Positions 1 to 64,000 of a stretch of 64,000 nucleotides of DNA are shown piece after piece (positions within the stretch are counted from its first letter, which is position 1; every line of letters starts with the position of its first letter). The stretch covers positions 687,564-751,563 of the forward strand of contig NZ_CP085324.1 in the NCBI RefSeq assembly GCF_020614395.1, in the 5' to 3' direction. Origin of the DNA: Salarchaeum japonicum (GTDB taxonomy: Archaea; Halobacteriota; Halobacteria; Halobacteriales; Halobacteriaceae). The notes beneath the pieces are model-generated. The model did no database searches. It had not been told where the DNA came from and saw nothing but the letters and a program-made list of their open reading frames with translations. A program made the translations under genes and the position numbers.

Positions 1-2269
1 TGTCGAACGTGCCGGACCAGCTACCGTCAGCCTGGACCGTCACCTTCGTGCTCTTCACGAATGCGGGCTGGGTGTCCTCCGTGGACTGAAGGCGCACGGT
101 GAATTCCGTACCGGGCGCGTAGGTCGACATACCGGAGATGGTCTGCCCCGTCGCGGCGGTCACGTTGACCGGGTCGGACGAGTAGGAGACCTCACCAGCG
201 ACGGTGTCGAAGGACGCCGTCACGGACTGGTGGTCTTCGTCGCTCGTGCTGCCGAGAAGACGGTCGTCAGCGACGGTGAACGTCGCGTTGAACGAGTCGT
301 CAGAGTCGACAGATGCGGAGTCACCGCCGAGGCCGCGCTCCCAGTCAGCCGAGCTCGGCTGGTAGGCGACGTAGTAGGTGTCGTTAGCGGCGTCGGAGAT
401 GATGCGGAAGTCCGTGCTGCTCGTGTTGAGGACCTTCGCTTCACGGTTGGACTCGGGGTTCGTCTGCTCAACGCTGAGCGTGACGTTCCCGTTGTCGAGA
501 GCGTCGGCGAGGTTGTCGTTAGCTGCAACGAGACCCTCGAGGCCGGTCGCATCAACCTGGTGGACGACGTAGTCGCCCGTGGCGATGCTGTCATCCTGCG
601 TGAGGGAACCTTCCTCGATGAGGCTCGCAACGTCACTGTAGTCCGCGTCTGCCGGGATGGTAGGCGCGGTCCACAGGTTCATGCCGTTCGTGGCGCGCTC
701 CGTAATGAAGAGCGTGCCAATCGAGTCGGCGGAGTCGACAGTCGTGCTGTAGTCGTCGCTGTTGTCACCAACCGTCGCGTACAGGCTGTAGTCGCCCGTG
801 TCGAGGAGGTTGGAGAGGTCGCTCTGCGTACCGTAATCGATGTCGTCGCCTTCACTCACGGACACCGGGGCACCGAATGCCGATTCGTTACCCGCGGTGT
901 ACGTGTTGAACTTGATCGTGACCTGATCGTCACCGTTGCCGTCAGTCACGGTCATGTTCGCCTGGTAGCCGGACTGCGCGTCGTTACCGATAACGACGGT
1001 CGCAGTGTCCTGCGCACCAGTGATGTCAACGGTGATTTCGCCGACGTTGCCCTGAATCACGTCGTAGCTACCGGAGCCAGCGAAGGCGACTTCGCCAGCT
1101 GCGGCTTCCGTGACGGTGATGGAGTCGGACGCGGTCGCGTCGGTGTCAGCCACGTCGAACGTGAAGTTGTACGTGGCGGCCGTCGCGTCAGTGAAGTTCA
1201 GTTCCGTGGTGCTGTCAGCGGGAAGACCGGAGAGGACGACGGTGTCGTTCGTATCGTCGTCGTCCATGTCTTCAACGCTGACATCCTCGTAGTTGTCGTT
1301 GAAGATCTCCTGAACCGTGCTGGCTGCGACGTCACCGTCCCACTGGACGTAGACATCGTAGCCGCCACGGTTGGAGTCGAATTCGAGGTCAGCAGTTCCA
1401 GCAGCGTTCGACACGGAGTCCGCGGAGAGGGTTGCGTCGAACGTCTGGACTGCTATCTCGAAGGACGCGTTATCGGTGCTCGATGCTGCACCGTTGGAGA
1501 CGCCGTCGTCACCGATGGTGAGCTTGGTCTTCGAGTCGTCGACGATGTAGTAGTCACCGTCGTAGCCAGACGTGCTGAGAACCGCGGAGCCGTTCTCATC
1601 GAGACTGAACTCGGTGACAAGGCCGCCGTCCTCAGCGAACCGAATCTGGTACGTGTCTCCCTCACTGTCGCTACCGTCCTGGGCCTGGAAGAACAGGTCC
1701 TGGCCCTGCCAGAACGTGCCGTTCGTGCTCACGTTCGCGTCAGAGCCGGAACGGTCAGAAGCGCCAGCTCCGATAGTGAGGTCAGCCGAAACCTGGGAAC
1801 CCGAGGACTGTGGGTTAATGTCGACTGTACCCGTGTATACCCCGTCCGAGGACGGATTTGTGAAGTCAGTTAGGACGACTTTGAACTGCTCGCCGTCCTG
1901 AACCTGGGTACTGTCAAATTCGACTTTAATAGTTTCTCCATTGTTTGTCGGGGACTGCGCAGTCGCATTACTGACTTGGGTACCGTTGTAATAGACGGTA
2001 GCCGAGGTGGTGCCTGCGAAGGTCCCATCAAAGTTGTTCGTGTTGGAGAAGTCGATTGTAATTGCCTGTGCGCTGCTGTTGTCAAGAGTAGAACCAACCG
2101 TAACGGTTGAGTTCAGCGTAGTTGTCGCACCGGGCGTTTCATCCTGCACACTGAAGGTCCCTCCGCTCGCTGCGGCAGCGCCACCGGCGAAGGCGACGGT
2201 GCCCGCGAAGACGGACATGACCATCAGCGCGCTGAGGAGCACGCCGCGAATCTTATTGTTTCCTGTCAT
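1..2269 (-). CDS. S-layer (surface) glycoprotein, N-terminal 756 residues, 3' end off window
   Basis: Major cell-surface glycoprotein forming the haloarchaeal S-layer outside the membrane. The reading frame is open from the ATG at 2269 to the left edge without a stop. Residues 1-35 are a Sec signal peptide of the haloarchaeal surface-glycoprotein type (hydrophobic core LLSALMVMSVFAGTVAF, then AGGAAAASGG). The mature part is rich in Asp, Ser and Thr, poor in Lys, and has many N-X-S/T sequons (NSTV, NSSA, NGTQ, NATA, NGTF), as in glycosylated S-layer proteins. The C-terminal Thr-rich stretch and the membrane or archaeosortase anchor expected in this family would lie outside the window. It is divergent from hicBA, with about 260 bases between them that hold its promoter. 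Family assignment is strong; identity with the main S-layer protein rather than a paralogue is inferred. Confidence 0.9.
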   Translation of the reverse strand, partial: MTGNNKIRGVLLSALMVMSVFAGTVAFAGGAAAASGGTFSVQDETPGATTTLNSTVTVGSTLDNSSAQAITIDFSNTNNFDGTFAGTTSATVYYNGTQVSNATAQSPTNNGETIKVEFDSTQVQDGEQFKVVLTDFTNPSSDGVYTGTVDINPQSSGSQVSADLTIGAGASDRSGSDANVSTNGTFWQGQDLFFQAQDGSDSEGDTYQIRFAEDGGLVTEFSLDENGSAVLSTSGYDGDYYIVDDSKTKLTIGDDGVSNGAASSTDNASFEIAVQTFDATLSADSVSNAAGTADLEFDSNRGGYDVYVQWDGDVAASTVQEIFNDNYEDVSVEDMDDDDTNDTVVLSGLPADSTTELNFTDATAATYNFTFDVADTDATASDSITVTEAAAGEVAFAGSGSYDVIQGNVGEITVDITGAQDTATVVIGNDAQSGYQANMTVTDGNGDDQVTIKFNTYTAGNESAFGAPVSVSEGDDIDYGTQSDLSNLLDTGDYSLYATVGDNSDDYSTTVDSADSIGTLFITERATNGMNLWTAPTIPADADYSDVASLIEEGSLTQDDSIATGDYVVHQVDATGLEGLVAANDNLADALDNGNVTLSVEQTNPESNREAKVLNTSSTDFRIISDAANDTYYVAYQPSSADWERGLGGDSASVDSDDSFNATFTVADDRLLGSTSDEDHQSVTASFDTVAGEVSYSSDPVNVTAATGQTISGMSTYAPGTEFTVRLQSTEDTQPAFVKSTKVTVQADGSWSGTFD

Positions 2270-2364
2270 AGTTTGTTACTGGGGTCGCACGTCGGCTTTC
2301 GGCTCGCTGCGTACTCGCTGACGCACATGGGTAGGGGTACACTCACTCTTTACGTAGCCTGCAT

Positions 2365-2436
2365 TAAATGCTTTGTGTGTTTCACCATCGTTGCCGTGGC
2401 CCAGACGGGCGTCTCAGGCCGCGTAAATGCTTTGTG
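2365..2436 (-). promoter_or_regulatory. Tandem promoter-like repeat upstream of the S-layer gene
   Basis: The 13-mer TAAATGCTTTGTG occurs exactly at 2365-2377 and again at 2424-2436, 59 bases apart. On the minus strand it reads CACAAAGCATTTA, and its AT-rich end is TATA-like. The copies lie about 100 and 160 bases before the S-layer start codon. S-layer genes of haloarchaea are known to be very strongly transcribed, and more than one promoter has been described for such genes. Two promoters or two activator sites is my inference. Confidence 0.5.
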
Positions 2437-2533
2437 CAGAATCGGAGAAAATTCGTTTAAGTATGGTATTCGTTGGCGTGGGGCAGTGGGTGGGCGGGGA
2501 ACACTTATTCCCGCCGTCCGAGTATCACTCTGT

Positions 2534-2794
2534 ATGAGCGCGACGACCGATGACGCGACCGATACGGGCGTCGAATTCACCTACGAGAACGGCCTCGTGA
2601 CCGCACGAGACCTGGAAACCGGCGTCGCCGCGAGCGGTGACTCCAAAGCCGCCGCGCTTGCGATGCTCGCGGACGCCCTCCTCCTCCACGAAGGCGGTGG
2701 TGAACCCATCGAAGACCCAGACGCGTTCCTCCGCGAACTCGACATCGAACCCAGCGAACTCGACGAGGACGAGACGCCACCGCCCTGGCTCTGA
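2534..2794 (+). CDS. hicB: HicB-family antitoxin
   Basis: Antitoxin of a type II toxin-antitoxin pair, expected to bind and inhibit HicA and to repress its own operon. It has 86 residues with the partial RNase-H-like HicB fold: an N-terminal beta hairpin (FTYENGLVTARDLETGVAASG), then a helix with the HicB-like DSKAAALAMLADAL segment, then an acidic tail. The start is the ATG at 2534. An AT-rich box (ACACTTATT, about 2501-2509) sits about 27 bases upstream, which fits a leaderless transcript. The stop codon is directly followed by the hicA ATG. The HicB-before-HicA order is common in archaea. Confidence 0.85.
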   Translation: MSATTDDATDTGVEFTYENGLVTARDLETGVAASGDSKAAALAMLADALLLHEGGGEPIEDPDAFLRELDIEPSELDEDETPPPWL

Positions 2795-3046
2795 ATGACG
2801 TACGCCGACTTCTCCGGCCGCGAAATCGTGAAAGCGCTGCGCTCGAAACGATACCGGCCTATCGGGCGAACCGGGAGTCACGTCAAACTTCGATACGAGC
2901 ATCCGGAGACGGACGAAGTCCGCATCGTCACCGTTCCGCTCACCGACGCGAACCACATCTCCCAGGATACCTATCGATCCATTGCCGCGCAGTGCGGCGC
3001 GGACGACTTCGACGCGTGGTGTACGTGGATCGCGGACAACTGCTAA
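2795..3046 (+). CDS. hicA: HicA-family mRNA interferase toxin
   Basis: Toxin of the HicAB pair; HicA proteins are small double-stranded-RNA-binding-fold RNases that cleave mRNA independently of ribosomes. It has 83 residues. Near residue 28 it carries the hallmark GRTGSHVKLRY stretch with the catalytic His of the G-S/T-H motif, preceded by a helix (GREIVKALRSKRYRP) and followed by the beta strand RIVTVPLTD. It follows hicB with no gap, so the two are translationally coupled. Its stop codon overlaps the last codon of the minus-strand frame that ends at 3043. Confidence 0.88.
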   Translation: MTYADFSGREIVKALRSKRYRPIGRTGSHVKLRYEHPETDEVRIVTVPLTDANHISQDTYRSIAAQCGADDFDAWCTWIADNC

Positions 3047-3198
3047 CCTCCCGTTTCGGAACCGCCAGACGCGTGAGGTCGGTGGCTGTCCTCCTCCCTG
3101 TCGAGCTCGGTGTCCACGAGACGAATCGTGTGTTCCAGAAACGGCCTCGACAAGTACAGCGACGTGTCCCGCTCCAGCGCGCGGATACGCGACTTCGG
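3043..3198 (-). pseudogene. 51-codon in-frame extension beyond the orphan antitoxin stop; possible gene remnant
   Basis: Immediately after the TAG stop of the antitoxin-like gene, the same frame stays open for 51 codons to a second TAG at 3045-3043, which overlaps the hicA stop. The translation looks protein-like (ALERDTSLYLSRPFLEH, then TIRLVDTELDREEDS) with an acidic tail typical of this genome, but it has no ATG and no family I recognise. It may be the C-terminal end of a longer ancestral protein cut off by a nonsense change, or the stump of a deleted toxin gene. It could also be chance. Function unknown. Confidence 0.3.
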
Positions 3199-3456
3199 CT
3201 ATCCCTCGTTACTCAGGCCCCACGAAACGTCGTCCTCGATGGCACTCGCGGCAGTATCGACATCCCGAACGATATCCGCTCCGAGTTCGTCGACGGCCTC
3301 CTCGCGGGAAATCTCACCGGTGAGGTACTTGCTAATCACAACATCCCGCCAGAGGTCGTCGACTCCTTTTTCGACCGCTTGCTGAATCACCGCCGATTCG
3401 TTCTCCTCGTTGTATCGTGCGATTTCGCGCACACGCTCGGAGACATCCGTGGACAT
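3199..3456 (-). CDS. Orphan antitoxin-like protein (VapB/UPF0175-like)
   Basis: An 85-residue, mostly helical acidic protein. An N-terminal segment (VSERVREIARYNEENESAVIQQAVEKG) resembles the dimerising DNA-binding part of RHH/VapB-like antitoxins. It is followed by DVVISKYLTGEISREEAVDELG, which resembles the helical repeat of UPF0175-type antitoxins. The start is the ATG at 3456; a TATA-like GCTTATTG lies near 3478-3488, which fits a leaderless transcript. Codon choice is more relaxed than in neighbouring genes (ATT, GTT, AGT, GAT, CGA all used), suggesting acquisition. The usual partner toxin gene is missing: only a 51-codon open tail follows. Family assignment is tentative. Confidence 0.6.
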   Translation of the reverse strand: MSTDVSERVREIARYNEENESAVIQQAVEKGVDDLWRDVVISKYLTGEISREEAVDELGADIVRDVDTAASAIEDDVSWGLSNEG

Positions 3457-3621
3457 ATTTGGGGATACGTGCGCGGCCACAATAAGCAATGGCACCGTCC
3501 AGCGACAAAAACGAGTACGTCCCGCGCAGGGATACACCTCCGCCACGCCGAACGCTCGTCACGACAACTCCCGACGACGGCCGCCGAAACACCGAAGTAT
3601 ACGAATATGATATGAATACGT

Positions 3622-3885
3622 ATCAGTGAGACGCGTCGCGTCGGCCAGCGCGGACAGGTGACGATACCGAAGGAACTCCGAGAACGACTGAACATCACGG
3701 GCGGCGACGACGTGGTCGTACGCGAGGAGGACGGCCGCATCGTCATCGAACGCCCCGTCACGCGCGACGACCTCGCCGCCGGCTATCGCGAGCGCGCCGA
3801 ACGCGACCGCCGACTCGCCGACGAACTCGACGGCATCTCCAGTGAGGCCGACCGCGGACTCGGCGACGCCCCCGGGTGGGAGTAG
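3622..3885 (+). CDS. AbrB/MazE-type antitoxin, probable non-ATG start
   Basis: SpoVT/AbrB-fold antitoxin paired with the MazF toxin that follows. The swapped-hairpin domain is obvious (RRVGQRGQVTIPKELRERL, then DDVVVREEDGRIVIERP), followed by a helical toxin-neutralising tail ending GDAPGWE. The first strand of the fold would be lost if translation began at the GTG at 3658. The preceding codons in frame encode ISETRRVGQRGQ, and relatives usually begin MSETRRV, so I place the start at the ATC at 3622. A TATA-like element (AGTATACG, about 3596-3603) lies about 25 bases upstream. ATGs at 3607 and 3612 run straight into stops. The conservative alternative is the GTG at 3658. Confidence 0.8.
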   Translation: MSETRRVGQRGQVTIPKELRERLNITGGDDVVVREEDGRIVIERPVTRDDLAAGYRERAERDRRLADELDGISSEADRGLGDAPGWE

Positions 3886-4239
3886 ATGCGCGTCCACCGC
3901 GGCGACATCGCCATCGTCGAACTCGACCCCACGAAGGACTCCGAACAACGCGGACCACGTCCGTGTCTCGTCCTCCAGAACGACATCGGAAACGAGAACG
4001 CCCCGACGACTATCGTCGCACCGTTCACGACCTCGTTCGGCGACCGACGCTACCCCTTCGAGGTCCTCGTGCGCGCGAGCGAGTGCGCGCTCCGCGAGGA
4101 CGCCGTCGTGCTCTGCAGCCAGCTCCGAACCGTCTCAATCGACCACCGAATCACCGAGGTCGTCGGTTCCGTCCCCGACGACACGATGCGCGAGGTCGAC
4201 ACTGCGCTCGAATACAGTCTCGGCCTCACCGCCCTCTGA
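3886..4239 (+). CDS. MazF/PemK-family endoribonuclease toxin
   Basis: Type II toxin predicted to cleave single-stranded RNA. It has 117 residues, the usual MazF length, with the canonical fold landmarks: RVHRGDIAIVELDPTKDSEQRGPRPCLVLQND at the N-terminus (the RGD..V.LDP..G.EQ.GPRP pattern carries the catalytic Arg region), TTIVAPFTTSF in the middle, and the EDAVVLCSQLRTVSIDHRI segment with the conserved Gln and S/T-I-D. It begins on the base after the antitoxin stop (TAG then ATG), so the two are co-translated. Its 3' end overlaps the convergent EamA gene by 14 bases. Confidence 0.9.
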   Translation: MRVHRGDIAIVELDPTKDSEQRGPRPCLVLQNDIGNENAPTTIVAPFTTSFGDRRYPFEVLVRASECALREDAVVLCSQLRTVSIDHRITEVVGSVPDDTMREVDTALEYSLGLTAL

Positions 4240-5143
4240 CCCGCCACGACCCGACTTCCTCCTGTATCGCGTCCCGCTTCAGGAGGCAGAAACCGAGGAA
4301 GATGACGGCGAACCCGGCGGCCGTGGTGGCGTCCAGCGCTTCGCCGAGCACGAGGAAGCCGGAGACGGCGGCGAACACGGGCGCGACGTAGGAGACGAGG
4401 TTGATTTCGATGGGGCCGAGGCGGTCGAGGAGGTCGAAGTAGATGAGGAAGCCGAGCGCCGACGCGACCAGGGAGAGGTAGGCGAGCGCCGCGACGGCCT
4501 CCCACGTCCACTCCACCGCCAGCGGCTCCCCGATACCCAGGCTCACGGCGTGCATGAGGAGCGCGCCGAGCAGCATCGACCAGCCCTCCATCGTCTCGAT
4601 GGGGAGGTCGGCGTCGAGGTACTTCGTGAGCACGCTCCCGAGCGCGAAGCACGCCGCCGCGCCGAACACCAGCGCCTCCCCCAGCAGACCGGACTCGAAC
4701 GCCGCGCTCCCGGGGTTCGCCAGAATCACCACGCCCACCAGACCGAGCAGTAATCCGAGCAGGCCCGCGGGCGCGAGGCGCTCCTCCGGCAGGAACACTC
4801 GACTGAACCCCGTGGTGAGCACGGGACTCAGGCTCACGACGACGGCGGCGGACGCGCTCGTCACGTCCGGACTCGTCTCCCCGACGAACAACAGCGCGTG
4901 GTAGCCCGCGATGAGGAACACCGCCCCCACCCAGACGAGCAGCCACTCGCGGCGACCCGTCGGACGCGGATGGTCGGTCGCGTACCACGCGTACGCGAGC
5001 ATCAACACGCCCGCCACGTCGTACCGGAGCGCCGCGAACAACACCGGCGGGAAGTACGACAACCCCGCTTTGATGGCCATGAACGCCGCACCCCACGCCG
5101 CGGCGAGCACGAGGAACAGCGAGAGGTTCCGATACCGGGACAC
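4226..5143 (-). CDS. EamA/DMT-superfamily membrane transporter
   Basis: Drug/metabolite-type inner-membrane permease of about 305 residues with ten predicted transmembrane segments arranged as two EamA repeats. The first repeat begins NLSLFLVLAAAWGAAFMAIK and the second near FGAAACFALGSVLTKYLD; the typical PVFAAVSGFLVLGEAL motif is near the C-terminus. The substrate cannot be read from sequence. I chose the GTG at 5143 (VSRYRNLS) because a longer start would run into the CBS gene upstream. It ends inside the convergent mazF gene. It may be co-transcribed with the CBS-pair gene, which ends 25 bases before it. Confidence 0.85.
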   Translation of the reverse strand: MSRYRNLSLFLVLAAAWGAAFMAIKAGLSYFPPVLFAALRYDVAGVLMLAYAWYATDHPRPTGRREWLLVWVGAVFLIAGYHALLFVGETSPDVTSASAAVVVSLSPVLTTGFSRVFLPEERLAPAGLLGLLLGLVGVVILANPGSAAFESGLLGEALVFGAAACFALGSVLTKYLDADLPIETMEGWSMLLGALLMHAVSLGIGEPLAVEWTWEAVAALAYLSLVASALGFLIYFDLLDRLGPIEINLVSYVAPVFAAVSGFLVLGEALDATTAAGFAVIFLGFCLLKRDAIQEEVGSWRVRGR

Positions 5144-5168
5144 ACGGAGAGTCGAACCGACAGAAGGG

Positions 5169-5669
5169 TTAGGGTTTCGATGCGCGCTCGTCCCGGAACG
5201 CCCGCACAACGTCCTCGCGCGTGATGATACCCACGAGGTCGCCGCCGTCCAGCACGGGCACGCGATTCACGTTCGGGTCGTCCGTCGCGAGGATGTCGAG
5301 CACGTCGTCGATGGACGCGTCCGGCGCGACGGTCTCCACGTCCCGCGTCATCACGTCCCGCACGGGCTTCCCCGCGGCCGCCGCCAGGTCGAGTTCCGCG
5401 TCGAGCTCGTCCCACGACAGGTCTATCGCGTACTCAACCGTCTCCAAGAACGGCGGGAGGCCGATGGGAATCCAGAGCGTGCGGTCGCTCGGCTCGAACA
5501 AGTCCACGAAGTCCCGCTGGGTCACCACGCCCACGAGTTCGCCGTCCTCCAGGACGGGAAACCCGTTGAACTTCCGCCGGGAGAGCTTTCCGAGGACGTC
5601 CGCGACCTCGTCGTCCGCATCGACGGTCTCTACGTCCGCCGTCATCACGTCGCGCGCGAGCAGCGTCAT
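5169..5669 (-). CDS. CBS-domain pair protein
   Basis: A 166-residue soluble protein made of two CBS motifs forming one Bateman module. The first is ARDVMTADVETVDADDEV through FPVLEDGELVGVVTQRDF; the second is VRDVMTRDVETVAPDASI through VPVLDGGDLVGIITREDV. Such modules bind adenosyl ligands (AMP, ATP, SAM) and act as energy sensors. No effector domain is fused, so its partner is unknown. It lies between the peptide transporter ATPase and the EamA gene, all on the minus strand. Confidence 0.88.
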   Translation of the reverse strand: MTLLARDVMTADVETVDADDEVADVLGKLSRRKFNGFPVLEDGELVGVVTQRDFVDLFEPSDRTLWIPIGLPPFLETVEYAIDLSWDELDAELDLAAAAGKPVRDVMTRDVETVAPDASIDDVLDILATDDPNVNRVPVLDGGDLVGIITREDVVRAFRDERASKP

Positions 5670-5690
5670 ACCCGGAGAGACGAGACCCCG

Positions 5691-6900
5691 CTACGTAGTG
5701 GTTGCGGGGTCGTCCAGGTGGCAGGCCGCGGGCTGACTGCCGTCGTCGAGCTCGGGAGAAGCGGTCTCGCAGACGGACTGGAACGTGTCCCGCAACCGCC
5801 CGCGGGCCGCCTCGTCGTCGCCCGCCGCGAGCGACTCGAACGCGTCCTCCATCGCCTCGCGAGCGCGCCCCGACAACTCGGCCGACACGTGCTCCGTCCA
5901 CTCGTCCGCGGACGACACGTCGCCCGAGCCGAAGTCCCCGCGCTCCAGTCGGTCGCGCACGTCCATCACCGCCCGGAACGCCGCCTGGTCGATATCCAGG
6001 TCGTTCGGGGGAATGACGTGCGGACACCGCGTGCGGAACCGACACCCGCTCGGCGGATTCCTGGGCGACGGCACGTCCCCGCTCAGCGTCCGCACCTCCC
6101 GCTCGGACTCCATCGTGTCCGCGCGCGGCACGCTCTCCAGCAGTGCCTGCGTGTACGGATGCCGGGGGTTCTCGAAGATGTCGTCTACCTCCCCTGTCTC
6201 CACGATCTCCCCGAGGTACATCACCGCCACGCGGTCGCTGATGTGCCGCACCACGGAGAGGTCGTGCGCGATGAACAGGTACGTCAGCCCGAGGTCGTCC
6301 TGGAGGTCGTCGAGGAGGTTCAATATCTGCGCCTGCACGCTCACGTCGAGCGCCGACACCGGCTCGTCCAGCACGAGGAAGTCGGGTTCGAGCGCGAGCG
6401 CGCGAGCGATACCGACGCGCTGGCGCTGTCCGCCCGAGAACTCGTGCGGATACCGGTCGAACTGGTCGGCCGACAACCCCACGCGCTCCAGCAACTCCCG
6501 CACGCGCTCGTCCGCGTTCGCGACGCCGTGCACGCTGAGCGGCTCCCGGACGATCTGCCCGATAGTCATCCGGGGGTCGAGGCTCGCGAACGGATCCTGG
6601 AAGACGATGCCGGCGCGCCGCCGGAACTCCGTCAACTCCTCGCCCGACAGGTCGCCGACGTTCGCGCCGTCGAACTCCACGGTGCCGCCCGTCGGCTCCC
6701 TGAGCCGGAGCACGGTCTCGCCCGTCGTGGACTTCCCACAGCCCGACTCGCCCACGAGGCCGAGCGTCTCGCCCTCCTTCACGTCGAACGACACGCCGTC
6801 CACGGCCTTCACCGCGTCCGGCTCCCGCCGGAACACGGTGTCGAGGAGGCTGTCCCGCTCGTAGTAGTACTTCTCCAAGCCGTCGACCGAGAGTAACGTC

Positions 6901-6908
<8 letters not shown>
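5691..6908 (-). CDS. Peptide/nickel-type ABC transporter ATP-binding protein (second ATPase, DppF/OppF-like)
   Basis: Cytoplasmic ATPase of an oligopeptide-type importer. Walker A is [12 protein letters not shown] (about residue 50), the signature is [15 protein letters not shown], and Walker B is [12 protein letters not shown]. The oligopeptide-type C-terminal motif [18 protein letters not shown] follows. About 85 further acidic residues continue after that motif, longer than usual for this subunit. The start is the ATG at 6908, which overlaps the end of the upstream ATPase gene by eight bases and so suggests coupled translation. An ATG-like extension (MIAMSE) is less likely. It is the last gene of the operon running from the binding protein at 11851. 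Confidence 0.93.
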
Positions 6909-8086
<1,178 letters not shown>

Positions 8087-8094
<8 letters not shown>

Positions 8095-9160
8095 CTCCCT
8101 CCCCCTCGATACCGGGGTCGAGGGCGTCCCGGAGCCAGTCCCCGATGAGGTTGATGCCGATGACGGAGAGGACGATGGCGAGACCCGGCACGGTCGAAAT
8201 CCACCACGAGGTCGCGAGGTACTGCCGTCCCTGCGAGATGTCGAAGCCCCACGAGAGCGTGGTGCCCGAGAACCCGAGGAAGGACAGCGAGGATTCGAGG
8301 AGGATGATGGCCGCCACCTGAATCGTCGCCAGCACGAGAATGGGCGTGATGGCGTTCGGGAGGACGTGCGAGCGCAGGATGCGGAAGTTGCTCGCGCCGA
8401 CGCTCCGCGCCGCCTTCACGTACTCCTGATCGACGAGCGTGAGCGCCTCGCCGCGCGCCACCCGCGCGAACCACACCCAGTTCACGAGCGCGACCACGAG
8501 GATGACGGTGCCCGGTATCTTGAACGACTCCGGCATCGACGGCGCGAACCCGACCGCGACGAACGGGTCGGGTATCGCGATCCCCTGCTTCCCGAACAGG
8601 CCGACGAGCGCGACGGCGAGCACGAGCGACGGGAACGCGAGCATCACGTCCGCGCCCCGCATCAATGCGTCGTCCACCTTCCCGCCGTAGTAGCCCGCAG
8701 ACAGCCCGACGGCCACGCCGACCAACGCCGCGATACCGGAGCCGAGCAGGCCGACGAGCAGGCTCACGCGCGCCCCGTACAGCATCCGGGAGAACATGTC
8801 CTGCCCGAGCGAGTTCGTGCCGAGCGGATGCGTCGCCTTCGCGTCCACGTACACGGTCTCCTCGACGACCGTCACGGACCCGTTCACGACCTCGGAGCTC
8901 GTCTGCGTCTGCTCCGCGCTGAACCCGAGCGGCGGCAAGTGCGTCTGGTTCAAGTTCTGTGCCTGCGGGTTGTGCGGCGCGATGAACGGCGCGAATACCG
9001 CCGCGAACACGATAACGACGAGCAACGCCACGCCGAGTTTCGCGAGCAAACTCCGCGACAGCTCCGACTTGAGGTTGCGAATCGTCCGCGGGGACGCCGC
9101 CTTCCCGAGCACCGCGGCGATACCGCCGAACAGCCAGTTGAAGAAATCATCGAGAATCAT
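8087..9160 (-). CDS. Peptide-type ABC transporter permease (DppC/OppC-like)
   Basis: Integral membrane permease of 357 residues. The N-terminal helix (LGVALLVVIVFAAVFAPFIA) is followed by a long extracytoplasmic segment ending in the OppC signature HPLGTNSLGQD (about residue 115). Then come five more helices, with the EAA loop near EYVKAARSVGASNFRILRSH. The C-terminus has the usual GDWLRDALDP. The gene starts on the last base of the DppB stop, with the two ATPase genes next in line. The substrate may be peptides, but nickel or other solutes cannot be excluded in this family. Confidence 0.93.
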
Positions 9161-10218
9161 CAGTCGTTCACCACCTGGGGGTTGACGTACGCGTACAGCG
9201 CGTCCACGAGGATGTTGATGAGAACGAAACCACAGCCGATGACGATGAGCGACCCCTGGATGACCGTCCAGTCACGCCGATTGATGGCGTCGATGAGGAG
9301 GGTGCCGAGGCCCGGCCAGTCGAACACGCTCTCCGTGATGACCGCGCCGCCGATGAGCGTCCCCAACTGGAGACCGAGCACCGTGATGATGGGGATGAGC
9401 GTGTTCTTGAGCACGTGCCGGTAGCGCGTCCGCGTCTCCGGCAGGCCTTTCGCCCGCAGCGCCTGCACGTACGACTGCCCGAGTTCGTCCAGCATCCCGC
9501 TCCGCGTCAACCGCGTGATGAGCGCCGTGAAGTACGTGCCCAGGGTTATCGCCGGGAGCGCCATGTGCTGGAACCACCGAACCATCGGCTGCAGGTTCCC
9601 GGACAGGAGGTATCTGAGGCCGTCGTAGAACAGGACGGGACTCCCCTGGTAGCGCGCCATCCCGCTCGTCGGCGGGCTGAGCATTCCGACCATCGAAACC
9701 GGCCACGGCAACCCGCTCGCGAACTGTTCGAGCTGGATCGCCATCACGAGCACGAGCATGATGCCGAGCCAGAAGTTCGGCGTGCTGATGCCGACGAGGG
9801 AGAACGTCGTCGCGAAGTAGTCGCTCGGCTCGTGGCGGTTCGTCGCGCTGATGACGCCGAGCGGAATCGACAGCACGATGGCGACGACGGACGCCGCGAC
9901 CGCCATCTCGACGGTCGCCGGCAACCGCCCGAACACGACCTCCGAGACGGGTAGGCCCTTCGCGACGATGTAGGACTGCCCGAAGTCGCCCTGCACGACG
10001 CCCGTGAGGTAGTTCCAGTACTGGACGTAGATAGGTTGGTTCAGCCCGAGCTCCGCGGCGATGCGCGCCCGGAGTTCCGGCCCCGCGTCGAGCGGCGCGA
10101 TGAACGACACCGGGTTCCCCGGCGTCAGGTACCGCAGCAGGAACACCACCGTCACCACGCCCCAGATGACGAGGATACCCTGCAGTATCCGTTTCGAGAG
10201 GAAGCGAGCGAAAGACAT
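9160..10218 (-). CDS. Peptide-type ABC transporter permease (DppB/OppB-like)
   Basis: First permease of the operon, 352 residues with six predicted transmembrane segments. The N-terminal helix reads LQGILVIWGVVTVVFLLRYL and is followed by TPGNPVSF, the classic OppB start. The EAA loop is near SYVQALRAKGLPETRTRYRH, and VITESVFDWPGLGTLLIDAI matches the conserved C-terminal segment. It pairs with the DppC-like permease encoded immediately downstream. Ten bases separate it from the binding-protein gene upstream. Confidence 0.93.
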   Translation of the reverse strand: MSFARFLSKRILQGILVIWGVVTVVFLLRYLTPGNPVSFIAPLDAGPELRARIAAELGLNQPIYVQYWNYLTGVVQGDFGQSYIVAKGLPVSEVVFGRLPATVEMAVAASVVAIVLSIPLGVISATNRHEPSDYFATTFSLVGISTPNFWLGIMLVLVMAIQLEQFASGLPWPVSMVGMLSPPTSGMARYQGSPVLFYDGLRYLLSGNLQPMVRWFQHMALPAITLGTYFTALITRLTRSGMLDELGQSYVQALRAKGLPETRTRYRHVLKNTLIPIITVLGLQLGTLIGGAVITESVFDWPGLGTLLIDAINRRDWTVIQGSLIVIGCGFVLINILVDALYAYVNPQVVND

Positions 10219-10228
10219 GACGGAGGAG

Positions 10229-11851
10229 TTACGTCTGGCTCATCGCGTACGCGTCGATGCGCTCGTCACGCCGCGCCCGCCAGGACACCCGCTGGGAGAC
10301 GCCGTACACGCTGTACTGGCGGTTCAGGAAAATCCAGGGGGCTTGCTCGTTCGCGTGCGCGTTCGCCTGTTCGAGGTACTCGCGGCGCTGTTCCGTGTCG
10401 GACTCGCTCTGCGCCTGCTCGATAAGCGAGTCGAACTCGTCGTTCTCGTACGAGGTCAGCGCGCCGTCGCTCGTCAGGAGCGGAATCAGCGTCTGGCTCG
10501 CGTCGAACGTCGCGTTCCCCCAGCCGATGAGGTACCAGTGCGGGCTCGTCGTGATGTCGCCGTCCGTCAGTTCGCCGGCGAGCGACGCGAACTCGCGCTG
10601 GTTCAGGCTCGCGGAGACGTTCGGCAGTTCGTTGATCTGGTTCACGACCGCCTGCGCGATCTCCACGTCCTTCAGGTAGCGACCGACCGGGCTGTGCAGT
10701 TCGATCTCCGCGCCCGCGTACCCGCTGTCCTCCACGAGCTGCTCGGCCTGGTCGGGGTCGTAGGGGTACGGGCTGAGCTCCTCGTTGAACCCGACGAACC
10801 CTTCGAGCGTGGGCTGGCTCGTCGCGTCCCCGAACGTGTCGAGCACGCTCTCGATGATGGACTGCATGTCCACGGCGTAGTTCATCGCCTGCCGGAACTC
10901 CACGGAGTCGAACGGCTCCACGTCGTACCGCATTCCGTTGTAGATGACGCGCGAACTCGACACCGCGTCGACGCGCGTGTTCTCGCCGTTCTGGACGCGC
11001 GAGATGTCCTGCGGCGGCACGTTCACGATCACGTCCGTCTCGCCCGCGAGGAGCTGGTTCACGCGCGTGCTGGACTCGCTCGCCGCGTTGAACGTGAGCT
11101 CGGACACGTCCGCGGGGTCCTGCCAGTAGTCGTCGAAGCGTTCGAGGACGACCTGCACGCCCTGCTCGTAGTCACTGAACTCGAACGGCCCGGTGCCGTT
11201 CATGTGCGTGGAGACGTAGTCCGCGCTGTTCTCCTCCACCCACGCCTGCTCCATCACGTCGCCGTACGTCGCGAACAGCGAGAACACGATGGGGTTCAGG
11301 CCGTCCGAGAGCACGTCAACGGCGCGCTCGCCGTCCACGACCTCCGCGCCCGTCACGCCCGCGAGCTGGTCGGACTGCGGGCTGTTGATGCCCACGTCGG
11401 GGTCGACGATGCGGTTGATGGAGTACGCCACGTCCGCGGGCGTGAGGTCGTTCCCGCTGTGGAACGTCGGCCCGTCCCGAATCTGGAAGCGGACGCGACC
11501 GTCCTCCACGCGCTCCCAGTCCGTCGCCAACTGCGCCTGCATCTGGCCCGTCCGCGTGCGGGAGAGCAAGCCCTCGTACGTGTGCAGGACGACGTTGTCC
11601 GTCGGCGTCGACCGGTGGTCCTGGGGGTCGAGCGTCGTCGGCATCTGGCCCTGCGTGATGGTGACGGGGAACTCCTGACTCCCGCTCGTCGTCTCCTGCG
11701 TCGTCCCGGACGTGGTGCCGGAGGTCGTCGTGTCGGTCGTCGTGTCGCCGCTACTCGAACACCCGGCGAGCGCGGCGGTCACGGCCGCGCCACCGACGCC
11801 GGTCAGGAACGTCCGCCGGCTGGTCGAACTATGTTCGTCACTACCTGTCAT
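10229..11851 (-). CDS. Tat-exported lipoprotein, extracellular solute-binding protein family 5
   Basis: Substrate-binding protein of the peptide-type importer, about 540 residues, the normal size for family 5. The N-terminus has a twin-arginine motif (TSRRTFLTGVG) and a lipobox (AALAGC, Cys near residue 32), then a Ser/Thr/Gly-rich linker, so it is exported folded by Tat and anchored by lipid, as is usual in haloarchaea. Family-5 landmarks include TLDPQDHRSTPTDNV and the helix FRQAMNYAVDMQSI. The start is the ATG at 11851; a TTG six bases earlier is possible. A TATA box (GTATATATGC, about 11873-11882) lies about 25 bases upstream. It is the first gene of the operon. Confidence 0.92.
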   Translation of the reverse strand: MTGSDEHSSTSRRTFLTGVGGAAVTAALAGCSSSGDTTTDTTTSGTTSGTTQETTSGSQEFPVTITQGQMPTTLDPQDHRSTPTDNVVLHTYEGLLSRTRTGQMQAQLATDWERVEDGRVRFQIRDGPTFHSGNDLTPADVAYSINRIVDPDVGINSPQSDQLAGVTGAEVVDGERAVDVLSDGLNPIVFSLFATYGDVMEQAWVEENSADYVSTHMNGTGPFEFSDYEQGVQVVLERFDDYWQDPADVSELTFNAASESSTRVNQLLAGETDVIVNVPPQDISRVQNGENTRVDAVSSSRVIYNGMRYDVEPFDSVEFRQAMNYAVDMQSIIESVLDTFGDATSQPTLEGFVGFNEELSPYPYDPDQAEQLVEDSGYAGAEIELHSPVGRYLKDVEIAQAVVNQINELPNVSASLNQREFASLAGELTDGDITTSPHWYLIGWGNATFDASQTLIPLLTSDGALTSYENDEFDSLIEQAQSESDTEQRREYLEQANAHANEQAPWIFLNRQYSVYGVSQRVSWRARRDERIDAYAMSQT

Positions 11852-11940
11852 ACCCAATCCTCACACGGCCGATGCATATATACGCTGTGCTCCCGCGAAA
11901 CCGGCGCACGGTTTAAGTTCCACCACGCCAATCACGAGAT

Positions 11941-12549
11941 ATGGCGCACGCCGGGCGCTCAAGCCTCAGAACACTCTTCGACGACGCGCCGACCCCCCAC
12001 ATCGCCCACCCCCCGCACACCCACCACCGAGACTTCTACGTCGCCACCGACGGCTCGTACGCGGAGGGCGCGGGCGGCCTCGGCGTCATCATCGAAGCGC
12101 GGAGCGGCGAGCGCGTCGCCCGCCTCGCCGTCCCCGACGCCGTCCCGGACAACAACGTCGCGGAGTACCGCGCGCTCCACCTCGGCCTCGACGTGCTCGC
12201 CGCGCGCGCACCCCGCGACGCCCGCGTCGGCGTGCTCGTCGACCACGACGAGGTCGCCGCGAACGTCAACCTCGCCGCGCTCGCCGCGAAAGGCCCCGAC
12301 TACCGGCCGCTCCGCGACGTCTCCGTCCCGTCGAGCGTCCGCCACCACTGGCGCGGCATCCGCGCGCGCGTCGCCTCCTTCACCGAACTCCGCGCCGCCG
12401 CCCTCCCGAGCGGCCGGAACCCCGCGCACGTCCTCGCGAACGCCCCCGACCAGTACGCGCACGTCAACGACGAACCCCCGAAGTGCCTCCTCCCCGGCCT
12501 CGACGAACCCGAACCGCAGATTCCGCCGCCGAGCCGCGCGAACCGCTAG
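11941..12549 (+). CDS. RNase H-like protein (haloarchaeal RNase HI type)
   Basis: Predicted RNase HI acting on RNA in RNA-DNA hybrids. It has 202 residues with an N-terminal His-rich extension (HIAHPPHTHHRD), then the RNase H fold: VATDGSYAEGAGGLGVII (first catalytic Asp), NNVAEYRALHLGLD (catalytic Glu) and VLVDHDEVAANVN (second Asp). The C-terminal third departs from bacterial RNase HI, so I cannot place the last acidic or His residue with confidence. The ATG at 11941 has an AT-rich box GTTTAAGTT about 30 bases upstream and shares an 89-base promoter region with the binding-protein gene. It overlaps the convergent arsC by four bases. Confidence 0.75.
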   Translation: MAHAGRSSLRTLFDDAPTPHIAHPPHTHHRDFYVATDGSYAEGAGGLGVIIEARSGERVARLAVPDAVPDNNVAEYRALHLGLDVLAARAPRDARVGVLVDHDEVAANVNLAALAAKGPDYRPLRDVSVPSSVRHHWRGIRARVASFTELRAAALPSGRNPAHVLANAPDQYAHVNDEPPKCLLPGLDEPEPQIPPPSRANR

Positions 12550-12953
12550 AACTCCGTGAACAGCGCCCGCACCCGGGACGCGATGTCGTCCCGAATCCGC
12601 GCGACCTCCTCGGGGGACTTTCCGTCCGGGTCGTCGAGGTTCCAGTCCCGGTTCTCCCCGCTCCAGTTCGCCGGACACACGTCCGCCGCGCTACACCCCA
12701 TCGTAATCACCACGTCCGCGTCCTGAATCTCCGCGAACGACACCTCGCGCGGCACGCGCTCCGAGATGTCGATTCCCACCGCCCGCATCGCCTCCACTAC
12801 CTCGGGATGGACGTGGTCGGCCGGCCGCGTCCCGCCCGTCACGAATGCGAGGTCGTCGCGGCCGCGCTCGCGCCGCTCGCGCTCCGCGAACGCGTACGCC
12901 ATCTGACTCCGTCCGGCGTTCTGCACGCAGACGAACGCGATGGTGGTCGTCAC
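12546..12953 (-). CDS. arsC: Arsenate reductase, low-molecular-weight phosphatase family
   Basis: Reduces arsenate to arsenite in the cytoplasm, feeding the Acr3 exporter. It has 135 residues. The P-loop near residue 9 is CVQNAGRS (CX5RS). The redox pair typical of the thioredoxin-coupled family is seen in TMGCSAADVCP. I chose the GTG at 12953 (VTTTIAFVCV), which places the P-loop at the expected position; a longer frame to 13007 exists, but the extra residues do not resemble the family. It is the last gene of arsR-acr3-arsC. A 30-base near-copy of its first codons lies upstream at 13008-13037. Confidence 0.9.
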   Translation of the reverse strand: MTTTIAFVCVQNAGRSQMAYAFAERERRERGRDDLAFVTGGTRPADHVHPEVVEAMRAVGIDISERVPREVSFAEIQDADVVITMGCSAADVCPANWSGENRDWNLDDPDGKSPEEVARIRDDIASRVRALFTEF

Positions 12954-13007
12954 TGGACGACCTCCGAGCGGGCGTGCAGAGTTAGCCGCGGAGTTTCCGT
13001 GGCGCAA

Positions 13008-13037
13008 TTCTGTACGCAGACGAACGCGATGGTGGTC
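13008..13037. repeat. 30-base duplicate of the arsC 5' end between acr3 and arsC
   Basis: Bases 13008-13037 repeat 12919-12948 with one difference (T for C). Both encode TTIAFVCVQN on the minus strand. The extra copy starts right after the acr3 stop codon; its frame then diverges from ArsC and stops before the real arsC start. It looks like a partial duplicate left by recombination between two arsC-like sequences. Confidence 0.85.
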
Positions 13038-14087
13038 TCAGTCGGTGTAGGCAACGCCGGTCACCTCCGTGTCGGGGAACAGCGAGTCCTTGGTGGCGAG
13101 CGCGACGCGGACGAGCGCGAGCATCACGGGCACTTCGATGAGGGGGCCGACGACGGTGGCGAGCGCCACGTCGCTCGCGATGCCGAAAACGGCGACGGCG
13201 ACGGCGATGGCGAGTTCGAAGTTGTTGGAGGACGCAGTGAACGCGACGCTGATGGATTCGGTGTAGTCGAACCCGAGGAGGGCGCTGGTTCCGTACGCGA
13301 GCGCCCAGAGGCCGACGAAGAAGATGAGGAGGGGGGCGGCGATGAGCGCGATTTCGCCGGGGTTGGAGACGATGTAGTCGCCCTTCAATGCGAACATCAC
13401 CACGACGGTGAACAGGAGGCCGAGCAGTCCGAACGGACTGATTCGGGGGATGACGCGCTCGTAGTACGCGCGCCGGCCGACCGTGCGGAAGGCGGTGCGC
13501 TGGACGGCGAATCCGAGGAGGAGCGGGAGGCCGAGGAAGACGCCGACCATCGTCGCGACGAGCGAGATGGACACGTCCACGCTCGTCCCGCGGAGCACGG
13601 TGAGAAAGAGGAACGCGTACGGGACGAACAGCGCGATCTGGAGGAGGCTGTTCACGCCGACGCAGACCGCGCAGAGCTCCTGGTTCCCGGACGCGAGTTC
13701 GTTCCACACGAGCACCATCGCGATGCAGGGCGCGATACCCACCAGGACGAGCCCCGTGATGTAGCCGGGGTAGCCGCCGAGGAAGAGCGTCGCGAGGCCG
13801 TACATCACGAACGGCGCGACGAGCCAGTTGAACGCGAGCGTCAACCCGATTTCGCGACGTGCGGTGCGGGTGACGCGCGGGATGCGGTCGTACTCGATTT
13901 CGGCCATGATTGGGAAGATCATCACGAACAGCCCGACGGCGATGGGGATGCTGGTGCCGTGGAACTGCACGGCGTTCAGCACGTCCACGAACCCCGGCGC
14001 GAACCGCCCGAGGCCGACGCCGAGCAACATCGCGAGCGCAATCCAGAGCGTGAGGTATCGGTCTAAGACGCCGAGGCTGTCGCTCAC
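13038..14087 (-). CDS. acr3: Arsenite efflux transporter, ACR3 family
   Basis: Membrane exporter of arsenite, about 349 residues with ten predicted transmembrane segments. ACR3 landmarks are present: FPIMAEIEYDRIPRV, the essential-Cys helix GIAPCIAMVLVWNELA followed by GNQELCAVCVGVNSLLQ, and FTASSNNFELAIAVAVAVFG near the C-terminus. It starts at the GTG at 14087, which overlaps the arsR stop by four bases (GTGA). The first residues VSDSLGVLDRYLTLWIAL match the family. The longer frame extending to 14414 is an overlap with arsR. Confidence 0.94.
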   Translation of the reverse strand: MSDSLGVLDRYLTLWIALAMLLGVGLGRFAPGFVDVLNAVQFHGTSIPIAVGLFVMIFPIMAEIEYDRIPRVTRTARREIGLTLAFNWLVAPFVMYGLATLFLGGYPGYITGLVLVGIAPCIAMVLVWNELASGNQELCAVCVGVNSLLQIALFVPYAFLFLTVLRGTSVDVSISLVATMVGVFLGLPLLLGFAVQRTAFRTVGRRAYYERVIPRISPFGLLGLLFTVVVMFALKGDYIVSNPGEIALIAAPLLIFFVGLWALAYGTSALLGFDYTESISVAFTASSNNFELAIAVAVAVFGIASDVALATVVGPLIEVPVMLALVRVALATKDSLFPDTEVTGVAYTD

Positions 14088-14464
14088 GCGTCGGCCTCCG
14101 CGGCGGCGAGCAGGCGCTCCGCGCGCTCCGTCGTCTCGTAGTACCGCCAGTTCCCCTCCTTCTCCCGCGTGACGAGGCCGGCGTCCGCGAGGTCGGAGAG
14201 CGCGTGGCTCAGCGCGCTCTCGCTCACCGAGAAGAGCGGTTCGAGTTCGCAGACGCAGAGCCGGTCGTCGCTCGCCGCGAGCACGCGCGCGAGCCGGTTC
14301 CGCGTCTCGTCTCCGAGTACCGCGAACACCGACCGCGTCCCCGCGTGTTTGTCTGCGTCGTCCGCGAGCGCGCGTAGCTCGTTCAGTCGATTCTCCACGT
14401 CCGCGTCGCAGCACCCGCCGAGGTCGGCGTCGAGCTTCCGGCGGAGCCGCTCGCTTTCACTCAT
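14084..14464 (-). CDS. arsR: ArsR/SmtB-family arsenic-responsive repressor
   Basis: Metalloid-sensing winged-helix repressor, 126 residues. The metal-binding helix carries LCVCELEPLF, matching the classical ELCVC motif of As(III) sensors. Next comes the recognition helix region SESALSHALSDLADAGLVTREKEGNWRYYE. An N-terminal extension contains a Cys pair (GGCCDADV) that may add thiolate ligands. The start is the ATG at 14464; a GTG directly before it is possible. It is first in the operon with acr3 and arsC. Direct repeats at 14485-14523 upstream are the likely operator. Confidence 0.93.
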   Translation of the reverse strand: MSESERLRRKLDADLGGCCDADVENRLNELRALADDADKHAGTRSVFAVLGDETRNRLARVLAASDDRLCVCELEPLFSVSESALSHALSDLADAGLVTREKEGNWRYYETTERAERLLAAAEADA

Positions 14465-14484
14465 CACCCACTGCTTGAACTACG

Positions 14485-14523
14485 ATTCAGATAGGTGTTA
14501 CTGTCTGAACGCTAATTCAGATA
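14485..14523 (-). promoter_or_regulatory. Probable ArsR operator (direct repeats)
   Basis: The nonamer ATTCAGATA occurs at 14485-14493 and 14515-14523, exactly 30 bases apart, about 20-60 bases before the arsR start. Between them, GTCTGAAC (14503-14510) contains the opposite orientation of the TTCAGA core. The spacing of about three helical turns would put both sites on one face of the DNA. Operator function is inferred. Confidence 0.5.
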
Positions 14524-14532
14524 CGTCGGTGG

Positions 14533-14694
14533 TCAGTCGTCCTCACCGTCCCCTAACTGACCGATATCACCGAGTTTCGGCTGCTTCCCCTCGAAGTGGG
14601 CCTGAAGCATGACTTTCGCCGCGACGTACGCGAGCACGACGGCGAACGGCACCGCGACCGGCCCCCAGGACGAGACGAACTCCGACGGTGTCAT
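14533..14694 (-). CDS. Small single-pass membrane protein, 53 residues
   Basis: ATG at 14694, stop at 14533-14535. The N-terminus MTPSEFVSSWGPVAVP leads into one hydrophobic helix (VPFAVVLAYVAAKVML) and a hydrophilic tail (AHFEGKQPKLGDIGQLGDG) ending in acidic residues. This is the plan of many haloarchaeal micro-membrane proteins. It lies upstream of arsR on the same strand but is separated from it by the arsR promoter. Function unknown. Confidence 0.65.
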   Translation of the reverse strand: MTPSEFVSSWGPVAVPFAVVLAYVAAKVMLQAHFEGKQPKLGDIGQLGDGEDD

Positions 14695-14771
14695 ACCGAC
14701 CCTGTCGAACCACTATCCCATAACAGCTGTCCCGTGCACACCGAACGACTCCTCGAAAATCGGAGAACGCG

Positions 14772-14818
14772 CTATTCTTCCTGTGCGTCCACGACTGCGA
14801 CGCCCGCCAGGTTCACGA
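14772..14818. repeat. Duplicate of the malic enzyme 3' end
   Basis: A segment of about 45 bases (14774-14818) repeats the last codons of the malic enzyme gene (14892-14936) with about four differences. Translated on the minus strand, both copies give [13 protein letters not shown] and a stop (TAG here, TAA in the gene). The two copies are 118 bases apart and flank two T-tracts and a hairpin. It resembles an attachment-type or tandem-duplication scar. Confidence 0.85.
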
Positions 14819-14864
14819 CCACCTTTTTCCAGTTCGGGGTCGCCTCCGGCGACGCCCTCACTGC

Positions 14865-14889
14865 AAAAACCTGGTGGGAAAAACCGCGG
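14865..14889 (-). terminator. Poly-T terminator after the malic enzyme gene
   Basis: On the minus strand two runs of five T (14883-14879 and 14869-14865) follow the stop codon within 25 bases. Archaeal transcription commonly ends at T-rich tracts. A GC-rich triloop hairpin (14839-14853) follows. Confidence 0.5.
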
Positions 14890-17136
14890 TTACTCTTCCT
14901 GTGCGTCCACGACCGCGACACCCGCCAGGTTCACGATGTCCTTGACTTCGTCGCCGCGCTGGAGGACGTGGACGGGTTCGTCCATGCCGACGAGCATCGG
15001 GCCGATGGCGTCCGCGCCGCCGAGGCGCTGGAGGAGTTTGTACCCGATGTTTCCGGCTTCGAGGTTCGGGAAGATGAGGACGTTCGCGGCCTCGTCGAGG
15101 TCGGCGAAGTCGTACGTGCCGGAGAGGATGTCCTCGACGACGGCGGTGTCCGCCTGCATCTCGCCGTCCACCGGGAAGTCGATATCGGGGTTCTGGCGGA
15201 GGGACTTCGCGGCGTCACGCACCTTCCGCGTGCCCTCGGTGTCGACGCTGCCGAAGTTCGAGTAGGAGAGCATCGCGACGCGCGGGTCGACGTTGAAGCG
15301 GCGCGCGAGGTTCGCGGTGTGCTCCGCGACCTCCGCCAGCACCTCCTTCGAGGGGTCTTGGTTCACGGTGGTGTCCGCGGCGAACACGACGCGGTTCTTG
15401 AACGTCAGCATGTAGACGCCCGCGACGTAGTCCGCGTCCGGCGCGGTGCCGATGACCTGGAGCGGCGGCTTGAGCGCGCTCGGGTAGTGGTGGGTGAGGC
15501 CGGTGAGGAGCGCGTCCGCGTCGCCCTCCTCGACCATCACGCTCCCGAGGTAGTTTGAGTCCTTCGCGACGAGTTCGCCCGCCTCGCTCCGCGTCACGCC
15601 CTTGCGCTTGCGGAGTTCGTGGAGGCGGTCGGCGTACGCGTCGTGGTCGCCCTCGTCCGGGTCGACGATGTCGGGGTCGAAGTCCAATCCGAGGCCGCCG
15701 ACCGTCCCCTCGATGGTGCCGCGGTCGCCCAGGAGCACGGGCTCCGCGATGCCCTCCTCCTGGAGCTGGTAGGCCGCGCGAATCATCTTCTCGTTGTCGC
15801 CCTCCGCGAGCGCGACGCGCTTCGGGTCGCTCTTCGCCTTGTTCAATACGACGCGCATCATCTCCCGGCTCTTGCCGAGGCGGGCTTCGAGGCGTTCGCG
15901 GTACGCTTCGAGGTCGACGGACTGCCGGGCGACTCCGGTCTCCATCGCGGCGTCCGCGACCGCGGGCGCGACCTCGAACAGCACGCGGGGGTCGAGCGGC
16001 TTCGGGATGATGTACTCGGGGCCGAACTGCAGGGGCTGGTCGCCGTACGCCTTCACGACCGCGTCCGGCACGTCCTGGCGCGCGAGGTCGGCGAGCGCCT
16101 CCGCGGCCGCGACCTTCATGTCCTCGTTGATGTCCGTCGCGCGCACGTCGAGCGCGCCCCGGAAGATGAACGGGAACCCGAGGACGTTGTTCACCATGTT
16201 CGGGTAGTCCGAGCGCCCGGTCGCCATGATGACCGTGTCGTCGCGCGCGGACTTCGCGTCGTCGTACCCGATTTCGGGGTCGGGGTTCGCCATCGCGAAG
16301 ATGATGGGGTCGTCCGCCATCGACTGCACCATCTCCTCGCTCACGATGCCGCCGACGCTGAGGCCGACGAACACGTCCGCGCCCGCCATCGCGTCCGCGA
16401 GGTCGTCGGCGTCGGTCTCCCGCGCGAACTCCTGCTTGTACTCGTTCACGTCGTCGCGGTCGGGCGTGATGGGGCCGGAGGAGTCGCACATCGTGATGTT
16501 CTCCTTCTTCACGCCCAGAGAGACGTAGAACCGCGCGCTCGCGATGGCCGACGCGCCCGCGCCCGAGAACACGACCTCCACGTCTTCGAGGGCTTTCCCG
16601 GAGATGTCGGCGGCGTTCAGGAGCGCCGCGCCCGAGATGATGGCCGTCCCGTGCTGGTCGTCGTGGAACACCGGGATATCCATCTCCTCGCGCAATCTGT
16701 TCTCGATGACGAAGCACTCGGGGGCCTTGATGTCCTCCAGGTTGATGCCGCCGAACGTCGGCTCCATCGCGGAGACGGACGTGACGATGTCCTCCGCGTC
16801 CTCCTGGTCGAGTTCGATGTCGAACACGTCGATGTCAGCGAACCGCTTGAACAGCACGCCCTTCCCCTCCATCACGGGCTTCGACGCCTGCGCGCCGATG
16901 TCCCCGAGGCCGAGGACGGCCGACCCGTTCGACACGACGCCGACGAGGTTCCCCTTCGCCGTGTACTGGTAGGCGTCGTCGGGATTGGTCGCGATGCGCT
17001 CGCAGGGCGCGGCGACCCCGGGCGAGTACGCGAGCGACAGGTCGCGCTGCGTGTTCGTCGGTTTCGTCGTCGATATCTCCAGTTTCCCCGGCGGGTCTTC
17101 GCGGTGGTAGTCCAAGGCGTCCTCGTCGAGTCCCAT
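14890..17136 (-). CDS. maeB: NADP-dependent malic enzyme with C-terminal phosphotransacetylase-like domain
   Basis: Oxidative decarboxylation of malate to pyruvate, supplying pyruvate and NADPH for gluconeogenic growth. It has 748 residues in two parts. Residues 1-430 are malic enzyme, with [31 protein letters not shown] and the dinucleotide-binding [17 protein letters not shown]. From about residue 430 ([21 protein letters not shown]) to the end is a phosphate acetyltransferase-like domain without evident independent activity, used for regulation in bacterial MaeB. Length and architecture match MaeB. It stands alone on its strand; the upstream intergenic 115 bases are shared with the divergent ctaA gene. 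Confidence 0.94.
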
Positions 17137-17251
17137 ACCGACTCCCCGACACCGAACGCCAAAAAACTACCCGAACCCGTCGAACGATACTTCGACAGAC
17201 GACGAAGACGCGACCTGTGTTCCTAAGTAGGACGCCGGCAAACGCAGGAAT

Positions 17252-18115
17252 ATGGCTTCCCTTCGACGGGTCGTCGCGTGGCTGGACGACCACGCCCCCG
17301 AAATCGCGCTCGCCACCACCGGCGTGACGTTCTTCCTCCTCCTGCTCGGCCTCTACACGGCCGCCGTCGGCGCGGGCGCGACCTGCAACGAAACGTACCC
17401 CGGCTGCGCCGGCCAGCTCTCCCCGGTCGGCCTCACGCTCCCCCAGTTCGTCGAGTGGTTCCACCGGTTCGTCGCGATGGCGGTCGGATTCGTCATCCTC
17501 GGGAACGCGCTCGTCCTCCAGCACCGCTTCGGCGGCACGAACGCGAGCCGCGCCGGCTGGATAGCGCTCCTCGTCCTCCCGCTCCAGGTCGTGCTCGGCG
17601 GCACCACCGTCACGTTCGCCGGCCTCGTCGAGGGCGGGTACGCGCCGCCCGTGCAGTCCCTGCACTTCTTCGCCGCGTTCGCCATCTTCACCGCGCTCGT
17701 CGCCGCGACCGCGTGGGCGTACCAGCGCGACGGCCGCATCGGCCCGAACGCGCCGCGAACCGCGCTCACCGCCGGCGCGGGCCTCTTTCTCGCACACCTC
17801 CTGCTCGCGCGCGACCTCCTCCTCACCTACACCGCGTCCGTCCAGACGCTCTACCACTTCGCCGGCCTCCTCGGGTTCGCCGCGCTGTTCGCCGCGCTCT
17901 GCTGGAACCGCGGCCTCTCGACGCGCGCCCGCACCGCCGCCGGTGCCGCAATCGGCTTCTACCTCGGCGAAACCGTCCTCACCGTCGGCATGGTGCTCGT
18001 CACGACTCCGGTCGAACTCGCCGCATACGCCGCCGCCGCGCTCGCGCTCGTCGCGGCCGCCGTCGCCGCGCGCGCCGACCCCGGCCGCGACAACGCCCGT
18101 CCGGCCGCCGAGTGA
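17252..18115 (+). CDS. ctaA: CtaA/COX15-like heme A synthase family membrane protein
   Basis: Predicted heme O to heme A monooxygenase of the membrane, needed for aa3-type oxidases. It has 287 residues with about eight transmembrane segments in two four-helix halves. Halo-CtaA landmarks are GLYTAAVGAGATC, the Cys pair C45 and C52 (CNETYPGC), EWFHRFVAMAVG with a heme-ligand His, SLHFFAAFAI and the second-half YHFAGLLGF. The extracellular Cys pair and the His positions follow the family pattern. The start is the ATG at 17252; an AT-rich stretch (CCTAAGTAG) lies 27 bases upstream. No oxidase genes lie nearby in the window. Confidence 0.82.
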   Translation: MASLRRVVAWLDDHAPEIALATTGVTFFLLLLGLYTAAVGAGATCNETYPGCAGQLSPVGLTLPQFVEWFHRFVAMAVGFVILGNALVLQHRFGGTNASRAGWIALLVLPLQVVLGGTTVTFAGLVEGGYAPPVQSLHFFAAFAIFTALVAATAWAYQRDGRIGPNAPRTALTAGAGLFLAHLLLARDLLLTYTASVQTLYHFAGLLGFAALFAALCWNRGLSTRARTAAGAAIGFYLGETVLTVGMVLVTTPVELAAYAAAALALVAAAVAARADPGRDNARPAAE

Positions 18116-18132
18116 ACCTTGCGTGATGGGTA

Positions 18133-18142
18133 AACAGTTTAT
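18133..18142 (+). promoter_or_regulatory. TATA box for the amino-acid transporter operon
   Basis: GTTTATACGG lies about 30 bases before the ATG at 18169, the distance expected for a transcript beginning just before that codon. This supports starting the binding protein at 18169 rather than at the in-frame ATG at 18148. Confidence 0.5.
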
Positions 18143-18168
18143 ACGGGATGCCGTTTAATAGGGGTCGT

Positions 18169-18990
18169 ATGGACGGAACTAGCAGGCGTACGTACCTCAA
18201 AGGAACCGCCGCCGGAGCCGCCACGCTCGGCCTCGCCGGCTGTCTCGGATTCGGCGGGAGCGGCGAAGACACCATCCAGATCGGGAGCGACATCCCCTAC
18301 CCGCCGTTCGAGTACCGGGAGACCGACGGCACGCTCGTCGGGTTCGACGTGGACATCGCGGAAGCCGTGTTCGGCGAACAGCTCGGGATGACGCCCGAGT
18401 TCAACCAGACCGCGTTCGACGGCATCATCAGCGCGCTGAACAACGGGAACTTCCGCGTCATCATGTCCGCGATGACCATCAACGACACGCGCGCGGAGAA
18501 AGTGGACTTCTCCGACCCCTACTTCACCGCGTACCAGACCATCGTCGTCCCGCAGGACAGCGACGTGACCACGAAGGAAGACCTCCGTGGGGCCACCGTC
18601 GGCGTCCAGAAGGGCACGACCGGCGCGACCGCCGCCACCGAACTCCAGGAGGAGTTCGGCGGCGACCTCGACATCAAGCAGTACGACCTCATTGCGGACG
18701 CGTTCAACGCCATCCTGAACAACCAGGTGGACGCCATCATCAACGACAACACCGTCAACGCCCAGTACATCTCGGAGAACGAGGGCGAACTCCGGTTCGT
18801 CGAGGGCGACGGTGCCGCCGCCGAACAGGGGAAGAACGCGCCGCCCTACCTGACGCTCACCGTCGAGGAGTACGGTATCGCGTTCCGGCAGGACGACGAC
18901 GACCTCCGCGAGGACGTCAACGACGCGCTCGCCACCATCCGCGAGAACGGAACGTACGACGAGATATACAACGAGTACTTCGAAGGGTAG
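18169..18990 (+). CDS. Tat lipoprotein amino-acid binding protein of an ABC importer (family 3)
   Basis: Extracellular solute-binding protein for polar amino acids, about 273 residues. A twin-arginine signal (TSRRTYLKGTAAG) and lipobox (LGLAGC) open the protein. The mature part shows the family-3 signature: IPYPPFEYRETDGTLVGFDVDIAEAV, then ALNNGNFRVIMSAMTINDTRAEKVDFSDPY. The ligand could be Glu/Gln, Arg or another polar amino acid; the sequence does not decide. It is first in an operon with a permease and an ATPase. Confidence 0.93.
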   Translation: MDGTSRRTYLKGTAAGAATLGLAGCLGFGGSGEDTIQIGSDIPYPPFEYRETDGTLVGFDVDIAEAVFGEQLGMTPEFNQTAFDGIISALNNGNFRVIMSAMTINDTRAEKVDFSDPYFTAYQTIVVPQDSDVTTKEDLRGATVGVQKGTTGATAATELQEEFGGDLDIKQYDLIADAFNAILNNQVDAIINDNTVNAQYISENEGELRFVEGDGAAAEQGKNAPPYLTLTVEEYGIAFRQDDDDLREDVNDALATIRENGTYDEIYNEYFEG

Positions 18991-18997
18991 CCCTTCG

Positions 18998-19816
18998 ATG
19001 TCCGACGCCCTCTCCGAGACCGAACCCACGACGAACACGGGCCTCCTGACCGACCGGAACGTCCGCGTCGCGGGGCAAGCAATCGCGCTGGTGTTCGCGA
19101 CGGCCGTCCTCTACCTCCTCTACCGAATCGGCTCGCTCGTCGACACCGGCCTCCTCGAAACCATCTTCCCGCGGTTCGTGGACGCCTACCTCCTCGTGCT
19201 CTTCATCTTCGTGGTCGGCGGCATCCTCTCCGTGATTCTCGGCGTGTTCGTCGGACTCGGCCGCATCTCGCGCTCCACGCTCACCCGGAGCGTCACCATC
19301 GGGTACGTCGAGTTCTTCCGCGGCACCCCCCTGTTGTTCCAGCTCATCGTCATCTACTACGGCATCCCGACATTGTTCGGCGGACAGAACTTCCCCATCC
19401 AGAACTGGGAGATTCCGGCCGCCATCATCGGGCTGACGCTGAACCACGGCGCGTACATCGGGGAGGCGATTCGCGGCGGCATCAACTCCGTGCCGGACGG
19501 CCAGATGGAGGCCGCGCGCTCGCTCGGCATGTCCTACATCGGGGCGATGCGCGAGGTCGTCCTCCCGCAGGCGTGGCGGAACGCCCTCCCCGCAATGGGG
19601 AACGACCAGGTCATCCTCATCAAGGACACCTCCCTCCTCACCGTCATCGCCGTCCCCGAACTCCTCAGTCAGTTCCGGGACGTGTACTCCACGACGTTCG
19701 ACCCGTGGACGCCCATCGTCCTCGTCGCCGTCGCCTACCTCTGTCTCACGCTCCCGCTGAGCTACGTCGTGACGTACTTCGAGCGTCGCGCCAGCCCCGG
19801 AGGTGAGGGCGAATGA
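18998..19816 (+). CDS. Polar amino-acid ABC transporter permease
   Basis: HisM/GlnP-type permease, 272 residues. An acidic N-terminal tail of about 25 residues precedes two extra hydrophobic segments, then the conserved core: [23 protein letters not shown] and the EAA loop [34 protein letters not shown] (seen here with V before PDG). [15 protein letters not shown] completes the family pattern. It starts seven bases after the binding-protein stop, and its last four bases overlap the ATPase start. Confidence 0.93.
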
Positions 19817-20553
19817 CCGACTCCCAACTCGTCTTCGACGGCGTGAACAAGTACTTCGGGGAGAACCACGTCCTCAAGGACATCGACCTCGACGTCGAGG
19901 ACGGCGAAGTCGTCGTCGTCGTCGGCCCCTCGGGGAGCGGGAAGTCCACGCTCCTCCGGTGTACGAACCGCCTGGAGGAGATTCAGTCGGGCGAGATTCG
20001 ACTGGAGGGCGTCTCGCTCACCGACCCCGAGACGGACATCAACCTGCTCCGTCAGCGCATCGGGATGGTGTTCCAGTCGTTCAACCTCTTCCCGCACAAG
20101 ACCGCCCTGCAGAACGTCACGCTCGCCCCACGGAAGGTGAAGGGCATCCCCGAGAGCGAGGCCGAGCGGACGGCGCGCGACCTCCTGGAGCGCGTCGGTC
20201 TCGACGGGAAAGCCGACTCCTATCCCCACCAGCTAAGCGGCGGCCAGCAACAGCGCGTCGCCATCGCTCGCGCGCTCGCGATGCGGCCGCACGTGATGCT
20301 GTTCGACGAGGTGACGAGCGCGCTCGACCCCGAACTCGTCGGGGAAGTCCTCTCCGTGATGCGCGGCCTCGCGGACGAGGGGATGACGATGCTCGTCGTC
20401 ACCCACGAGATGGGGTTCGCGCGCGAGGTCGGTGACCGCATCGTCCTCATGGCGGACGGCGAGAAGGTCGAGGAAGCGCCGCCGGAGGAGTTCTTCGAGA
20501 ACCCGGAGACGGAGCGCGCGAAGCAGTTCCTCTCGAAGTTCCTCGAAGTCTAG
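19813..20553 (+). CDS. Polar amino-acid ABC transporter ATP-binding protein (GlnQ-like)
   Basis: Cytoplasmic ATPase, 246 residues. Walker A is [13 protein letters not shown], the Q-loop is [17 protein letters not shown], the signature is [15 protein letters not shown], Walker B is [13 protein letters not shown], and the switch His is in [11 protein letters not shown]. The sequence is a textbook GlnQ/HisP. It is the last gene of the three-gene importer and overlaps the convergent alcohol dehydrogenase gene by four bases. Confidence 0.95.
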
Positions 20554-21605
20554 AACTCCGTCACCACTTCTACGCCGCTCGTCCCGTAGTCGTCCATCGC
20601 CGCCAGTCGCTCCGGAACCTCGTCGAGCGAGAGTTCGCGCGTGACGAGCGCGCCCGGATCTACCTCGCCGGCGTCGATGAGCGCGAACAGTTCGTCGTAG
20701 CTCGTCGGCGACATCCCCCGCGACCCGAGGAAGGAGAGTTCGTGTCGGGTCATGTAGTCCGTCGGCAGACGCACCTCACCCGCTTCCGCGTCCGTGGTGA
20801 GGCCGAGTTGGACGTGCGTCCCGCCCGACCGCAGGCTCTCGACGGACGCCCGGCACGTCTCCGCGCTCCCCAGCGCGTCCAGCGACACGTGCGCGCCACC
20901 GACCCGTTTCTGAACCTCCGCGGCCGCGTCCGTCTCACTCGCGTTCACGGTTTCGGCCGCGCCCATCCGGGCCGCGGCGTCGAGCGCGTCGTCCCGGATG
21001 TCCACCGCGACGACGCGCGCGCCGAGCGCCGACGCCACCTGCACCGCGGACAGCCCGACGCCGCCGCAGCCGTGGACGGCGACCCAGTCGCCCGCGCCGA
21101 GCGGCGCGCGGTGCGCGAGCGCGTGGAACGCCGTCATGAACCGACACCCCAGCGCCGCGGCCGCGCGCGCCGACACGGATTCGGGACGGTGCGTGACGTT
21201 GTAATCGGCGTGCGGCACCGCGACGCACTCCGCGAACGCGCCCGGAACCGCGGGCTCGAACCCGAGCGCGTACCCGTTCTCACAGCGGTTCCCGTGCCCG
21301 GACAGACACCGCGGACACGACCCGTCGCCGAGACAGAACGGCACCGCCACGTCGTCCCCGACCGCGAACTCCGTCACTCGGTCGCCGACCTCGACGACGC
21401 GTCCCGCGGGTTCGTGGCCGAGTACCTGTCCCAGCGGCACGTCGTCGTCCGCCCACTCGCCGTGCCCCCTCCACGCGTGCCAGTCGCTCCGACACACGCC
21501 GCAGGCCTCCACCTCGACCACGACCCCGTGCGGGGCCGCCGTCGGCCTGTCGCGCTCCTCGATACGAAGCGGTTCGCCGTACTCCCGCAAGACTGCCGCG
21601 CGCAT
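20550..21605 (-). CDS. Zinc-dependent alcohol dehydrogenase, MDR superfamily
   Basis: NAD(P)-dependent medium-chain dehydrogenase of 351 residues. Catalytic zinc ligands are in [14 protein letters not shown] and [13 protein letters not shown]. The structural zinc cluster is in [21 protein letters not shown] with four Cys. The Rossmann motif is [28 protein letters not shown]. The substrate cannot be deduced. Start ATG at 21605, convergent with the amino-acid transporter ATPase. Confidence 0.93.
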
Positions 21606-21637
21606 ACACCCCGTGCGTGCTCCACCGAGTTAGGGTC

Positions 21638-23080
21638 CTAGAAGAAGTCCTCCAACCCCGACTGCGCGTCGTCCGCCTCCTCCTCGCTCGCCTCCGCGTC
21701 GTCGTCTTCGTCCACGAACACGTCCGTCGCGTCCTCCTCGTCGCCGGGCTCCGCGTCGGAGAGGTCGGCCTGCCCCTCGAACGCGCCCCCCGAGTGCTCG
21801 ACCGCGCGCTCCTCCCGGAGCTCCTCGGCGTCAGCGACGATGGACTCGACCTTGTTCGTGGTCTTCCCGCTCCCCGTGACGAACGCGACGTGCTCCTCGC
21901 TCATCTCGTAGGCGGCGGCCATCGCCACCGTGAGTTCGCGGTTCTTGCAGTGGTGCGTCATCGCCGCGAGGAACGGAATCAGTTCGCGGCGCGCGCTCGC
22001 CATGCTCACGCCCGCGGACTCCGCGATGTGGCGCGCGACGTAATCCCGCTTCTCCCGCGTGCCGCGCGAACTCCCGAGCTTCGACCAGTACGACGGCGGG
22101 CCGTACCGCGTCCAGCCCCCGTGGTCGCCCTGCCGCGCGGCCGCGACGCCCGCCGCGACGTTGTCGGTCGCGTACCGCCAGTACGAGTAGTTCTGGGTCG
22201 CGCGCACCCGCCCCAGCCACTTGTCCGCGTTCGACAGGAAGCCGTACGCGTCCGCCAACTCGGCTCCGGAATAGTCCTTCGGGACGTTGTCCTCCACCCA
22301 GTTCAGGAGGTCGTCCGGCGTCTCGTCCACGTCGTACGCCGCCTGCAGTGACTCCTGCGCGCCCTTGTTCTTGATGACGTCGTCGAGGAAGTCGAAGATG
22401 CCCTCCGTCGTGTCCCGGTCGCCCGTCACCACGTCCTCCGCTTCGAGCACCTCGTCCGTCTCCGCGAGCGCCTGCAGGTCGTTCACCGCAGACCGCAGGT
22501 CGCCCGCGTTCTTCCGCGCGAGCGCGTCCAGCGCGGCGTCCTTGTACTCCACGCCCTCCCGCCGACAGATGTCGCGCAGGACGGGAACGATGCTCCGCCG
22601 GGAGACGTCCCGGAACTCGATTTCGCGACAGGCGTTCCGGAGGCCGTTCGACATGTCGTAGTACTCGTTCGCGATGAGCACCATCGGCTGGCTCGCGTCC
22701 TTCACCAGCCGCGTCACCGCGCGCGCGCCGCCGCGGTCGGCGTTCCCGTGGATGTTGTCCGCCTCGTCCATGATGACGAGCTTCCGCCCGCCGGAGCCGC
22801 CGGTGAGCGTCCCCGACTTCGCCGCCTCGCCCGCGACGCGCTCGATGACGTCCTTCGTCCGGCTGTCGCTCGCGTTCAACTCGATGGTGTCCCAGCCCAT
22901 GTCGCTCGCGAGCGCGTGCGCCGCCGACGTCTTCCCCACGCCCGGCGACCCGTGGACGATGACCGCCTCCCGGTGTTCCTCCCACGTCTCCGCCCACTGC
23001 TTCAGGGCGTCCCGGGCCTTGTCGTTGCCCCGAACCTCCGAGAGCGACGACGGGCGGTACTTCTCCATCCAATCAGACAT
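21638..23080 (-). CDS. rfcL: Replication factor C large subunit (clamp loader)
   Basis: AAA+ ATPase that with RfcS loads the PCNA clamp onto primed DNA. It has 480 residues. The start MSDWMEKYRPSSLSEVRGN matches the archaeal RfcL N-terminus, so the ATG at 23080 is preferred to an upstream frame. Walker A is VHGSPGVGKTSAAHAL, Walker B is KLVIMDEADNIHG, and sensor-1 is MVLIANEYYD. The C-terminus is a very acidic tail (DEDDDAEASEEEADDA) ending in a PCNA-interacting-like QSGLEDFF. A TATA-like CACTAAACG lies about 27 bases upstream. No intein interrupts the gene. Confidence 0.95.
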   Translation of the reverse strand: MSDWMEKYRPSSLSEVRGNDKARDALKQWAETWEEHREAVIVHGSPGVGKTSAAHALASDMGWDTIELNASDSRTKDVIERVAGEAAKSGTLTGGSGGRKLVIMDEADNIHGNADRGGARAVTRLVKDASQPMVLIANEYYDMSNGLRNACREIEFRDVSRRSIVPVLRDICRREGVEYKDAALDALARKNAGDLRSAVNDLQALAETDEVLEAEDVVTGDRDTTEGIFDFLDDVIKNKGAQESLQAAYDVDETPDDLLNWVEDNVPKDYSGAELADAYGFLSNADKWLGRVRATQNYSYWRYATDNVAAGVAAARQGDHGGWTRYGPPSYWSKLGSSRGTREKRDYVARHIAESAGVSMASARRELIPFLAAMTHHCKNRELTVAMAAAYEMSEEHVAFVTGSGKTTNKVESIVADAEELREERAVEHSGGAFEGQADLSDAEPGDEEDATDVFVDEDDDAEASEEEADDAQSGLEDFF

Positions 23081-23140
23081 TACCCGACGTAGGGGCGAAC
23101 GGCGTTTAGTGGTTGCGAACACACCACCGACACCGATTTC

Positions 23141-23164
23141 ATATCGCGAAATAGGATGTATCGG
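23141..23164. repeat. 24-base motif shared with 39391-39414
   Basis: Begins ATATCGCGAAATA and ends TATCGG. It matches 39391-39414 at 21 of 24 positions. Its first 12 bases form an imperfect dyad, ATNTCNNGANAT. It lies in the divergent promoter region between rfcL and the membrane protein gene at 23202. A regulatory role is possible but unproven. Confidence 0.5.
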
Positions 23165-23201
23165 TCGTAACGGCTACGGTCGTTCCCCGCCAGTCCAGAC
23201 T

Positions 23202-23753
23202 GTGACTCGAACCCCTCTCCGCGGAGCAGTCGCTGGCGCGCTGACGTACGCCCTCGGGTACGCGCTGGCGTACGCGACATCGAGCGGCGACATCGAGGAC
23301 GAACTCGCCGCCCTGAACTTCCTCCTCGGCGTGTTCGGCCAGGACGCGGTGCCGACGTGGACGGCGGTCGGCTGGCTCGCCTACAACGCGATGTACGTCC
23401 CGCTCACCTACTGGAACACCACGCAGAACCTCCTCGCCAACGCCAGCCCCCTCGTCCACCTCGTTCCGGGCGTCCTGCTCGCGCTCGCGGGCGCCGGCGT
23501 CGCACTCTCCGGGACGGCACGAACGCCGACCGCGGGTGCGCGCGCCGGCGTCACGGTCACGCTCGGCTTCCTCCCCCTCGTCGCGCTCGGCGTCTTCGCG
23601 TTCACCGTCACGCGCGGCGACCTCACCGTCCGCCCCGACCCCGCGCTCGCCGTCGTCGCGGGCGCGCTCTACCCGCTCGCGTCCGGCGCGCTCGGCGGCG
23701 CGCTCGCCGGCTGGCTCAGAGGTCGCGCGCCACCAACTCGCCCCACGAACTGA
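23202..23753 (+). CDS. Haloarchaeal membrane protein of unknown function
   Basis: About 183 residues from a GTG start (VTRTPLRGAVAG). Five hydrophobic segments are visible: TYALGYALAYA, AVGWLAYNAMYVPLTYW, HLVPGVLLALAGAGVAL, VTVTLGFLPLVALGVFAF and ALAVVAGALYPLASGALGGALAGWL. A conserved-looking extracytoplasmic loop (NTTQNLLANAS) lies between the second and third. No recognised family or catalytic motif. The 3' end overlaps the convergent acetyltransferase gene by 38 bases. The gene is divergent from rfcL. Confidence 0.65.
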   Translation: MTRTPLRGAVAGALTYALGYALAYATSSGDIEDELAALNFLLGVFGQDAVPTWTAVGWLAYNAMYVPLTYWNTTQNLLANASPLVHLVPGVLLALAGAGVALSGTARTPTAGARAGVTVTLGFLPLVALGVFAFTVTRGDLTVRPDPALAVVAGALYPLASGALGGALAGWLRGRAPPTRPTN

Positions 23754-24201
23754 ACCCGTACCGGTCGTAGAACGCCCGCGCCCGCTCGTTCGCCGGATCC
23801 ACGTCCAGCACAATCCGGTCGAGCGGGAGGCTCATGTCGCGCGCGGCGTCCAGCGCGGCCTCCAGCAGGTCGTCCGCGACGCCCGTTCCCCGATACGACT
23901 CCTTGACGAACACCTCGTTCAACACGGCCGAATCCCAGATGTACGCGAGCGACTCGGGGAGCACGAACACGTATCCGACGAGGCGACCGTCCTCGACGGC
24001 GACCTGCACGCTCCGCGGGTTCTCGGCGACGCAGTCCGCGACCCAGGACAGGTACTCCTCGCGGTACTCGTCGGTGAGTTTCGCCTCGTACGCCGCCTCC
24101 TTCGCGTCGTCGCCCGTTCCCTCTCCCAGTCCCGTCTCGAACGCGCGCTTCAAGCGCCAGAGTCCCTCGGTGTCGCCGTCGTACTCGCGTACCGTGCTCA
24201 T
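23716..24201 (-). CDS. GNAT-family N-acetyltransferase
   Basis: Acetyl-CoA-dependent acetyltransferase of 161 residues. The GNAT core is clear: VAVEDGRLVGYVFVLPES, VLNEVFVKESYRGTGVADDLLEAAL (the motif A region with R-G-T-G) and IVLDVDPANERARAFYDRYGF (motif B). The acceptor (protein, antibiotic or metabolite) is unknown. The N-terminal 70 residues are acidic and helical. Start ATG at 24201. Confidence 0.9.
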   Translation of the reverse strand: MSTVREYDGDTEGLWRLKRAFETGLGEGTGDDAKEAAYEAKLTDEYREEYLSWVADCVAENPRSVQVAVEDGRLVGYVFVLPESLAYIWDSAVLNEVFVKESYRGTGVADDLLEAALDAARDMSLPLDRIVLDVDPANERARAFYDRYGFSSWGELVARDL

Positions 24202-24225
24202 ACGTCTCGTCCGACTGGCCCCGAG

Positions 24226-24852
24226 TTAGCGCTGGCGCTCCCGGAACCGCGCCGCGAGCAGGAACCCGCTCAGGACGACCACGAGCAACCGGAACCCCGA
24301 CGTGACCACGGGGAACACGCGCTCCACGTCCGCCGATTCCGCGCCCGCGCTCGGATCGACGCCCGTGTAGTAGTGCGTGTTCGCGGTCGTCCCGCCGACT
24401 GTGTCGCCCGCCGGGGAGAGGTCGACGAACGTCTGCACGAGGCCGCGCTGGTTCGAGAGGAGGAGTTCGCCGTTCACGGTGTAAAACCGGTCGTGCACGG
24501 GATAGAATGCGTTCACGCCGTTCACGACGAGGTCGGGAAGGACGCCGCCGAACACGAACGCCGCGAGCGCGACGAACGCCACCCGCACCCCGCGGTCGCC
24601 GTACCGCCGGCGGAGCCGCGAGATCGGCCGCCGGGTATCGACCGCGAGCGCGCCGAGCGCGACCGCCGGGAGCACGAGGTTGTGGAGGACGGCGCGGTGG
24701 CCGCCCGCTATCCAGAACCCGAGGAAGGTGTCGAAGTCGGGGAGCGCCGCCGCGGCGAGCACGACGAGTACGCTCCGCCGGTCGAACGCCGCCCCGAGCA
24801 GGGCGACGGCGACGATACCGCCGATGGCGACGTGAACGAGGGTCGAGGGCAT
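24226..24852 (-). CDS. Membrane-bound metal-dependent hydrolase-like protein (YdjM/DUF457-like)
   Basis: About 208 residues, mostly membrane. The start MPSTLVHVAIGGIVA carries the N-terminal H near residue 7; further candidate metal ligands are in AAALPDFDTFLGFW (D-x-D) and GHRAVLHNLVLPA (two His). This is the pattern of the LexA-binding/YdjM family of predicted inner-membrane hydrolases. The middle holds a soluble loop (NAFYPVHDRFYTVNGEL). The ATG at 24852 is chosen because it brings the HxxIG motif to the N-terminus. Biochemical activity in the family is poorly known. Confidence 0.7.
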   Translation of the reverse strand: MPSTLVHVAIGGIVAVALLGAAFDRRSVLVVLAAAALPDFDTFLGFWIAGGHRAVLHNLVLPAVALGALAVDTRRPISRLRRRYGDRGVRVAFVALAAFVFGGVLPDLVVNGVNAFYPVHDRFYTVNGELLLSNQRGLVQTFVDLSPAGDTVGGTTANTHYYTGVDPSAGAESADVERVFPVVTSGFRLLVVVLSGFLLAARFRERQR

Positions 24853-24929
24853 ACCGCGTGGTTCGCGCTCACCCGACATGGTTTCGTCGCCCGTCGATAC
24901 GCTTTTTCACCGTCAAACGAAGAAGGGGT

Positions 24930-25637
24930 ATGGACAGGGACGCGCGCGCGCACCTCGCGGAACGCATCGCCGGTGAAGTCACGTTGAGCGACGACCCCGG
25001 CGCGACCCTCCGGAAGTGGCGGACGGACTTCGGCGTCTCCCAGACCTCGCTGGCGGACGAACTCGACATCTCCTCGTCCGTCATTTCGGACTACGAGAGC
25101 GGACGGCGTGACTCGCCCGGAATCGGCCTCGTCAGCCGCCTCGTCACCGGACTTCTCGACATCGACGAATCGCGGGGCGGCGACCGCATCCGCCAGTACG
25201 GCCGCGTGCTCTCCGCGGGCTTCGAGAGCGACGTGGTGCTCGACCTCCGCGAGTACTCGACGACCGTTCCGCTCGCCGACCTCTACGACGCCGTCGGCGC
25301 GACCGAAGTCGCCGCCGGCGACCGCGACCGCGTGAGCGGCCACACGGTCATCAACAGCATCGAGGCCATCACGCGGCTCTCCGCCGAGGACTTCTACCGG
25401 CTCTACGGACAGAGCACGAACCGCGTGCTCGTGTTCACACAGGTCTCCCGGGGGGAGTCGCCGCTGGTCGCGCTCCGCGTCGTCAATCCCACGCCGAACG
25501 CCGTGCTCCTCCACGGCATCGACGAGGACGACCTCTGGGAGCACGCGCCCCGCCTCGCCCAGCGCGACGGCTTCTCGCTCGCCGTCACGAACCAGGACAC
25601 CGATGACATGCTGGACGAACTCCGCGAGTTCCCGTAG
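24930..25637 (+). CDS. XRE-type HTH transcriptional regulator with archaeal C-terminal domain
   Basis: DNA-binding regulator of 235 residues. The Cro/C1-type HTH is near residues 25-75 (LRKWRTDFGVSQTSLADEL then SSVISDYESGRRDSPG). The C-terminal 150 residues belong to a conserved archaeal domain with the segments VSGHTVINSIEAITRLS and RVLVFTQVSRGESPLVALRV; its ligand is unknown to me. Such proteins are widespread in Euryarchaeota. Start ATG at 24930; the promoter region is shared with the divergent hydrolase-like gene. Confidence 0.85.
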   Translation: MDRDARAHLAERIAGEVTLSDDPGATLRKWRTDFGVSQTSLADELDISSSVISDYESGRRDSPGIGLVSRLVTGLLDIDESRGGDRIRQYGRVLSAGFESDVVLDLREYSTTVPLADLYDAVGATEVAAGDRDRVSGHTVINSIEAITRLSAEDFYRLYGQSTNRVLVFTQVSRGESPLVALRVVNPTPNAVLLHGIDEDDLWEHAPRLAQRDGFSLAVTNQDTDDMLDELREFP

Positions 25638-25790
25638 GGCTTGCACGCCGACACCGCTCTGCCACGGGCGCTGTCGGCGGATTTCGCTCGCGCCCGTGAC
25701 GCACTCGCTACGTCACGCCGCCCGCTGGCGTCGCCTCCCCTCATAAACGTTCGCCCGAGAGTTTTTCGCGATTCGCGCCGAGAAGGACGT

Positions 25791-26123
25791 GTGTCGCCCC
25801 GCCGTCCGGTTCTCGCGTTCGCCGCCGCCGTCTCCGTGTTCGCCGCCGTCGCGCTCGCGGTCACCGCCGCGCTCGACCCCTACGTCTGGCCGTCCGCGAT
25901 AGTCGGCCTCCTCGCGGGGTCGGTCGCCGGCGTCGTCGCCCTCCTGTTCGTCCGCGCTCGCGCCAACACCGCGCTCGGGGTCGCGCTCGGCGTCTTCGGC
26001 ATCGCCTTCCTCCCCGCGCTGGGCGCGCTCGTGCTTCTCCACGTGCAACTGTCGGTCGCGACTCCGGTCGCGGGCGTGATTGCGGCGCTCGCCGCCGGTG
26101 CGAGCGCGCTCAGAGAAAGATAG
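25791..26123 (+). CDS. Small four-helix membrane protein
   Basis: About 110 residues from the GTG at 25791 (VSPRRPVLAF). Four hydrophobic segments, no charged residues inside them, no recognised motif. A TATA-like CATAAACG lies near 25742. The 150 bases before it hold only GC-rich sequence without another plausible gene. Its stop is four bases from the end of the convergent HMG-CoA synthase gene. Confidence 0.6.
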   Translation: MSPRRPVLAFAAAVSVFAAVALAVTAALDPYVWPSAIVGLLAGSVAGVVALLFVRARANTALGVALGVFGIAFLPALGALVLLHVQLSVATPVAGVIAALAAGASALRER

Positions 26124-26127
26124 TGGG

Positions 26128-27465
26128 TTACTCGACGAACGTGTACTTCCGTTCGTTCATCGGCCCCCAGCCGTCGAACACGAACTCGCCTTCGGGCTGC
26201 GTGAACGGCTCCAGTTCCACGCGCTTCTCGTGGTTGTGGCGGTCGTGCACCTGCTCGTACTCGCTGAAGGAGATGTCGTAGCGGTCTTCGATTTGGTCGT
26301 AGATGTCACAGGCCTCGATTTCGTCCTTCCAGCCGTCGGCGACGGTCTCGGCGTGAATTTCGGCCTGTGCGCCCGAGCCGTACGAACCCACGAGAAGCGT
26401 CTCGCCCGCCATCTCGGTGCCCTCCTCGGCGGCTTCGAGGAGCGCGCTCATCCGCGCGATGTGGACGGAGCCGGTGTACCAGTTCCCGACCTCGCGGCTG
26501 ATGGAGAGCGTCGGGTCGATGACCTCGGCGTACCAGTCCTGGTACTGCTCAGTGTCCCCGAGCGCGTCCATGTACTCCCGAATCGCCTCCTGGTAGGCGT
26601 CGTCGTCCTCGAACTCGCCGGGACGCGGCTGGCGGCCGATTTCGTCCGCGAGCGCGTCCTCGTGTTCCGTGTCCCGGACGACGTGCCGGTACGCGAGCAA
26701 CGCGGCCTTCCGCACCATCCCCGGGAACGGCGTGTGGAACGGCGCGTACTCGAACCCGTCCAGTTCCACGTCGCCCGCGACGGACTCGTAGTCCTCCAGG
26801 GCCTCGCGCATCCGCGAGAGGTACACCTGCACCGAGCGCTTCCCGTCCACGCTCGGGAACTGCTGGTTCGGCTTCAGGAAGTCCGTCTCGTCCGCCGACC
26901 CGTACCCCTGCGCGTGGCTGAGTTCCACGAGACTCGGGTCTTCCGTGATGTACATCGCCACCGCGCCAGCGCCCTGCGTCGCCTCACCCGCGTCGCCGCG
27001 CGCGTACAGCGCCGTGTCCGTCGCGATGACCAGCGCGCCGCGACCGCGGTTCCGCCCAGCCTTGATCCAGTTGTACGCGTCGTCGATGCTCTGGGTGCCC
27101 GCGATGCACGCGAACTTCCGCTCGCCCTTGTTCGCGTGATGGAAGTCCTCGTCGTACACCTCTTCGAGGCAACCAGCGACGTACGTCGAAACCGGCTTCG
27201 AGTTGTCGAACGCGGACTCCGTCGCCACGTCGATACGCCCGATGTCGTCGGGTTCGAGGCCCTTCCGCTCCATCAGCTTGTACGCCGCGTTCGACGCCAT
27301 CGTCACGATGTCCTCGTACGCGTCCGGGAAGCTCGACGCCCGCAGTCCGAGTCCCTTCGTGTACTTCGCCGGGTCGTCGCCCTTCTGCGGCGCGAACGTC
27401 TCCGGCAGGTCGAGCTTCAGTTTCCCCGTCCAGATTTCGACCGCGTCGATACCGACTGCTGTCAT
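26128..27465 (-). CDS. hmgB: Hydroxymethylglutaryl-CoA synthase
   Basis: Condenses acetyl-CoA with acetoacetyl-CoA to HMG-CoA, the second step of the mevalonate route to archaeal isoprenoid lipids. It has 445 residues. The start MTAVGIDAVEIWTGKL is the typical N-terminus. The catalytic triad is visible: Glu in VATESAFDNSKP, Cys in GERKFACIAGTQS, and His in YAPFHTPFPGMVRKAA. The eukaryote-like length and motifs match haloarchaeal HmgB. It stands alone on the minus strand. Confidence 0.95.
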   Translation of the reverse strand: MTAVGIDAVEIWTGKLKLDLPETFAPQKGDDPAKYTKGLGLRASSFPDAYEDIVTMASNAAYKLMERKGLEPDDIGRIDVATESAFDNSKPVSTYVAGCLEEVYDEDFHHANKGERKFACIAGTQSIDDAYNWIKAGRNRGRGALVIATDTALYARGDAGEATQGAGAVAMYITEDPSLVELSHAQGYGSADETDFLKPNQQFPSVDGKRSVQVYLSRMREALEDYESVAGDVELDGFEYAPFHTPFPGMVRKAALLAYRHVVRDTEHEDALADEIGRQPRPGEFEDDDAYQEAIREYMDALGDTEQYQDWYAEVIDPTLSISREVGNWYTGSVHIARMSALLEAAEEGTEMAGETLLVGSYGSGAQAEIHAETVADGWKDEIEACDIYDQIEDRYDISFSEYEQVHDRHNHEKRVELEPFTQPEGEFVFDGWGPMNERKYTFVE

Positions 27466-27526
27466 ACTCGCGTCTATCAACACTGGCTATATGGGTTTGT
27501 CGATAGGGTGTTCGACGAACGTCGAA

Positions 27527-30280
27527 TTACTGGTCGCTCGACTCGACCTGGATGTAGTCGATACGGATGCCCGAGTACGCGTTCGTCTGCGCCTCCACGC
27601 GGAGGTAGAGCGTTCCACCGCTGTTGATGTAGTCCACGACGGACTGCGAGAGCTGAATCGTCCGCGTCGTCGTGCTCCCGCTCTGCAACGAGTACGTCTG
27701 CCCGAGCGCCGTTCCGTCGGCCGTCACGGGCGTCACGTCGAAGCCCTGCCCCGAACTCATGCGGTAATCCCCGATGACGAGCGTGTGCTGGGAGCGCGAC
27801 GGCAGACTCTCCACCGCGATACCGACTCGCGTCTGGAACCCGCCGATGGTGCCGTTGTAGTCCGTCGAACTGATGGTCACCACCTGGTTGTCGTTCGAGT
27901 CCACGTCCACGTTCCCGAACCCGGAGAGGTCGCCGTACGCGTTCTGCGGCGGAATGCTCGGATCCTCGTTCGTCTCCGTCGAGCCGTCGCCGTCCTTGAA
28001 CGCGCTCGGATACGTCGTCACCGCCGCCGTCGTCCCGCCGGAGTACGACCGGACGGCCGCGTCCTGTCCGTTCGGCCCGACGACCACCACGCGCGCGTTC
28101 GCGGGCCGACTGTTCGGCTGGTGCTGGGTCGTCGTCGTCGGACTCGTCGTCGTCTCGTCGATGGTGCCGTCGTTGTCGAAGTCCCAGCGGTACTCCGTGA
28201 TGTCGCCCGTGGAACCGCTCGCGTCCAACTCGTACGTGTCCGCGGAGTTCCCCGGGCCGTCGTCCGTCATCGTGATGGAGAGCGCCGCGGACGGCCCGCC
28301 GGACGCCGCCGCCGGCACCCGCGGCGTCAGCACGCTCTCCGGAATCTCCGCCTCCGCGAACCCGGGGCCGGCCCACGTGACCTCCAGCGTGTCCTGACTA
28401 GGCTCGCTGTTCCCCTCCTCGTCGTACGTGTTGTCGTAGTACGTGACCGTGATGTCGTGCTGGCCGGCGGTGAGGTACACGTCGCCGCTCGCCTTCTGGA
28501 CGCTGTGGTCGCCCGCGTTGTCCACGACGAGCTGGCCGTCGATGTACAGCCGACTCCCGTCGTCGGACGTGGTGGCGAACGTGTACGTGCCGTCCTCGGG
28601 AACCGCGATGGACGCCGTGAAGTTGTACCCGTAGCCGTTCGTCCGCCGACCGCCGTACGCGTCGATGTCGAACGTGGACGCGTTCCCGTCAGCGACCGCC
28701 GTCTGCGCCTCGAAGTTCGGCATGTACGACCCGCTCCCGGTGTAGTCGCCCTCGTAGTACCGGAAGTACGTCCCGCCCGGCTGGGGCGTCGCCGGCCGCG
28801 TCACCTTCACCGCGAGTTCGTCACCGCCGACGGACGCCGTCGCGTGCACCCGCGTCTCCCCCGGGTTGACGTACATCTGGACGATAGACCGGCTGTCGCT
28901 CGTGCGGTTCTCCGAATCCGGGAAGTCCGCGACGCTCGTGTTCTCCGTCGCGTAATCGACGAGCACGCCGCTCAGACTCCCGCCGCTCGACGTGGACACC
29001 GTCGTCGAGGCGTTGATGTACGTGTTCGACGTGTTCACCACGAGCGTGTTGTTCTCCGAGTAGTACGCCACTCCCAGTCCCGGGTTGTTCGCCTCCATCC
29101 ACTCCGTGTCCCACCGGAGGTTGTACGTTCCGCCGACCGTACCGTTCCCCGCCGTGGACTGCGCCACGTCGAACTCCACGCGGTCTGCGTCGTCGCTGTC
29201 GTCCCCGATGGTCGCGCGAGCGCTCGAACTCACCGCGCTGAACTCGTAGGTGACGCGGCCGTCGCTCCCCGTGGACTTGTCTCGCGAGCCGACAACGTCC
29301 CCGCCCGACACCGAAACGTCCGCGTTCGGCACGGGGTTGTTGTACTCGTCTCTGACCTCGAACGTCACCGGGTCGCCCACTCGCACCGTGTCGTTCCCGA
29401 CGCGCGTGATGTACGCGGCCTCGGTGTCCACGGTCTGCGACCCGACGCCGATTTTCGCCGCGCGAAGCGTGTACTCCACGCCGCCCTCCAGGACGACCTG
29501 CACCTCGTTCTCGCCAGCCTGCGTGACGCTCACGACGTGCTCCTGGGTTCCGAGCGACGTGCGGTTACGCCACTCCGCGGCCGGCATCCGCGAACTGAAC
29601 GTTATCGTGACGTTCCCGGTAGTGTTCGTCACGTCCACGGGGTTGTAGGGGCCGCTCAGCACGCTCGGGTCGACGGCGGACGCGGTCACGCCGTTCTGGA
29701 AGTAACTCCCGTTCAGCGCGACCAGCGTGATGGTCTCCCCGTCGACGAGCACCTGGTTGGACGCCGCCGGCACCGTGTGCACGTCCGCGAAGTCGTTGTA
29801 CAGGAGGCCGTTCTCCAGCACGCGCGAGGGCGCGCCACCGTAGACGTTGTACTGGGCGTCGTACACGAGCGACTTCGTCGGATACGACAGGCTGTTGTTC
29901 TGCCTGGTGAAGAACTGCGCCGTCTCCTCGTCGTCGGTCACGGTGACGTTCGCGACGGAGAGCGTCGCGTTCCCGACCGTCTCAGTCTGTAACGTCCCCG
30001 TCGCGGACGGCGGGTTCACGAAGAACGTCCGCACCGGATACTGCGTCCCGAGCGCCACCGACTCCGGGCGTCCGCCGCCCGACCCCGCGGCGCTGAGAAC
30101 CGAATTCCGCACCGCCACGAGGTCGGACTCGACCGCCTGGCTGTGCTGGAACTCGATGGCTTCGTTCTCCTGGGGGACGACGTACGCCTGGTAGGTGGAG
30201 AGGAGGATGACGAGGATGGCGAACATCAGGATGGCACCGATCTGCACGGTCACCCCGCGCTCGTCCTCCAGGAGTCGCAT
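27527..30280 (-). CDS. Large secreted protein with pilin-like N-terminus, Ig-like and PA14 domains
   Basis: A 917-residue cell-surface protein. Residues 1-40 (RGVTVQIGAILMFAILVILL) have the short basic leader and single N-terminal helix typical of haloarchaeal pilin-like and related small secreted proteins. Residues about 300-370 form an Ig-like strand domain (RVGDPVTFEVRDEYNNPVP). About 500-640 is a PA14-type domain (FRYYEGDYTGSG, TYTFATTSDDGSRLYIDGQ, AGQHDITVTYYDN). About 670-720 is PKD-like (DASGSTGDITEYRWDFDND). Many N-X-S/T sequons suggest glycosylation. PA14 domains bind carbohydrate in other proteins. Role as an adhesin is inferred. Confidence 0.8.
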   Translation of the reverse strand: MRLLEDERGVTVQIGAILMFAILVILLSTYQAYVVPQENEAIEFQHSQAVESDLVAVRNSVLSAAGSGGGRPESVALGTQYPVRTFFVNPPSATGTLQTETVGNATLSVANVTVTDDEETAQFFTRQNNSLSYPTKSLVYDAQYNVYGGAPSRVLENGLLYNDFADVHTVPAASNQVLVDGETITLVALNGSYFQNGVTASAVDPSVLSGPYNPVDVTNTTGNVTITFSSRMPAAEWRNRTSLGTQEHVVSVTQAGENEVQVVLEGGVEYTLRAAKIGVGSQTVDTEAAYITRVGNDTVRVGDPVTFEVRDEYNNPVPNADVSVSGGDVVGSRDKSTGSDGRVTYEFSAVSSSARATIGDDSDDADRVEFDVAQSTAGNGTVGGTYNLRWDTEWMEANNPGLGVAYYSENNTLVVNTSNTYINASTTVSTSSGGSLSGVLVDYATENTSVADFPDSENRTSDSRSIVQMYVNPGETRVHATASVGGDELAVKVTRPATPQPGGTYFRYYEGDYTGSGSYMPNFEAQTAVADGNASTFDIDAYGGRRTNGYGYNFTASIAVPEDGTYTFATTSDDGSRLYIDGQLVVDNAGDHSVQKASGDVYLTAGQHDITVTYYDNTYDEEGNSEPSQDTLEVTWAGPGFAEAEIPESVLTPRVPAAASGGPSAALSITMTDDGPGNSADTYELDASGSTGDITEYRWDFDNDGTIDETTTSPTTTTQHQPNSRPANARVVVVGPNGQDAAVRSYSGGTTAAVTTYPSAFKDGDGSTETNEDPSIPPQNAYGDLSGFGNVDVDSNDNQVVTISSTDYNGTIGGFQTRVGIAVESLPSRSQHTLVIGDYRMSSGQGFDVTPVTADGTALGQTYSLQSGSTTTRTIQLSQSVVDYINSGGTLYLRVEAQTNAYSGIRIDYIQVESSDQ

Positions 30281-30313
30281 TACCTCTGCTTCCCGTCCGA
30301 GCGGGATAAATCC

Positions 30314-30892
30314 TTACTCGTCCTCTTCGACGACTTCGGGCTGTGCGAGCGCGCTCTGGAGGCTGTCGAGGCCGTTCACCCACTCGACGACCAACCCGTA
30401 TTCGAGGTCGTCCGCGAGCTCCATCGGCAGGTCTTCGCCGTCGATGATGCGGGTGCCCGCGCAGGCGGCGAGGCCGAGCGCGCGGTCGAAGTCCTCCTCG
30501 TCCTCCGCGCCCGCCGCGGCCTGCACGTACTCCGTCACGTCGGCCTCGTCCGCGACGCCGTCCGCGACGTACTGCTCGGCCGAGTAGAACACGGCGACGA
30601 GGCTCGTCTGCACGCCGTCCACGAGCATCAGCGTGTCCTCGTCCGCGATGTCGGGTTCGGCGAGCACGGTGTCCCGAATCTTCGCGAGTTCGTCCAGCGT
30701 CTCCTCCTCGTCCAGGTCGCCGTCCTGGTAGTCGGTGACGATTTTCGCGACCGCGATGGCCACGTCGTCCTGGAGGTTCAGAAGGAGGCGGGCGGAGTCC
30801 TCCTCCTCGGGGTCGAGGTCTTCGTCCCGCAACCGGTCGAGCCAGTTCTGCCAGCGTTCGTCCGCGTAGTACTCTTCTTCGTTCTCACTCAT
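30314..30892 (-). CDS. DUF2150 family protein
   Basis: A 192-residue, very acidic, all-helical cytoplasmic protein. The N-terminus (YYADERWQNWLDRLRDEDLD then SARLLLNLQDDVAIAVAKIV) matches the archaeal family DUF2150, found in haloarchaea and methanogens, function unknown. The C-terminus is VVEEDE. Start ATG at 30892; longer frames upstream are out-of-frame overlap with the TatD-like gene. It lies 33 bases upstream of the PA14 gene on the same strand, so co-transcription is possible. Confidence 0.8.
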   Translation of the reverse strand: MSENEEEYYADERWQNWLDRLRDEDLDPEEEDSARLLLNLQDDVAIAVAKIVTDYQDGDLDEEETLDELAKIRDTVLAEPDIADEDTLMLVDGVQTSLVAVFYSAEQYVADGVADEADVTEYVQAAAGAEDEEDFDRALGLAACAGTRIIDGEDLPMELADDLEYGLVVEWVNGLDSLQSALAQPEVVEEDE

Positions 30893-30930
30893 ACCCACAA
30901 CGCCGGCCGCCCGGGTGAAAGTCCTTTCTT

Positions 30931-31773
30931 TTAGGCCAGGGAGGCCTGGGTGTCGATACCGTAGACCGCCCGCGGCGTCTCCACGTGCGCGTTCCTGACG
31001 GCGTCCTCGAACCCGTGTTCGAGCAGCCAGTTCACCCGACGCGGAACGGTCTTCGGCCCCATCACCATCCCCGGCCGGTCGGGGTCGTCCACGAAATCCG
31101 TCTCCATCAGGAAGGGCGTCCCGTTGGTCGCGGCGCGCTCCAGTCGGTCTTTCTCGCTCATCACGCTCGGCGTCACGCCCGCGAGTTCGCCCGCCGCGTA
31201 GTGCTTCACGACGCGGGACGGGTCGAGGCCCGCGTCGGCCGCCCACTCCCCGACTTCGGTGAGGTCTTCGGTCGCTTCGGTGTGGAGTTGTACCGCGAGG
31301 TCGCGGTCGGCCGCGAGCGCGAACGCGTGCCGCATCGTCTCGTTCGACGCCGCCCATACCTCATCAGATACGTCGTAGTGCGGCCGCCCCGACTTCAACG
31401 CCACCGCGTCGCTCGACGCGGCGTACTCCGCGGCCACCTCCAGTCCCGCCCGCATCAGGTCGCCCGCGTCTGCGGGACTGTGGCCGTCCTCGACCAACTG
31501 CGACACCAGGCCGGGGTGGACGCCGAGCACGGGCCACGCCCGCCCCCGGAGTTCTTCGGTCGCCCGTTCCGCGATTTCGATGGTCGTCTCGAACACGTGC
31601 TCGAAATCCTCCCGCGACTCGGGGAGGGGGCCGAGGTGCCACGAGGGCTTGTTCACCACGAGCAAGTGGGTGCCGCCGCTCCGCGCGAAGTCCTTCACGG
31701 CCTCGATGCCCCGCGCGTGCTCGGGGTCGAGGTGCATGTGGTCGTCGAGAACCGGCGTGCCGAGGTCGCGCAT
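30931..31773 (-). CDS. TatD-like metal-dependent hydrolase
   Basis: Amidohydrolase-fold protein of about 280 residues. Metal-ligand motifs follow the TatD pattern: VLDDHMHLDPE at the N-terminus (HxH), PVLGVHPGLV, AVQLHTEA (His), VKHYAAGE (His) and FLMETDFVDDP (Asp). TatD proteins are nucleases or phosphoesterases; archaeal members of this subgroup are uncharacterised. Start at the ATG at 31773; a GTG six bases earlier is possible. Divergence from classical TatD is moderate. Confidence 0.85.
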   Translation of the reverse strand: MRDLGTPVLDDHMHLDPEHARGIEAVKDFARSGGTHLLVVNKPSWHLGPLPESREDFEHVFETTIEIAERATEELRGRAWPVLGVHPGLVSQLVEDGHSPADAGDLMRAGLEVAAEYAASSDAVALKSGRPHYDVSDEVWAASNETMRHAFALAADRDLAVQLHTEATEDLTEVGEWAADAGLDPSRVVKHYAAGELAGVTPSVMSEKDRLERAATNGTPFLMETDFVDDPDRPGMVMGPKTVPRRVNWLLEHGFEDAVRNAHVETPRAVYGIDTQASLA

Positions 31774-31805
31774 ACCCACGGATAGCGGGCGGCCGCCTGA
31801 AGAAG

Positions 31806-32246
31806 CTACTCTTCGAGGAGGACGGCGTCCGTCGCCGCGTTCCGCAGGGCGTCCGAACTCCCGTGCTCGCCGGGCGTGACCGCGAGCGTGTCCACGCCCT
31901 CCCGCGCCGCCTTCTCCAGCACGGGCTTGAAGTCGATGTCGCGAGACGCGATGGCGAGCACGTCGATACCGCCGGACACCGCGAGCTCCGTGGCGTCCAC
32001 CGCGAGTTTCACGTCCACGTCCCCGCTCGTCACCCGCACGTCGTACCCCCGGGCTTCGCCCGCCTGAATCAACCCCGGCGTCGCGTGCTGGTCGAGGTAG
32101 AGGCGGGTGACCGCGAGCGTCCCCGCGTCCTCGGCAGCCTCCCGCACGTCGTCTAAGTCCACATCGAACTCCTCGCGCAACACGTTCGGCCCGTCCACGA
32201 ACAGGCCCACGCGCCGCCCGCCGTCAACGAGGTCGCGAAGTCCCAT
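31806..32246 (-). CDS. NYN-domain (LabA/TIGR00288-like) protein
   Basis: PIN-like NYN nuclease-fold protein, about 146 residues. The N-terminal motif RVGLFVDGPNVLREEF carries the conserved Asp and Asn. VDVKLAVDATELA and VLAIASRDIDFKPVLEKA carry the other acidic residues of the active site. The Gly-Lys-less, Asp-rich pattern fits predicted RNA-processing NYN proteins of archaea. Start ATG at 32246. No clear operon partner; the TatD-like gene follows 33 bases downstream. Confidence 0.82.
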   Translation of the reverse strand: MGLRDLVDGGRRVGLFVDGPNVLREEFDVDLDDVREAAEDAGTLAVTRLYLDQHATPGLIQAGEARGYDVRVTSGDVDVKLAVDATELAVSGGIDVLAIASRDIDFKPVLEKAAREGVDTLAVTPGEHGSSDALRNAATDAVLLEE

Positions 32247-32381
32247 ACCACGCGAAGGGCGCTCACTCCGCCTAACGGTTCCGGTCTCCTGTCCGACGTA
32301 CCCTGATTCGAGTGCGAGAGTTGAAACAGGAAGCCGCCTCAGTCGGGCGTGCCAGCCACGAACCACACCAGCTGGCACACC

Positions 32382-32561
32382 ATGCACTGCACCAACTGCG
32401 ACAACACCACCGGTTTCTCGCTCACGCTCGCCTGCACACTCCCCGTTGACACACCCGCCGCGAACGGCCGGCCCGCGGTCTCGCTCACGCTCCAGTGCCG
32501 CCGCTGCGACAGCCTCGCGGTCGACGGTAACCCTATCGAGACGCTCCGCGATTACCTGTAG
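32382..32561 (+). CDS. Small zinc-ribbon-like protein
   Basis: 59 residues from the ATG at 32382 (MHCTNCDNTTGFSL). Two CxxC pairs (CTNC near residue 3 and CRRC near residue 41) would form a zinc knuckle pair. Strands rich in Ser/Thr/Leu lie between them, and the end is PIETLRDYL. A GTG at 32349 in the same frame, with an AT-rich box about 27 bases further upstream, is a possible earlier start. Similar short proteins are common in haloarchaea; function unknown. The end overlaps the convergent gene by ten bases. Confidence 0.65.
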   Translation: MHCTNCDNTTGFSLTLACTLPVDTPAANGRPAVSLTLQCRRCDSLAVDGNPIETLRDYL

Positions 32562-32869
32562 GCGGCCTCACGGAGGCGACGCGTCACGTCCGCCACCCGA
32601 TCCGAAGACCAAAACCGACTGAAGTACTCGCGGTTCCGCACGGTCGCGAGACCGCCGTTTTCGAGCTCCTCGATCGCGGCGTCCGTCGCCTCGGATAGGC
32701 TCGTCCCCCGATAGACGCGTTCTCGACCGTTTCCGGTTTCTACGTCGACGCGAACGGTCGCGTTCACCCTCGACCCGTCGTGGACGACCGATGGGCCCGC
32801 GCGCAAGACTACGACACGCTCCGTGCTGGGTACTTCATCCGACCCTCGAAAGTGAACGTACTTGGACAC
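32552..32869 (-). CDS. Hypothetical 105-residue protein
   Basis: Begins at the GTG at 32869 (VSKYVHFRGSDEVPS). It has a beta-rich middle (ERVVVLRAGPSVVHDGSRVNATVRVDVE shortened here as its strands ERVVVLRAG and NATVRVDVE), then a helix-rich C-terminus (SLSEATDAAIEELENGG and DRVADVTRRLREAAYR). No family recognised. A TATA-like GCTATTTAGACG on the minus strand, about 32884-32896, fits a leaderless GTG start. It is divergent from the AbrB-like gene at 32934 and shares an inverted repeat with it. Confidence 0.6.
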   Translation of the reverse strand: MSKYVHFRGSDEVPSTERVVVLRAGPSVVHDGSRVNATVRVDVETGNGRERVYRGTSLSEATDAAIEELENGGLATVRNREYFSRFWSSDRVADVTRRLREAAYR

Positions 32870-32877
32870 GTTTGTGA

Positions 32878-32894
32878 CTATTTCGTCTAAATAG
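32878..32894. promoter_or_regulatory. Inverted repeat in the divergent promoter at 32.9 kb
   Basis: CTATTT-CGTCT-AAATAG, six-base perfect arms around five bases, overlaps the TATA box of the minus-strand gene and lies 40-56 bases before the AbrB-like gene. A candidate operator for that small DNA-binding protein; inferred from position only. Confidence 0.45.
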
Positions 32895-32933
32895 CTACAA
32901 GGCCATAAGACTGCCGACCGGCCTAATCGGGGT

Positions 32934-33098
32934 ATGGACGAGCGGATTCTCGGAACGACGAAAGTGACGGATCGGTGGCGGATGAGTCTCATCAAAGCCG
33001 TCCGGGAGGAGTTCGAGGCACAGGGCGAGAGCGTCGAGGTCGGCGACCAGGTCGTGTTCAAGAAGGTCGGGGAGAAGATCGTCATCGAACCCGCGTAG
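32934..33098 (+). CDS. Small AbrB/SpoVT-like DNA-binding protein, 54 residues
   Basis: ATG at 32934, stop TAG at 33096. The sequence TTKVTDRWRMSLIKAVREEF followed by EVGDQVVFKKVGEKIVIEPA has the swapped-hairpin plan of AbrB-family proteins (compare V-T-x-R-x-x-S-L-x-K-x-V-R-E). It lacks any C-terminal effector part. No toxin-like gene lies beside it, so it may be a stand-alone regulator. It sits just before gcvT but has its own stop and a 29-base gap. Confidence 0.7.
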   Translation: MDERILGTTKVTDRWRMSLIKAVREEFEAQGESVEVGDQVVFKKVGEKIVIEPA

Positions 33099-33127
33099 TT
33101 TTCACCCCCGCGTGAGACACCTCCGCT

Positions 33128-34207
33128 ATGTCACTGCGGACTCCACCGCTCCGCGACGTACACGACGACGCCGGCGCGACGTTCACCGACTTCGGCGGTT
33201 GGGAGATGCCCGTCGAGTTCGACTCCATCCGCGAGGAACACGCCGCCGTCCGCGAGGACGCCGGCATCTTCGACGTCTCCCACATGGGCCAAATCGAGGT
33301 GTCCGGCCCCGACGCCGAACAGTTGATGCAGCGCCTCACCACGAACGACGTGAACGCGCTCGACCCCGGCGACGCCCACTACTCCAGCATCGTCACCGCC
33401 GACGGCCACCTCCTCGACGACACCGTCGTCTACGACCTCCCCGACCGCGACGGCTTCCTGTTCGTCCCGAACGCCGGCCACGACGAACAGATGGCCGACC
33501 GCTGGACGACCCACCGAGACGACTGGGGGCTGGACGCGACCGTCGAGAACCGAACCACCGAGTACGGGATGGTCGCCGTGCAGGGGCCGAACGCGCCCGA
33601 CCTCGTCGCGGACGCGAGCGCAGGCGACGTGCTCGACCTCTCGATGTTCGAGACGACGCGCACCGAGGTCGCCGGGGTCTCCTGTCTCGTCTCCCGGTCG
33701 GGGTACACGGGCGAGGACGGCTTCGAACTCGTCTACGACAACGACCACGCGGAAACCGTCTGGGGCGCGTTCGACTGCCAGCCCTGCGGCCTCGGCGCGC
33801 GCGACACCCTCCGCATGGAGGCCGGCCTCCTGCTCTCCGGGCAGGACTTCGACGCCGAGTCGAACCCCCGCACGCCCTACGAGGCCGGCATCGGCTGGAC
33901 GGTCAAACTCGACACGGAGTTCGTCGGCCGGGACGCGCTCGAACGCGCGAAGGAGGAGGGCGTTGACGAGACGTTCCGCGGGGTCGTCCTCCTGGAGCGC
34001 GGCGTCCCCCGACACGGCTACGACGTGACTGACGGCGACGGGACGGTCGTCGGCGAACTCACGAGCGGCACGATGAGTCCGACGCTCGACGAACCCATCG
34101 GCCTGGGCTACGTCTCCGCCGACTTCGAACCCGGCGACCGAGTCGGCGTCGTCATCCGCGGTGACGAGAAGAAGGCAGAACTTAGGACACCCCGCTTCCT
34201 CGACTGA
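33128..34207 (+). CDS. gcvT: Glycine cleavage system T protein (aminomethyltransferase)
   Basis: Transfers the methylene group from the lipoyl arm of H protein to tetrahydrofolate, releasing ammonia. It has 359 residues. Motifs are FTDFGGWEMPVEF, REDAGIFDVSHMGQIEV, the folate-domain SRSGYTGEDGFEL and the C-terminal TSGTMSPTLDEPIGLGYV. Start ATG at 33128, with a TATA-like GTAGTTTTCACC 27-30 bases before it. First gene of gcvT-gcvH-gcvPA-gcvPB; gcvH follows after three bases. Confidence 0.96.
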   Translation: MSLRTPPLRDVHDDAGATFTDFGGWEMPVEFDSIREEHAAVREDAGIFDVSHMGQIEVSGPDAEQLMQRLTTNDVNALDPGDAHYSSIVTADGHLLDDTVVYDLPDRDGFLFVPNAGHDEQMADRWTTHRDDWGLDATVENRTTEYGMVAVQGPNAPDLVADASAGDVLDLSMFETTRTEVAGVSCLVSRSGYTGEDGFELVYDNDHAETVWGAFDCQPCGLGARDTLRMEAGLLLSGQDFDAESNPRTPYEAGIGWTVKLDTEFVGRDALERAKEEGVDETFRGVVLLERGVPRHGYDVTDGDGTVVGELTSGTMSPTLDEPIGLGYVSADFEPGDRVGVVIRGDEKKAELRTPRFLD

Positions 34208-34210
34208 ACC

Positions 34211-34588
34211 ATGAGCTTCGACGTACCCAGCGACCTGTACTACCTCGAATCGCACGAATGGTACGACCCCGACACCGGACGGGTCGGAATCAGCGACTTC
34301 GCGCAGGACGAACTCGGCGACGTGGTGTTCGTCGAACTCCCCGACGAGGGCGACGCCCTCGAACAGGACAACCAGTTCGGCGTCGTGGAGTCCATCAAGG
34401 CCGTCAGCGACCTCTACAGTCCCGTCTCCGGCGAGGTCTCTGACACGAACACCGACCTCGAAGACGCGCCCGAACTCGTGAACGACGAACCGTTCGGCGA
34501 CGGCTGGATGCTCGAAGTCGAGGGCGTCGAGGAGTCCGAGCTGGACGACCTCCTCACCGCCGAGGAGTACCGCGAGCAAATCGAATAA
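34211..34588 (+). CDS. gcvH: Glycine cleavage system H protein
   Basis: Lipoyl carrier that shuttles the aminomethyl group between P, T and L proteins. It has 125 residues with the full hybrid lipoyl fold. [27 protein letters not shown] is the standard N-terminal pattern; the lipoylated Lys is in [19 protein letters not shown], near residue 63. An acidic C-terminal tail ends the protein. It begins three bases after gcvT and is followed by a 153-base gap with its own promoter-like elements before gcvPA. Confidence 0.96.
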
Positions 34589-34698
34589 TTCTGCGGCGTC
34601 CGTGCGTACTCCGCGCCGAGATGTCGGCGTGGTAATGCACGGTCGTGTATTCTTCCGGGGTGTGTGGCGTTCCGGAACCGGGAGTATGATATCCGCGG

Positions 34699-34723
34699 GT
34701 TCGCATGAGACACGTATGCGAAC
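34699..34723. promoter_or_regulatory. Dyad at the gcvPA promoter
   Basis: GTTCGCAT (34699-34706) and ATGCGAAC (34716-34723) are perfect inverted arms around nine bases. A TATA-like TATGATAT lies about 34685-34692, so the predicted transcription start falls inside the dyad. This suits a repressor operator; a 5' leader hairpin is the alternative. Confidence 0.5.
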
Positions 34724-34741
34724 GCACCGTGGTGAGACGCG

Positions 34742-36070
34742 ATGAGCGGAGCGGGAGGGAGTCCGTACGCGCCCCACACGCCGGACGAGACGGCGGAGAT
34801 GCTCGCGGCCGTCGACGCCGACTCCGTCGAAGACCTCTTCGACATCCCCGAGTCGGTTCGGTTCACGGACGAGTACGGCCTCGACGCCCGGACGGAACAG
34901 GAGACGCGACGCGAGGTCGCCGGCCTGCTCGCCGAGAACGACGACGTGACGGAGTTCCTCGGGCGCGGCCACTACGACCACTACGTCCCCTCGCTGGTCG
35001 ACACCATCAGCCAGCGCTCCGAGTTCATCACCTCGTACACGCAGTACCAGCCCGAAATCACGCAGGGGTTCCTGCAGGTGCTGTTCGAGTACCAGAGCCT
35101 CCTCGTCGAACTCACGGGCCTCGAAATCGCGAACTGCTCGATGTACGACGCGGCGACCGCGCTCGCCGAGGCCGCGCTGCTCGCGAAGCGCGTCCGGCAG
35201 GCCGACGGCACGCGCGTCCTCCTCCCCGAGAACACCCGCGAGGAGCGCGTGAGCGTCGTCGAGAACTACGTCTCCGGCAACGACCTCACCGTCGAGACCT
35301 ACCCCACGGAGAACGGCACCGTGAACCTCGACGCGCTCCGCGAGGCCGTGGACGACGACACACTGTTCGTGTACGCGGAGAACCCCAGCACCGAGGGCGT
35401 CATCGAGGAGTCCTTGCACGAAATCGGCGCGCTCGCGGACGACCACGACGCCCTGTTCTGCCTCGGCAGCGACCCGGTCGCGCTCAGCCTCCTCCAGCGC
35501 CCCGTGGACGTGGGCGCGGACGTGGTCGTCGGGGACGCCGCCGTCCTCGGGATGCCCACGAGCTACGGCATGGGACTCGGCCTGTTCGCCTGCCGGGAAG
35601 ACTTCCTCCGGCAGGTTCCCGGCCGATTGGTCGGCGCGAGCGAGGACGCGGCGGGCAAGCGCGCGTACACGCTGACGCTCCAGACGCGCGAGCAACACAT
35701 CCGCCGCGAGCGCGCCACCTCCAACATCTGCACGAACCAGGCGTGGGTCGCGCTCCGCACCGCGATTCACGCCGCCCAACTCGGCCCCGGGGGGCTCGTT
35801 GACCTCGCAGAACAGATGGTCGAACTCCCCCGCGAGCTGGCCGCCGAACTCGACGACGTGAGGGGCGTCCGCGCGCCCGTCAACGACGGCCACCACTTCC
35901 GCGAGTTCGTCGCGCACACCGACCAGCCCGCGCCCGCGGTCGCAGCTGACCTCGAAGCCGAGGGGTTCGCCGTGCACGCGGTCGGCGACCACGAACTCCA
36001 GGTCTGCGTGACCGACGCGAACGAGCCCGCGATTCCTGACCTCGTCGCGGCGTTCGAGGAGGTGGCCTGA
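34742..36070 (+). CDS. gcvPA: Glycine dehydrogenase (decarboxylating) subunit 1
   Basis: N-terminal half of the split P protein, decarboxylating glycine with pyridoxal phosphate. It has 442 residues. Landmarks are [15 protein letters not shown] at the start, [52 protein letters not shown] and [12 protein letters not shown]-like [16 protein letters not shown]. It forms a heterotetramer with GcvPB, which carries the PLP lysine. Start ATG at 34742; gcvPB follows after one base. A separate promoter with a dyad precedes the gene. Confidence 0.95.
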
Positions 36071-36071
36071 A

Positions 36072-37496
36072 ATGGAGCGCTACGACCAGGCGCGCTTCAG
36101 CCAGGCGGACGACGCCGAGTACGAACCCCTGCTCTCCGAGAAGAGCACCGAGGAAGTCGAGGTCGAGTCCTCGCTCCCGGACGACCTCACGCGGGACTCG
36201 CTCGAACTCCCCGACCTCTCCGAACCCGAACTCGTCCGGCACTACGTCCGGCTGAGCCAGCAGAACTACGGCGTCGACACCGGCCCCTACCCGCTCGGGT
36301 CGTGCACGATGAAGTACAACCCGAAGTTCACCGAAGACCTCGCGGCCCGTCCCGAGGCGGCCGTCCACCCCGACCGCTCCGAGGAGAGCGTGCAGGGCAC
36401 GCTCGGCCTCCTCCACGGCCTCCAGGAGCAGTTGAAGAAGATCGGCGGAATGGACGCGGTGACGCTCCAGCCGCCCGCGGGCGCGGCCGGCGAGTTCGCC
36501 GGCATCCTCCTCGCGAAGGCCTACCACGAGTCCCGGGGGGAGGGCGCACAACGCGACGAAATCGTCATCCCCGACTCGGCGCACGGCACGAACTTCGCGT
36601 CCGCCGCGCTCGGCGGCTACGACGTGGTTGAACTCCCGTCCGCCGACGACGGCCGCGTCGACCTCGACGCCCTGGAGGCCGCGGTCGGCGAGAACACCGC
36701 CGCCCTGATGCTCACGAACCCGAACACGCTCGGCCTCTTCGAGCGCGACATCGAGGAAATCGCGGACGTCGTCCACGACGCCGGGGGACTGCTCTACTAC
36801 GACGGCGCGAACCTGAACGCGCTCCTCGGGCGCGCCCGCCCCGGCGACATGGGCTTCGACATCATGCACTTCAACGTCCACAAGACGTTCGCCACCCCGC
36901 ACGGGGGCGGCGGCCCCGGAGCCGGCCCGGTCGGCGTCACCGACGACCTCGCGGAGTTCCTCCCGAACCCCCAGGTCAGGGAGACCGACGCCGGCTTCGA
37001 GTTCTTCGAACCCGACTCCAGCATCGGGAAGGTGCACGGGTTCTACGGGAACTGGCTCGTGCTCGTGAAGGCGTACGCGTACATCGCCCGCCTCGGCGAC
37101 GACGGCCTCGGTGACGCCGCCGCGAAGGCCGTGCTGAACGCGAACTACCTCGCCGAACAGGTCGAGTACGACGTGCCGTTCGAGCCGTTCCACCACGAGT
37201 TCGTCGCGTCCGCGGGCGACCAGGACGCCGCGGACGTAGCGAAGCGCATGCTCGACTACGCCGTCCACCCGCCGACGACGAAGTGGCCGGAAATCGTCAG
37301 CGAGGCCTTGATGACCGAACCGACCGAGGTGGAGAGCAAGCGCACGCTCGACCAGCTCGCCGCCGCGTTCAACGCCGTCGCCGACGAATCCACCGAGACC
37401 ATCGAGAGCGCGCCGGAGCGGACGACAGCGCGCCGCATCGACCAGACCGAGGCCGCGCGCAACCCCCGGCTCTCCTGGCACGCCCTCGATAACTAA
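36072..37496 (+). CDS. gcvPB: Glycine dehydrogenase (decarboxylating) subunit 2
   Basis: C-terminal half of the split P protein, 474 residues. The PLP-binding Lys lies in HFNVHKTFATPHGGGGPGAG. Other family landmarks are NYGVDTGPYPLGSCTMKYNP, LQPPAGAAGEFAGILL, DSAHGTNFASAALGGY and YYDGANLNALLG. The C-terminal helical extension (ETIESAPERTTARRIDQTEA) is usual. The L protein (dihydrolipoyl dehydrogenase) gene is not in the cluster and is presumably elsewhere. Confidence 0.96.
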   Translation: MERYDQARFSQADDAEYEPLLSEKSTEEVEVESSLPDDLTRDSLELPDLSEPELVRHYVRLSQQNYGVDTGPYPLGSCTMKYNPKFTEDLAARPEAAVHPDRSEESVQGTLGLLHGLQEQLKKIGGMDAVTLQPPAGAAGEFAGILLAKAYHESRGEGAQRDEIVIPDSAHGTNFASAALGGYDVVELPSADDGRVDLDALEAAVGENTAALMLTNPNTLGLFERDIEEIADVVHDAGGLLYYDGANLNALLGRARPGDMGFDIMHFNVHKTFATPHGGGGPGAGPVGVTDDLAEFLPNPQVRETDAGFEFFEPDSSIGKVHGFYGNWLVLVKAYAYIARLGDDGLGDAAAKAVLNANYLAEQVEYDVPFEPFHHEFVASAGDQDAADVAKRMLDYAVHPPTTKWPEIVSEALMTEPTEVESKRTLDQLAAAFNAVADESTETIESAPERTTARRIDQTEAARNPRLSWHALDN

Positions 37497-37528
37497 GGAT
37501 TAATAATCTCCCCCGGTTCTCTTAGCAT

Positions 37529-37945
37529 ATGGCCGTCGTCAGCGTCTCCATGCCGGACGAACTCCTCGAACGAATCGACGACTTCGCGGACTCACACGGC
37601 TACACCGGCCGGAGCGAAGTGTTCCGGGAAGCCGCGCGCAACCTCCTCGGCGAGTTCGAGGACAAACGCCTCGAAGACCGCGAACTCCTCGGCGTCGTCA
37701 CCGTCCTCTTCGACTACCAGAGCACGACCGTCGAGGAACGCATGATTCGACTCCGCCACGAGTACGAGGGCCTCGTCTCCTCGAACGTCCACAACCACGT
37801 CGGCGACCACTACTGCATGGAACTGTTCATCCTCGACGGCACGCTCGAAGACATCTCGGAGTTCGTCGGGCGCGTCCGCGCGACCCAGGACACGCTCACC
37901 GTCGACTACTCCGTTATTCCCGTCGACGGCTTCGCCGGACTCTGA
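37529..37945 (+). CDS. nikR: NikR nickel-responsive regulator
   Basis: Ribbon-helix-helix repressor with an ACT-like nickel-sensing domain. It has 138 residues. The N-terminal RHH strand is [19 protein letters not shown], followed by [16 protein letters not shown]. Nickel ligands follow the NikR pattern in [18 protein letters not shown] (two or three His and the Cys near 95). No nickel transporter or hydrogenase/urease gene is adjacent, unless the peptide/nickel-type importer at 5.7-11.9 kb is a target. An AT-rich ATTAATAATC about 25 bases upstream is the likely TATA box. The end overlaps the convergent HTH gene by 40 bases. Confidence 0.93.
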
Positions 37946-38166
37946 GGCGCGTACAGTTTCTTCCGCGCGTCGAGCGGATACACGCGCTCGTCCACCAGGT
38001 CGGCGTCCGCGAGCAACCCGATAGCGTGCCTGGTGGTGCGCTTCGACAACCGACTGCGCTCCCTGATGTCCGCCTGCGTCAGCGGCGACTCCGTCTCCAG
38101 CACCTTGTACACGAGCTTCGCGCTCGGCGGCAGGGACTCAATACGTGATTCGGCAAAAACGACCAC
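37906..38166 (-). CDS. MarR-like winged-helix protein
   Basis: About 86 residues. It starts at a GTG (38166; [15 protein letters not shown]). The winged helix is [30 protein letters not shown] shortened to its helices [10 protein letters not shown] and [15 protein letters not shown], then [20 protein letters not shown]. It ends [15 protein letters not shown] inside the nikR gene. Small single-domain MarR-type regulators with the [10 protein letters not shown] motif are common in haloarchaea. Target unknown; being convergent with nikR by 40 bases, the two transcripts could form a duplex. Confidence 0.75.
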
Positions 38167-38242
38167 TGGACTGCTGTGCCATACTCGACCACTCGCACCC
38201 CGGGAGGGTATCGGTTTCCCTCGCGACAGACCTGGCCGGTAC

Positions 38243-39223
38243 CTACCGGGGCGCGCCACAGCGCGGACACGTCGGCGGGCCGCCCGACGCCGGGAGTGCG
38301 AGCCCGCAGTGCTGGCACTCGCCGTCGGGCGCGGTCATCTCCGCCACCGCCGCCCGCGTGGTGCGCCGCACGCCCGCCAGCGTCCCCACGTCCGCGGGCG
38401 CGTCGCCGTCCTCGGCGGCGGGGAGCGCGAACCGCGCGCGCTCGGCGACGAACGCCTCGTCGTCCATCGCGTCCGCCAATCCGTCCACGGGGAGCGCCGC
38501 GTCCGTGTCGGCGCGTGCGAGCAGGCCGAGCGCCTCCGCGGCGCGGCCGCGAACGTGCACGCGGTCGTCGCTCAGTCGGTCTGCGAGCGCGTCCGCCGCG
38601 TCCGCGAGCCGCTCCGGGTGTTCCGTCGCGACCGCGACCAGCGCCGACGCGAGGTGGTAGCGAACGCGCTCGCTCCCGTCGTCGAGGTGGCCGGCGAGCG
38701 CCCCCGCGTGGTTGCGGAGTCGGTTCGGGTCGCCGAGCGCGACGCATTCGAGCGCCTGCGCCAGCCGCTCGCGCACCTCCGGCTCGTCGAATTCGAGGCC
38801 GACGCGGAGGTCGGCGAGCACGGCCGGCGACGCGACGTCCGGGTGGTCGAGCGCGACGTACCCGAGCGCCTCGGCGCACCGCGCGCGAACGAAGTAGAAC
38901 TCGTCGTCGTCCCGCAACCGGTCTGCGAGCGCGTCCGCCACCGGGCGAACCGCGTCCGGGTCGGCGTCCGCGAGCGCCGCGAACAGCTTCGCCGCGCCCA
39001 GCCGGAACGACCGCTCGTCGTCCGTCAGGAACGGAACGACCGCGGCCGCGACCCCGGCGACCGCGCCCGGCCGGTCGTCCGCGAGGTCGCGGAGCGCGTT
39101 CAACGCCCGTCGTCGCACCGCCGCGTCGGCGTCCATCACCCGCGCGAGGCCGTCGCTCGCGGCGTCGTACTCGCCGTCCCGGAGAAGCGCTCGCAGTCGG
39201 TCGGTCGCTGGCGGGTCGTCCAT
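38243..39223 (-). CDS. HEAT-repeat protein with C-terminal zinc ribbon
   Basis: A 326-residue protein built of about seven Asp/Ala-rich helical HEAT-like repeats (for example VRRRALNALRDLADD, VRARCAEALGYVALD, VRERLAQALECVALG, VRYHLASALVAVATE, VRGRAAEALGLLARA). It ends in a zinc ribbon with two CxxC pairs (ECQHCGLAL and PTCPRCGAPR). HEAT arrays are protein-binding scaffolds. No catalytic motif is visible. It is transcribed alone on the minus strand. Function unknown. Confidence 0.8.
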   Translation of the reverse strand: MDDPPATDRLRALLRDGEYDAASDGLARVMDADAAVRRRALNALRDLADDRPGAVAGVAAAVVPFLTDDERSFRLGAAKLFAALADADPDAVRPVADALADRLRDDDEFYFVRARCAEALGYVALDHPDVASPAVLADLRVGLEFDEPEVRERLAQALECVALGDPNRLRNHAGALAGHLDDGSERVRYHLASALVAVATEHPERLADAADALADRLSDDRVHVRGRAAEALGLLARADTDAALPVDGLADAMDDEAFVAERARFALPAAEDGDAPADVGTLAGVRRTTRAAVAEMTAPDGECQHCGLALPASGGPPTCPRCGAPR

Positions 39224-39390
39224 CGGCCGGTGACTCGTTCGTTCGCGTCCGCCGCCTTCAACGCTCGGGTTCCCGCGTCACGTCTGACTCTGATAGAGGC
39301 GCACGACGATGGCGACCCCGACGAACAGGTCGGGCAGGAAGCCGAACACCCCGATGTCCGGCCGCGGACTGAACCCAACTCAGGAATTCT

Positions 39391-39414
39391 ATATCCCGAA
39401 ATACGATTTATCGG
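39391..39414. repeat. 24-base motif shared with 23141-23164
   Basis: Begins ATATCCCGAAATA and ends TATCGG; 21 of 24 positions match the copy at 23141. It lies in the 242-base gap between the HEAT-repeat gene (starting at 39223) and the end of the zinc-ribbon gene (39466). No gene has an obvious start beside it, so orientation and role are unclear. Confidence 0.5.
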
Positions 39415-39465
39415 ATGGCGCGCGAGCCGGCGGCTCACCGGTGGAGAACGAGAGAATTCGACGTT

Positions 39466-39630
39466 CTAGACCGCGGTGGAGTCGATTCCGTTGATGCGCA
39501 CGAACCCGAATCCGCACTCGGGGCAGTACCACTTCGTCTTCAGTCCGAGGTGGAGGTGCGTCGCGGCGGCGCGGTAGAACTCGCGCTCCTCGTCGCACTC
39601 CGGACACTCGTGGTCGAGTTCACGGGCCAT
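39466..39630 (-). CDS. Small zinc beta-ribbon protein (DUF7838-like)
   Basis: 54 residues from the ATG at 39630. Two Cys pairs (CPEC near residue 9, CPEC near residue 37) flank EEREFYRAAATHLHLGLKTKWY, followed by GFGFVRINGID. This matches a small haloarchaeal zinc-ribbon family of unknown function. The frame is open further upstream but those residues are unlike the family. It is divergent from the MFS permease gene with about 80 bases between them. Confidence 0.78.
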   Translation of the reverse strand: MARELDHECPECDEEREFYRAAATHLHLGLKTKWYCPECGFGFVRINGIDSTAV

Positions 39631-39711
39631 ACTCGGCGTCTCGAACCGTGTCGTGTTGAATCGTTCGGTCCGTCCGACCATTCAATACTCGGGCGTCCGA
39701 GGACTCGCGTG

Positions 39712-40986
39712 ATGGCCGACTCCCCGGACTCCCTGGACGCGTTCCGCCAGTTCGCGGCGCTCGAACGCGGCGTGCTCGTCGTCTCCGTGGCGATGTTCGC
39801 GTTCAGCCTCGCGTTCCAGATGACCAGCCGGTACGTCCCCGAGTACCTCACCGTGCTCGGCGCGAGCGCCGGCGTCGTCGGCCTCTACGGGAGCGTCGGC
39901 AACCTCGTGAGCGCCGTCTACCCCTACCCCGGCGGCCGGCTCTCCGACCGCATCGGGTCGCGGCGCGCGCTCACGCTGTTCGGCGCGCTCTCCACGCTCG
40001 GCTTCCTCGTCTGGTGGGCCGCCCCCCGCCTCGCCACTCCGACCGTCCCCGCGTGGCTCTGGATATTCCTGGGGTTGTTCCTCACGCAGGCGTGGAAGTC
40101 GCTCGGCCTGGGCGCGACGTTCGCTATCGTGAAGCAGAGCGTCGCGCCCGACCGCCTCGCCACGGGGTTCGCGAGCACGGAGACGTTCCGCCGCACCGGC
40201 TTCCTCCTCGGGCCGCTGCTCGCCGCCGCCGTGCTCGCCGTCGTCGCGGACTTCACCGCGGGGTTCCGGTGGGTGCTCCTCGTCGGCGTCGCGTTCGCCC
40301 TGCTCGCCACCCTCGGCCAGCACTGGCTGTACGACGCCAGCCGGGACTCCCTCGGGAAGTCCTTCTCGGGCGTGTCGAGCGTGCTCGACGACCTCCGCGG
40401 CCTCCCGCGCGAACTCCGCCCGCTCCTCGTCGCGGACACGCTCGTCCGCTTCGGGAACGGCATGGTGTACGTGTTCTTCGTGCTCGTCGTCACCGACCTC
40501 CGCGCCGTCTCCTTCAGGGCGTTCGGCGTCACCCTCGCCCCGGCGGCGTTCTTCGGCGTCCTGCTCGCCGTCGAGATGGCCGTCGCGCTCCTCAGCATGC
40601 TCCCCGTCGCCCGGCTCGCCGACCGTGTCGGCCTCAAACCTGTCGTCGCGCTCGGGTTCGCGGTGTACGCCGTCTTCCCCGTCCTCCTCGTGTTCGCGCC
40701 CGCCAGCCAGTGGGTGTTCGTCGCGCTGTTCGCGTTCTCCGGCCTCCGGTTCGCCGGCCTGCCCGCGCACAAGGCGCTCATCGTCGGCCCCGCCGCCCGC
40801 GACGAGGGCGGGAGCACCACCGGCGCGTACTACCTCGTGCGGAACGTCGTCGTGGTTCCGAGCGCGCTCCTCGGCGGCCTGCTCTACGACCACGACCCCG
40901 TTCTCGCGTTCACCGTCGCGTCCGTCGTCGGGTCGTTCGGCGTGCTCTACTTCCTCGCCCGCGGCGAACGCTTCCACCCAGAATAA
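39712..40986 (+). CDS. Major facilitator superfamily permease
   Basis: Twelve-helix transporter of about 424 residues. The motif-A loop after helix 2 is seen as GGRLSDRIGSRRALTLFG and repeated in the second half as ARLADRVGLKPVVALG. Charged residues elsewhere are few. The substrate cannot be inferred. The ATG at 39712 follows a TATA-like TTCAATACTC at about 39681-39690. It is not clearly in an operon; the iron-box-controlled lipoprotein gene begins 80 bases downstream on the same strand. Confidence 0.9.
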   Translation: MADSPDSLDAFRQFAALERGVLVVSVAMFAFSLAFQMTSRYVPEYLTVLGASAGVVGLYGSVGNLVSAVYPYPGGRLSDRIGSRRALTLFGALSTLGFLVWWAAPRLATPTVPAWLWIFLGLFLTQAWKSLGLGATFAIVKQSVAPDRLATGFASTETFRRTGFLLGPLLAAAVLAVVADFTAGFRWVLLVGVAFALLATLGQHWLYDASRDSLGKSFSGVSSVLDDLRGLPRELRPLLVADTLVRFGNGMVYVFFVLVVTDLRAVSFRAFGVTLAPAAFFGVLLAVEMAVALLSMLPVARLADRVGLKPVVALGFAVYAVFPVLLVFAPASQWVFVALFAFSGLRFAGLPAHKALIVGPAARDEGGSTTGAYYLVRNVVVVPSALLGGLLYDHDPVLAFTVASVVGSFGVLYFLARGERFHPE

Positions 40987-41045
40987 ACCACATTCGACTA
41001 TACAGAAAAGCCGGGCGCGGGCGCAGACAGTAACGCCTTTAATTC

Positions 41046-41061
41046 TTTAGGCCACCCTAAA
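41046..41061 (+). promoter_or_regulatory. Iron box (DtxR/IdeR/SirR-type operator)
   Basis: TTTAGGCCACCCTAAA is a dyad with arms TTTAGG and CCTAAA around four bases. The half-sites equal those of known DtxR/IdeR iron boxes. It lies between a TATA-like CTTTAATTC (41037-41045) and the ATG at 41066, so a bound repressor would cover the transcription start. Two further sites with the same arms and spacing are at 46992 and 47026. Confidence 0.75.
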
Positions 41062-41065
41062 CCGT

Positions 41066-42304
41066 ATGGCTCCGAACCCGGACGACCAGACCGACACGAC
41101 GCGCAGGAGATACCTCGCATCCGCCGGTGCGCTCGCCGGCAGCGCCCTGCTCGCCGGCTGTCAGAGCGGGAGCGACACGACGACCTCCAGCACGGACGCC
41201 ACGACCGAGGCGACGACGGACGCCACCACGCAGGCGACCACCGACGAGAGCGGGCCGTACTCGGTGTCGATGGCTCCCGTCGGCGACGTCGAGTTCGAGG
41301 AACCGCCGTCGAACGTGATGGTGTACAGCCTCCTCTACGCGGACATGGCGGTCGCGTACGGCTACGGCGACGCCGTGAACTCCCTCGGATTCAGCACGAA
41401 CGCCGCCGGCTCCCTCCACGCCTACTACGATCAGCTCGACGGCGTCTCCTTCGACCAGTCCGGCCTCACCCAGCTGAATCAGGGCGGCTCCGGCATCACC
41501 GTGGACAAGGAGGTGTTCTACGACCTCAACAGCGACCTCCACCTCATCGACCCCGCGCTCGTCGTCTCCTTCGACGGCTGGGACATCGGCGACGTGGAGG
41601 AGATTCGGGACAACGTCGCGCCCTGGTTCGGGAACGTCCTCAGCCGCCGGAACACCGAACCCCCGGAGGCGTACGCGGACTCCTACGAGTACTACACGCT
41701 CTGGGAGATAGCGGAGACGGTCTCCCAGGTGTTCCAGGCGCAGGAGCGCTACGACGCGCTCGCCGCGATTCACGACGACATGCTCGCGACGATTCAGTCC
41801 GGCCTCCCGCCGGAGTCCGAGCGCCCGACCGTCGCGTCCGTCATCTTCATCGACGGCACCTTCTACCCCTCCAAGTTCAACGCCGACGGGTTCGCGCACG
41901 CCCACACTCGGCCGATGCAGGCCCCGGGCGCGTTCACGGAGAGCGACGTGTCCTACCAGTCCGCGTACGACTACGAGACGATGCTCGAAGTCGACCCCGA
42001 CGTCATCATCAACCGCTACAGCTACTCCTACTACGACATCGCGAGCGTCCGCCAGAGCCTCGAAGAGAACGAGGTCGGAAGTCGGCTCACCGCGGTGCAG
42101 AACGACCGCGTGTACGCGGGCGGCAACCCCCTCCAGGGGCCCGTGATGAACCTCTTCCAGCTGGAGATGACTGCCAAGCAACTGTACCCCGAGCAGTTCG
42201 GCGAGTGGCCGGGCTACGACGGCGGCCCCTACCCCGAGATTCCCGAAGACGAGCAGTTGTTCGACCGCGACGAGGTCGCGGCCATCATGACCGGCGAGTT
42301 CTAG
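41066..42304 (+). CDS. Siderophore/heme-type ABC substrate-binding lipoprotein
   Basis: Tat-exported lipoprotein of 412 residues: a basic twin-Arg region (TTRRRYLASAG), lipobox (LLAGC), a Thr-rich linker of about 40 residues, then a FecB/BtuF-like fold. Landmarks are PSNVMVYSLLYADMAVAYGYGD, HLIDPALVVSFDGWD, DPDVIINRYSYSYYD and VQNDRVYAGGN. The iron box at its promoter supports an iron-chelate role. No permease or ATPase gene adjoins it, so it must borrow a translocator encoded elsewhere. It overlaps the convergent NmrA-like gene by four bases. Confidence 0.85.
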   Translation: MAPNPDDQTDTTRRRYLASAGALAGSALLAGCQSGSDTTTSSTDATTEATTDATTQATTDESGPYSVSMAPVGDVEFEEPPSNVMVYSLLYADMAVAYGYGDAVNSLGFSTNAAGSLHAYYDQLDGVSFDQSGLTQLNQGGSGITVDKEVFYDLNSDLHLIDPALVVSFDGWDIGDVEEIRDNVAPWFGNVLSRRNTEPPEAYADSYEYYTLWEIAETVSQVFQAQERYDALAAIHDDMLATIQSGLPPESERPTVASVIFIDGTFYPSKFNADGFAHAHTRPMQAPGAFTESDVSYQSAYDYETMLEVDPDVIINRYSYSYYDIASVRQSLEENEVGSRLTAVQNDRVYAGGNPLQGPVMNLFQLEMTAKQLYPEQFGEWPGYDGGPYPEIPEDEQLFDRDEVAAIMTGEF

Positions 42305-42936
42305 TAGCCGACGCCGACGTTCTCGTGGACGAACGCCTCGTTTTCGAGTTCGTCCACGAACGCGACCGCGAAGTCCTCCATCGTGATGTAACTGTCTCCC
42401 TCGTCGTCCGCGACGAGTTCGTCCACGTTCGTTCTGTATTCGCCGGTGCGCTCGCCGGGTTCGATCATCGCCGCGGGCGCGACGTACGTCCACGCGATGT
42501 CGTCGGCGTCCCGGAGGCGCTCCAGGGCGTCGATAGCGGAGCGCGCGAGGCCCTCCCAGTCGTCCGGGAACTCCTCGGTGTCAACGAGCAGGGTGTCGGG
42601 CGCGACGCGCAGGCCGCCCGCGCCGCCCGTCCACACGAGGCGCTCCACGTCCGCGCGCCGCATCCCCGCGAGCACGGCGTCCATCATCTCGGGGAGCACG
42701 TCCGGCGTCTCGCTTCCGGCGGGGCCGAGCGCGGACGCGACGGCGTCGTGGCCGGCGGCGAGCCGCGCTACCTCGTCGGGGTCGGTGGCGTCACCGACGA
42801 CGCTCGTGAAGTCCTCGTCCTCGATATCGTCTACGCCGCTCCGGGAGACGCCGGTGACCGCGTGGCCGCGGTCGAGGAGTTCGTTCGTGATTCGGTGGCC
42901 GATGCGTCCGCTCGCGCCGAGCAGTAGTACGCGCAT
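42301..42936 (-). CDS. NAD(P)-binding Rossmann protein (NmrA/SDR-like)
   Basis: Atypical short-chain dehydrogenase-like protein of 211 residues. The dinucleotide motif is VLLLGASGRIGHRITNELL, and VVGDATDPDEVARLAAGHDAV shows the adenine-ring Asp position. The YxxxK catalytic pair of classical SDRs is not apparent, as in NmrA-like proteins that act as sensors or epimerase-like enzymes. Substrate unknown. Start ATG at 42936. Confidence 0.88.
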   Translation of the reverse strand: MRVLLLGASGRIGHRITNELLDRGHAVTGVSRSGVDDIEDEDFTSVVGDATDPDEVARLAAGHDAVASALGPAGSETPDVLPEMMDAVLAGMRRADVERLVWTGGAGGLRVAPDTLLVDTEEFPDDWEGLARSAIDALERLRDADDIAWTYVAPAAMIEPGERTGEYRTNVDELVADDEGDSYITMEDFAVAFVDELENEAFVHENVGVGY

Positions 42937-42994
42937 ACCCGAGGATTCGTCGCGCGGGTGAAAGGAGTTCGCGAGTGAGCGCGCGCTGCCGGCT

Positions 42995-44305
42995 TCAGGG
43001 CGCGAGCCGGTTCGGGTCGCGCGGGAACAGGATCGCTTCCTTGATGTTGTCGAGGTCGCAGACCTGCTGGACGAGCCGGTCGATTCCGAGGCCGTACCCG
43101 CCGTGGGGCGGCGTGCCGTAGCTCAGCGCGTCGAGGTAGAACTCGAAGTTCGACTCGTCCACGCCTTCCGCCTGCATCATCTCACGCATCGCATCGACGT
43201 CGTGCTGGCGCTGGCCGCCCGAGGAGAGCTCCTGGCCCTTGTAGATGAGGTCGAACTTCCGGGACGCGATGTCGTCGCCCTCGACGTTCTGCATGTAGTA
43301 GAACTTCTCGTCGGGGTAGCCGACGACGAAGAACGCGGGATGGCCCTGTTCTTCGAAGTACTCGCCGAGCAGTTTCTCGCCCTTCGTGTCGAGGTCGGTC
43401 GGGTCGTCCGGGAAGTGCCCGAACTCGTCTTCGAGGATGTCGAGCGCCTCGTCGAACGTGATGCGCGGGAAGTCCTCGTCGGGAACCGTGAGGTCGACGC
43501 CGAGTTCGTCGAGTTCGTGTTCGGCGTGCTCCGCGACCTGTTCCAGGGCGTACCGGAGGCTCTCCTCCTGCACGTCCATCACGTCGTCGTGGTCTTCGAT
43601 GTACGCGAGTTCGACGTCGAACATCGCGATTTCGGAGACGTGGCGGCTCGTCGCGAAGTCCTCCGCGCGGAACGCCGTGCCCGTCTCGTATATCTTGTCG
43701 AAGCCCGACGCCATCAGAATCTGCTTGTAGAGCTGAGGGCTCTGAGAGAGGAAGGCTTCCTCCTCGTAGTAGACGACGGGGAACAGTTCCGCGCCGCCCT
43801 CCGCGCCGCCCTTCGAGATGAGGGGCGTGTCCACGTCCACGAATCCCTCGCGCTCGAACCAGTCCTCCATCGCGTCCATCAGCACGGACTTCAGGGTGAA
43901 GATGGCCTTCACTTCCGGCTGGCGGAGGTCGATGCCGCGGTTGTCGAGGCGGGTGGAGAGGTCGGCCTCGACGTCCTTCGAGATTTCGAGCGGGAGCGGC
44001 GCGTCCGCCTCGTCGATGAGTTCGAGCGATTCGGGGACGAGTTCGACGCCGCCCGGCGCTTGCCCGGACTCCGTGACTTCGCCCTCGATGCGAACCACGT
44101 CCTCCGCGCCGAGGTCTTCCGCGTCCTCGAACAGGGCGGGTTCGCGGTCTTCCTTGAACACGGCCTGCAGGAGGCCTTCGCGGTCGCGGACGATGACGAA
44201 GACGAGGCCGCCGAGGTCGCGGAGTTCGTGGACGTGCCCCGCGATGGCGACGGTCTCGCCGTCCATCTCCGGCGTCACGTCGCCGGTGTAGGTGCGGTCT
44301 ATCAT
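42995..44305 (-). CDS. aspS: Aspartyl-tRNA synthetase (archaeal type)
   Basis: Charges tRNA-Asp; archaeal enzymes of this type often also charge tRNA-Asn, with later amidation. It has 436 residues. An N-terminal OB fold ([23 protein letters not shown]) is followed by the class II core: motif 2 in [19 protein letters not shown] and motif 3 in [17 protein letters not shown]. The conserved EGGAELFPV and [10 protein letters not shown] loops are intact. Whether it is discriminating cannot be settled from this window. Start ATG at 44305. Confidence 0.96.
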
Positions 44306-44390
44306 CTACAGTCGCGTAGTCTACTCGTCCACTTGACTACTGCTATCTCGCCCGGAAACTTCTATGTGGCCGGCCACCCCAGAACGAGGT

Positions 44391-44648
44391 ATGAGTGACC
44401 TCGTGCTGTACTCGCTCGACGGCTGTCCGTACTGCGAGAGGGTGCACGACGCCCTCGACGAGCACGACATCGACTACGAGACGAAGTGGGTGGAGGGCCT
44501 GCACTCGAAGCGTAACGAGGTCAAGCGCGTGAGCGGCCAGCGCGCCGTGCCCGTCATCGTGGACGACGACCGGGGCGTGACGATGGCCGAGAGCAGTAAC
44601 ATCGTGGAGTACGTCGAGCGGACGCTCGCGCCGCGGGCGGAGGCCTAG
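44391..44648 (+). CDS. Glutaredoxin-like protein with N-terminal thioredoxin fold
   Basis: A thioredoxin-fold oxidoreductase of 85 residues with the dithiol active site CPYC at residues 12-15 (YSLDGCPYCERVHDAL), the cis-Pro loop QRAVPVIVDD and the C-terminal MAESSNIVEYVERTL. The pattern lies between glutaredoxin and glutathione S-transferase N-domains. Electron donors in haloarchaea would be gamma-glutamylcysteine or thioredoxin systems, inferred from the clade. It is followed after one base by the cobalamin adenosyltransferase gene, so they are co-transcribed. Confidence 0.9.
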   Translation: MSDLVLYSLDGCPYCERVHDALDEHDIDYETKWVEGLHSKRNEVKRVSGQRAVPVIVDDDRGVTMAESSNIVEYVERTLAPRAEA

Positions 44649-44649
44649 G

Positions 44650-45183
44650 ATGAAGATTTACACGAAGCGGGGGGACGAGGGGAAGACCGACCTCCGGGAC
44701 ATGTCGCGGGTGTCGAAGACGAGCCACCGAATCGAGGCGTACGGCACCGTGGACGAGGTGAACTCGCTGGTCGGGACGGTGCGGCCGACGGGCTACGAGG
44801 ACGTGGACGACTGGCTGGAGACGATTCAGAACCACCTGCACGTGGTGCAGGCCGACCTCGCGAACCCCGAACCCGAGGAGGACGACCCCGTCGTCGAGGA
44901 CGACCACACCGCGCAGGTGGAGGCGTTCATCGACACCGCGGAGGAGGAACTGGAGCCCTTACAGCGCTTCATCCTCCCCGGGGGGAGCGAGCCGGGGGCG
45001 AAACTCCATCACGCGCGGTCGGTGTGTCGGCGCGCGGAGCGCCGCGTCGTCGCGCTCGCGGGCGAGGAGGAGATAAACGAGGAGGCGGTCGCGTACCTGA
45101 ACCGGCTCTCGGACGCCCTGTTCGAGTTCGCGAGGCTCGTGAACGCCCGCGAGGGCGTGCCCGAGGAGTCGCCTACGTACTGA
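44650..45183 (+). CDS. Cob(I)alamin adenosyltransferase, PduO type
   Basis: Adenosylates reduced cobalamin to the B12 coenzyme. It has 177 residues. The ATP-binding N-terminus KIYTKRGDEGKTDLRD and RIEAYGTVDEVNSLVG, the helix FILPGGSEPGAKLHHARSVC and the signature CRRAERRVVAL are all present. The coenzyme would serve methylmalonyl-CoA mutase, which is downstream of the Pcc carboxylase encoded at 56-62 kb; that link is inferred. Its end overlaps the convergent deaminase gene by 11 bases. Confidence 0.94.
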   Translation: MKIYTKRGDEGKTDLRDMSRVSKTSHRIEAYGTVDEVNSLVGTVRPTGYEDVDDWLETIQNHLHVVQADLANPEPEEDDPVVEDDHTAQVEAFIDTAEEELEPLQRFILPGGSEPGAKLHHARSVCRRAERRVVALAGEEEINEEAVAYLNRLSDALFEFARLVNAREGVPEESPTY

Positions 45184-46900
45184 GGCCCACGGTCTCTCGG
45201 TTCTTCACGTCGGCGTAGCCGTCGGCGGTGAGTTTGAGCGCGGGCACGCCGACGAACGTGAGCGTCTGGAGCGCGAGGAACGGCCGGTCGGCGGTGACGC
45301 CGAGGTTCCGGAGGGCTTCCTCGACCGCGCCGATGTGTTGTTCGGTCTCCGTCACGTCCCGCGTGGTGCAGAAGCCGTAGAGCGGCGCGGGGAGTTCCGT
45401 GACGACTTCGCCCTCCTCGACGACGACCCAGCCGCCGCCGAGTTCCGCGAGCCGGTCGGCCGCGGTTCGCATATCGGCGTCGTTCGCGCCGACGGCGAGC
45501 ACGCCCGCGGTCTCCCACGTGATGGTGGTCGCGACCGCGCCCGCGTCCATTCCGACGCCGGTGAGGAAGCCGACGAACCCGCCTCGATTCGCGGGACTCC
45601 GGTCGTAGAGCGCGGCTTTCAACACGTCGTTGTCGGGGTCTGCGTGGAGTTCGTCGTCGCGCACGCTCGGGGAGACGGTGGTTTCTGCGGTGAGGAGGCC
45701 GCCCTCGTGTTCGATGGCGCGAACGGCCGCCGGGTCGTCGGGGGCCGGGACGGCGAGGAAGTCGTCGGGCAGGCGTGGCGTGGTGTCGTACGCGTGCTCG
45801 GGGTAGTCGTGGGGCCGCGGGCCGACCTGGAGGTCGTGGGTGTCCACGACGACCTCGCCGCCGGCGACGACAGTCGAAACGTCCACGTCGTCGAGGGAGT
45901 CGAGGACGAGAATGTCGGCGTCCGCGCCGGGCGCGAGCGTCCCCTTCCCGTCGAGTCCGAAGTGTTTCGCGGGCGTGAGGGTCGCCATTCGGAGGGCGTC
46001 CACGGGTTCGACGCCTTCCTCGATGGCGCGCTCGACGGCGGCGTCCATCGCGCCGTCCACGAGGTCGCGCGGCCACGTCCCATCGGTGGACAGCGAGAAG
46101 TCCGCGTCCCCGACTTCGGCGTAGGCGTCGCCGAGCGCGGCGGCGTCGTCGCGGATGGTGCCGACGCGCGCGATGCTGTGGATGCCGTTCTCGACGCGGG
46201 CGACGTGGTCGCGGCCGCTGATGGACTCGTGGTCGTCGTCCACGAGCGTGGCGAGTTCCGCGAGCGCGTCGCCGCGGCAGCCGGCGGCGTGGGAGCCGAC
46301 GGTCTTCCCGCGGTCGTGCGCGGCGTCGTAGAGGTCGTGGACGGGGCTTTCGTGGTTGACGGCGTGAATCCACGCGGCTTCCCCGACGCCGACGACGCGG
46401 TCGCGGTCGAGCGCGGCGGCGAGGTCGTCCGGACTGCAGAGCGGACTGGTGAACGTGTCGAGACACGGCCCGGGCGGGACGGTCGCGTAGACGGAGACGG
46501 GGAGGTCGCGGGTGGCGTCGAGCATCGCGTCCACGGCGTCCGCGCCCGCGAGTTCGCCCCAGGACGCGAGTTCGGTGACGAGCGTGGTGGTGCCGCCGCG
46601 GAGCGCGTACTGGTAGGCGTAGTCGAACGCCTGGTGGAGGTCGAGGTGGGTGTGGGCGTCCACGAACCCGGGGACGACGGCTTTCTCGCTCGCTTCGACG
46701 ACGGTGGTGCCGGGGCCGGTGACGCGGTCGGGGTCGTCGGTGAGCGCGGCGACGGTGTCGTTCACGACGGCGACGGCGACGGCGTCGAACTGGCGGGTTT
46801 CGGGGCGGTAGACGCGGCCGCCGCGGACGACGAGGTCGGCGTGCTGGTCGCCGCGTGCGACGCGCTGGACGGCGCTCGCGGAGCCCTCCGTGTCGGACAT
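45173..46900 (-). CDS. Adenine deaminase-like amidohydrolase
   Basis: Predicted adenine deaminase (AdeC family) turning adenine to hypoxanthine in purine salvage. It has 575 residues. Metal-site motifs: VVPGFVDAHTHLDLHQ (HxH), VNHESPVHD, TVGSHAAGCRGD and FSLSTDGTWP (Asp). The ATP-independent C-terminal domain contains NRGGFVGFLTG and FVGVPALKLTADG, typical for AdeC. Length matches the family. The ATG at 46900 is chosen over a longer frame. A TATA-like CCTAAAAC on its strand overlaps the iron box at 46992, hinting that iron supply may control it. Confidence 0.88.
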   Translation of the reverse strand: MSDTEGSASAVQRVARGDQHADLVVRGGRVYRPETRQFDAVAVAVVNDTVAALTDDPDRVTGPGTTVVEASEKAVVPGFVDAHTHLDLHQAFDYAYQYALRGGTTTLVTELASWGELAGADAVDAMLDATRDLPVSVYATVPPGPCLDTFTSPLCSPDDLAAALDRDRVVGVGEAAWIHAVNHESPVHDLYDAAHDRGKTVGSHAAGCRGDALAELATLVDDDHESISGRDHVARVENGIHSIARVGTIRDDAAALGDAYAEVGDADFSLSTDGTWPRDLVDGAMDAAVERAIEEGVEPVDALRMATLTPAKHFGLDGKGTLAPGADADILVLDSLDDVDVSTVVAGGEVVVDTHDLQVGPRPHDYPEHAYDTTPRLPDDFLAVPAPDDPAAVRAIEHEGGLLTAETTVSPSVRDDELHADPDNDVLKAALYDRSPANRGGFVGFLTGVGMDAGAVATTITWETAGVLAVGANDADMRTAADRLAELGGGWVVVEEGEVVTELPAPLYGFCTTRDVTETEQHIGAVEEALRNLGVTADRPFLALQTLTFVGVPALKLTADGYADVKNRETVGLST

Positions 46901-46991
46901 GAGAAGTGGGTGTCCCGGCGGCGTGAAAGCGGTTGTGATAGCCGCCGGGGTGGGACAGACAACGCCGGAGTGATGCCAACCGACGCTAGTT

Positions 46992-47005
46992 TTAGGCACG
47001 CCTAA
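46992..47005. promoter_or_regulatory. Iron box 1 between the deaminase and the coiled-coil gene
   Basis: TTAGGCACGCCTAA is a perfect dyad except for its two central bases. On the minus strand its right part overlaps a TATA-like CCTAAAACTAG pointing towards the deaminase gene. Same TTAGG-N4-CCTAA form as at 41046. Confidence 0.7.
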
Positions 47006-47025
47006 CAACGACTAAAGCGTTCCGA

Positions 47026-47041
47026 TTTAGGCTGGCCTAAA
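47026..47041 (+). promoter_or_regulatory. Iron box 2 overlapping the TATA box of the coiled-coil gene
   Basis: TTTAGGCTGGCCTAAA is a dyad with seven-base arms. Its right end runs into CTAAAATACG (47038-47047), the likely TATA box of the gene at 47085. It is 34 bases from box 1, about three helical turns, so two repressor dimers could bind the same face. Confidence 0.75.
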
Positions 47042-47084
47042 ATACGCCACAAGGGTTTTCTCCGAGAGAAGCCTCCCTACAACT

Positions 47085-47339
47085 ATGAACGAACGCTTCC
47101 AGGACGCCCGCCACCACGTCGAACGCGCCGTCACGAACGCCCGCGAAGGCCTCGAAGACGAGTTCGAGGACATCGAGAACCGCGTCCGCGAACTCGTCGG
47201 CAAGGAGACAGAACCCGAACCCAGTCGCGTCGAAAACCTCAAGCGAGACCTCAAGGGTCTCGAACAACGAGCCGAAGGCGACGCACGCGCCGCCCTCAAG
47301 AAAGCCCGCGACCGCCTCGACAACACTCGCTCCGAATAA
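47085..47339 (+). CDS. Small coiled-coil protein, probably iron-regulated
   Basis: 84 residues, highly charged and helical throughout (RFQDARHHVERAVTNAREGL, then FEDIENRVRELVG, then NLKRDLKGLEQRAEGDARAA), with heptad-like spacing. No Cys or His cluster and no membrane segment. I know of similar short haloarchaeal proteins (DUF7553-like) but no function. The promoter is overlapped by iron box 2, so expression is predicted to rise when iron is scarce. Start ATG at 47085; the next feature on this strand is tRNA-Val. Confidence 0.8.
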   Translation: MNERFQDARHHVERAVTNAREGLEDEFEDIENRVRELVGKETEPEPSRVENLKRDLKGLEQRAEGDARAALKKARDRLDNTRSE

Positions 47340-47376
47340 GCAGTCTTAAGTTTTCCACCCGACTACGAGTGAGTGC

Positions 47377-47451
47377 GGGTCGGTGGTCTAGTTCGGTTAT
47401 GACGGCTCCTTCACACGGAGCAGGCCGGCGGTTCAAATCCGCCCCGACCCA
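47377..47451 (+). tRNA. tRNA-Val (CAC)
   Basis: 75 nucleotides fold into a full cloverleaf. The acceptor stem GGGTCGG (47377-47383) pairs with CCGACCC (47444-47450), with discriminator A. The anticodon stem GCTCC/GGAGC encloses TTCACAC, giving anticodon CAC, which reads GTG. The T arm contains GGTTCAAATCC. CCA is not encoded. A box-A-like TTAAGTTTT lies upstream at about 47346-47354. The 3' end is imperfectly repeated at 47552-47581. Confidence 0.95.
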
Positions 47452-47551
47452 CTTCTGCCGCGAACGAACCGTGAGCGACGAATTCGTGCGGGGCGGACGC
47501 TTCGAACTCAGCGAGTCGTAGCGCGAACAGCGTGAGCGACCGTCTCGCGCT

Positions 47552-47581
47552 GGTTCCGGAATCCGCCTCGCCCCACTTCTG
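47552..47581. repeat. Degenerate second copy of the tRNA-Val 3' end
   Basis: GGTTCCGGAATCCGCC and the following CCCCACTTCTG echo the tRNA T-arm/acceptor end and its first downstream bases (47430-47457: GGTTCAAATCCGCC, then ACCCACTTCTG). The copies enclose about 94 bases with no gene. This is the geometry of attL/attR after loss of an integrated element, but the copy is imperfect and no integrase remains. Confidence 0.5.
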
Positions 47582-47670
47582 GCGAGGTGGATGCGGCGTT
47601 CTGATTGTCGAGTGCAGGTGTTTGAGTGCGTGCGTTCGCGTCTATTAGTCTGTGGCGTCCGGCGGTGTGT

Positions 47671-47952
47671 TCATTCGCTCCAGTAGGCTGCGAGCGCGAG
47701 TGCGAGTGCGACGCCGGTGGCGAACGCGATGGCGAGCGTTGTGGCGTTGATGGCGTCCCGGTACTGCCAGCAGAGGACGCCCGCGGCGGCGAAGTTGGCG
47801 CTTCCCCAGAGGACGTTCACGACGGGGCTGGAGTCCGGGCCGGCGGGCGTCATGTGTCTCGTTCCGGTGACGCCTTGTACGAAGTGTGGGATGCTGTTCG
47901 TTCCGAGGAGTCCGACACCTGCGAACGCTGCGAGCGCGGCGAGCGTCGTCAT
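47671..47952 (-). CDS. Small membrane protein of unknown function
   Basis: 93 residues from the ATG at 47952 (MTTLAALAAFAGVGLLG) with three predicted transmembrane segments; the third is TTLAIAFATGVALALALAAYW. A conserved-looking loop GTNSIPHFVQGVTGTRHMTP lies after the first helix, reminiscent of small bacterial membrane proteins with an N-S-x-P-H-F motif. No function known to me. It is divergent from the gene at 48057. Confidence 0.75.
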   Translation of the reverse strand: MTTLAALAAFAGVGLLGTNSIPHFVQGVTGTRHMTPAGPDSSPVVNVLWGSANFAAAGVLCWQYRDAINATTLAIAFATGVALALALAAYWSE

Positions 47953-48056
47953 GGTGTCTCATCGGGAGTCTGCGGTATAGGTGTTTGTTCGATTGGGTGT
48001 CTCGCGGACGCGATGGTTTCCGACAATTTTTGTCGGTGGAGCGCGGTTGGTGTGGT

Positions 48057-48374
48057 ATGCCTAGTCGTGGTTCTGCTGGTGGGTCGCGTGCGCGGTTGCC
48101 CGAGGTGGTGCCGTTCGAGGTGTCTCGGGTGTCGCGCGAGAACTGGGAGAACGGGTCGCGCGTCGCCGACGCGGACGCGTCGTCGCTCCGCGGACGGTGG
48201 GGCACCGTGGGGGCGTCGTGGGAGGTGTCGGTGTTCGTGGCGACCCGGGAGACGGTGTTGTTGCGGGTGCGGACGCCGGTGGGACGGGAGCGGTTCTACG
48301 AGACGACGCAGCGGGACGTGCAGGGCGTGGTGACGGCGCTCGACGCGTCGTCGCGCTGGCGGCGGTTGGATTAG
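48057..48374 (+). CDS. Hypothetical basic/acidic 105-residue protein
   Basis: Start ATG at 48057 (MPSRGSAGGSRARLP). The second half is beta-rich (SWEVSVFVATRETVLLRVRTP) followed by a helix (TTQRDVQGVVTALDASSRW). No family recognised. The last four bases overlap the convergent winged-helix gene. Third-position GC use is normal for the region, supporting coding. Confidence 0.55.
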   Translation: MPSRGSAGGSRARLPEVVPFEVSRVSRENWENGSRVADADASSLRGRWGTVGASWEVSVFVATRETVLLRVRTPVGRERFYETTQRDVQGVVTALDASSRWRRLD

Positions 48375-49057
48375 GTTTCGTCGGTGAGGCCGCGGCGGAT
48401 GGCGCGGACGAGGTCTTCGATTTCGTCGGGTTCGGCGTCGAGGCTGAGGTCGAGGCTGAGCGCGAGCGCGTCGCTTCCGGGGCGGGTGCCTGGGTCGGTG
48501 TTCACGTCGAGCGCGTCGCTCGCGAGGAGCGAGGTCACCAGGCTGTCGAGCGATTCGTCCGTGTCGGCGTCGGGGAGGCGGTAGGTGTCGTCGTCGCGTT
48601 CGAGAACGCCAGTCCAGACGTAGAGGTCGAGGAGGGTGTGGAGGCCGGTGTCGGCGCGGCCCTCGGGTTCGTGGTCGGTGAGTGCGGCGAGGAGGGCGTG
48701 CAGGCGCTCCTCGCCGAGCGAGTTGTCGCGGAGGAGGCCGCGCACGTCCGCGGTGGGCGGCCAGTCGTCGAGGAGGCGGCGGGCGTGCTCGCGCGCGGCG
48801 TCGGTGTCGCCGTCCCGGAGCGCGGTCGCGAGGCGCTCGCCGGCGTCGGTGAGTTCGTGTTGCTGGCCGTCGGGGTCGAGGACGCCGAGTTCTTCGAGGA
48901 ACGGCGTCTGTCGGCCGACGGCGTCGCTCACGTCGAGTTCGTCCGCCACGTCCTTCGTGTACACCGGGTCGTCGGCCGCGCCGGCCTCGGCCCAGCCGGC
49001 GATAACGTCCAGGAGCGTGTCGCGGTCGACGCCCTTCGGAATCGCGTGCTCACCCAT
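48371..49057 (-). CDS. Haloarchaeal winged-helix-like protein of unknown function
   Basis: 228 residues, acidic and helical. An N-terminal winged-helix-like region is visible (DRDTLLDVIAGWAEAGAADD, then YTKDVADELDVSDAVGRQTPFLEELGVLD). The remainder resembles a second winged-helix pair (LGEERLHALLAALTDHEP and LLDLYVWTGVLERDDDTYRLPD). Start ATG at 49057. It follows the methyltransferase gene on the same strand with about 50 bases between, so a functional link is possible but unproven. Confidence 0.7.
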   Translation of the reverse strand: MGEHAIPKGVDRDTLLDVIAGWAEAGAADDPVYTKDVADELDVSDAVGRQTPFLEELGVLDPDGQQHELTDAGERLATALRDGDTDAAREHARRLLDDWPPTADVRGLLRDNSLGEERLHALLAALTDHEPEGRADTGLHTLLDLYVWTGVLERDDDTYRLPDADTDESLDSLVTSLLASDALDVNTDPGTRPGSDALALSLDLSLDAEPDEIEDLVRAIRRGLTDET

Positions 49058-49106
49058 GGCAGGGGGTTCCGGCGCGCGCGACAAAAAGCGGGCGGCCGCC
49101 CGCGCC

Positions 49107-50135
49107 CTAGACGGGGGTGTGGGTGGCGCGGTAGCCGCGTTCGTCCGCGTCGAGCGCGTCGATGTCGCTGACGGCGTAGAGCTGGATGTCGCGTTCGCGC
49201 TTGGTGCGGACGGGGAAGTCGTAGTTCGCGGCGGCGTACGCGAGGTCGTCGTCGGTTCGCTCGACGTACGCGCGGTGGGCGTCGAGGCGTTCCCGGGCGA
49301 CGGTGCGGGACTGCGCGGGAACCTCGGTGACGGCGTCCGCGTATCGCTCGACGAGACTGGTGTCGAGTTCGTAGCCGACGGAGTTCCGGGCGGCGCACAT
49401 CGCCGCGGTCGTGGTGGTGCCGGTTCCCCAGAACGGGTCGAGCACGAGGTCGTTCCGGGTCGAGTACATGTTCACGAGGCGGTAGGGGAGTTCGAGCGGG
49501 AACGCGGCGGAGCGCTCGCGCGCGGCGTCCTCGATGGGCTGGAGTTCGCCCGTCACGTCCGTCCAGAGGTCGCTGAACCACTCGTTGCGTTCCTCCCAGA
49601 AGTACGCGGACGCGTACCGGTCGTCGTCCATCGGCTCGAACTCGCGTTTCTCGCCCTTCCGGAAGACGAGGACGTACTCGTGTTCGAGCGTGACGTACGC
49701 GTTCGGCGGGAGCATCCCACTTCCCATGAACTTCGCGGCGCTGTTCGTCGGTTTCCGCCAGACGATTTCGGGGAGCGGGCTGAGGCCGCGGGCCGCGAGC
49801 GCGCTCGTGACCCGGGAGTGGTTCGGGTAGACGCGGAACTCGCCGAGGGTGCGCGTGGCGTCCCCGACGTTCACGCACGCGATACCGCCGTCGGTGAGGA
49901 CGCGCGCGACCTCGTCCCAGACGCCGTCCAGTTGGGCGTGCATCGACTCGAACGCGCGCTGGCCGTCGCCGGCGTCGAGCGCGTCACCCACCGCGGGGTC
50001 GCGCTCCCGGAAGAGTTCGTCCCACATCTCTATCATCGGGTACGGCGGCGACGTGACGACGAGATCCACCGAGCCGTCGGGGAGACGGGCCATGTCGCGG
50101 GCGTCCGCGGCGAGCGTGCGGTGGGTGGTCTGCAT
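49107..50135 (-). CDS. zim: Orphan beta-class DNA methyltransferase, probable CTAG-specific N4-cytosine type
   Basis: SAM-dependent DNA methyltransferase of 342 residues. Catalytic motif IV is VVTSPPYPMIEMWDE (near residue 29); motif I follows later as LVLDPFWGTGTTTTAA (near residue 235). This order is the beta class, whose TSPPY form favours N4-cytosine or N6-adenine targets. Length and motifs match the haloarchaeal CTAG methylase known as Zim, which methylates without a partner nuclease. No restriction endonuclease gene is adjacent. CTAG is visibly rare in the window, in agreement. The exact target is inferred. Confidence 0.85.
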   Translation of the reverse strand: MQTTHRTLAADARDMARLPDGSVDLVVTSPPYPMIEMWDELFRERDPAVGDALDAGDGQRAFESMHAQLDGVWDEVARVLTDGGIACVNVGDATRTLGEFRVYPNHSRVTSALAARGLSPLPEIVWRKPTNSAAKFMGSGMLPPNAYVTLEHEYVLVFRKGEKREFEPMDDDRYASAYFWEERNEWFSDLWTDVTGELQPIEDAARERSAAFPLELPYRLVNMYSTRNDLVLDPFWGTGTTTTAAMCAARNSVGYELDTSLVERYADAVTEVPAQSRTVARERLDAHRAYVERTDDDLAYAAANYDFPVRTKRERDIQLYAVSDIDALDADERGYRATHTPV

Positions 50136-50159
50136 TCGTTCGTAGTCGTCGCGCCCGCC

Positions 50160-50444
50160 CTATGGTGTTTTCCTCTCCGCCAGCCCCGCGACCTGGAGGA
50201 GGCGGAGGACGCCGAGGTAGAGCGTGCAGGCGGCGATGACGAGGATGCCGAGGAGCGAGACGAGCGCGGACAGCGGGACGAACCGCGCCTCGAACCGATA
50301 GTACCCGAGGTTTCCCGCGGCGACCGCGACGATGGCCGCGACCGCGGCGACGGTGATGAGGGAGAGCCCGGAGAGCACGATGGCGGCGATCCACGGGTGG
50401 ACGAACCGGTCGAGGAACGCGCGAACCGAGCCGAGCACGGACAT
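50160..50444 (-). CDS. Small membrane protein, two helices
   Basis: 94 residues from the ATG at 50444 (MSVLGSVRAFLDRFVHP). Two long hydrophobic segments (WIAAIVLSGLSLITVAAVAA and ALVSLLGILVIAACTLYLG) are separated by GNLGYYRFEARFVP. No motif recognised. It lies between the methyltransferase gene and the divergent Bat-like regulator; a leaderless start is plausible. Confidence 0.7.
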   Translation of the reverse strand: MSVLGSVRAFLDRFVHPWIAAIVLSGLSLITVAAVAAIVAVAAGNLGYYRFEARFVPLSALVSLLGILVIAACTLYLGVLRLLQVAGLAERKTP

Positions 50445-50532
50445 GGTAGCGGGTACGCGGGCCGGGGAGAAGTGTGATGTGGTTTCGCTGGCGGGACAAC
50501 GCGCCTAAGTGTCGGCGCGACGCAGTCTCGGT

Positions 50533-51687
50533 ATGGACTCGCGGCTCTCCCGGGAGAACGCGCTCCTCCACCGCGTGTGCGACCGCCTCGTAGAGGCGTC
50601 CGACCGAACCGGCCTCGAAGACGGCGTCTGCGAGGCGGTCGCGGGCGTCGAGGGCGTGTCGTACGCGTGGCTCGGGACGCGGCGGATGACCGAGGCCGTC
50701 GAACCGCGGGCGGCCGCGCCGCCCGACGACGACTTCGAGCGCGCGCTGGAACCGACCGCCGGCGGGGACGACGGCCCGGTCGGGCGCGCGCTCGCCGACC
50801 GCGAACCCGTGGTCTCCGACGCGACCGCCCTCCCCGACGCCGAACGCCGTGACGCCGCGACCGCTCGCGGAACCGAACGCGTCGCGGCCGTCCCGCTCCT
50901 GTGGAGCGACGCGCTCTACGGCGTCCTCGTCGCGCACGCACCCCGGAAGGGCGCGTTCACGGGCGAGTTCGTGGGCGTGCTGGCCGAGGTCGGGACGCTC
51001 GTCGGCGCGGCGCTCGCCGCGTCGGAACGCCGCCGCCGCCTCCACGCGGGCCGCCTCGTCGAACTCGACCTCCGCGTCACCGACCGCGGGCGCTTCCCCT
51101 ACGACGCGACCCGCGACCTCGACTGTCGCGCGACGATGCTCGGGTACACGGACGACGACGGCGCGTTCACGGTGACGTTCGGCGTCACCGGGCCGGACGC
51201 GACCGCGGGGCGCGTCCGCGCCGCCACGGACGACGCGACCGTGACCGTCTCGGAACCCGCGTCCGGCGGCGTGGTCGCGGAGACCACGCGCTCCGCGGAC
51301 TCCGTGCTCGGCGCGCTCGCGGACGTGGGCGCGACACTCTCCGACGGCGCGGTGGAGAACGGCACCGCCCGAATCACGGTTCGCCTCGCGCCCGGCGCGA
51401 CCATCCCCGCGGTCATCGACCGCGTGGACGCCATCGCCGCCACCGTCTCCGTCGCGTCGAAACGCGAAATCGACCGCGGAGACGCCACCTACACGGGCGC
51501 GCTCGACGCGCTCACCGACCGCCAGCGAACCGTCCTCACCGCCGCCTACGAGAACGGCTACTTCGAGTGGCCGCGCGACGCGAGCGGCGACGACCTCGCC
51601 GCCGCCCTCGACATCGCGCCCGCGACCTTCCACCAGCACCTCCGCGCCGCCCACCGCAACCTCCTCGACGAACTCCTCGCCGACTGA
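50533..51687 (+). CDS. Bat-like transcriptional regulator: GAF domain plus bacterio-opsin-activator HTH
   Basis: A 384-residue regulator of the family that includes the bacteriorhodopsin activator Bat. Residues about 5-160 form a GAF-type sensor (ENALLHRVCDRLVEASDRTG, AVPLLWSDALYGVLVAHAP, EFVGVLAEVGTLVGAAL). About 165-320 is the beta-rich bacterio-opsin-activator-associated domain. The C-terminal HTH_10 is clear: ALTDRQRTVLTAAYENGYFE then LDIAPATFHQHLRAAHRNLL. No PAS domain and no opsin or carotenoid gene nearby, so its regulon is unknown. Start ATG at 50533. Confidence 0.88.
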   Translation: MDSRLSRENALLHRVCDRLVEASDRTGLEDGVCEAVAGVEGVSYAWLGTRRMTEAVEPRAAAPPDDDFERALEPTAGGDDGPVGRALADREPVVSDATALPDAERRDAATARGTERVAAVPLLWSDALYGVLVAHAPRKGAFTGEFVGVLAEVGTLVGAALAASERRRRLHAGRLVELDLRVTDRGRFPYDATRDLDCRATMLGYTDDDGAFTVTFGVTGPDATAGRVRAATDDATVTVSEPASGGVVAETTRSADSVLGALADVGATLSDGAVENGTARITVRLAPGATIPAVIDRVDAIAATVSVASKREIDRGDATYTGALDALTDRQRTVLTAAYENGYFEWPRDASGDDLAAALDIAPATFHQHLRAAHRNLLDELLAD

Positions 51688-51794
51688 CGCGACCGCTCCC
51701 AGCGTTCTCGACCGTTCGACGCTCCGCAAAAGCAAAGAGCGGCGTCCACACTGCTCGTACACGACTCACCGAAGAACGCAAATTGGGATTCCCG

Positions 51795-51910
51795 CCACCC
51801 ACCGTGCGGTCGGGTGGGGATCTGCAACGGGTAAACGGTCGCCGGAGGCGACCGTTTAGGGTCCTCGAAAATCGGAGATTTTCGGGATCCAGAGAGACCT
51901 TCGGTCTCTC
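51795..51910. repeat. Array of four stem-loops between convergent genes
   Basis: Four adjacent inverted repeats fill the gap between the Bat-like gene and sucD. (1) 51795-51817: CCACCCACCG, two-base loop TG, CGGT-C-GGGTGG. (2) 51832-51858: a 12-base-pair stem with loop GGA. (3) 51864-51886: CGAAAATC, loop GGA, GATTTTCG, extended by two more pairs. (4) 51892-51910: GAGAGACC, loop TTC, GGTCTCTC. Spacers are 5-14 bases. It could be a bidirectional terminator or mRNA-stabilising 3' structure for both genes, a structured RNA, or a mobile palindromic element. Confidence 0.7.
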
Positions 51911-51920
51911 GACGAGTTGC

Positions 51921-52790
51921 TTAGAGGAAGTCCTCGATGTGGTCGACGACTTCCGCGGGAGTGTCGCCGACGGGGACGCCGGCGTCGTTGAGGGCGTCGA
52001 TTTTGGACTCCGCGGTGCCGGTGCCGGAGCCGGAGACGATTGCGCCGGCGTGACCCATGCGCTTGCCCGGGGGCGCGGTGCGGCCGGCGATGAAGCCGGC
52101 GACGGGCGTGTCCATGTTCTCGGCGATGTAGGCGGCGGCTTCCTCCTCGTCCTCGCCGCCGATTTCGCCGCACATCACGACGGCCTCGGTGTCGGGGTCG
52201 TTCTCGAACGCTTCGAGGGCGTCGATGAAGTCCGTGCCGATGATGGGGTCGCCGCCGATGCCGATGGCGGTGGTCTGGCCGATACCGCGGCTCGTGAGCG
52301 TGTCGACGACCTGGTAGGTGAGGGTGCCGGAGCGGGAGACGAGGCCGACGTTCCCGGACTCGAAGATGTTGCCGGGGAGGATGCCGAGCTTGCTCTCGCC
52401 GGGCGTGATGATACCGGGGCAGTTCGGGCCCTGGAGGCGGGTGTCGACCTCGCTCAGGCGCTTGTTCACTTTCGCCATGTCCTGCGTCGGGATGCCTTCC
52501 GTGATGGCGACGACGAGGTCGAGGCTCGTGTCGAGCGCCTCGAAGATGGCGTCCGCGGCGAACGCGGGCGGGACGAAGACGACGGACGCGTCGGCGTCCT
52601 CCTCCTCGACGGCTTCGTTGACCGTGTCGTAGACGGGGACGCCGGCGACTTCCTGCCCGCCCTTGCCGGGCGAGGTGCCGGCGACGACGTTCGTCCCGTA
52701 TTCGAGCATCTGTTCGGTGTGGAACTTGCCTTCGCCGCCCGTGATACCCTGTACCACGACGCGGGTGTCTTCGTCAACTAGGATACTCAT
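51921..52790 (-). CDS. sucD: Succinyl-CoA synthetase (ADP-forming) alpha subunit
   Basis: TCA-cycle ligase subunit that binds CoA and carries the phosphohistidine. It has 289 residues. The CoA-binding Rossmann domain includes [19 protein letters not shown] and [11 protein letters not shown]. The active-site His is in [21 protein letters not shown] shortened here to [14 protein letters not shown]. The C-terminus [10 protein letters not shown] is normal. Its start overlaps the end of sucC by four bases. The four-hairpin array begins ten bases after its stop. Confidence 0.96.
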
Positions 52791-53929
52791 TGGTCTTCCT
52801 CCGCGTATTCGACGGCGCGCTGCACTGCGCCTTCGAGGGTTTCTTCGACGGTGACGAGTTCGTCGTTCAGGATTTCGCGGCCCTCCGCGGCGTTCGTGCC
52901 GGCGAGCCGGACGACGACGCGCTTCGGAATCTCGTCGAACTGTTCGAGGGCTTCGTTGATACCCTTCGCGACTTCGTCACCGCGCGTGATACCACCGAAG
53001 ATGTTGAACACGACGGAATCGACGTTCTCGTCGCTGAACACCATGTCGAGGGCGTTCGCGACGCGTTCGGCTTTCGCGCCGCCGCCGATGTCGAGGAAGT
53101 TCGCGGGCTTCCCGCCGTAGTAGTCCACGAGGTCGAGCGTGGTCATGACGAGACCCGCGCCGTTCCCGATGATGCCGACGTTGCCGTCGAGGCGGACGTA
53201 GTCGAAGCCGTACTCGTTCGCCTTGGCTTCGAGTTCGTCCTCCGCGGCCTCGTCCTCCATCTCCGCGAGGTCGGGGTGGCGGAAGAGCGCGTCCTCGTCG
53301 ATGTTGAGGACGGCGTCCGCGGCGACGACTTCGTCGTCGCTCGTGACCATCAGCGGGTTGATTTCGGCGTCCGACGCGTCCTTGGATTCCCAGAGGTCGT
53401 AGAGGGTCGTCAGGACGCTCGCCACGTCGCGCGCGACGGCCTTGTCGACGCCGGCGTCGTAGACGACCTTCCGCGCCTGGTAGGGATGCATGCCGAACGC
53501 GGGGTCGATGTGTTCGCGGGCGATGGCGTCGGGGTCTTCCTCGGCGACCTCCTCGATGTTGACGCCGCCCTTCGTGGACACCATCGCGACGGGTTTGCCC
53601 TCGCCGCGGTCCATCGTCACACCGACGTAGAGTTCGTTCGTGAAGTCGACTGCTTCCTCGACGAGAACCTTCTCGACGGTGTAGCCCTTGAGGTCCATCC
53701 CGAGGATGTCCTCAGCCGCGTCGCGGGCTTCGTCACTGTCCTCGGCGAGCTTGATACCGCCGGCTTTCCCCCGGCCGCCGACGTGGACCTGCGCCTTCAC
53801 TGCGACAGGATACCCGAGTCGCTCCGCGATGGAGACGACGTCGTCGACGGTGGACGCGACCTCCGAGCCGGGCGTCGGGATGCCGGCGTCGGCGAACACG
53901 CCCTTCGCCTGATATTCGTGAAGCCTCAT
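52787..53929 (-). CDS. sucC: Succinyl-CoA synthetase (ADP-forming) beta subunit
   Basis: ATP-grasp subunit of the same enzyme, 380 residues. The start [20 protein letters not shown] is diagnostic. The nucleotide domain shows [20 protein letters not shown], and the C-terminal CoA-ligase domain shows [18 protein letters not shown] and [17 protein letters not shown]. First gene of sucCD. A leaderless or short-leader start is likely at the ATG at 53929. The divergent quinone oxidoreductase gene starts about 110 bases away. Confidence 0.97.
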
Positions 53930-54037
53930 GTGCGTTCGTTACTCCCGCCGGGCGTCGCTTAAAGCCGTCCATTTGTGCAAGCGTACCACTCCGCGAACGA
54001 CGAACACTTATCGGGGTTCGCGGCGACGCTTCCGCGT

Positions 54038-54994
54038 ATGCGCGCAGTCAGATTCCACGAGACGGGCGGGTCGGACGTGCTCCGCGTGGAGGACGTGCCG
54101 ACGCCGACGCCCGACCCGGACGAGGTGCTGGTGCGGGTGGAGGCCGCGGGCGTGAACCCCGTGGACACGTACAGCCGCCGCGGGAAGCGCGAGCCGCCGG
54201 CGTTCCCGATGACGCCGGGCGCGGATCTCGCGGGCGTCGTCGAGTCGGTCGGCGCAAACGTCACCGGCTTCGCGGCGGGCGACCGCGTGTTCGGAACGGG
54301 ACTGGGGCGCACCCAGCAGGGGACGTACGCGGAGTACGCGGTCGCGCGCCCCGACCAGCTCGCGCGCCTCCCGGACGGCGTCTCCTATCCTGAGGGCGCG
54401 GCGGTCGCGCTCGTCGGCGTGACGGCGTGGCGCGCGCTCGTGGATCACGCGGGCCTCGACCCGGCGGAGACCTGTCTGATTCACGGCGGGAGCGGAGGCG
54501 TCGGCCACGTCGCGGTGCAGATCGCGGACGCCGCGGGCGCGACAGTCGTCACCACCGCGAACGAGGAGTACGGGCGGTCGCTCCCCGACCTCGGCGCGGA
54601 CGTGGTGCTCGACTACGCGCGCGACGACCTCGAAGCGGCGCTCGTGGAGGCGGGGCGGCCGGACGTGATTCTCGACCACCGGCTCGACGAGTACCTCGAC
54701 CTGGACGCGGCGGTCGCGGCGCAGGGCGCGCGCGTCGTCGGTATCGGGAACACCACGCCCGAGGCGGGGTTCTCGGACATCACGGCGGCGCGTCGCGCGG
54801 AACTCACCGTGTCGCTGATGAGCATGTTCAACACGCCTGACCTCTCCAGGGTGCTCGCACGCCTCGCGCGCCTGCTGTCGGCCGGTCGGCTCGCCCCCGA
54901 GGTCTCGCGAACCTACGACCTCGACGAGGCCGGGGCCGCCCAGGACGCCGTGCTCAACGACTCCGTGTTCGGGAAACTCGTCATCACGGTATAA
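54038..54994 (+). CDS. NADPH:quinone oxidoreductase-like MDR protein
   Basis: Zinc-free medium-chain reductase of about 318 residues. The start MRAVRFHETGGSDVLRVEDV and the segment AAGVNPVDTYSRRGKREPP are typical of zeta-crystallin-like quinone reductases. The NADPH motif is LIHGGSGGVGHVAVQIADAAG. The catalytic zinc ligands of alcohol dehydrogenases are absent. ATG at 54038, with a TATA-like ACACTTATCG 27-35 bases upstream. Confidence 0.92.
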   Translation: MRAVRFHETGGSDVLRVEDVPTPTPDPDEVLVRVEAAGVNPVDTYSRRGKREPPAFPMTPGADLAGVVESVGANVTGFAAGDRVFGTGLGRTQQGTYAEYAVARPDQLARLPDGVSYPEGAAVALVGVTAWRALVDHAGLDPAETCLIHGGSGGVGHVAVQIADAAGATVVTTANEEYGRSLPDLGADVVLDYARDDLEAALVEAGRPDVILDHRLDEYLDLDAAVAAQGARVVGIGNTTPEAGFSDITAARRAELTVSLMSMFNTPDLSRVLARLARLLSAGRLAPEVSRTYDLDEAGAAQDAVLNDSVFGKLVITV

Positions 54995-55100
54995 GGACAA
55001 AACTGTCTGATTCGGAAGTAATCTGCGGGCACTCCCGCGGTTTTCTCGAAGACTCTTCTGTGGGTTTAAGTAGTCGGGTTGTCGATTGTCGTGGTACGCT

Positions 55101-56438
55101 ATGACAGAACGAGAGACTTGGGCGACCCGTCTCGGGTTCATCCTCGCGGCGGTCGGTAGCGCAGTCGGTCTCGGGAACATCTGGCAGTTCCCGTTCAAGA
55201 CAGCGACCAACGGCGGGGCGGCGTTCCTCGTCGTCTACCTCCTTGCGGCGTTCCTCATCGGGTTCCCGATCATCCTCGGCGAGTTCGCTATCGGGCGACG
55301 CGCGAAGATAAACGCCGTCGAAGCGTTCCAGCGCCTCAAACACCCGGCGTGGACTATCGTCGGCGCACTCGGGCTGTTCACGGGGCTGTGGATACTTTCC
55401 TACTACAGCGTTGTCGGTGGCTGGGTTCTCCGATACATCGGCGGGAGCATCACCGCCGGCTACTTCGGTGACCCCGCGATGTACTTCGACAGCGTCTCGA
55501 TGGGCTGGGACGCCATCGCGCTCCACGCCGTGTTCATGGCTCTCACCGCCGGTATCGTCGCGTTCGGCGTCGAGGACGGCATCGAAAAGGCGACGAAGCT
55601 CATGGTTCCGAGCATCGTCGTCATCCTCGTCGGTCTCGCCGTCTACGCGTTCACCCTCGACGGCGCGGCGGACGCGTACAGCTTCTATCTCACTCCCGAC
55701 TTCACGTATCTCGCCAACAACCTCGGCGACGTCGTCCCGTACGCGGTCGGGCAGGCGTTCTTCTCGCTCTCGCTCGGAATGGGCGCGATGATAACGTACG
55801 CGTCCTACGTCGGACGCGACGACAGCCTCCCCGCCGACGGCGGACTCATCACCGTTCTCAACACCGCGGTCGGCGTTCTCGCAGGGTTCGTCGTGCTCCC
55901 GCTCCTGTTCGCGCAGTTCGGCCAGCTCCCCGAAACGGCCGCGGGCGGCGGGCCGGGTGCGCTCTTCATCTCGGTCGCGTCCGCGTTCGCCGACCTCGGC
56001 CTGCTCGGCCGCGCCGCGGGTGCGGTGTTCTTCTTCGTCGTGCTCATCGCCGCGCTCTCTTCCGCCATCAGCCTCCTCGAAGTCGTCACCTCGTACTGCG
56101 TCGACCGGTACGGTCTCAGCCGGCCTGGCGTCGCGTTCGGCGTCGCCGGCGTCCTGTTCCTCCTCGGGACGCTCTCAGCGTGGAACACCGCCTGGCTCGG
56201 CTGGTTCGACACGCTCGCGTACAAGGTTCTGCTCCCCGCGTCGGTTCTGCTCGGCGTCGTCTTCGTCGGCTGGGTGTACGCGCCGCAGGCCGTCGACGAA
56301 ATCGAAGCGGGGTCGAACCTCGAATGGTTCGGATCCGTCTGGATCTGGTCGATTCGGACGTTCGTCCTGCTCGGCGTCGTCGCCACGCTCCTCCTCGGCG
56401 TGAATTCCATCTACGGGATGCCGCCCCTCCCGTTCTGA
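55101..56438 (+). CDS. Neurotransmitter:sodium symporter (NSS/LeuT-type) family transporter
   Basis: Na+-coupled amino-acid-type symporter of 445 residues with 11-12 transmembrane segments. The TM1 signature GSAVGLGNIWQFPFKTATNGG carries the unwound sodium/substrate region of LeuT. TM6-region LGMGAMITYASYVGRDDSLP and TM8-region ALSSAISLLEVVTSYCVDR match the fold. The substrate cannot be assigned. The ATG at 55101 follows a TATA-like GTTTAAGTAG near 55063-55072. Confidence 0.93.
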   Translation: MTERETWATRLGFILAAVGSAVGLGNIWQFPFKTATNGGAAFLVVYLLAAFLIGFPIILGEFAIGRRAKINAVEAFQRLKHPAWTIVGALGLFTGLWILSYYSVVGGWVLRYIGGSITAGYFGDPAMYFDSVSMGWDAIALHAVFMALTAGIVAFGVEDGIEKATKLMVPSIVVILVGLAVYAFTLDGAADAYSFYLTPDFTYLANNLGDVVPYAVGQAFFSLSLGMGAMITYASYVGRDDSLPADGGLITVLNTAVGVLAGFVVLPLLFAQFGQLPETAAGGGPGALFISVASAFADLGLLGRAAGAVFFFVVLIAALSSAISLLEVVTSYCVDRYGLSRPGVAFGVAGVLFLLGTLSAWNTAWLGWFDTLAYKVLLPASVLLGVVFVGWVYAPQAVDEIEAGSNLEWFGSVWIWSIRTFVLLGVVATLLLGVNSIYGMPPLPF

Positions 56439-56525
56439 GACCACGCGGTCTCGAACGGTCGTTTATGCGGAACGCCTTTTTGACTGCTGGTCGTTGGCCC
56501 GCGTAATGACAGGGTGTTCGAGTCG

Positions 56526-58076
56526 ATGACGATGGACGACCGCATCGAGGAGCTCCGCGAGAAGAAGGCCGAGGCCGCGAAGGGCGGCGGCGAAGACCGC
56601 ATCGAGTCCCAGCACGAGAAGGGGAAGATGACGGCGCGCGAGCGCATCGACTACTTCCTCGACGACGACACCTTCCAGGAGTTCGACCAGCTCCGCACCC
56701 ACCGCAGCCACAACTTCGGGATGGAAGAAGACCAGATTCCCGGGGACGGCGTGGTGACGGGCTACGGCGAAGTAAATGGTAGAAAGGTGTTCGTGTTCGC
56801 GCACGACTTCACCGTCTTCGGCGGGAGTCTCGGCGAGGTGTTCGCGGAGAAGGTGACGAAGGTGATGGACAAGGCGATGGAGGTCGGTGCGCCCGTCATC
56901 GGCCTGAACGACTCCGCGGGCGCGCGCATCCAGGAGGGCGTGGACGCGCTCGCGGGCTACGCCGACATCTTCCACCGGAACCAGCAGGCCTCTGGGGTCG
57001 TTCCCCAGATTTCGGCAATCATGGGGCCGTGCGCGGGCGGTGCCGTCTACTCGCCCGCCATCACGGACTTCGTGTTCATGGTGAATGACACGAGCCACAT
57101 GTTCATCACCGGCCCGGACGTCATCGAGACGGTCACGGGCGAGGAGGTCGGGTTCGAGGAACTCGGCGGCGCGACCACGCACTCCAGCACGTCGGGGGTC
57201 GCGCACTTCGCCGAGGACTCCGAAGAGGACGCGCTGGACAACATCCGACGCTTGCTCTCCTACCTCCCGCAGAACAACGTCGAAGACCCGCCGCGGGTCG
57301 AACCCTGGGACGACCCCGAGCGCCGCGACGAGGAACTGCAGAGCATCGTCCCCGACCAGCCCCGCAAACCGTACGACGTGACGAACGTCGTCGATTCGGT
57401 GGTGGACGAGGGGTCATTTTTCGAGGTGCAGGAGAACTTCGCGAAGAACCTCGTCGTCGGATTCGCTCGCCTCGACGGCCGCAGCGTCGCCATCGTCGCG
57501 AACCAGCCCCGCGTGAACGCGGGGACGCTCGACATCGAGGCGTCCGAGAAGGGCAGTCGGTTCGTCCGCTTCTGCGACTCCTTCAACATCCCCATCCTCA
57601 CGTTCGTGGACGTACCCGGGTTCCTCCCCGGCACCGACCAGGAGCATAATGGGATTATCCGGCACGGCGCGAAACTCCTCTACGCGTTCAGCGAGGCCTC
57701 CGTGCCCCTGATGACGGTTATCACGCGGAAGGCGTACGGCGGCGCGTACGACGTGATGGCGTCGAAGCACATCGGCGCGGACGTGAACTACGCGTGGCCG
57801 ACCGCGGAAATCGCCGTGATGGGGCCGAAGGGCGCGGTGAACGTCCTCTACCGCGAGGAACTCGCGGAGGCGGACGACCCCGACGAGAAGCGCGAGGAAC
57901 TCATCGACGAGTACCGCGAGAAGTTCGCGAACCCCTACACTGCGGCCGACCGCGGGTACGTGGACGACGTTATCGAACCGCAGGAAACGCGGCCGCGGCT
58001 CATCGACGACCTCGAAATGCTCACCGGAAAGCGGGTCGACCAGCCCGAGAAGAAACATGGAAACATCCCGCTATAG
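56526..58076 (+). CDS. pccB: Propionyl/acetyl-CoA carboxylase, carboxyltransferase (beta) subunit
   Basis: Transfers carboxyl from biotin to propionyl- or acetyl-CoA, forming methylmalonyl- or malonyl-CoA. It has about 516 residues with two crotonase-like halves. The first contains [50 protein letters not shown] and [16 protein letters not shown]. The second contains [21 protein letters not shown] and [16 protein letters not shown]. Start at the ATG at 56526 with alternatives six bases downstream and at a GTG upstream. It overlaps pccX by 20 bases; pccA is 1.9 kb downstream. Confidence 0.96.
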
Positions 58077-58323
58077 CGTCTCCCTGCCGGAGGACGCGAG
58101 CGAGGACGAGGCGGCCGCCATCGCGGCGGCGGTGAGCGCGCACCTCCGCGACCGGGAGGCCGCGGCGGCCGCCGCGGCGGCGGAAGCGGACGGCGAGTCC
58201 TGGGACGGCGAGCGCTGGGGGTTCGCGGGCCGCGTGAACGCCCTCCAGTCCCGCGACGTGCGGGTGCCGGACGGCGCGCCGACCGACCCGTGGAGCGCGG
58301 CGGGACGAACCGAGCGCTTCTAG
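58057..58323 (+). CDS. pccX: Small third subunit of propionyl-CoA carboxylase (PccX/epsilon-like)
   Basis: 88 residues: a short N-terminal segment ([20 protein letters not shown]), an Ala-rich helix with an alanine run, a middle containing [17 protein letters not shown], and the C-terminal [14 protein letters not shown], which resembles the epsilon-subunit tail W-x-x-A/S-x-R of actinobacterial acyl-CoA carboxylases. In Haloferax a small PccX subunit was found to be needed for activity; position after pccB and sequence plan support the same role. It overlaps pccB by 20 bases, so it is translationally coupled. Confidence 0.85.
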
Positions 58324-58484
58324 CGGTACCGGCCCGCTACCGCGCCCGCGGCGAACACGAGCAGGCTGGCGGCGGTCGCGGCGGCGAGCGGGTACGCGTC
58401 CAGGGACGGCGTCGGTATCAGGGCCGCCCACGCGAGCACGGCGAACGCGACGACCGAGACGAAGATTCCCGTCGAATCGAGCAT
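58320..58484 (-). CDS. Small membrane protein, 54 residues
   Basis: ATG at 58484, stop overlapping the pccX stop (58320-58322). Two hydrophobic helices ([19 protein letters not shown] and [18 protein letters not shown]) are joined by [10 protein letters not shown], ending in GRYR. It is preceded on the same strand by the purine permease gene, which ends 24 bases upstream of this gene's start at 58509, so it may be the operon's second gene. Function unknown. Confidence 0.65.
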
Positions 58485-58508
58485 ACCCGTCCTTCGACTT
58501 CCGGGGTC

Positions 58509-59900
58509 TTAGAGGGTGGCGAGAACGCCGCTCGTGCGGACGAAGAAGTAGACGACGAAGGCGGCGGCGAGCACCCACTGACCGACGCGCACGTCCTCGT
58601 ACTCGCCGGCGGCGGCCTTCATCAGGGGATAGGAGACGATGCCGGCGGCGATGCCGTACGCGATAGAGTAGGTGAACGGCATCACGATGATGGTGAGACC
58701 GGCGGGCACGGCGTGCGTCGGGTCGTTCCAGTCCACCTCGCTGACGTTCCCGAGCATGATGATGGCGACGACGACGAGCGCGATGTGGCTCGCGTAGAGG
58801 GGGACGGCGGCGGCGAGCGGGACGAACGCGAGCGCGAGCAAAAAGAGGAGGCCGACGACGAGCGCGGTCAGGCCCGTCCGACCGCCGGCTTCGACGCCGG
58901 TCGCGGATTCGATGTAGGCGGTGACGGTGGACGTGCCGAGCATCCCGCCGACGGTCGTGCCGACCGCGTCGGCCATCAGGGGTTTCTCCATCTCGGGGAG
59001 GTTGCCGTCCTCGTCGAGGAACCCGCCGACCTGACTGACGCCGGTGAGCGTCCCCGCGGTCTCGAAGAAGTCGATGAAGAAGAACGTGAACACGACGAGC
59101 GCGAACCCGAACGCCTCGACGTGCTGGAACCCCTCGACGAACGCGCCGGCGAGCGGCGTGATGTCGTACTGGGGGTCGGGAACGGACGGCGCGAGCTGGG
59201 GGGCGACGCCGAGCGACGCGACGGCCCAGCCGACGGCGGTGGTCGCGAGCACGCCGAGAATTATCGCGCCCCGCACGTCCCGGGTGTGGAGGGCGAGCGT
59301 GGCGAAGAGGCCGAGGACGGCGAGCAGCGCGACCGGGTTCTGGGCGATGTTTCCGAGCGTGACGATGGTGTCCGGGTGGCTGACGACGACGCCCATGCCT
59401 TCGAGGCCGATGATGGCGAGGAACAGTCCGAGCGCGCTCCCGATGGCGAACTTCACCGGCTGTGGGAAGAGTTTCACGACGTACTCGCGCGCGCCGACGG
59501 CGGTGAGGACGATGAAGAGCACGCCCTCGGTGACGATGGCGGCGAGCGCGGTCTGCCACGGAACCCCCATCACGCCGACGACCGTGTACGCGAAGAAGGC
59601 GTTCAGGCCGAGGCCGGGCGCGAGCGCGAACGGGCGGTTGGCGTAGAACGCCATCACGAGTATCGCCGCGGCGGACGCGAGGATGGTGACGACGGCGAGC
59701 ATCTGTTGGACTTCGGAGACGGTGTATCCGGGAACCGCGATGCCGGGTTTGTCCTCCGTCGCGGCGAGTATCGCGGGGTTGACGACGACGATGTAGCTCA
59801 TCGTGAGGAACGTCGTCAGTCCCGCGAGCGCTTCGGTTCTGAAGTCGGTGTCGTGGTCGTCGAGGCTGAAGGTGGCGGCGAGCCAGTCGCGTGCGGTCAT
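58509..59900 (-). CDS. NCS2/AzgA-type purine or uracil permease
   Basis: Nucleobase:cation symporter-2 family permease of 463 residues with 12-14 helices. The N-terminus DDHDTDFRTEALAGLTTFLTMSYIVVVNPAIL and the motif FALAPGLGLNAFFAYTVV are diagnostic of the AzgA (adenine/guanine/hypoxanthine) subgroup. FFFIDFFETAGTLTGVS carries the conserved substrate-site Glu. Its purine role would suit the adenine deaminase at 45-47 kb; that is inferred. It is divergent from pccA, 100 bases apart. Confidence 0.93.
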   Translation of the reverse strand: MTARDWLAATFSLDDHDTDFRTEALAGLTTFLTMSYIVVVNPAILAATEDKPGIAVPGYTVSEVQQMLAVVTILASAAAILVMAFYANRPFALAPGLGLNAFFAYTVVGVMGVPWQTALAAIVTEGVLFIVLTAVGAREYVVKLFPQPVKFAIGSALGLFLAIIGLEGMGVVVSHPDTIVTLGNIAQNPVALLAVLGLFATLALHTRDVRGAIILGVLATTAVGWAVASLGVAPQLAPSVPDPQYDITPLAGAFVEGFQHVEAFGFALVVFTFFFIDFFETAGTLTGVSQVGGFLDEDGNLPEMEKPLMADAVGTTVGGMLGTSTVTAYIESATGVEAGGRTGLTALVVGLLFLLALAFVPLAAAVPLYASHIALVVVAIIMLGNVSEVDWNDPTHAVPAGLTIIVMPFTYSIAYGIAAGIVSYPLMKAAAGEYEDVRVGQWVLAAAFVVYFFVRTSGVLATL

Positions 59901-60002
59901 CCTTCACCCACTGGTGGGGGTGGGCCGGTTAGTGGTGTCGGTTCCCGCCTCGACCCGTGCTGAACCGACACAATGAGTAGGCCGGTGGGTGAACCCCCAT
60001 CT

Positions 60003-61838
60003 ATGTTCGAGAAGGTTCTGGTGGCGAACCGCGGGGAAATCGCCGTGCGCGTGATGCGTGCGTGCGAGGAACTCGGCATCGACACCGTCGCCGTGTACAG
60101 CGAGGCGGACAAGCACTCGGGTCACGTCCGGTACGCGGACGAGGCGTACAACATCGGGCCCGCGCGTGCGGCGGACTCCTACCTCGACCACGAGGCCGTC
60201 ATCGACGCGGCCCAGCAGGCGGGCGCGGACGCCATCCACCCCGGGTACGGCTTCCTCGCGGAGAACGCGGAGTTCGCGGGGAAGGTCGAGGACGCGGAGG
60301 GCGTGACGTGGGTCGGCCCGCGCAGCGACTCGATGCGCCGACTCGGCGAGAAGACGCAAGCCCGGAAGTCGATGGACGCCGCGGACGTGCCCATCGTCCC
60401 CGGAACCACCGACCCCGTCACCGACCCCGAGGAGGTTCGAGAGTTCGGGGAGGAACACGGCTACCCCGTCGCTATCAAGGCCGAAGGCGGCGGTGGCGGC
60501 CGCGGGATGAAGGTCGTGCACGGCCCGGACGAGGTCGCGGACAAACTCGAATCCGCCCAGCGCGAGGGCGAGGCGTACTTCGACAACTCGACGGTGTACC
60601 TCGAACGCTACCTCGAAAACCCGCGGCACATCGAGGTGCAGATCGTTGCCGACCACCACGGGAACGTCCGCCACCTCGGTGAGCGCGACTGCAGTCTCCA
60701 GCGCCGCCACCAGAAGGTCATCGAGGAGGGGCCGAGTCCCGCCCTGACGGACGACCTCCGGGAGAAAATCGGGGAGGCCGCGCGCCGGGGCGCGGACGCG
60801 GCGGACTACTACAACGCGGGGACGTTCGAGTTCCTCGTCGAGGACACCCGCGAGCAGGGCGCGGGCGAAGTACTGGACGCGGACGCGGACTTCTACTTCC
60901 TCGAAGTGAACACGCGAATCCAGGTCGAGCACACCGTCACGGAGGAACTGACGGGCATCGACATCGTGAAGTGGCAGCTCAAAATCGCCGCCGGCGAGGA
61001 ACTCGACTTCTCGCAGGACGAGGTCGAACTCGACGGGCACGCGATGGAGTTCCGCATCAACGCGGAGAACGCCGCGGAGGAGTTCGCGCCCGCGACCGGC
61101 GGCACGCTCGAAACCTACGACACGCCGGGCGGTATCGGCGTGCGGATGGACGACGCCCTCCGGCAGGGCGACGACCTCGTGACGGACTACGACTCGATGA
61201 TCGCGAAGCTCGTGGTCTGGGGGAACACGCGCGAGGAGTGCATCGAGCGCTCGCAGCGCGCGCTCGCCGAGTACGAAATCGAGGGCATCCCGACCATCAT
61301 CCCCTTCCACCGCCTGATGCTCACCGACGACGCGTTCGTCGCGGGCGAGCACACGACGAAGTACCTCGACGAGGAACTCGACGAGGACGCCGTCACCGAC
61401 GCCCAGGAGAAGTGGGGGACGGAGACCACGAGCGAGTCCGGCGAGGAGGACGTGGTGGAGCGCGAGTTCACCGTCGAGGTCAACGGCAAGCGCTTCGACG
61501 TGGACCTCGAAGAGCGCGGCGCGGCCCCCATCGAGGTGTCCGCGGGCGGCGAGAGCACGTCCCAGCGCCCCGAACCCGCGGGCGGCGCGGACGACGACAG
61601 TGACGACGTGGTCGTCGAAGGCGACGGCGAGCGCGTCGAAGCGGAGATGCAGGGCACCATCCTCTCCGTGGACGTGGCGGAGGGCGACGAGGTCGCGCCC
61701 GGCGACGTGCTCCTCGTTCTGGAGGCGATGAAGATGGAGAACGACGTGGTCGCGTCCAGCGGCGGGACGGTGACGCAGGTCGTCGTGGAGGAGGGCGAGT
61801 CCGTCGACATGGGCGACGTGCTCGTCGTCATCGAGTAG
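60003..61838 (+). CDS. pccA: Propionyl/acetyl-CoA carboxylase, biotin carboxylase plus biotin carrier (alpha) subunit
   Basis: ATP-dependent carboxylation of biotin and its carrier in one polypeptide of about 611 residues. Biotin carboxylase domain: [22 protein letters not shown] shortened to [13 protein letters not shown], the ATP-grasp loop [27 protein letters not shown] and [16 protein letters not shown] linker rich in Asp/Glu precedes the C-terminal carrier with the biotinylated Lys in [12 protein letters not shown]. Start ATG at 60003. The usual biotin ligase gene lies 380 bases downstream. Confidence 0.97.
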
Positions 61839-61882
61839 GCGTCCCAATCTTTATTTTCGGCCGCGCGAATCGCTCGCGTGCC

Positions 61883-62182
61883 ATGTCAACAGTGAGCGTT
61901 CGAGAGGGGGTTCGGTACGGGTTTTCGTTGCTCTGGTATCTCGTCGGCGTGTGGCTGGTCGGCGGCCTCGTCGCGTTCGCGGGCGTCGCCATCACCGGTG
62001 GGACGATGGGGCTGGCGATGGACGGGATGTCGCGGGGGTACGCGTCCGAACCGAACACGGCTACGCTGTTCCTCGGCGGCGCGCTCGTGCTCGTCGGCGG
62101 CGCTATCGTCTACGCGGGGTCGCTCGGCATCCTCTACAAGATAATCGCGGACGCCGTGAAACGCGGGAACGAAGTCGCCTAA
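61883..62182 (+). CDS. Small membrane protein between pccA and birA
   Basis: 99 residues from the ATG at 61883 with two to three hydrophobic segments: FSLLWYLVGVWLVGGLVAFAGVAI and LFLGGALVLVGGAIVYAGSLGILYK shortened here to their cores WYLVGVWLVGGLVAFAGVAI and GALVLVGGAIVYAGSLG. It ends ADAVKRGNEVA. A TATA-like CTTTATTTTC about 27 bases upstream suggests its own leaderless transcript. No family function known to me. Confidence 0.75.
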   Translation: MSTVSVREGVRYGFSLLWYLVGVWLVGGLVAFAGVAITGGTMGLAMDGMSRGYASEPNTATLFLGGALVLVGGAIVYAGSLGILYKIIADAVKRGNEVA

Positions 62183-62218
62183 CGGGGGCTTCTTACCGCC
62201 GCGGTCGTACACTCGGGT

Positions 62219-63139
62219 ATGACCGACACCCGGCAGGCCGTCCTCGCGGCGCTCGCGGACGGCCCCGCGACGGGGCCGGCGCTCGCCGACCGACTCGGCG
62301 TCTCCCGCGCGGCCGTCTGGAAGCACGTCGAGGCGCTCCGCGACGAGGGGTTCGGCGTCGAGAGCACGGACGACGGCTACGAACTCACCGAGGTTCCCGA
62401 GTACGGCGCGGACGCGGTGGCGTTCGGCCTCGACGCGCCGTTCGCGGTCGAGTACCACGACACCGTGGCGAGCACGAACGACCGCGCCCGCGAGCTCGCC
62501 ACCGACGGCCGCGAGAACGTCGTCGTGCTCGCGGACCGCCAGGTGGGCGGACGCGGCCGCCGCGACCGCGCGTGGGAGTCGCCCTCCGGCGGTGTCTGGA
62601 TGAGCGTCGTCCTCCGCCCCGACATCCCGCCCGCCCGCGCGCCCCTCCTCACGCTCGCGATGGCCGTCGCCGTCACCGACGCCGCCCGCGCACACGGCGT
62701 GGACGCGACCATCAAGTGGCCGAACGACGTCCTCGTGAGCGACGGGAAGCTCGCCGGGATTCTGACCGAGATGGAGGGCGAGTCCGGCCGTGTGTCGTGG
62801 GTGGTCGTGGGCGCGGGCGTGAACGCGAACGTCGACCCCACCGACCTCTCCGAGGGCGCGACCAGCCTCCGGAACGAGGCGGGGCCGGTGGAACGCCGGG
62901 TGTTCGTGCAGCGCGTCCTGGAACGGTTCGACGCCCTCCGCGGCGACCTCGACGGCGTGCTGGCGGCGTGGCGCGAGCGCACGAGCACGCTCGGCCGCCG
63001 GGTTCGCGTCCACCTCCCGGACGGCGACCTCGTCGGCGAGGCGGTGGACGTGACCGAGACGGGCGCGCTCGTCGTCGAGTCCGAGGGCGAGCGGCGGGTG
63101 GTGCACGCGGGCGACTGCGAGCACCTCCGGCCCGTTTAG
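62219..63139 (+). CDS. birA: Biotin operon repressor/biotin-[acetyl-CoA-carboxylase] ligase
   Basis: Bifunctional BirA of 306 residues. An N-terminal winged helix (ALADGPATGPALADRLGVSRAAVWKHVE, given as LADRLGVSRAAVWKHVEAL) precedes the ligase domain with VASTNDRARELA, the biotinyl-AMP loop GGRGRRDRAWESPSGGVWMS (GRGRRxRxW) and IKWPNDVLVSDGKLAGIL. A C-terminal SH3-like domain ends LRPV. Its natural client is PccA, encoded just upstream; the HTH suggests control of biotin uptake genes elsewhere. Confidence 0.95.
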   Translation: MTDTRQAVLAALADGPATGPALADRLGVSRAAVWKHVEALRDEGFGVESTDDGYELTEVPEYGADAVAFGLDAPFAVEYHDTVASTNDRARELATDGRENVVVLADRQVGGRGRRDRAWESPSGGVWMSVVLRPDIPPARAPLLTLAMAVAVTDAARAHGVDATIKWPNDVLVSDGKLAGILTEMEGESGRVSWVVVGAGVNANVDPTDLSEGATSLRNEAGPVERRVFVQRVLERFDALRGDLDGVLAAWRERTSTLGRRVRVHLPDGDLVGEAVDVTETGALVVESEGERRVVHAGDCEHLRPV

Positions 63140-63576
63140 TCCTCGACGCGAACGGTGAGAACGGGGACGTGACTGGAGCGCACGACCTTCTCCGCGACGC
63201 TCCCGAGGAGGAGGCGGTCGATGCCGCCGCGGCCGTGCGTCCCCATCACGATGAGGTCGATGTCGTTGTCCTCGGCGTACCGGACGATTTCGCGGCTCGG
63301 CGTGCCGTTGAGGAGCACGCGCTCGACGGGCACGCCGGAGTCGGCGGCGACCTCGGCGACGGCGTCGATGGCCTCCTCGCCCTCCTCCGCGAGCAGGTCT
63401 GAGACGCCCTCCGTGGTGGTTTCGGCCCCCAGGGACGCGAAACTCGCGGTGTTGACGACGTAGACGGCGTGCAGGGTCGCGTCGTGTTCCGCCGCGAGCG
63501 AGACCGCGTGTTCGACCGCGCGACGCGTCTCCGCGGAGCCGTCGGTCGGCACGAGAACCCGGTCGTAGAGCCCCAT
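63136..63576 (-). CDS. Universal stress protein, UspA family
   Basis: 146-residue nucleotide-binding stress protein. RVLVPTDGSAETRRAVEHAV opens the fold; the ATP-binding motif is VMGTHGRGGIDRLLLGSVAEKVVRSS, given in parts as GTHGRGGIDRL and LGSVAEKVVR, followed by VPVLTVR. This G2xG9xGS/T pattern marks the ATP-binding subgroup. One of several USPs expected in haloarchaea. It overlaps the convergent birA by four bases. Confidence 0.93.
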   Translation of the reverse strand: MGLYDRVLVPTDGSAETRRAVEHAVSLAAEHDATLHAVYVVNTASFASLGAETTTEGVSDLLAEEGEEAIDAVAEVAADSGVPVERVLLNGTPSREIVRYAEDNDIDLIVMGTHGRGGIDRLLLGSVAEKVVRSSHVPVLTVRVED

Positions 63577-63602
63577 TTATGTGTGAATGAGTCGCACGCG
63601 GC

Positions 63603-64000
63603 TTAACTCTTGAGGAGGACGCGCTTCACGTCGCTCTCGCCCGCGCGCCGCACGACCGCGCGCACGGCGTCCTGGTAGCCCGCGAGGTTGTCCGAGTCGC
63701 CGTCTAACACGAGCAGGCGCGCGTCCCGGCCCTCCTCGATGGTGCCGTAGTTCCGGTCGAGTATCTCCGCGCCGTTCCGCGTCGCCATCCCCAGTATCTC
63801 GGGCGCGGTGCAGTCGCTGAGTTTCGCCGCGAACTCCATCTCGCGGAACATCGAGGGGCTGTTGAGGAAGACGTTGTCCGTCCCGAGCGCCACCGTCGTG
63901 AAGTCGCTCAGCTCCGCGATATCGGGGAGGCCGACGCCCGTCGTGAGGTTCGAGCGCGGACACACCGCGATGGGGATGTCTTCGTCCGTTACTCGCGTGA
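63603..64000 (-). CDS. Amidohydrolase-family protein, C-terminal 131 residues, 5' end off window
   Basis: The frame enters from the right edge and ends at the TAA at 63603. Visible motifs are IAVCPRSNLTTGVGLP and VALGTDNVFLN (the terminal metal-ligand Asp of the deaminase subgroup), then EILGMATRNGAEILD and the short C-terminal sandwich RDARLLVLDGDS. This matches the cytosine-deaminase/chlorohydrolase-like branch. Substrate unknown; it could be S-adenosylhomocysteine/methylthioadenosine deaminase or a related enzyme. Confidence 0.88.
   Translation of the reverse strand, partial: TRVTDEDIPIAVCPRSNLTTGVGLPDIAELSDFTTVALGTDNVFLNSPSMFREMEFAAKLSDCTAPEILGMATRNGAEILDRNYGTIEEGRDARLLVLDGDSDNLAGYQDAVRAVVRRAGESDVKRVLLKS

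Follow-up and report, generated by a model that had tools for sequence, protein, structure and literature searches.

A hairpin array past sucD of Salarchaeum japonicum: an older hairpin combined with a unit of a dispersed two-palindrome family

The window, i.e. the whole stretch of DNA analysed here, comprises 64,000 nucleotides of the Salarchaeum japonicum genome (G000, 2.34 Mb), whose family also includes genomes with matches to records of Halarchaeum, Halobacterium and Halospeciosus. A gap of 233 bp lies between the gene of a Bat-like regulator and the convergent sucD, and contains hairpins that sit 10-130 nt past the sucD stop codon. Gene borders are those of a simple codon-usage caller and not of an annotation. 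The features of the locus are the following:

50509-51687, plus strand: gene of the Bat-like regulator, convergent with sucD; its stop codon at 51685-51687
51795-51817: weak stem-loop, CCACCC/GGGTGG, 6 bp with an 11-nt loop
51824-51828: left arm of an outer stem, GCAAC, pairing with GTTGC at 51916-51920
51832-51858: resident hairpin, perfect 12-bp stem, loop GGA on the plus strand
51862-51915: two-hairpin block, member of a dispersed two-palindrome family; model match at 51860-51916
51866-51884: block hairpin 1, perfect 8 bp, CGAAAATC-GGA-GATTTTCG
51892-51910: block hairpin 2, perfect 8 bp, GAGAGACC-TTC-GGTCTCTC
51916-51920: right arm of the outer stem, GTTGC, adjoining the sucD stop codon
51921-51923, minus strand: sucD stop codon
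51921-52790, minus strand: sucD (succinyl-CoA synthetase alpha subunit), an open reading frame; haloarchaeal sucD is 82-93% identical (80 loci)
52787-53929, minus strand: sucC, overlapping the start of sucD and read from the sequence as one operon with it

An earlier note on this DNA had described four inverted repeats side by side in the gap, and all four were located. The stem at 51795-51817 is weaker than the other three and is the least secure of them, with a mismatch (CCAACC) in the sister species. The second repeat has the perfect 12-bp stem and GGA loop ascribed to it. The third, given as 51864-51886, has the GGA loop and a perfect 8-bp core at 51866-51884, its outer pairs being one wobble and one C-G. 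Three of the hairpins have three-base loops (GGA, GGA and TTC), as had been seen. The GCAAC/GTTGC outer stem encloses all three perfect hairpins, and the linkers of the array are GGATCCA and AGGACCC. On each of the two strands the whole region folds better than every one of 200 shuffles that kept the dinucleotide composition, with z values of -4.5 and -5.0. Single hairpins with a stem of at least 8 bp are at chance level in the window (19 versus 18.9). Adjacent pairs, defined as two such hairpins with loops of 3-5 nt and a spacing of 2-9 nt, numbered 0 in 1.41 Mb of Markov-shuffled sequence versus 31 distinct pairs in 2.2 Mb of genuine sequence from haloarchaea, the latter partly picked for hairpins. 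The signal is the clustering of hairpins and not the single hairpin.

Archaeal transcript ends are mostly ascribed to T-tracts. Neither strand of the 233-bp gap has a T run longer than 4, which agrees with the lack of a long T-run noted earlier; the canonical archaeal T-tract terminator, with a T run of at least 5 past the stop codon, is thus absent at sucD. A search of the whole window with Rfam at gathering score gave a tRNA at 47377-47451 as the sole match.

From the same genus, one further genome was compared, that of the sister species (G001); it is collinear with S. japonicum at about 92% nucleotide identity. At its sucD 3' end only the 12-bp hairpin is kept, directly flanked by the GCAAC/GTTGC arms. 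Both species therefore carry a 12-bp hairpin with a three-base loop inside this stem, and the loop is inverted between them, GGA here and TCC in the sister, the exact reverse complement. The 54-nt block at 51862-51915 is missing from the sister sucD and the rest of the junction is clean: the sister reads TTTAGGG|GTTGC where S. japonicum reads TTTAGGG[54 nt]GTTGC, with no target duplication, a difference that could be a gain here or a loss in the sister. In the sister, TTTTTT stands about 92 nt past the sucD stop codon and is preceded by a GGACT-TTCG-AGTCC stem; S. japonicum is without both. The array is a composite of an older 12-bp hairpin, shared with the sister, and a two-hairpin unit of 54 nt.

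The block was found a second time in a family-wide search. A copy of 61 nt, 95% identical, lies in the sister genome (G001 C2:1901229-1901289), adjoining the 3' end of a gene called gdhA on the strength of its translated C-terminal part as read by eye. This copy is part of a six-hairpin array with regular 7-nt linkers (L262, about 10.2 kb). The linkers GGATCCA and AGGACCC and the flanks are common to the window block and the sister copy, and the last hairpin of the latter has a compensated change, GCGAGACC...GGTCTCGC, in which an A-T pair of the window has become C-G. The two block hairpins again stand beside a 12-bp hairpin there, with the linker aggaccc. The 3' end of gdhA in S. japonicum (L260, about 13.7 kb) carries not the block but an element of another kind, T5-palindrome-A5, described below. 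In these two species the block is thus at sucD in S. japonicum only, and the near-identical copy at gdhA in the sister only. A damaged relic of the block is present at gdhA of G021, which belongs to another genus, and similar two-hairpin units occur in Halobacterium, in Halospeciosus and in a second family of the order. In an independent case, a two-hairpin insertion of 60 nt at a single locus is present in Halobacterium G016 and absent from G012. Within the window, a lone TCCTCGAAAATCGGAGA at 14750-14766, just before the duplicated end of a malic-enzyme gene, corresponds to one half, 17 nt long (51862-51878), of the sucD hairpin. Dispersed multi-hairpin repeats with identical stems and inverted loops (GAA/TTC) were also observed in the Halobacterium-like G012 (L303-L313).

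For a covariance model, R3, 11 units were taken, all from genera other than that of S. japonicum. The model gave the window block, matched at 51860-51916, a score of 55.4 bits (E=1.8e-14), and the gdhA block of the sister 57.0 bits. In the alignment of R3, 99.5% of the stem cells are paired, and changes on both sides of a pair number 20 versus 5.5 in shuffled alignments (0/500); with the window copy added, there are 21 double-change cells versus 5.7 in shuffles. R3 has matches in 70 of 79 Halobacteriales genomes, and a related model, R2, has 2-74 in every one of the 26 family genomes, numbers that overstate the copies, since a palindromic copy can match on both strands. The two hairpins next to the 12-bp one are thus a single unit of 54 nt, of a family dispersed through the Halobacteriales. 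Sets of equal-scoring copies are present within single genomes (six in G035, seven and four in G012, and others in G015 and G041), which speaks for recent dispersal. It is well supported that a dispersed two-palindrome element has been joined to an older hairpin.

The array is rarely found beside sucD elsewhere. It is missing from the other genera of the family except Halospeciosus, and from nearly all of the 80 other sucD loci. The earlier note had counted absence beside sucD in related genomes against the array; such absence was found in nearly all genomes, and is ascribed here to turnover of the element rather than to the array being unreal. At sucD of Halospeciosus flavus (L051, 3866-4200) at least nine hairpins stand in a row, and include three matches of the two-hairpin model R3, the best with 55.0 bits.

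A palindromic mobile repeat was among the candidates first proposed. For the hairpins at 51866-51884 and 51892-51910 this reading is well supported by the dispersed copies; the other two stem-loops are not covered by it. These two of the four stem-loops are well supported as a dispersed palindromic element resembling the PATEs and SMRs of Haloquadratum, and one that is probably mobile. No match to a Y1-type transposase (PF01797) was found in the S. japonicum genome and one was found in the sister; TnpB gave one weak match only in S. japonicum. Membership in the REP/RAYT class was rejected, as the Y1 (IS200-like) transposase was not found in the S. japonicum genome. The ends of Y1 elements (L246-L249) have no obvious likeness to the block when compared by eye. 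Strong two-hairpin matches are present at 3 of 30 TnpB loci and absent from the other 27. At one of them (L338, G003:C1) the unit lies in frame inside tnpB, which it lengthens by about 19 residues with no stop codon introduced, and at another (L352) it overlaps the last codons of tnpB; a solo copy in H. salinarum (L314) encodes the same peptide end, RDDETPSASRTT, as the tnpB of L352.

The explanation we favour, and consider fairly probable, is a composite 3'-end structure, in which a dispersed unit moved as a PATE/SMR-like element and then took a 3'-end role. The unit would move without a transposase of its own, probably in the form of single-stranded DNA that carries the hairpins and is handled by IS200/IS605-type enzymes, and would tolerate the 3' ends of genes as landing places. 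Its presence at sucD would be due to arrival in S. japonicum rather than to loss in the sister. Deletion of the block from the sister sucD, i.e. the loss of an older array, would also fit the 12-bp neighbour with linker aggaccc at gdhA of the sister and the relic at gdhA of G021. The hairpins would then be transcribed in the 3' UTR of sucCD and may act as a partial terminator and as a barrier to 3'-exonucleases, and the array possibly replaces the T6 terminator that is present in the sister at about +92 past the stop codon and missing here.

In Haloferax volcanii the median 3' UTR is 97 nt, and in a reporter a T5C tract gave 95% and a hairpin 59% termination (PMC7237163). From these values, the T-less array at sucD could form transcript ends or block exonucleases, and a terminator or stabiliser role for sucCD is plausible from its position. 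A rival reading takes the entire array as an old bidirectional terminator, purpose-built for the convergent sucCD/Bat-like pair, whose hairpins would be kept by their function and of which the sister would have lost two. Hairpins with three-base loops and stems of at least 8 bp are enriched in convergent gaps, with 1.15 per kb versus 0.063 per kb in genes, as counted in a contiguous, unbiased sample of 424 kb of S. japonicum. Other family genera had the same trend, and little of it was seen in 78 other haloarchaeal sucD neighbourhoods; the further density samples were 280 kb of the sister and 90-100 kb from each of four other genera, and a 458-kb sample chosen partly around hairpin hits was kept out of the rates. 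The position of the hairpins directly past stop codons and the row of at least nine past sucD of Halospeciosus flavus agree with a terminator of this kind, as do clusters of hairpins without U-tracts that have been proposed as bacterial terminators (PMC8355165). Such an origin is nevertheless unlikely: an array at sucD is missing from the other genera of the family bar Halospeciosus and from nearly all of the 80 loci, a near-identical copy of the block stands at an unrelated gene in the sister, and the copies dispersed through the order are not tied to sucD.

The loops of the hairpins bear on a different origin, in which template switching during replication, on short inverted seeds, would build hairpins in place by converting the flanks into perfect stems with three-base loops, and could invert these loops, with no transposition at all. 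Loops of the type GNA/TNC are found in 37 of 63 intergenic versus 9 of 85 coding hairpins, and 56 of the 63 intergenic hairpins have a C-G closing pair. Stems remain perfect while loops are inverted or multiply changed: among orthologous hairpins with kept arms in the two sister species, the loop differs in 4 of 8 intergenic and 2 of 17 coding cases, and in those four GGA has become TCC, TCT, GCC or TTC. The half-hairpin at 14750-14766 would be a product of the same process. Against it, the linkers and flanks are common to the gdhA copy, and the model spans both hairpins and the linker; since foldback alone copies no linkers to a new locus, we regard template switching as an improbable source of the block. 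The d(C-GNA-G) motif is an unusually stable DNA mini-hairpin, and the GNA loops with C-G closing pairs hint at formation or recognition of the hairpins as DNA. That the unit is the 3' part of a TnpB omega-RNA-like scaffold, kept as a solo structured RNA, would agree with the covarying stems, the overlap with the tnpB 3' end at L352 and the peptide end shared by L314, but is very improbable with 27 of 30 TnpB loci lacking a strong match and a tRNA as the sole Rfam match of the window.

The core of the 12-bp hairpin had been reported to recur in the gap past the malic-enzyme gene. At 14839-14853, GTCGCC-nnn-GGCGAC does recur exactly, and it is there the apical hairpin, of the type GGTCGCC-nnn-GGCGACC with a three-base loop, of the following element:

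14815-14882, plus strand: T5-palindrome-A5 element, 73.8 bits, E=1.6e-15 (model R1)

The element is built as CCA-CC-TTTTT-[palindrome]-AAAAA-CC-TGG-TGGG-AAAAA. The suggestion that the core belongs to a family of elements is right, and the link between the malic-enzyme gap and sucD is at the level of the apical hairpin only. The sucD array and the element share the GTCGCC hairpin with its three-base loop and a position past stop codons; the array differs in having neither the T5/A5 tracts nor a box of the CCTGGAGGG type. As a member of the T5-palindrome-A5 family the sucD array was rejected, with an R1 score of 10.2 bits (E=3.8).

A total of 45 such elements were collected. In 43 of them a triplet ahead of T5 can pair with the box past A5, versus 22.1 with shuffled boxes (0/5000), and the types include CCA/TGG, GGA/TCC, GCA/TGC, GAA/TTC, GTA/TAC and CGA/TCG, among others. 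RNAalifold, unprompted, gave the same outer pairs, with 12, 8 and 4 double changes. R1 has 46 matches in S. japonicum and 38 in the sister, and matches in 25 of 26 family genomes and all 7 genera; the genome matching H. salinarum DSM 3754 has none. Of the 21 cases that were mapped, 14 have a T tract starting 4-10 nt past a stop codon, and a further four have their A side 4-12 nt from a convergent stop. The exact 19-mer AAAAACCTGGAGGGAAAAA is present in 10 of 243 genomes of the order, and its reversed control in 0. The element has no match in Rfam. The T5/A5 box has no match in IMG/VR or PLSDB, and a viral or plasmid origin of the box was rejected on this ground. The malic-enzyme element is flanked by a 42-nt direct repeat of the gene end (14777-14818 and 14895-14936, about 40/42 identical); similar duplicated gene ends flank T5-palindrome-A5 elements in G025 (L168 and L178), and in G006 one such element lies past the apparent 3' end of a tRNA gene (L207, about 1437). 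T tracts are offered on either strand, for which a bidirectional terminator is the natural reading, and by its sequence the element looks like a putative one. It covaries strongly and appears to be an undescribed element of gene 3' ends, and may be a more original object than the sucD array, which is mostly of a known kind and of moderate novelty.

At one gene end, that of gdhA, a T5-palindrome-A5 cassette and a two-hairpin unit are swapped between the sister species. A tentative extension, for which we claim only a modest chance, is that gene 3' ends in the Halobacteriaceae are modular, with T5-palindrome-A5 cassettes, some 40 in each genome, and mobile two-hairpin units interchanging as bidirectional end signals. 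If this is true, palindromes that transpose would be exchangeable signals for ending transcription from both sides. The T-less hairpins past a core operon, with a T-tract in the sister, are a natural test of the takeover of 3'-end formation by palindromes, and the family models allow such palindromes to be followed through the whole order.

Small inversions at palindromes are described from chloroplasts, e.g. in the trnH-psbA spacer (PMC2903610). The inverted loop at sucD is similar in that the inversion is tied to a palindrome among close relatives, and different in that it concerns a loop of three bases in the 3' region of an archaeal gene instead of a chloroplast spacer. The hairpin terminator S12 of Haloferax volcanii (PMC7237163) is a single hairpin in a coding region, whereas the sucD array is T-less and known from sequence. 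The PATEs of Haloquadratum walsbyi are IS605-related, with terminal-only forms of 52 bp, are defined as lacking terminal inverted repeats, and cause no target duplication (PMC3119063). The block resembles them in being very short and non-coding, with near-terminal palindromes (4 and 5 nt from its ends), too small to code, and without target duplication; as in PATEs, copies of its family are heterogeneous, in some cases located at tnpB and possibly strain-specific in presence. The ends of the window block, TCCTCGA and TCGTCGA, agree in 6 of 7 positions, and some family members end GTCGTTCG...CGAACGAC. The family differs from PATEs in that these consensus ends are inverted in some copies, that its link to IS605 ends comes from few loci, that it is order-wide, and that it is found behind a core metabolic operon. 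The SMRs of Haloquadratum are about 80-110 bp long, with prominent inverted ends and more than 95% identity within a type (PMC3119063). The block is like SMRs in being short, without target duplication and with no known transposase, and unlike them in its length of 54-60 nt and its divergence. Because of the inverted ends of some copies and the thin tie to IS605 ends, the block is named PATE/SMR-like rather than filed as a PATE.
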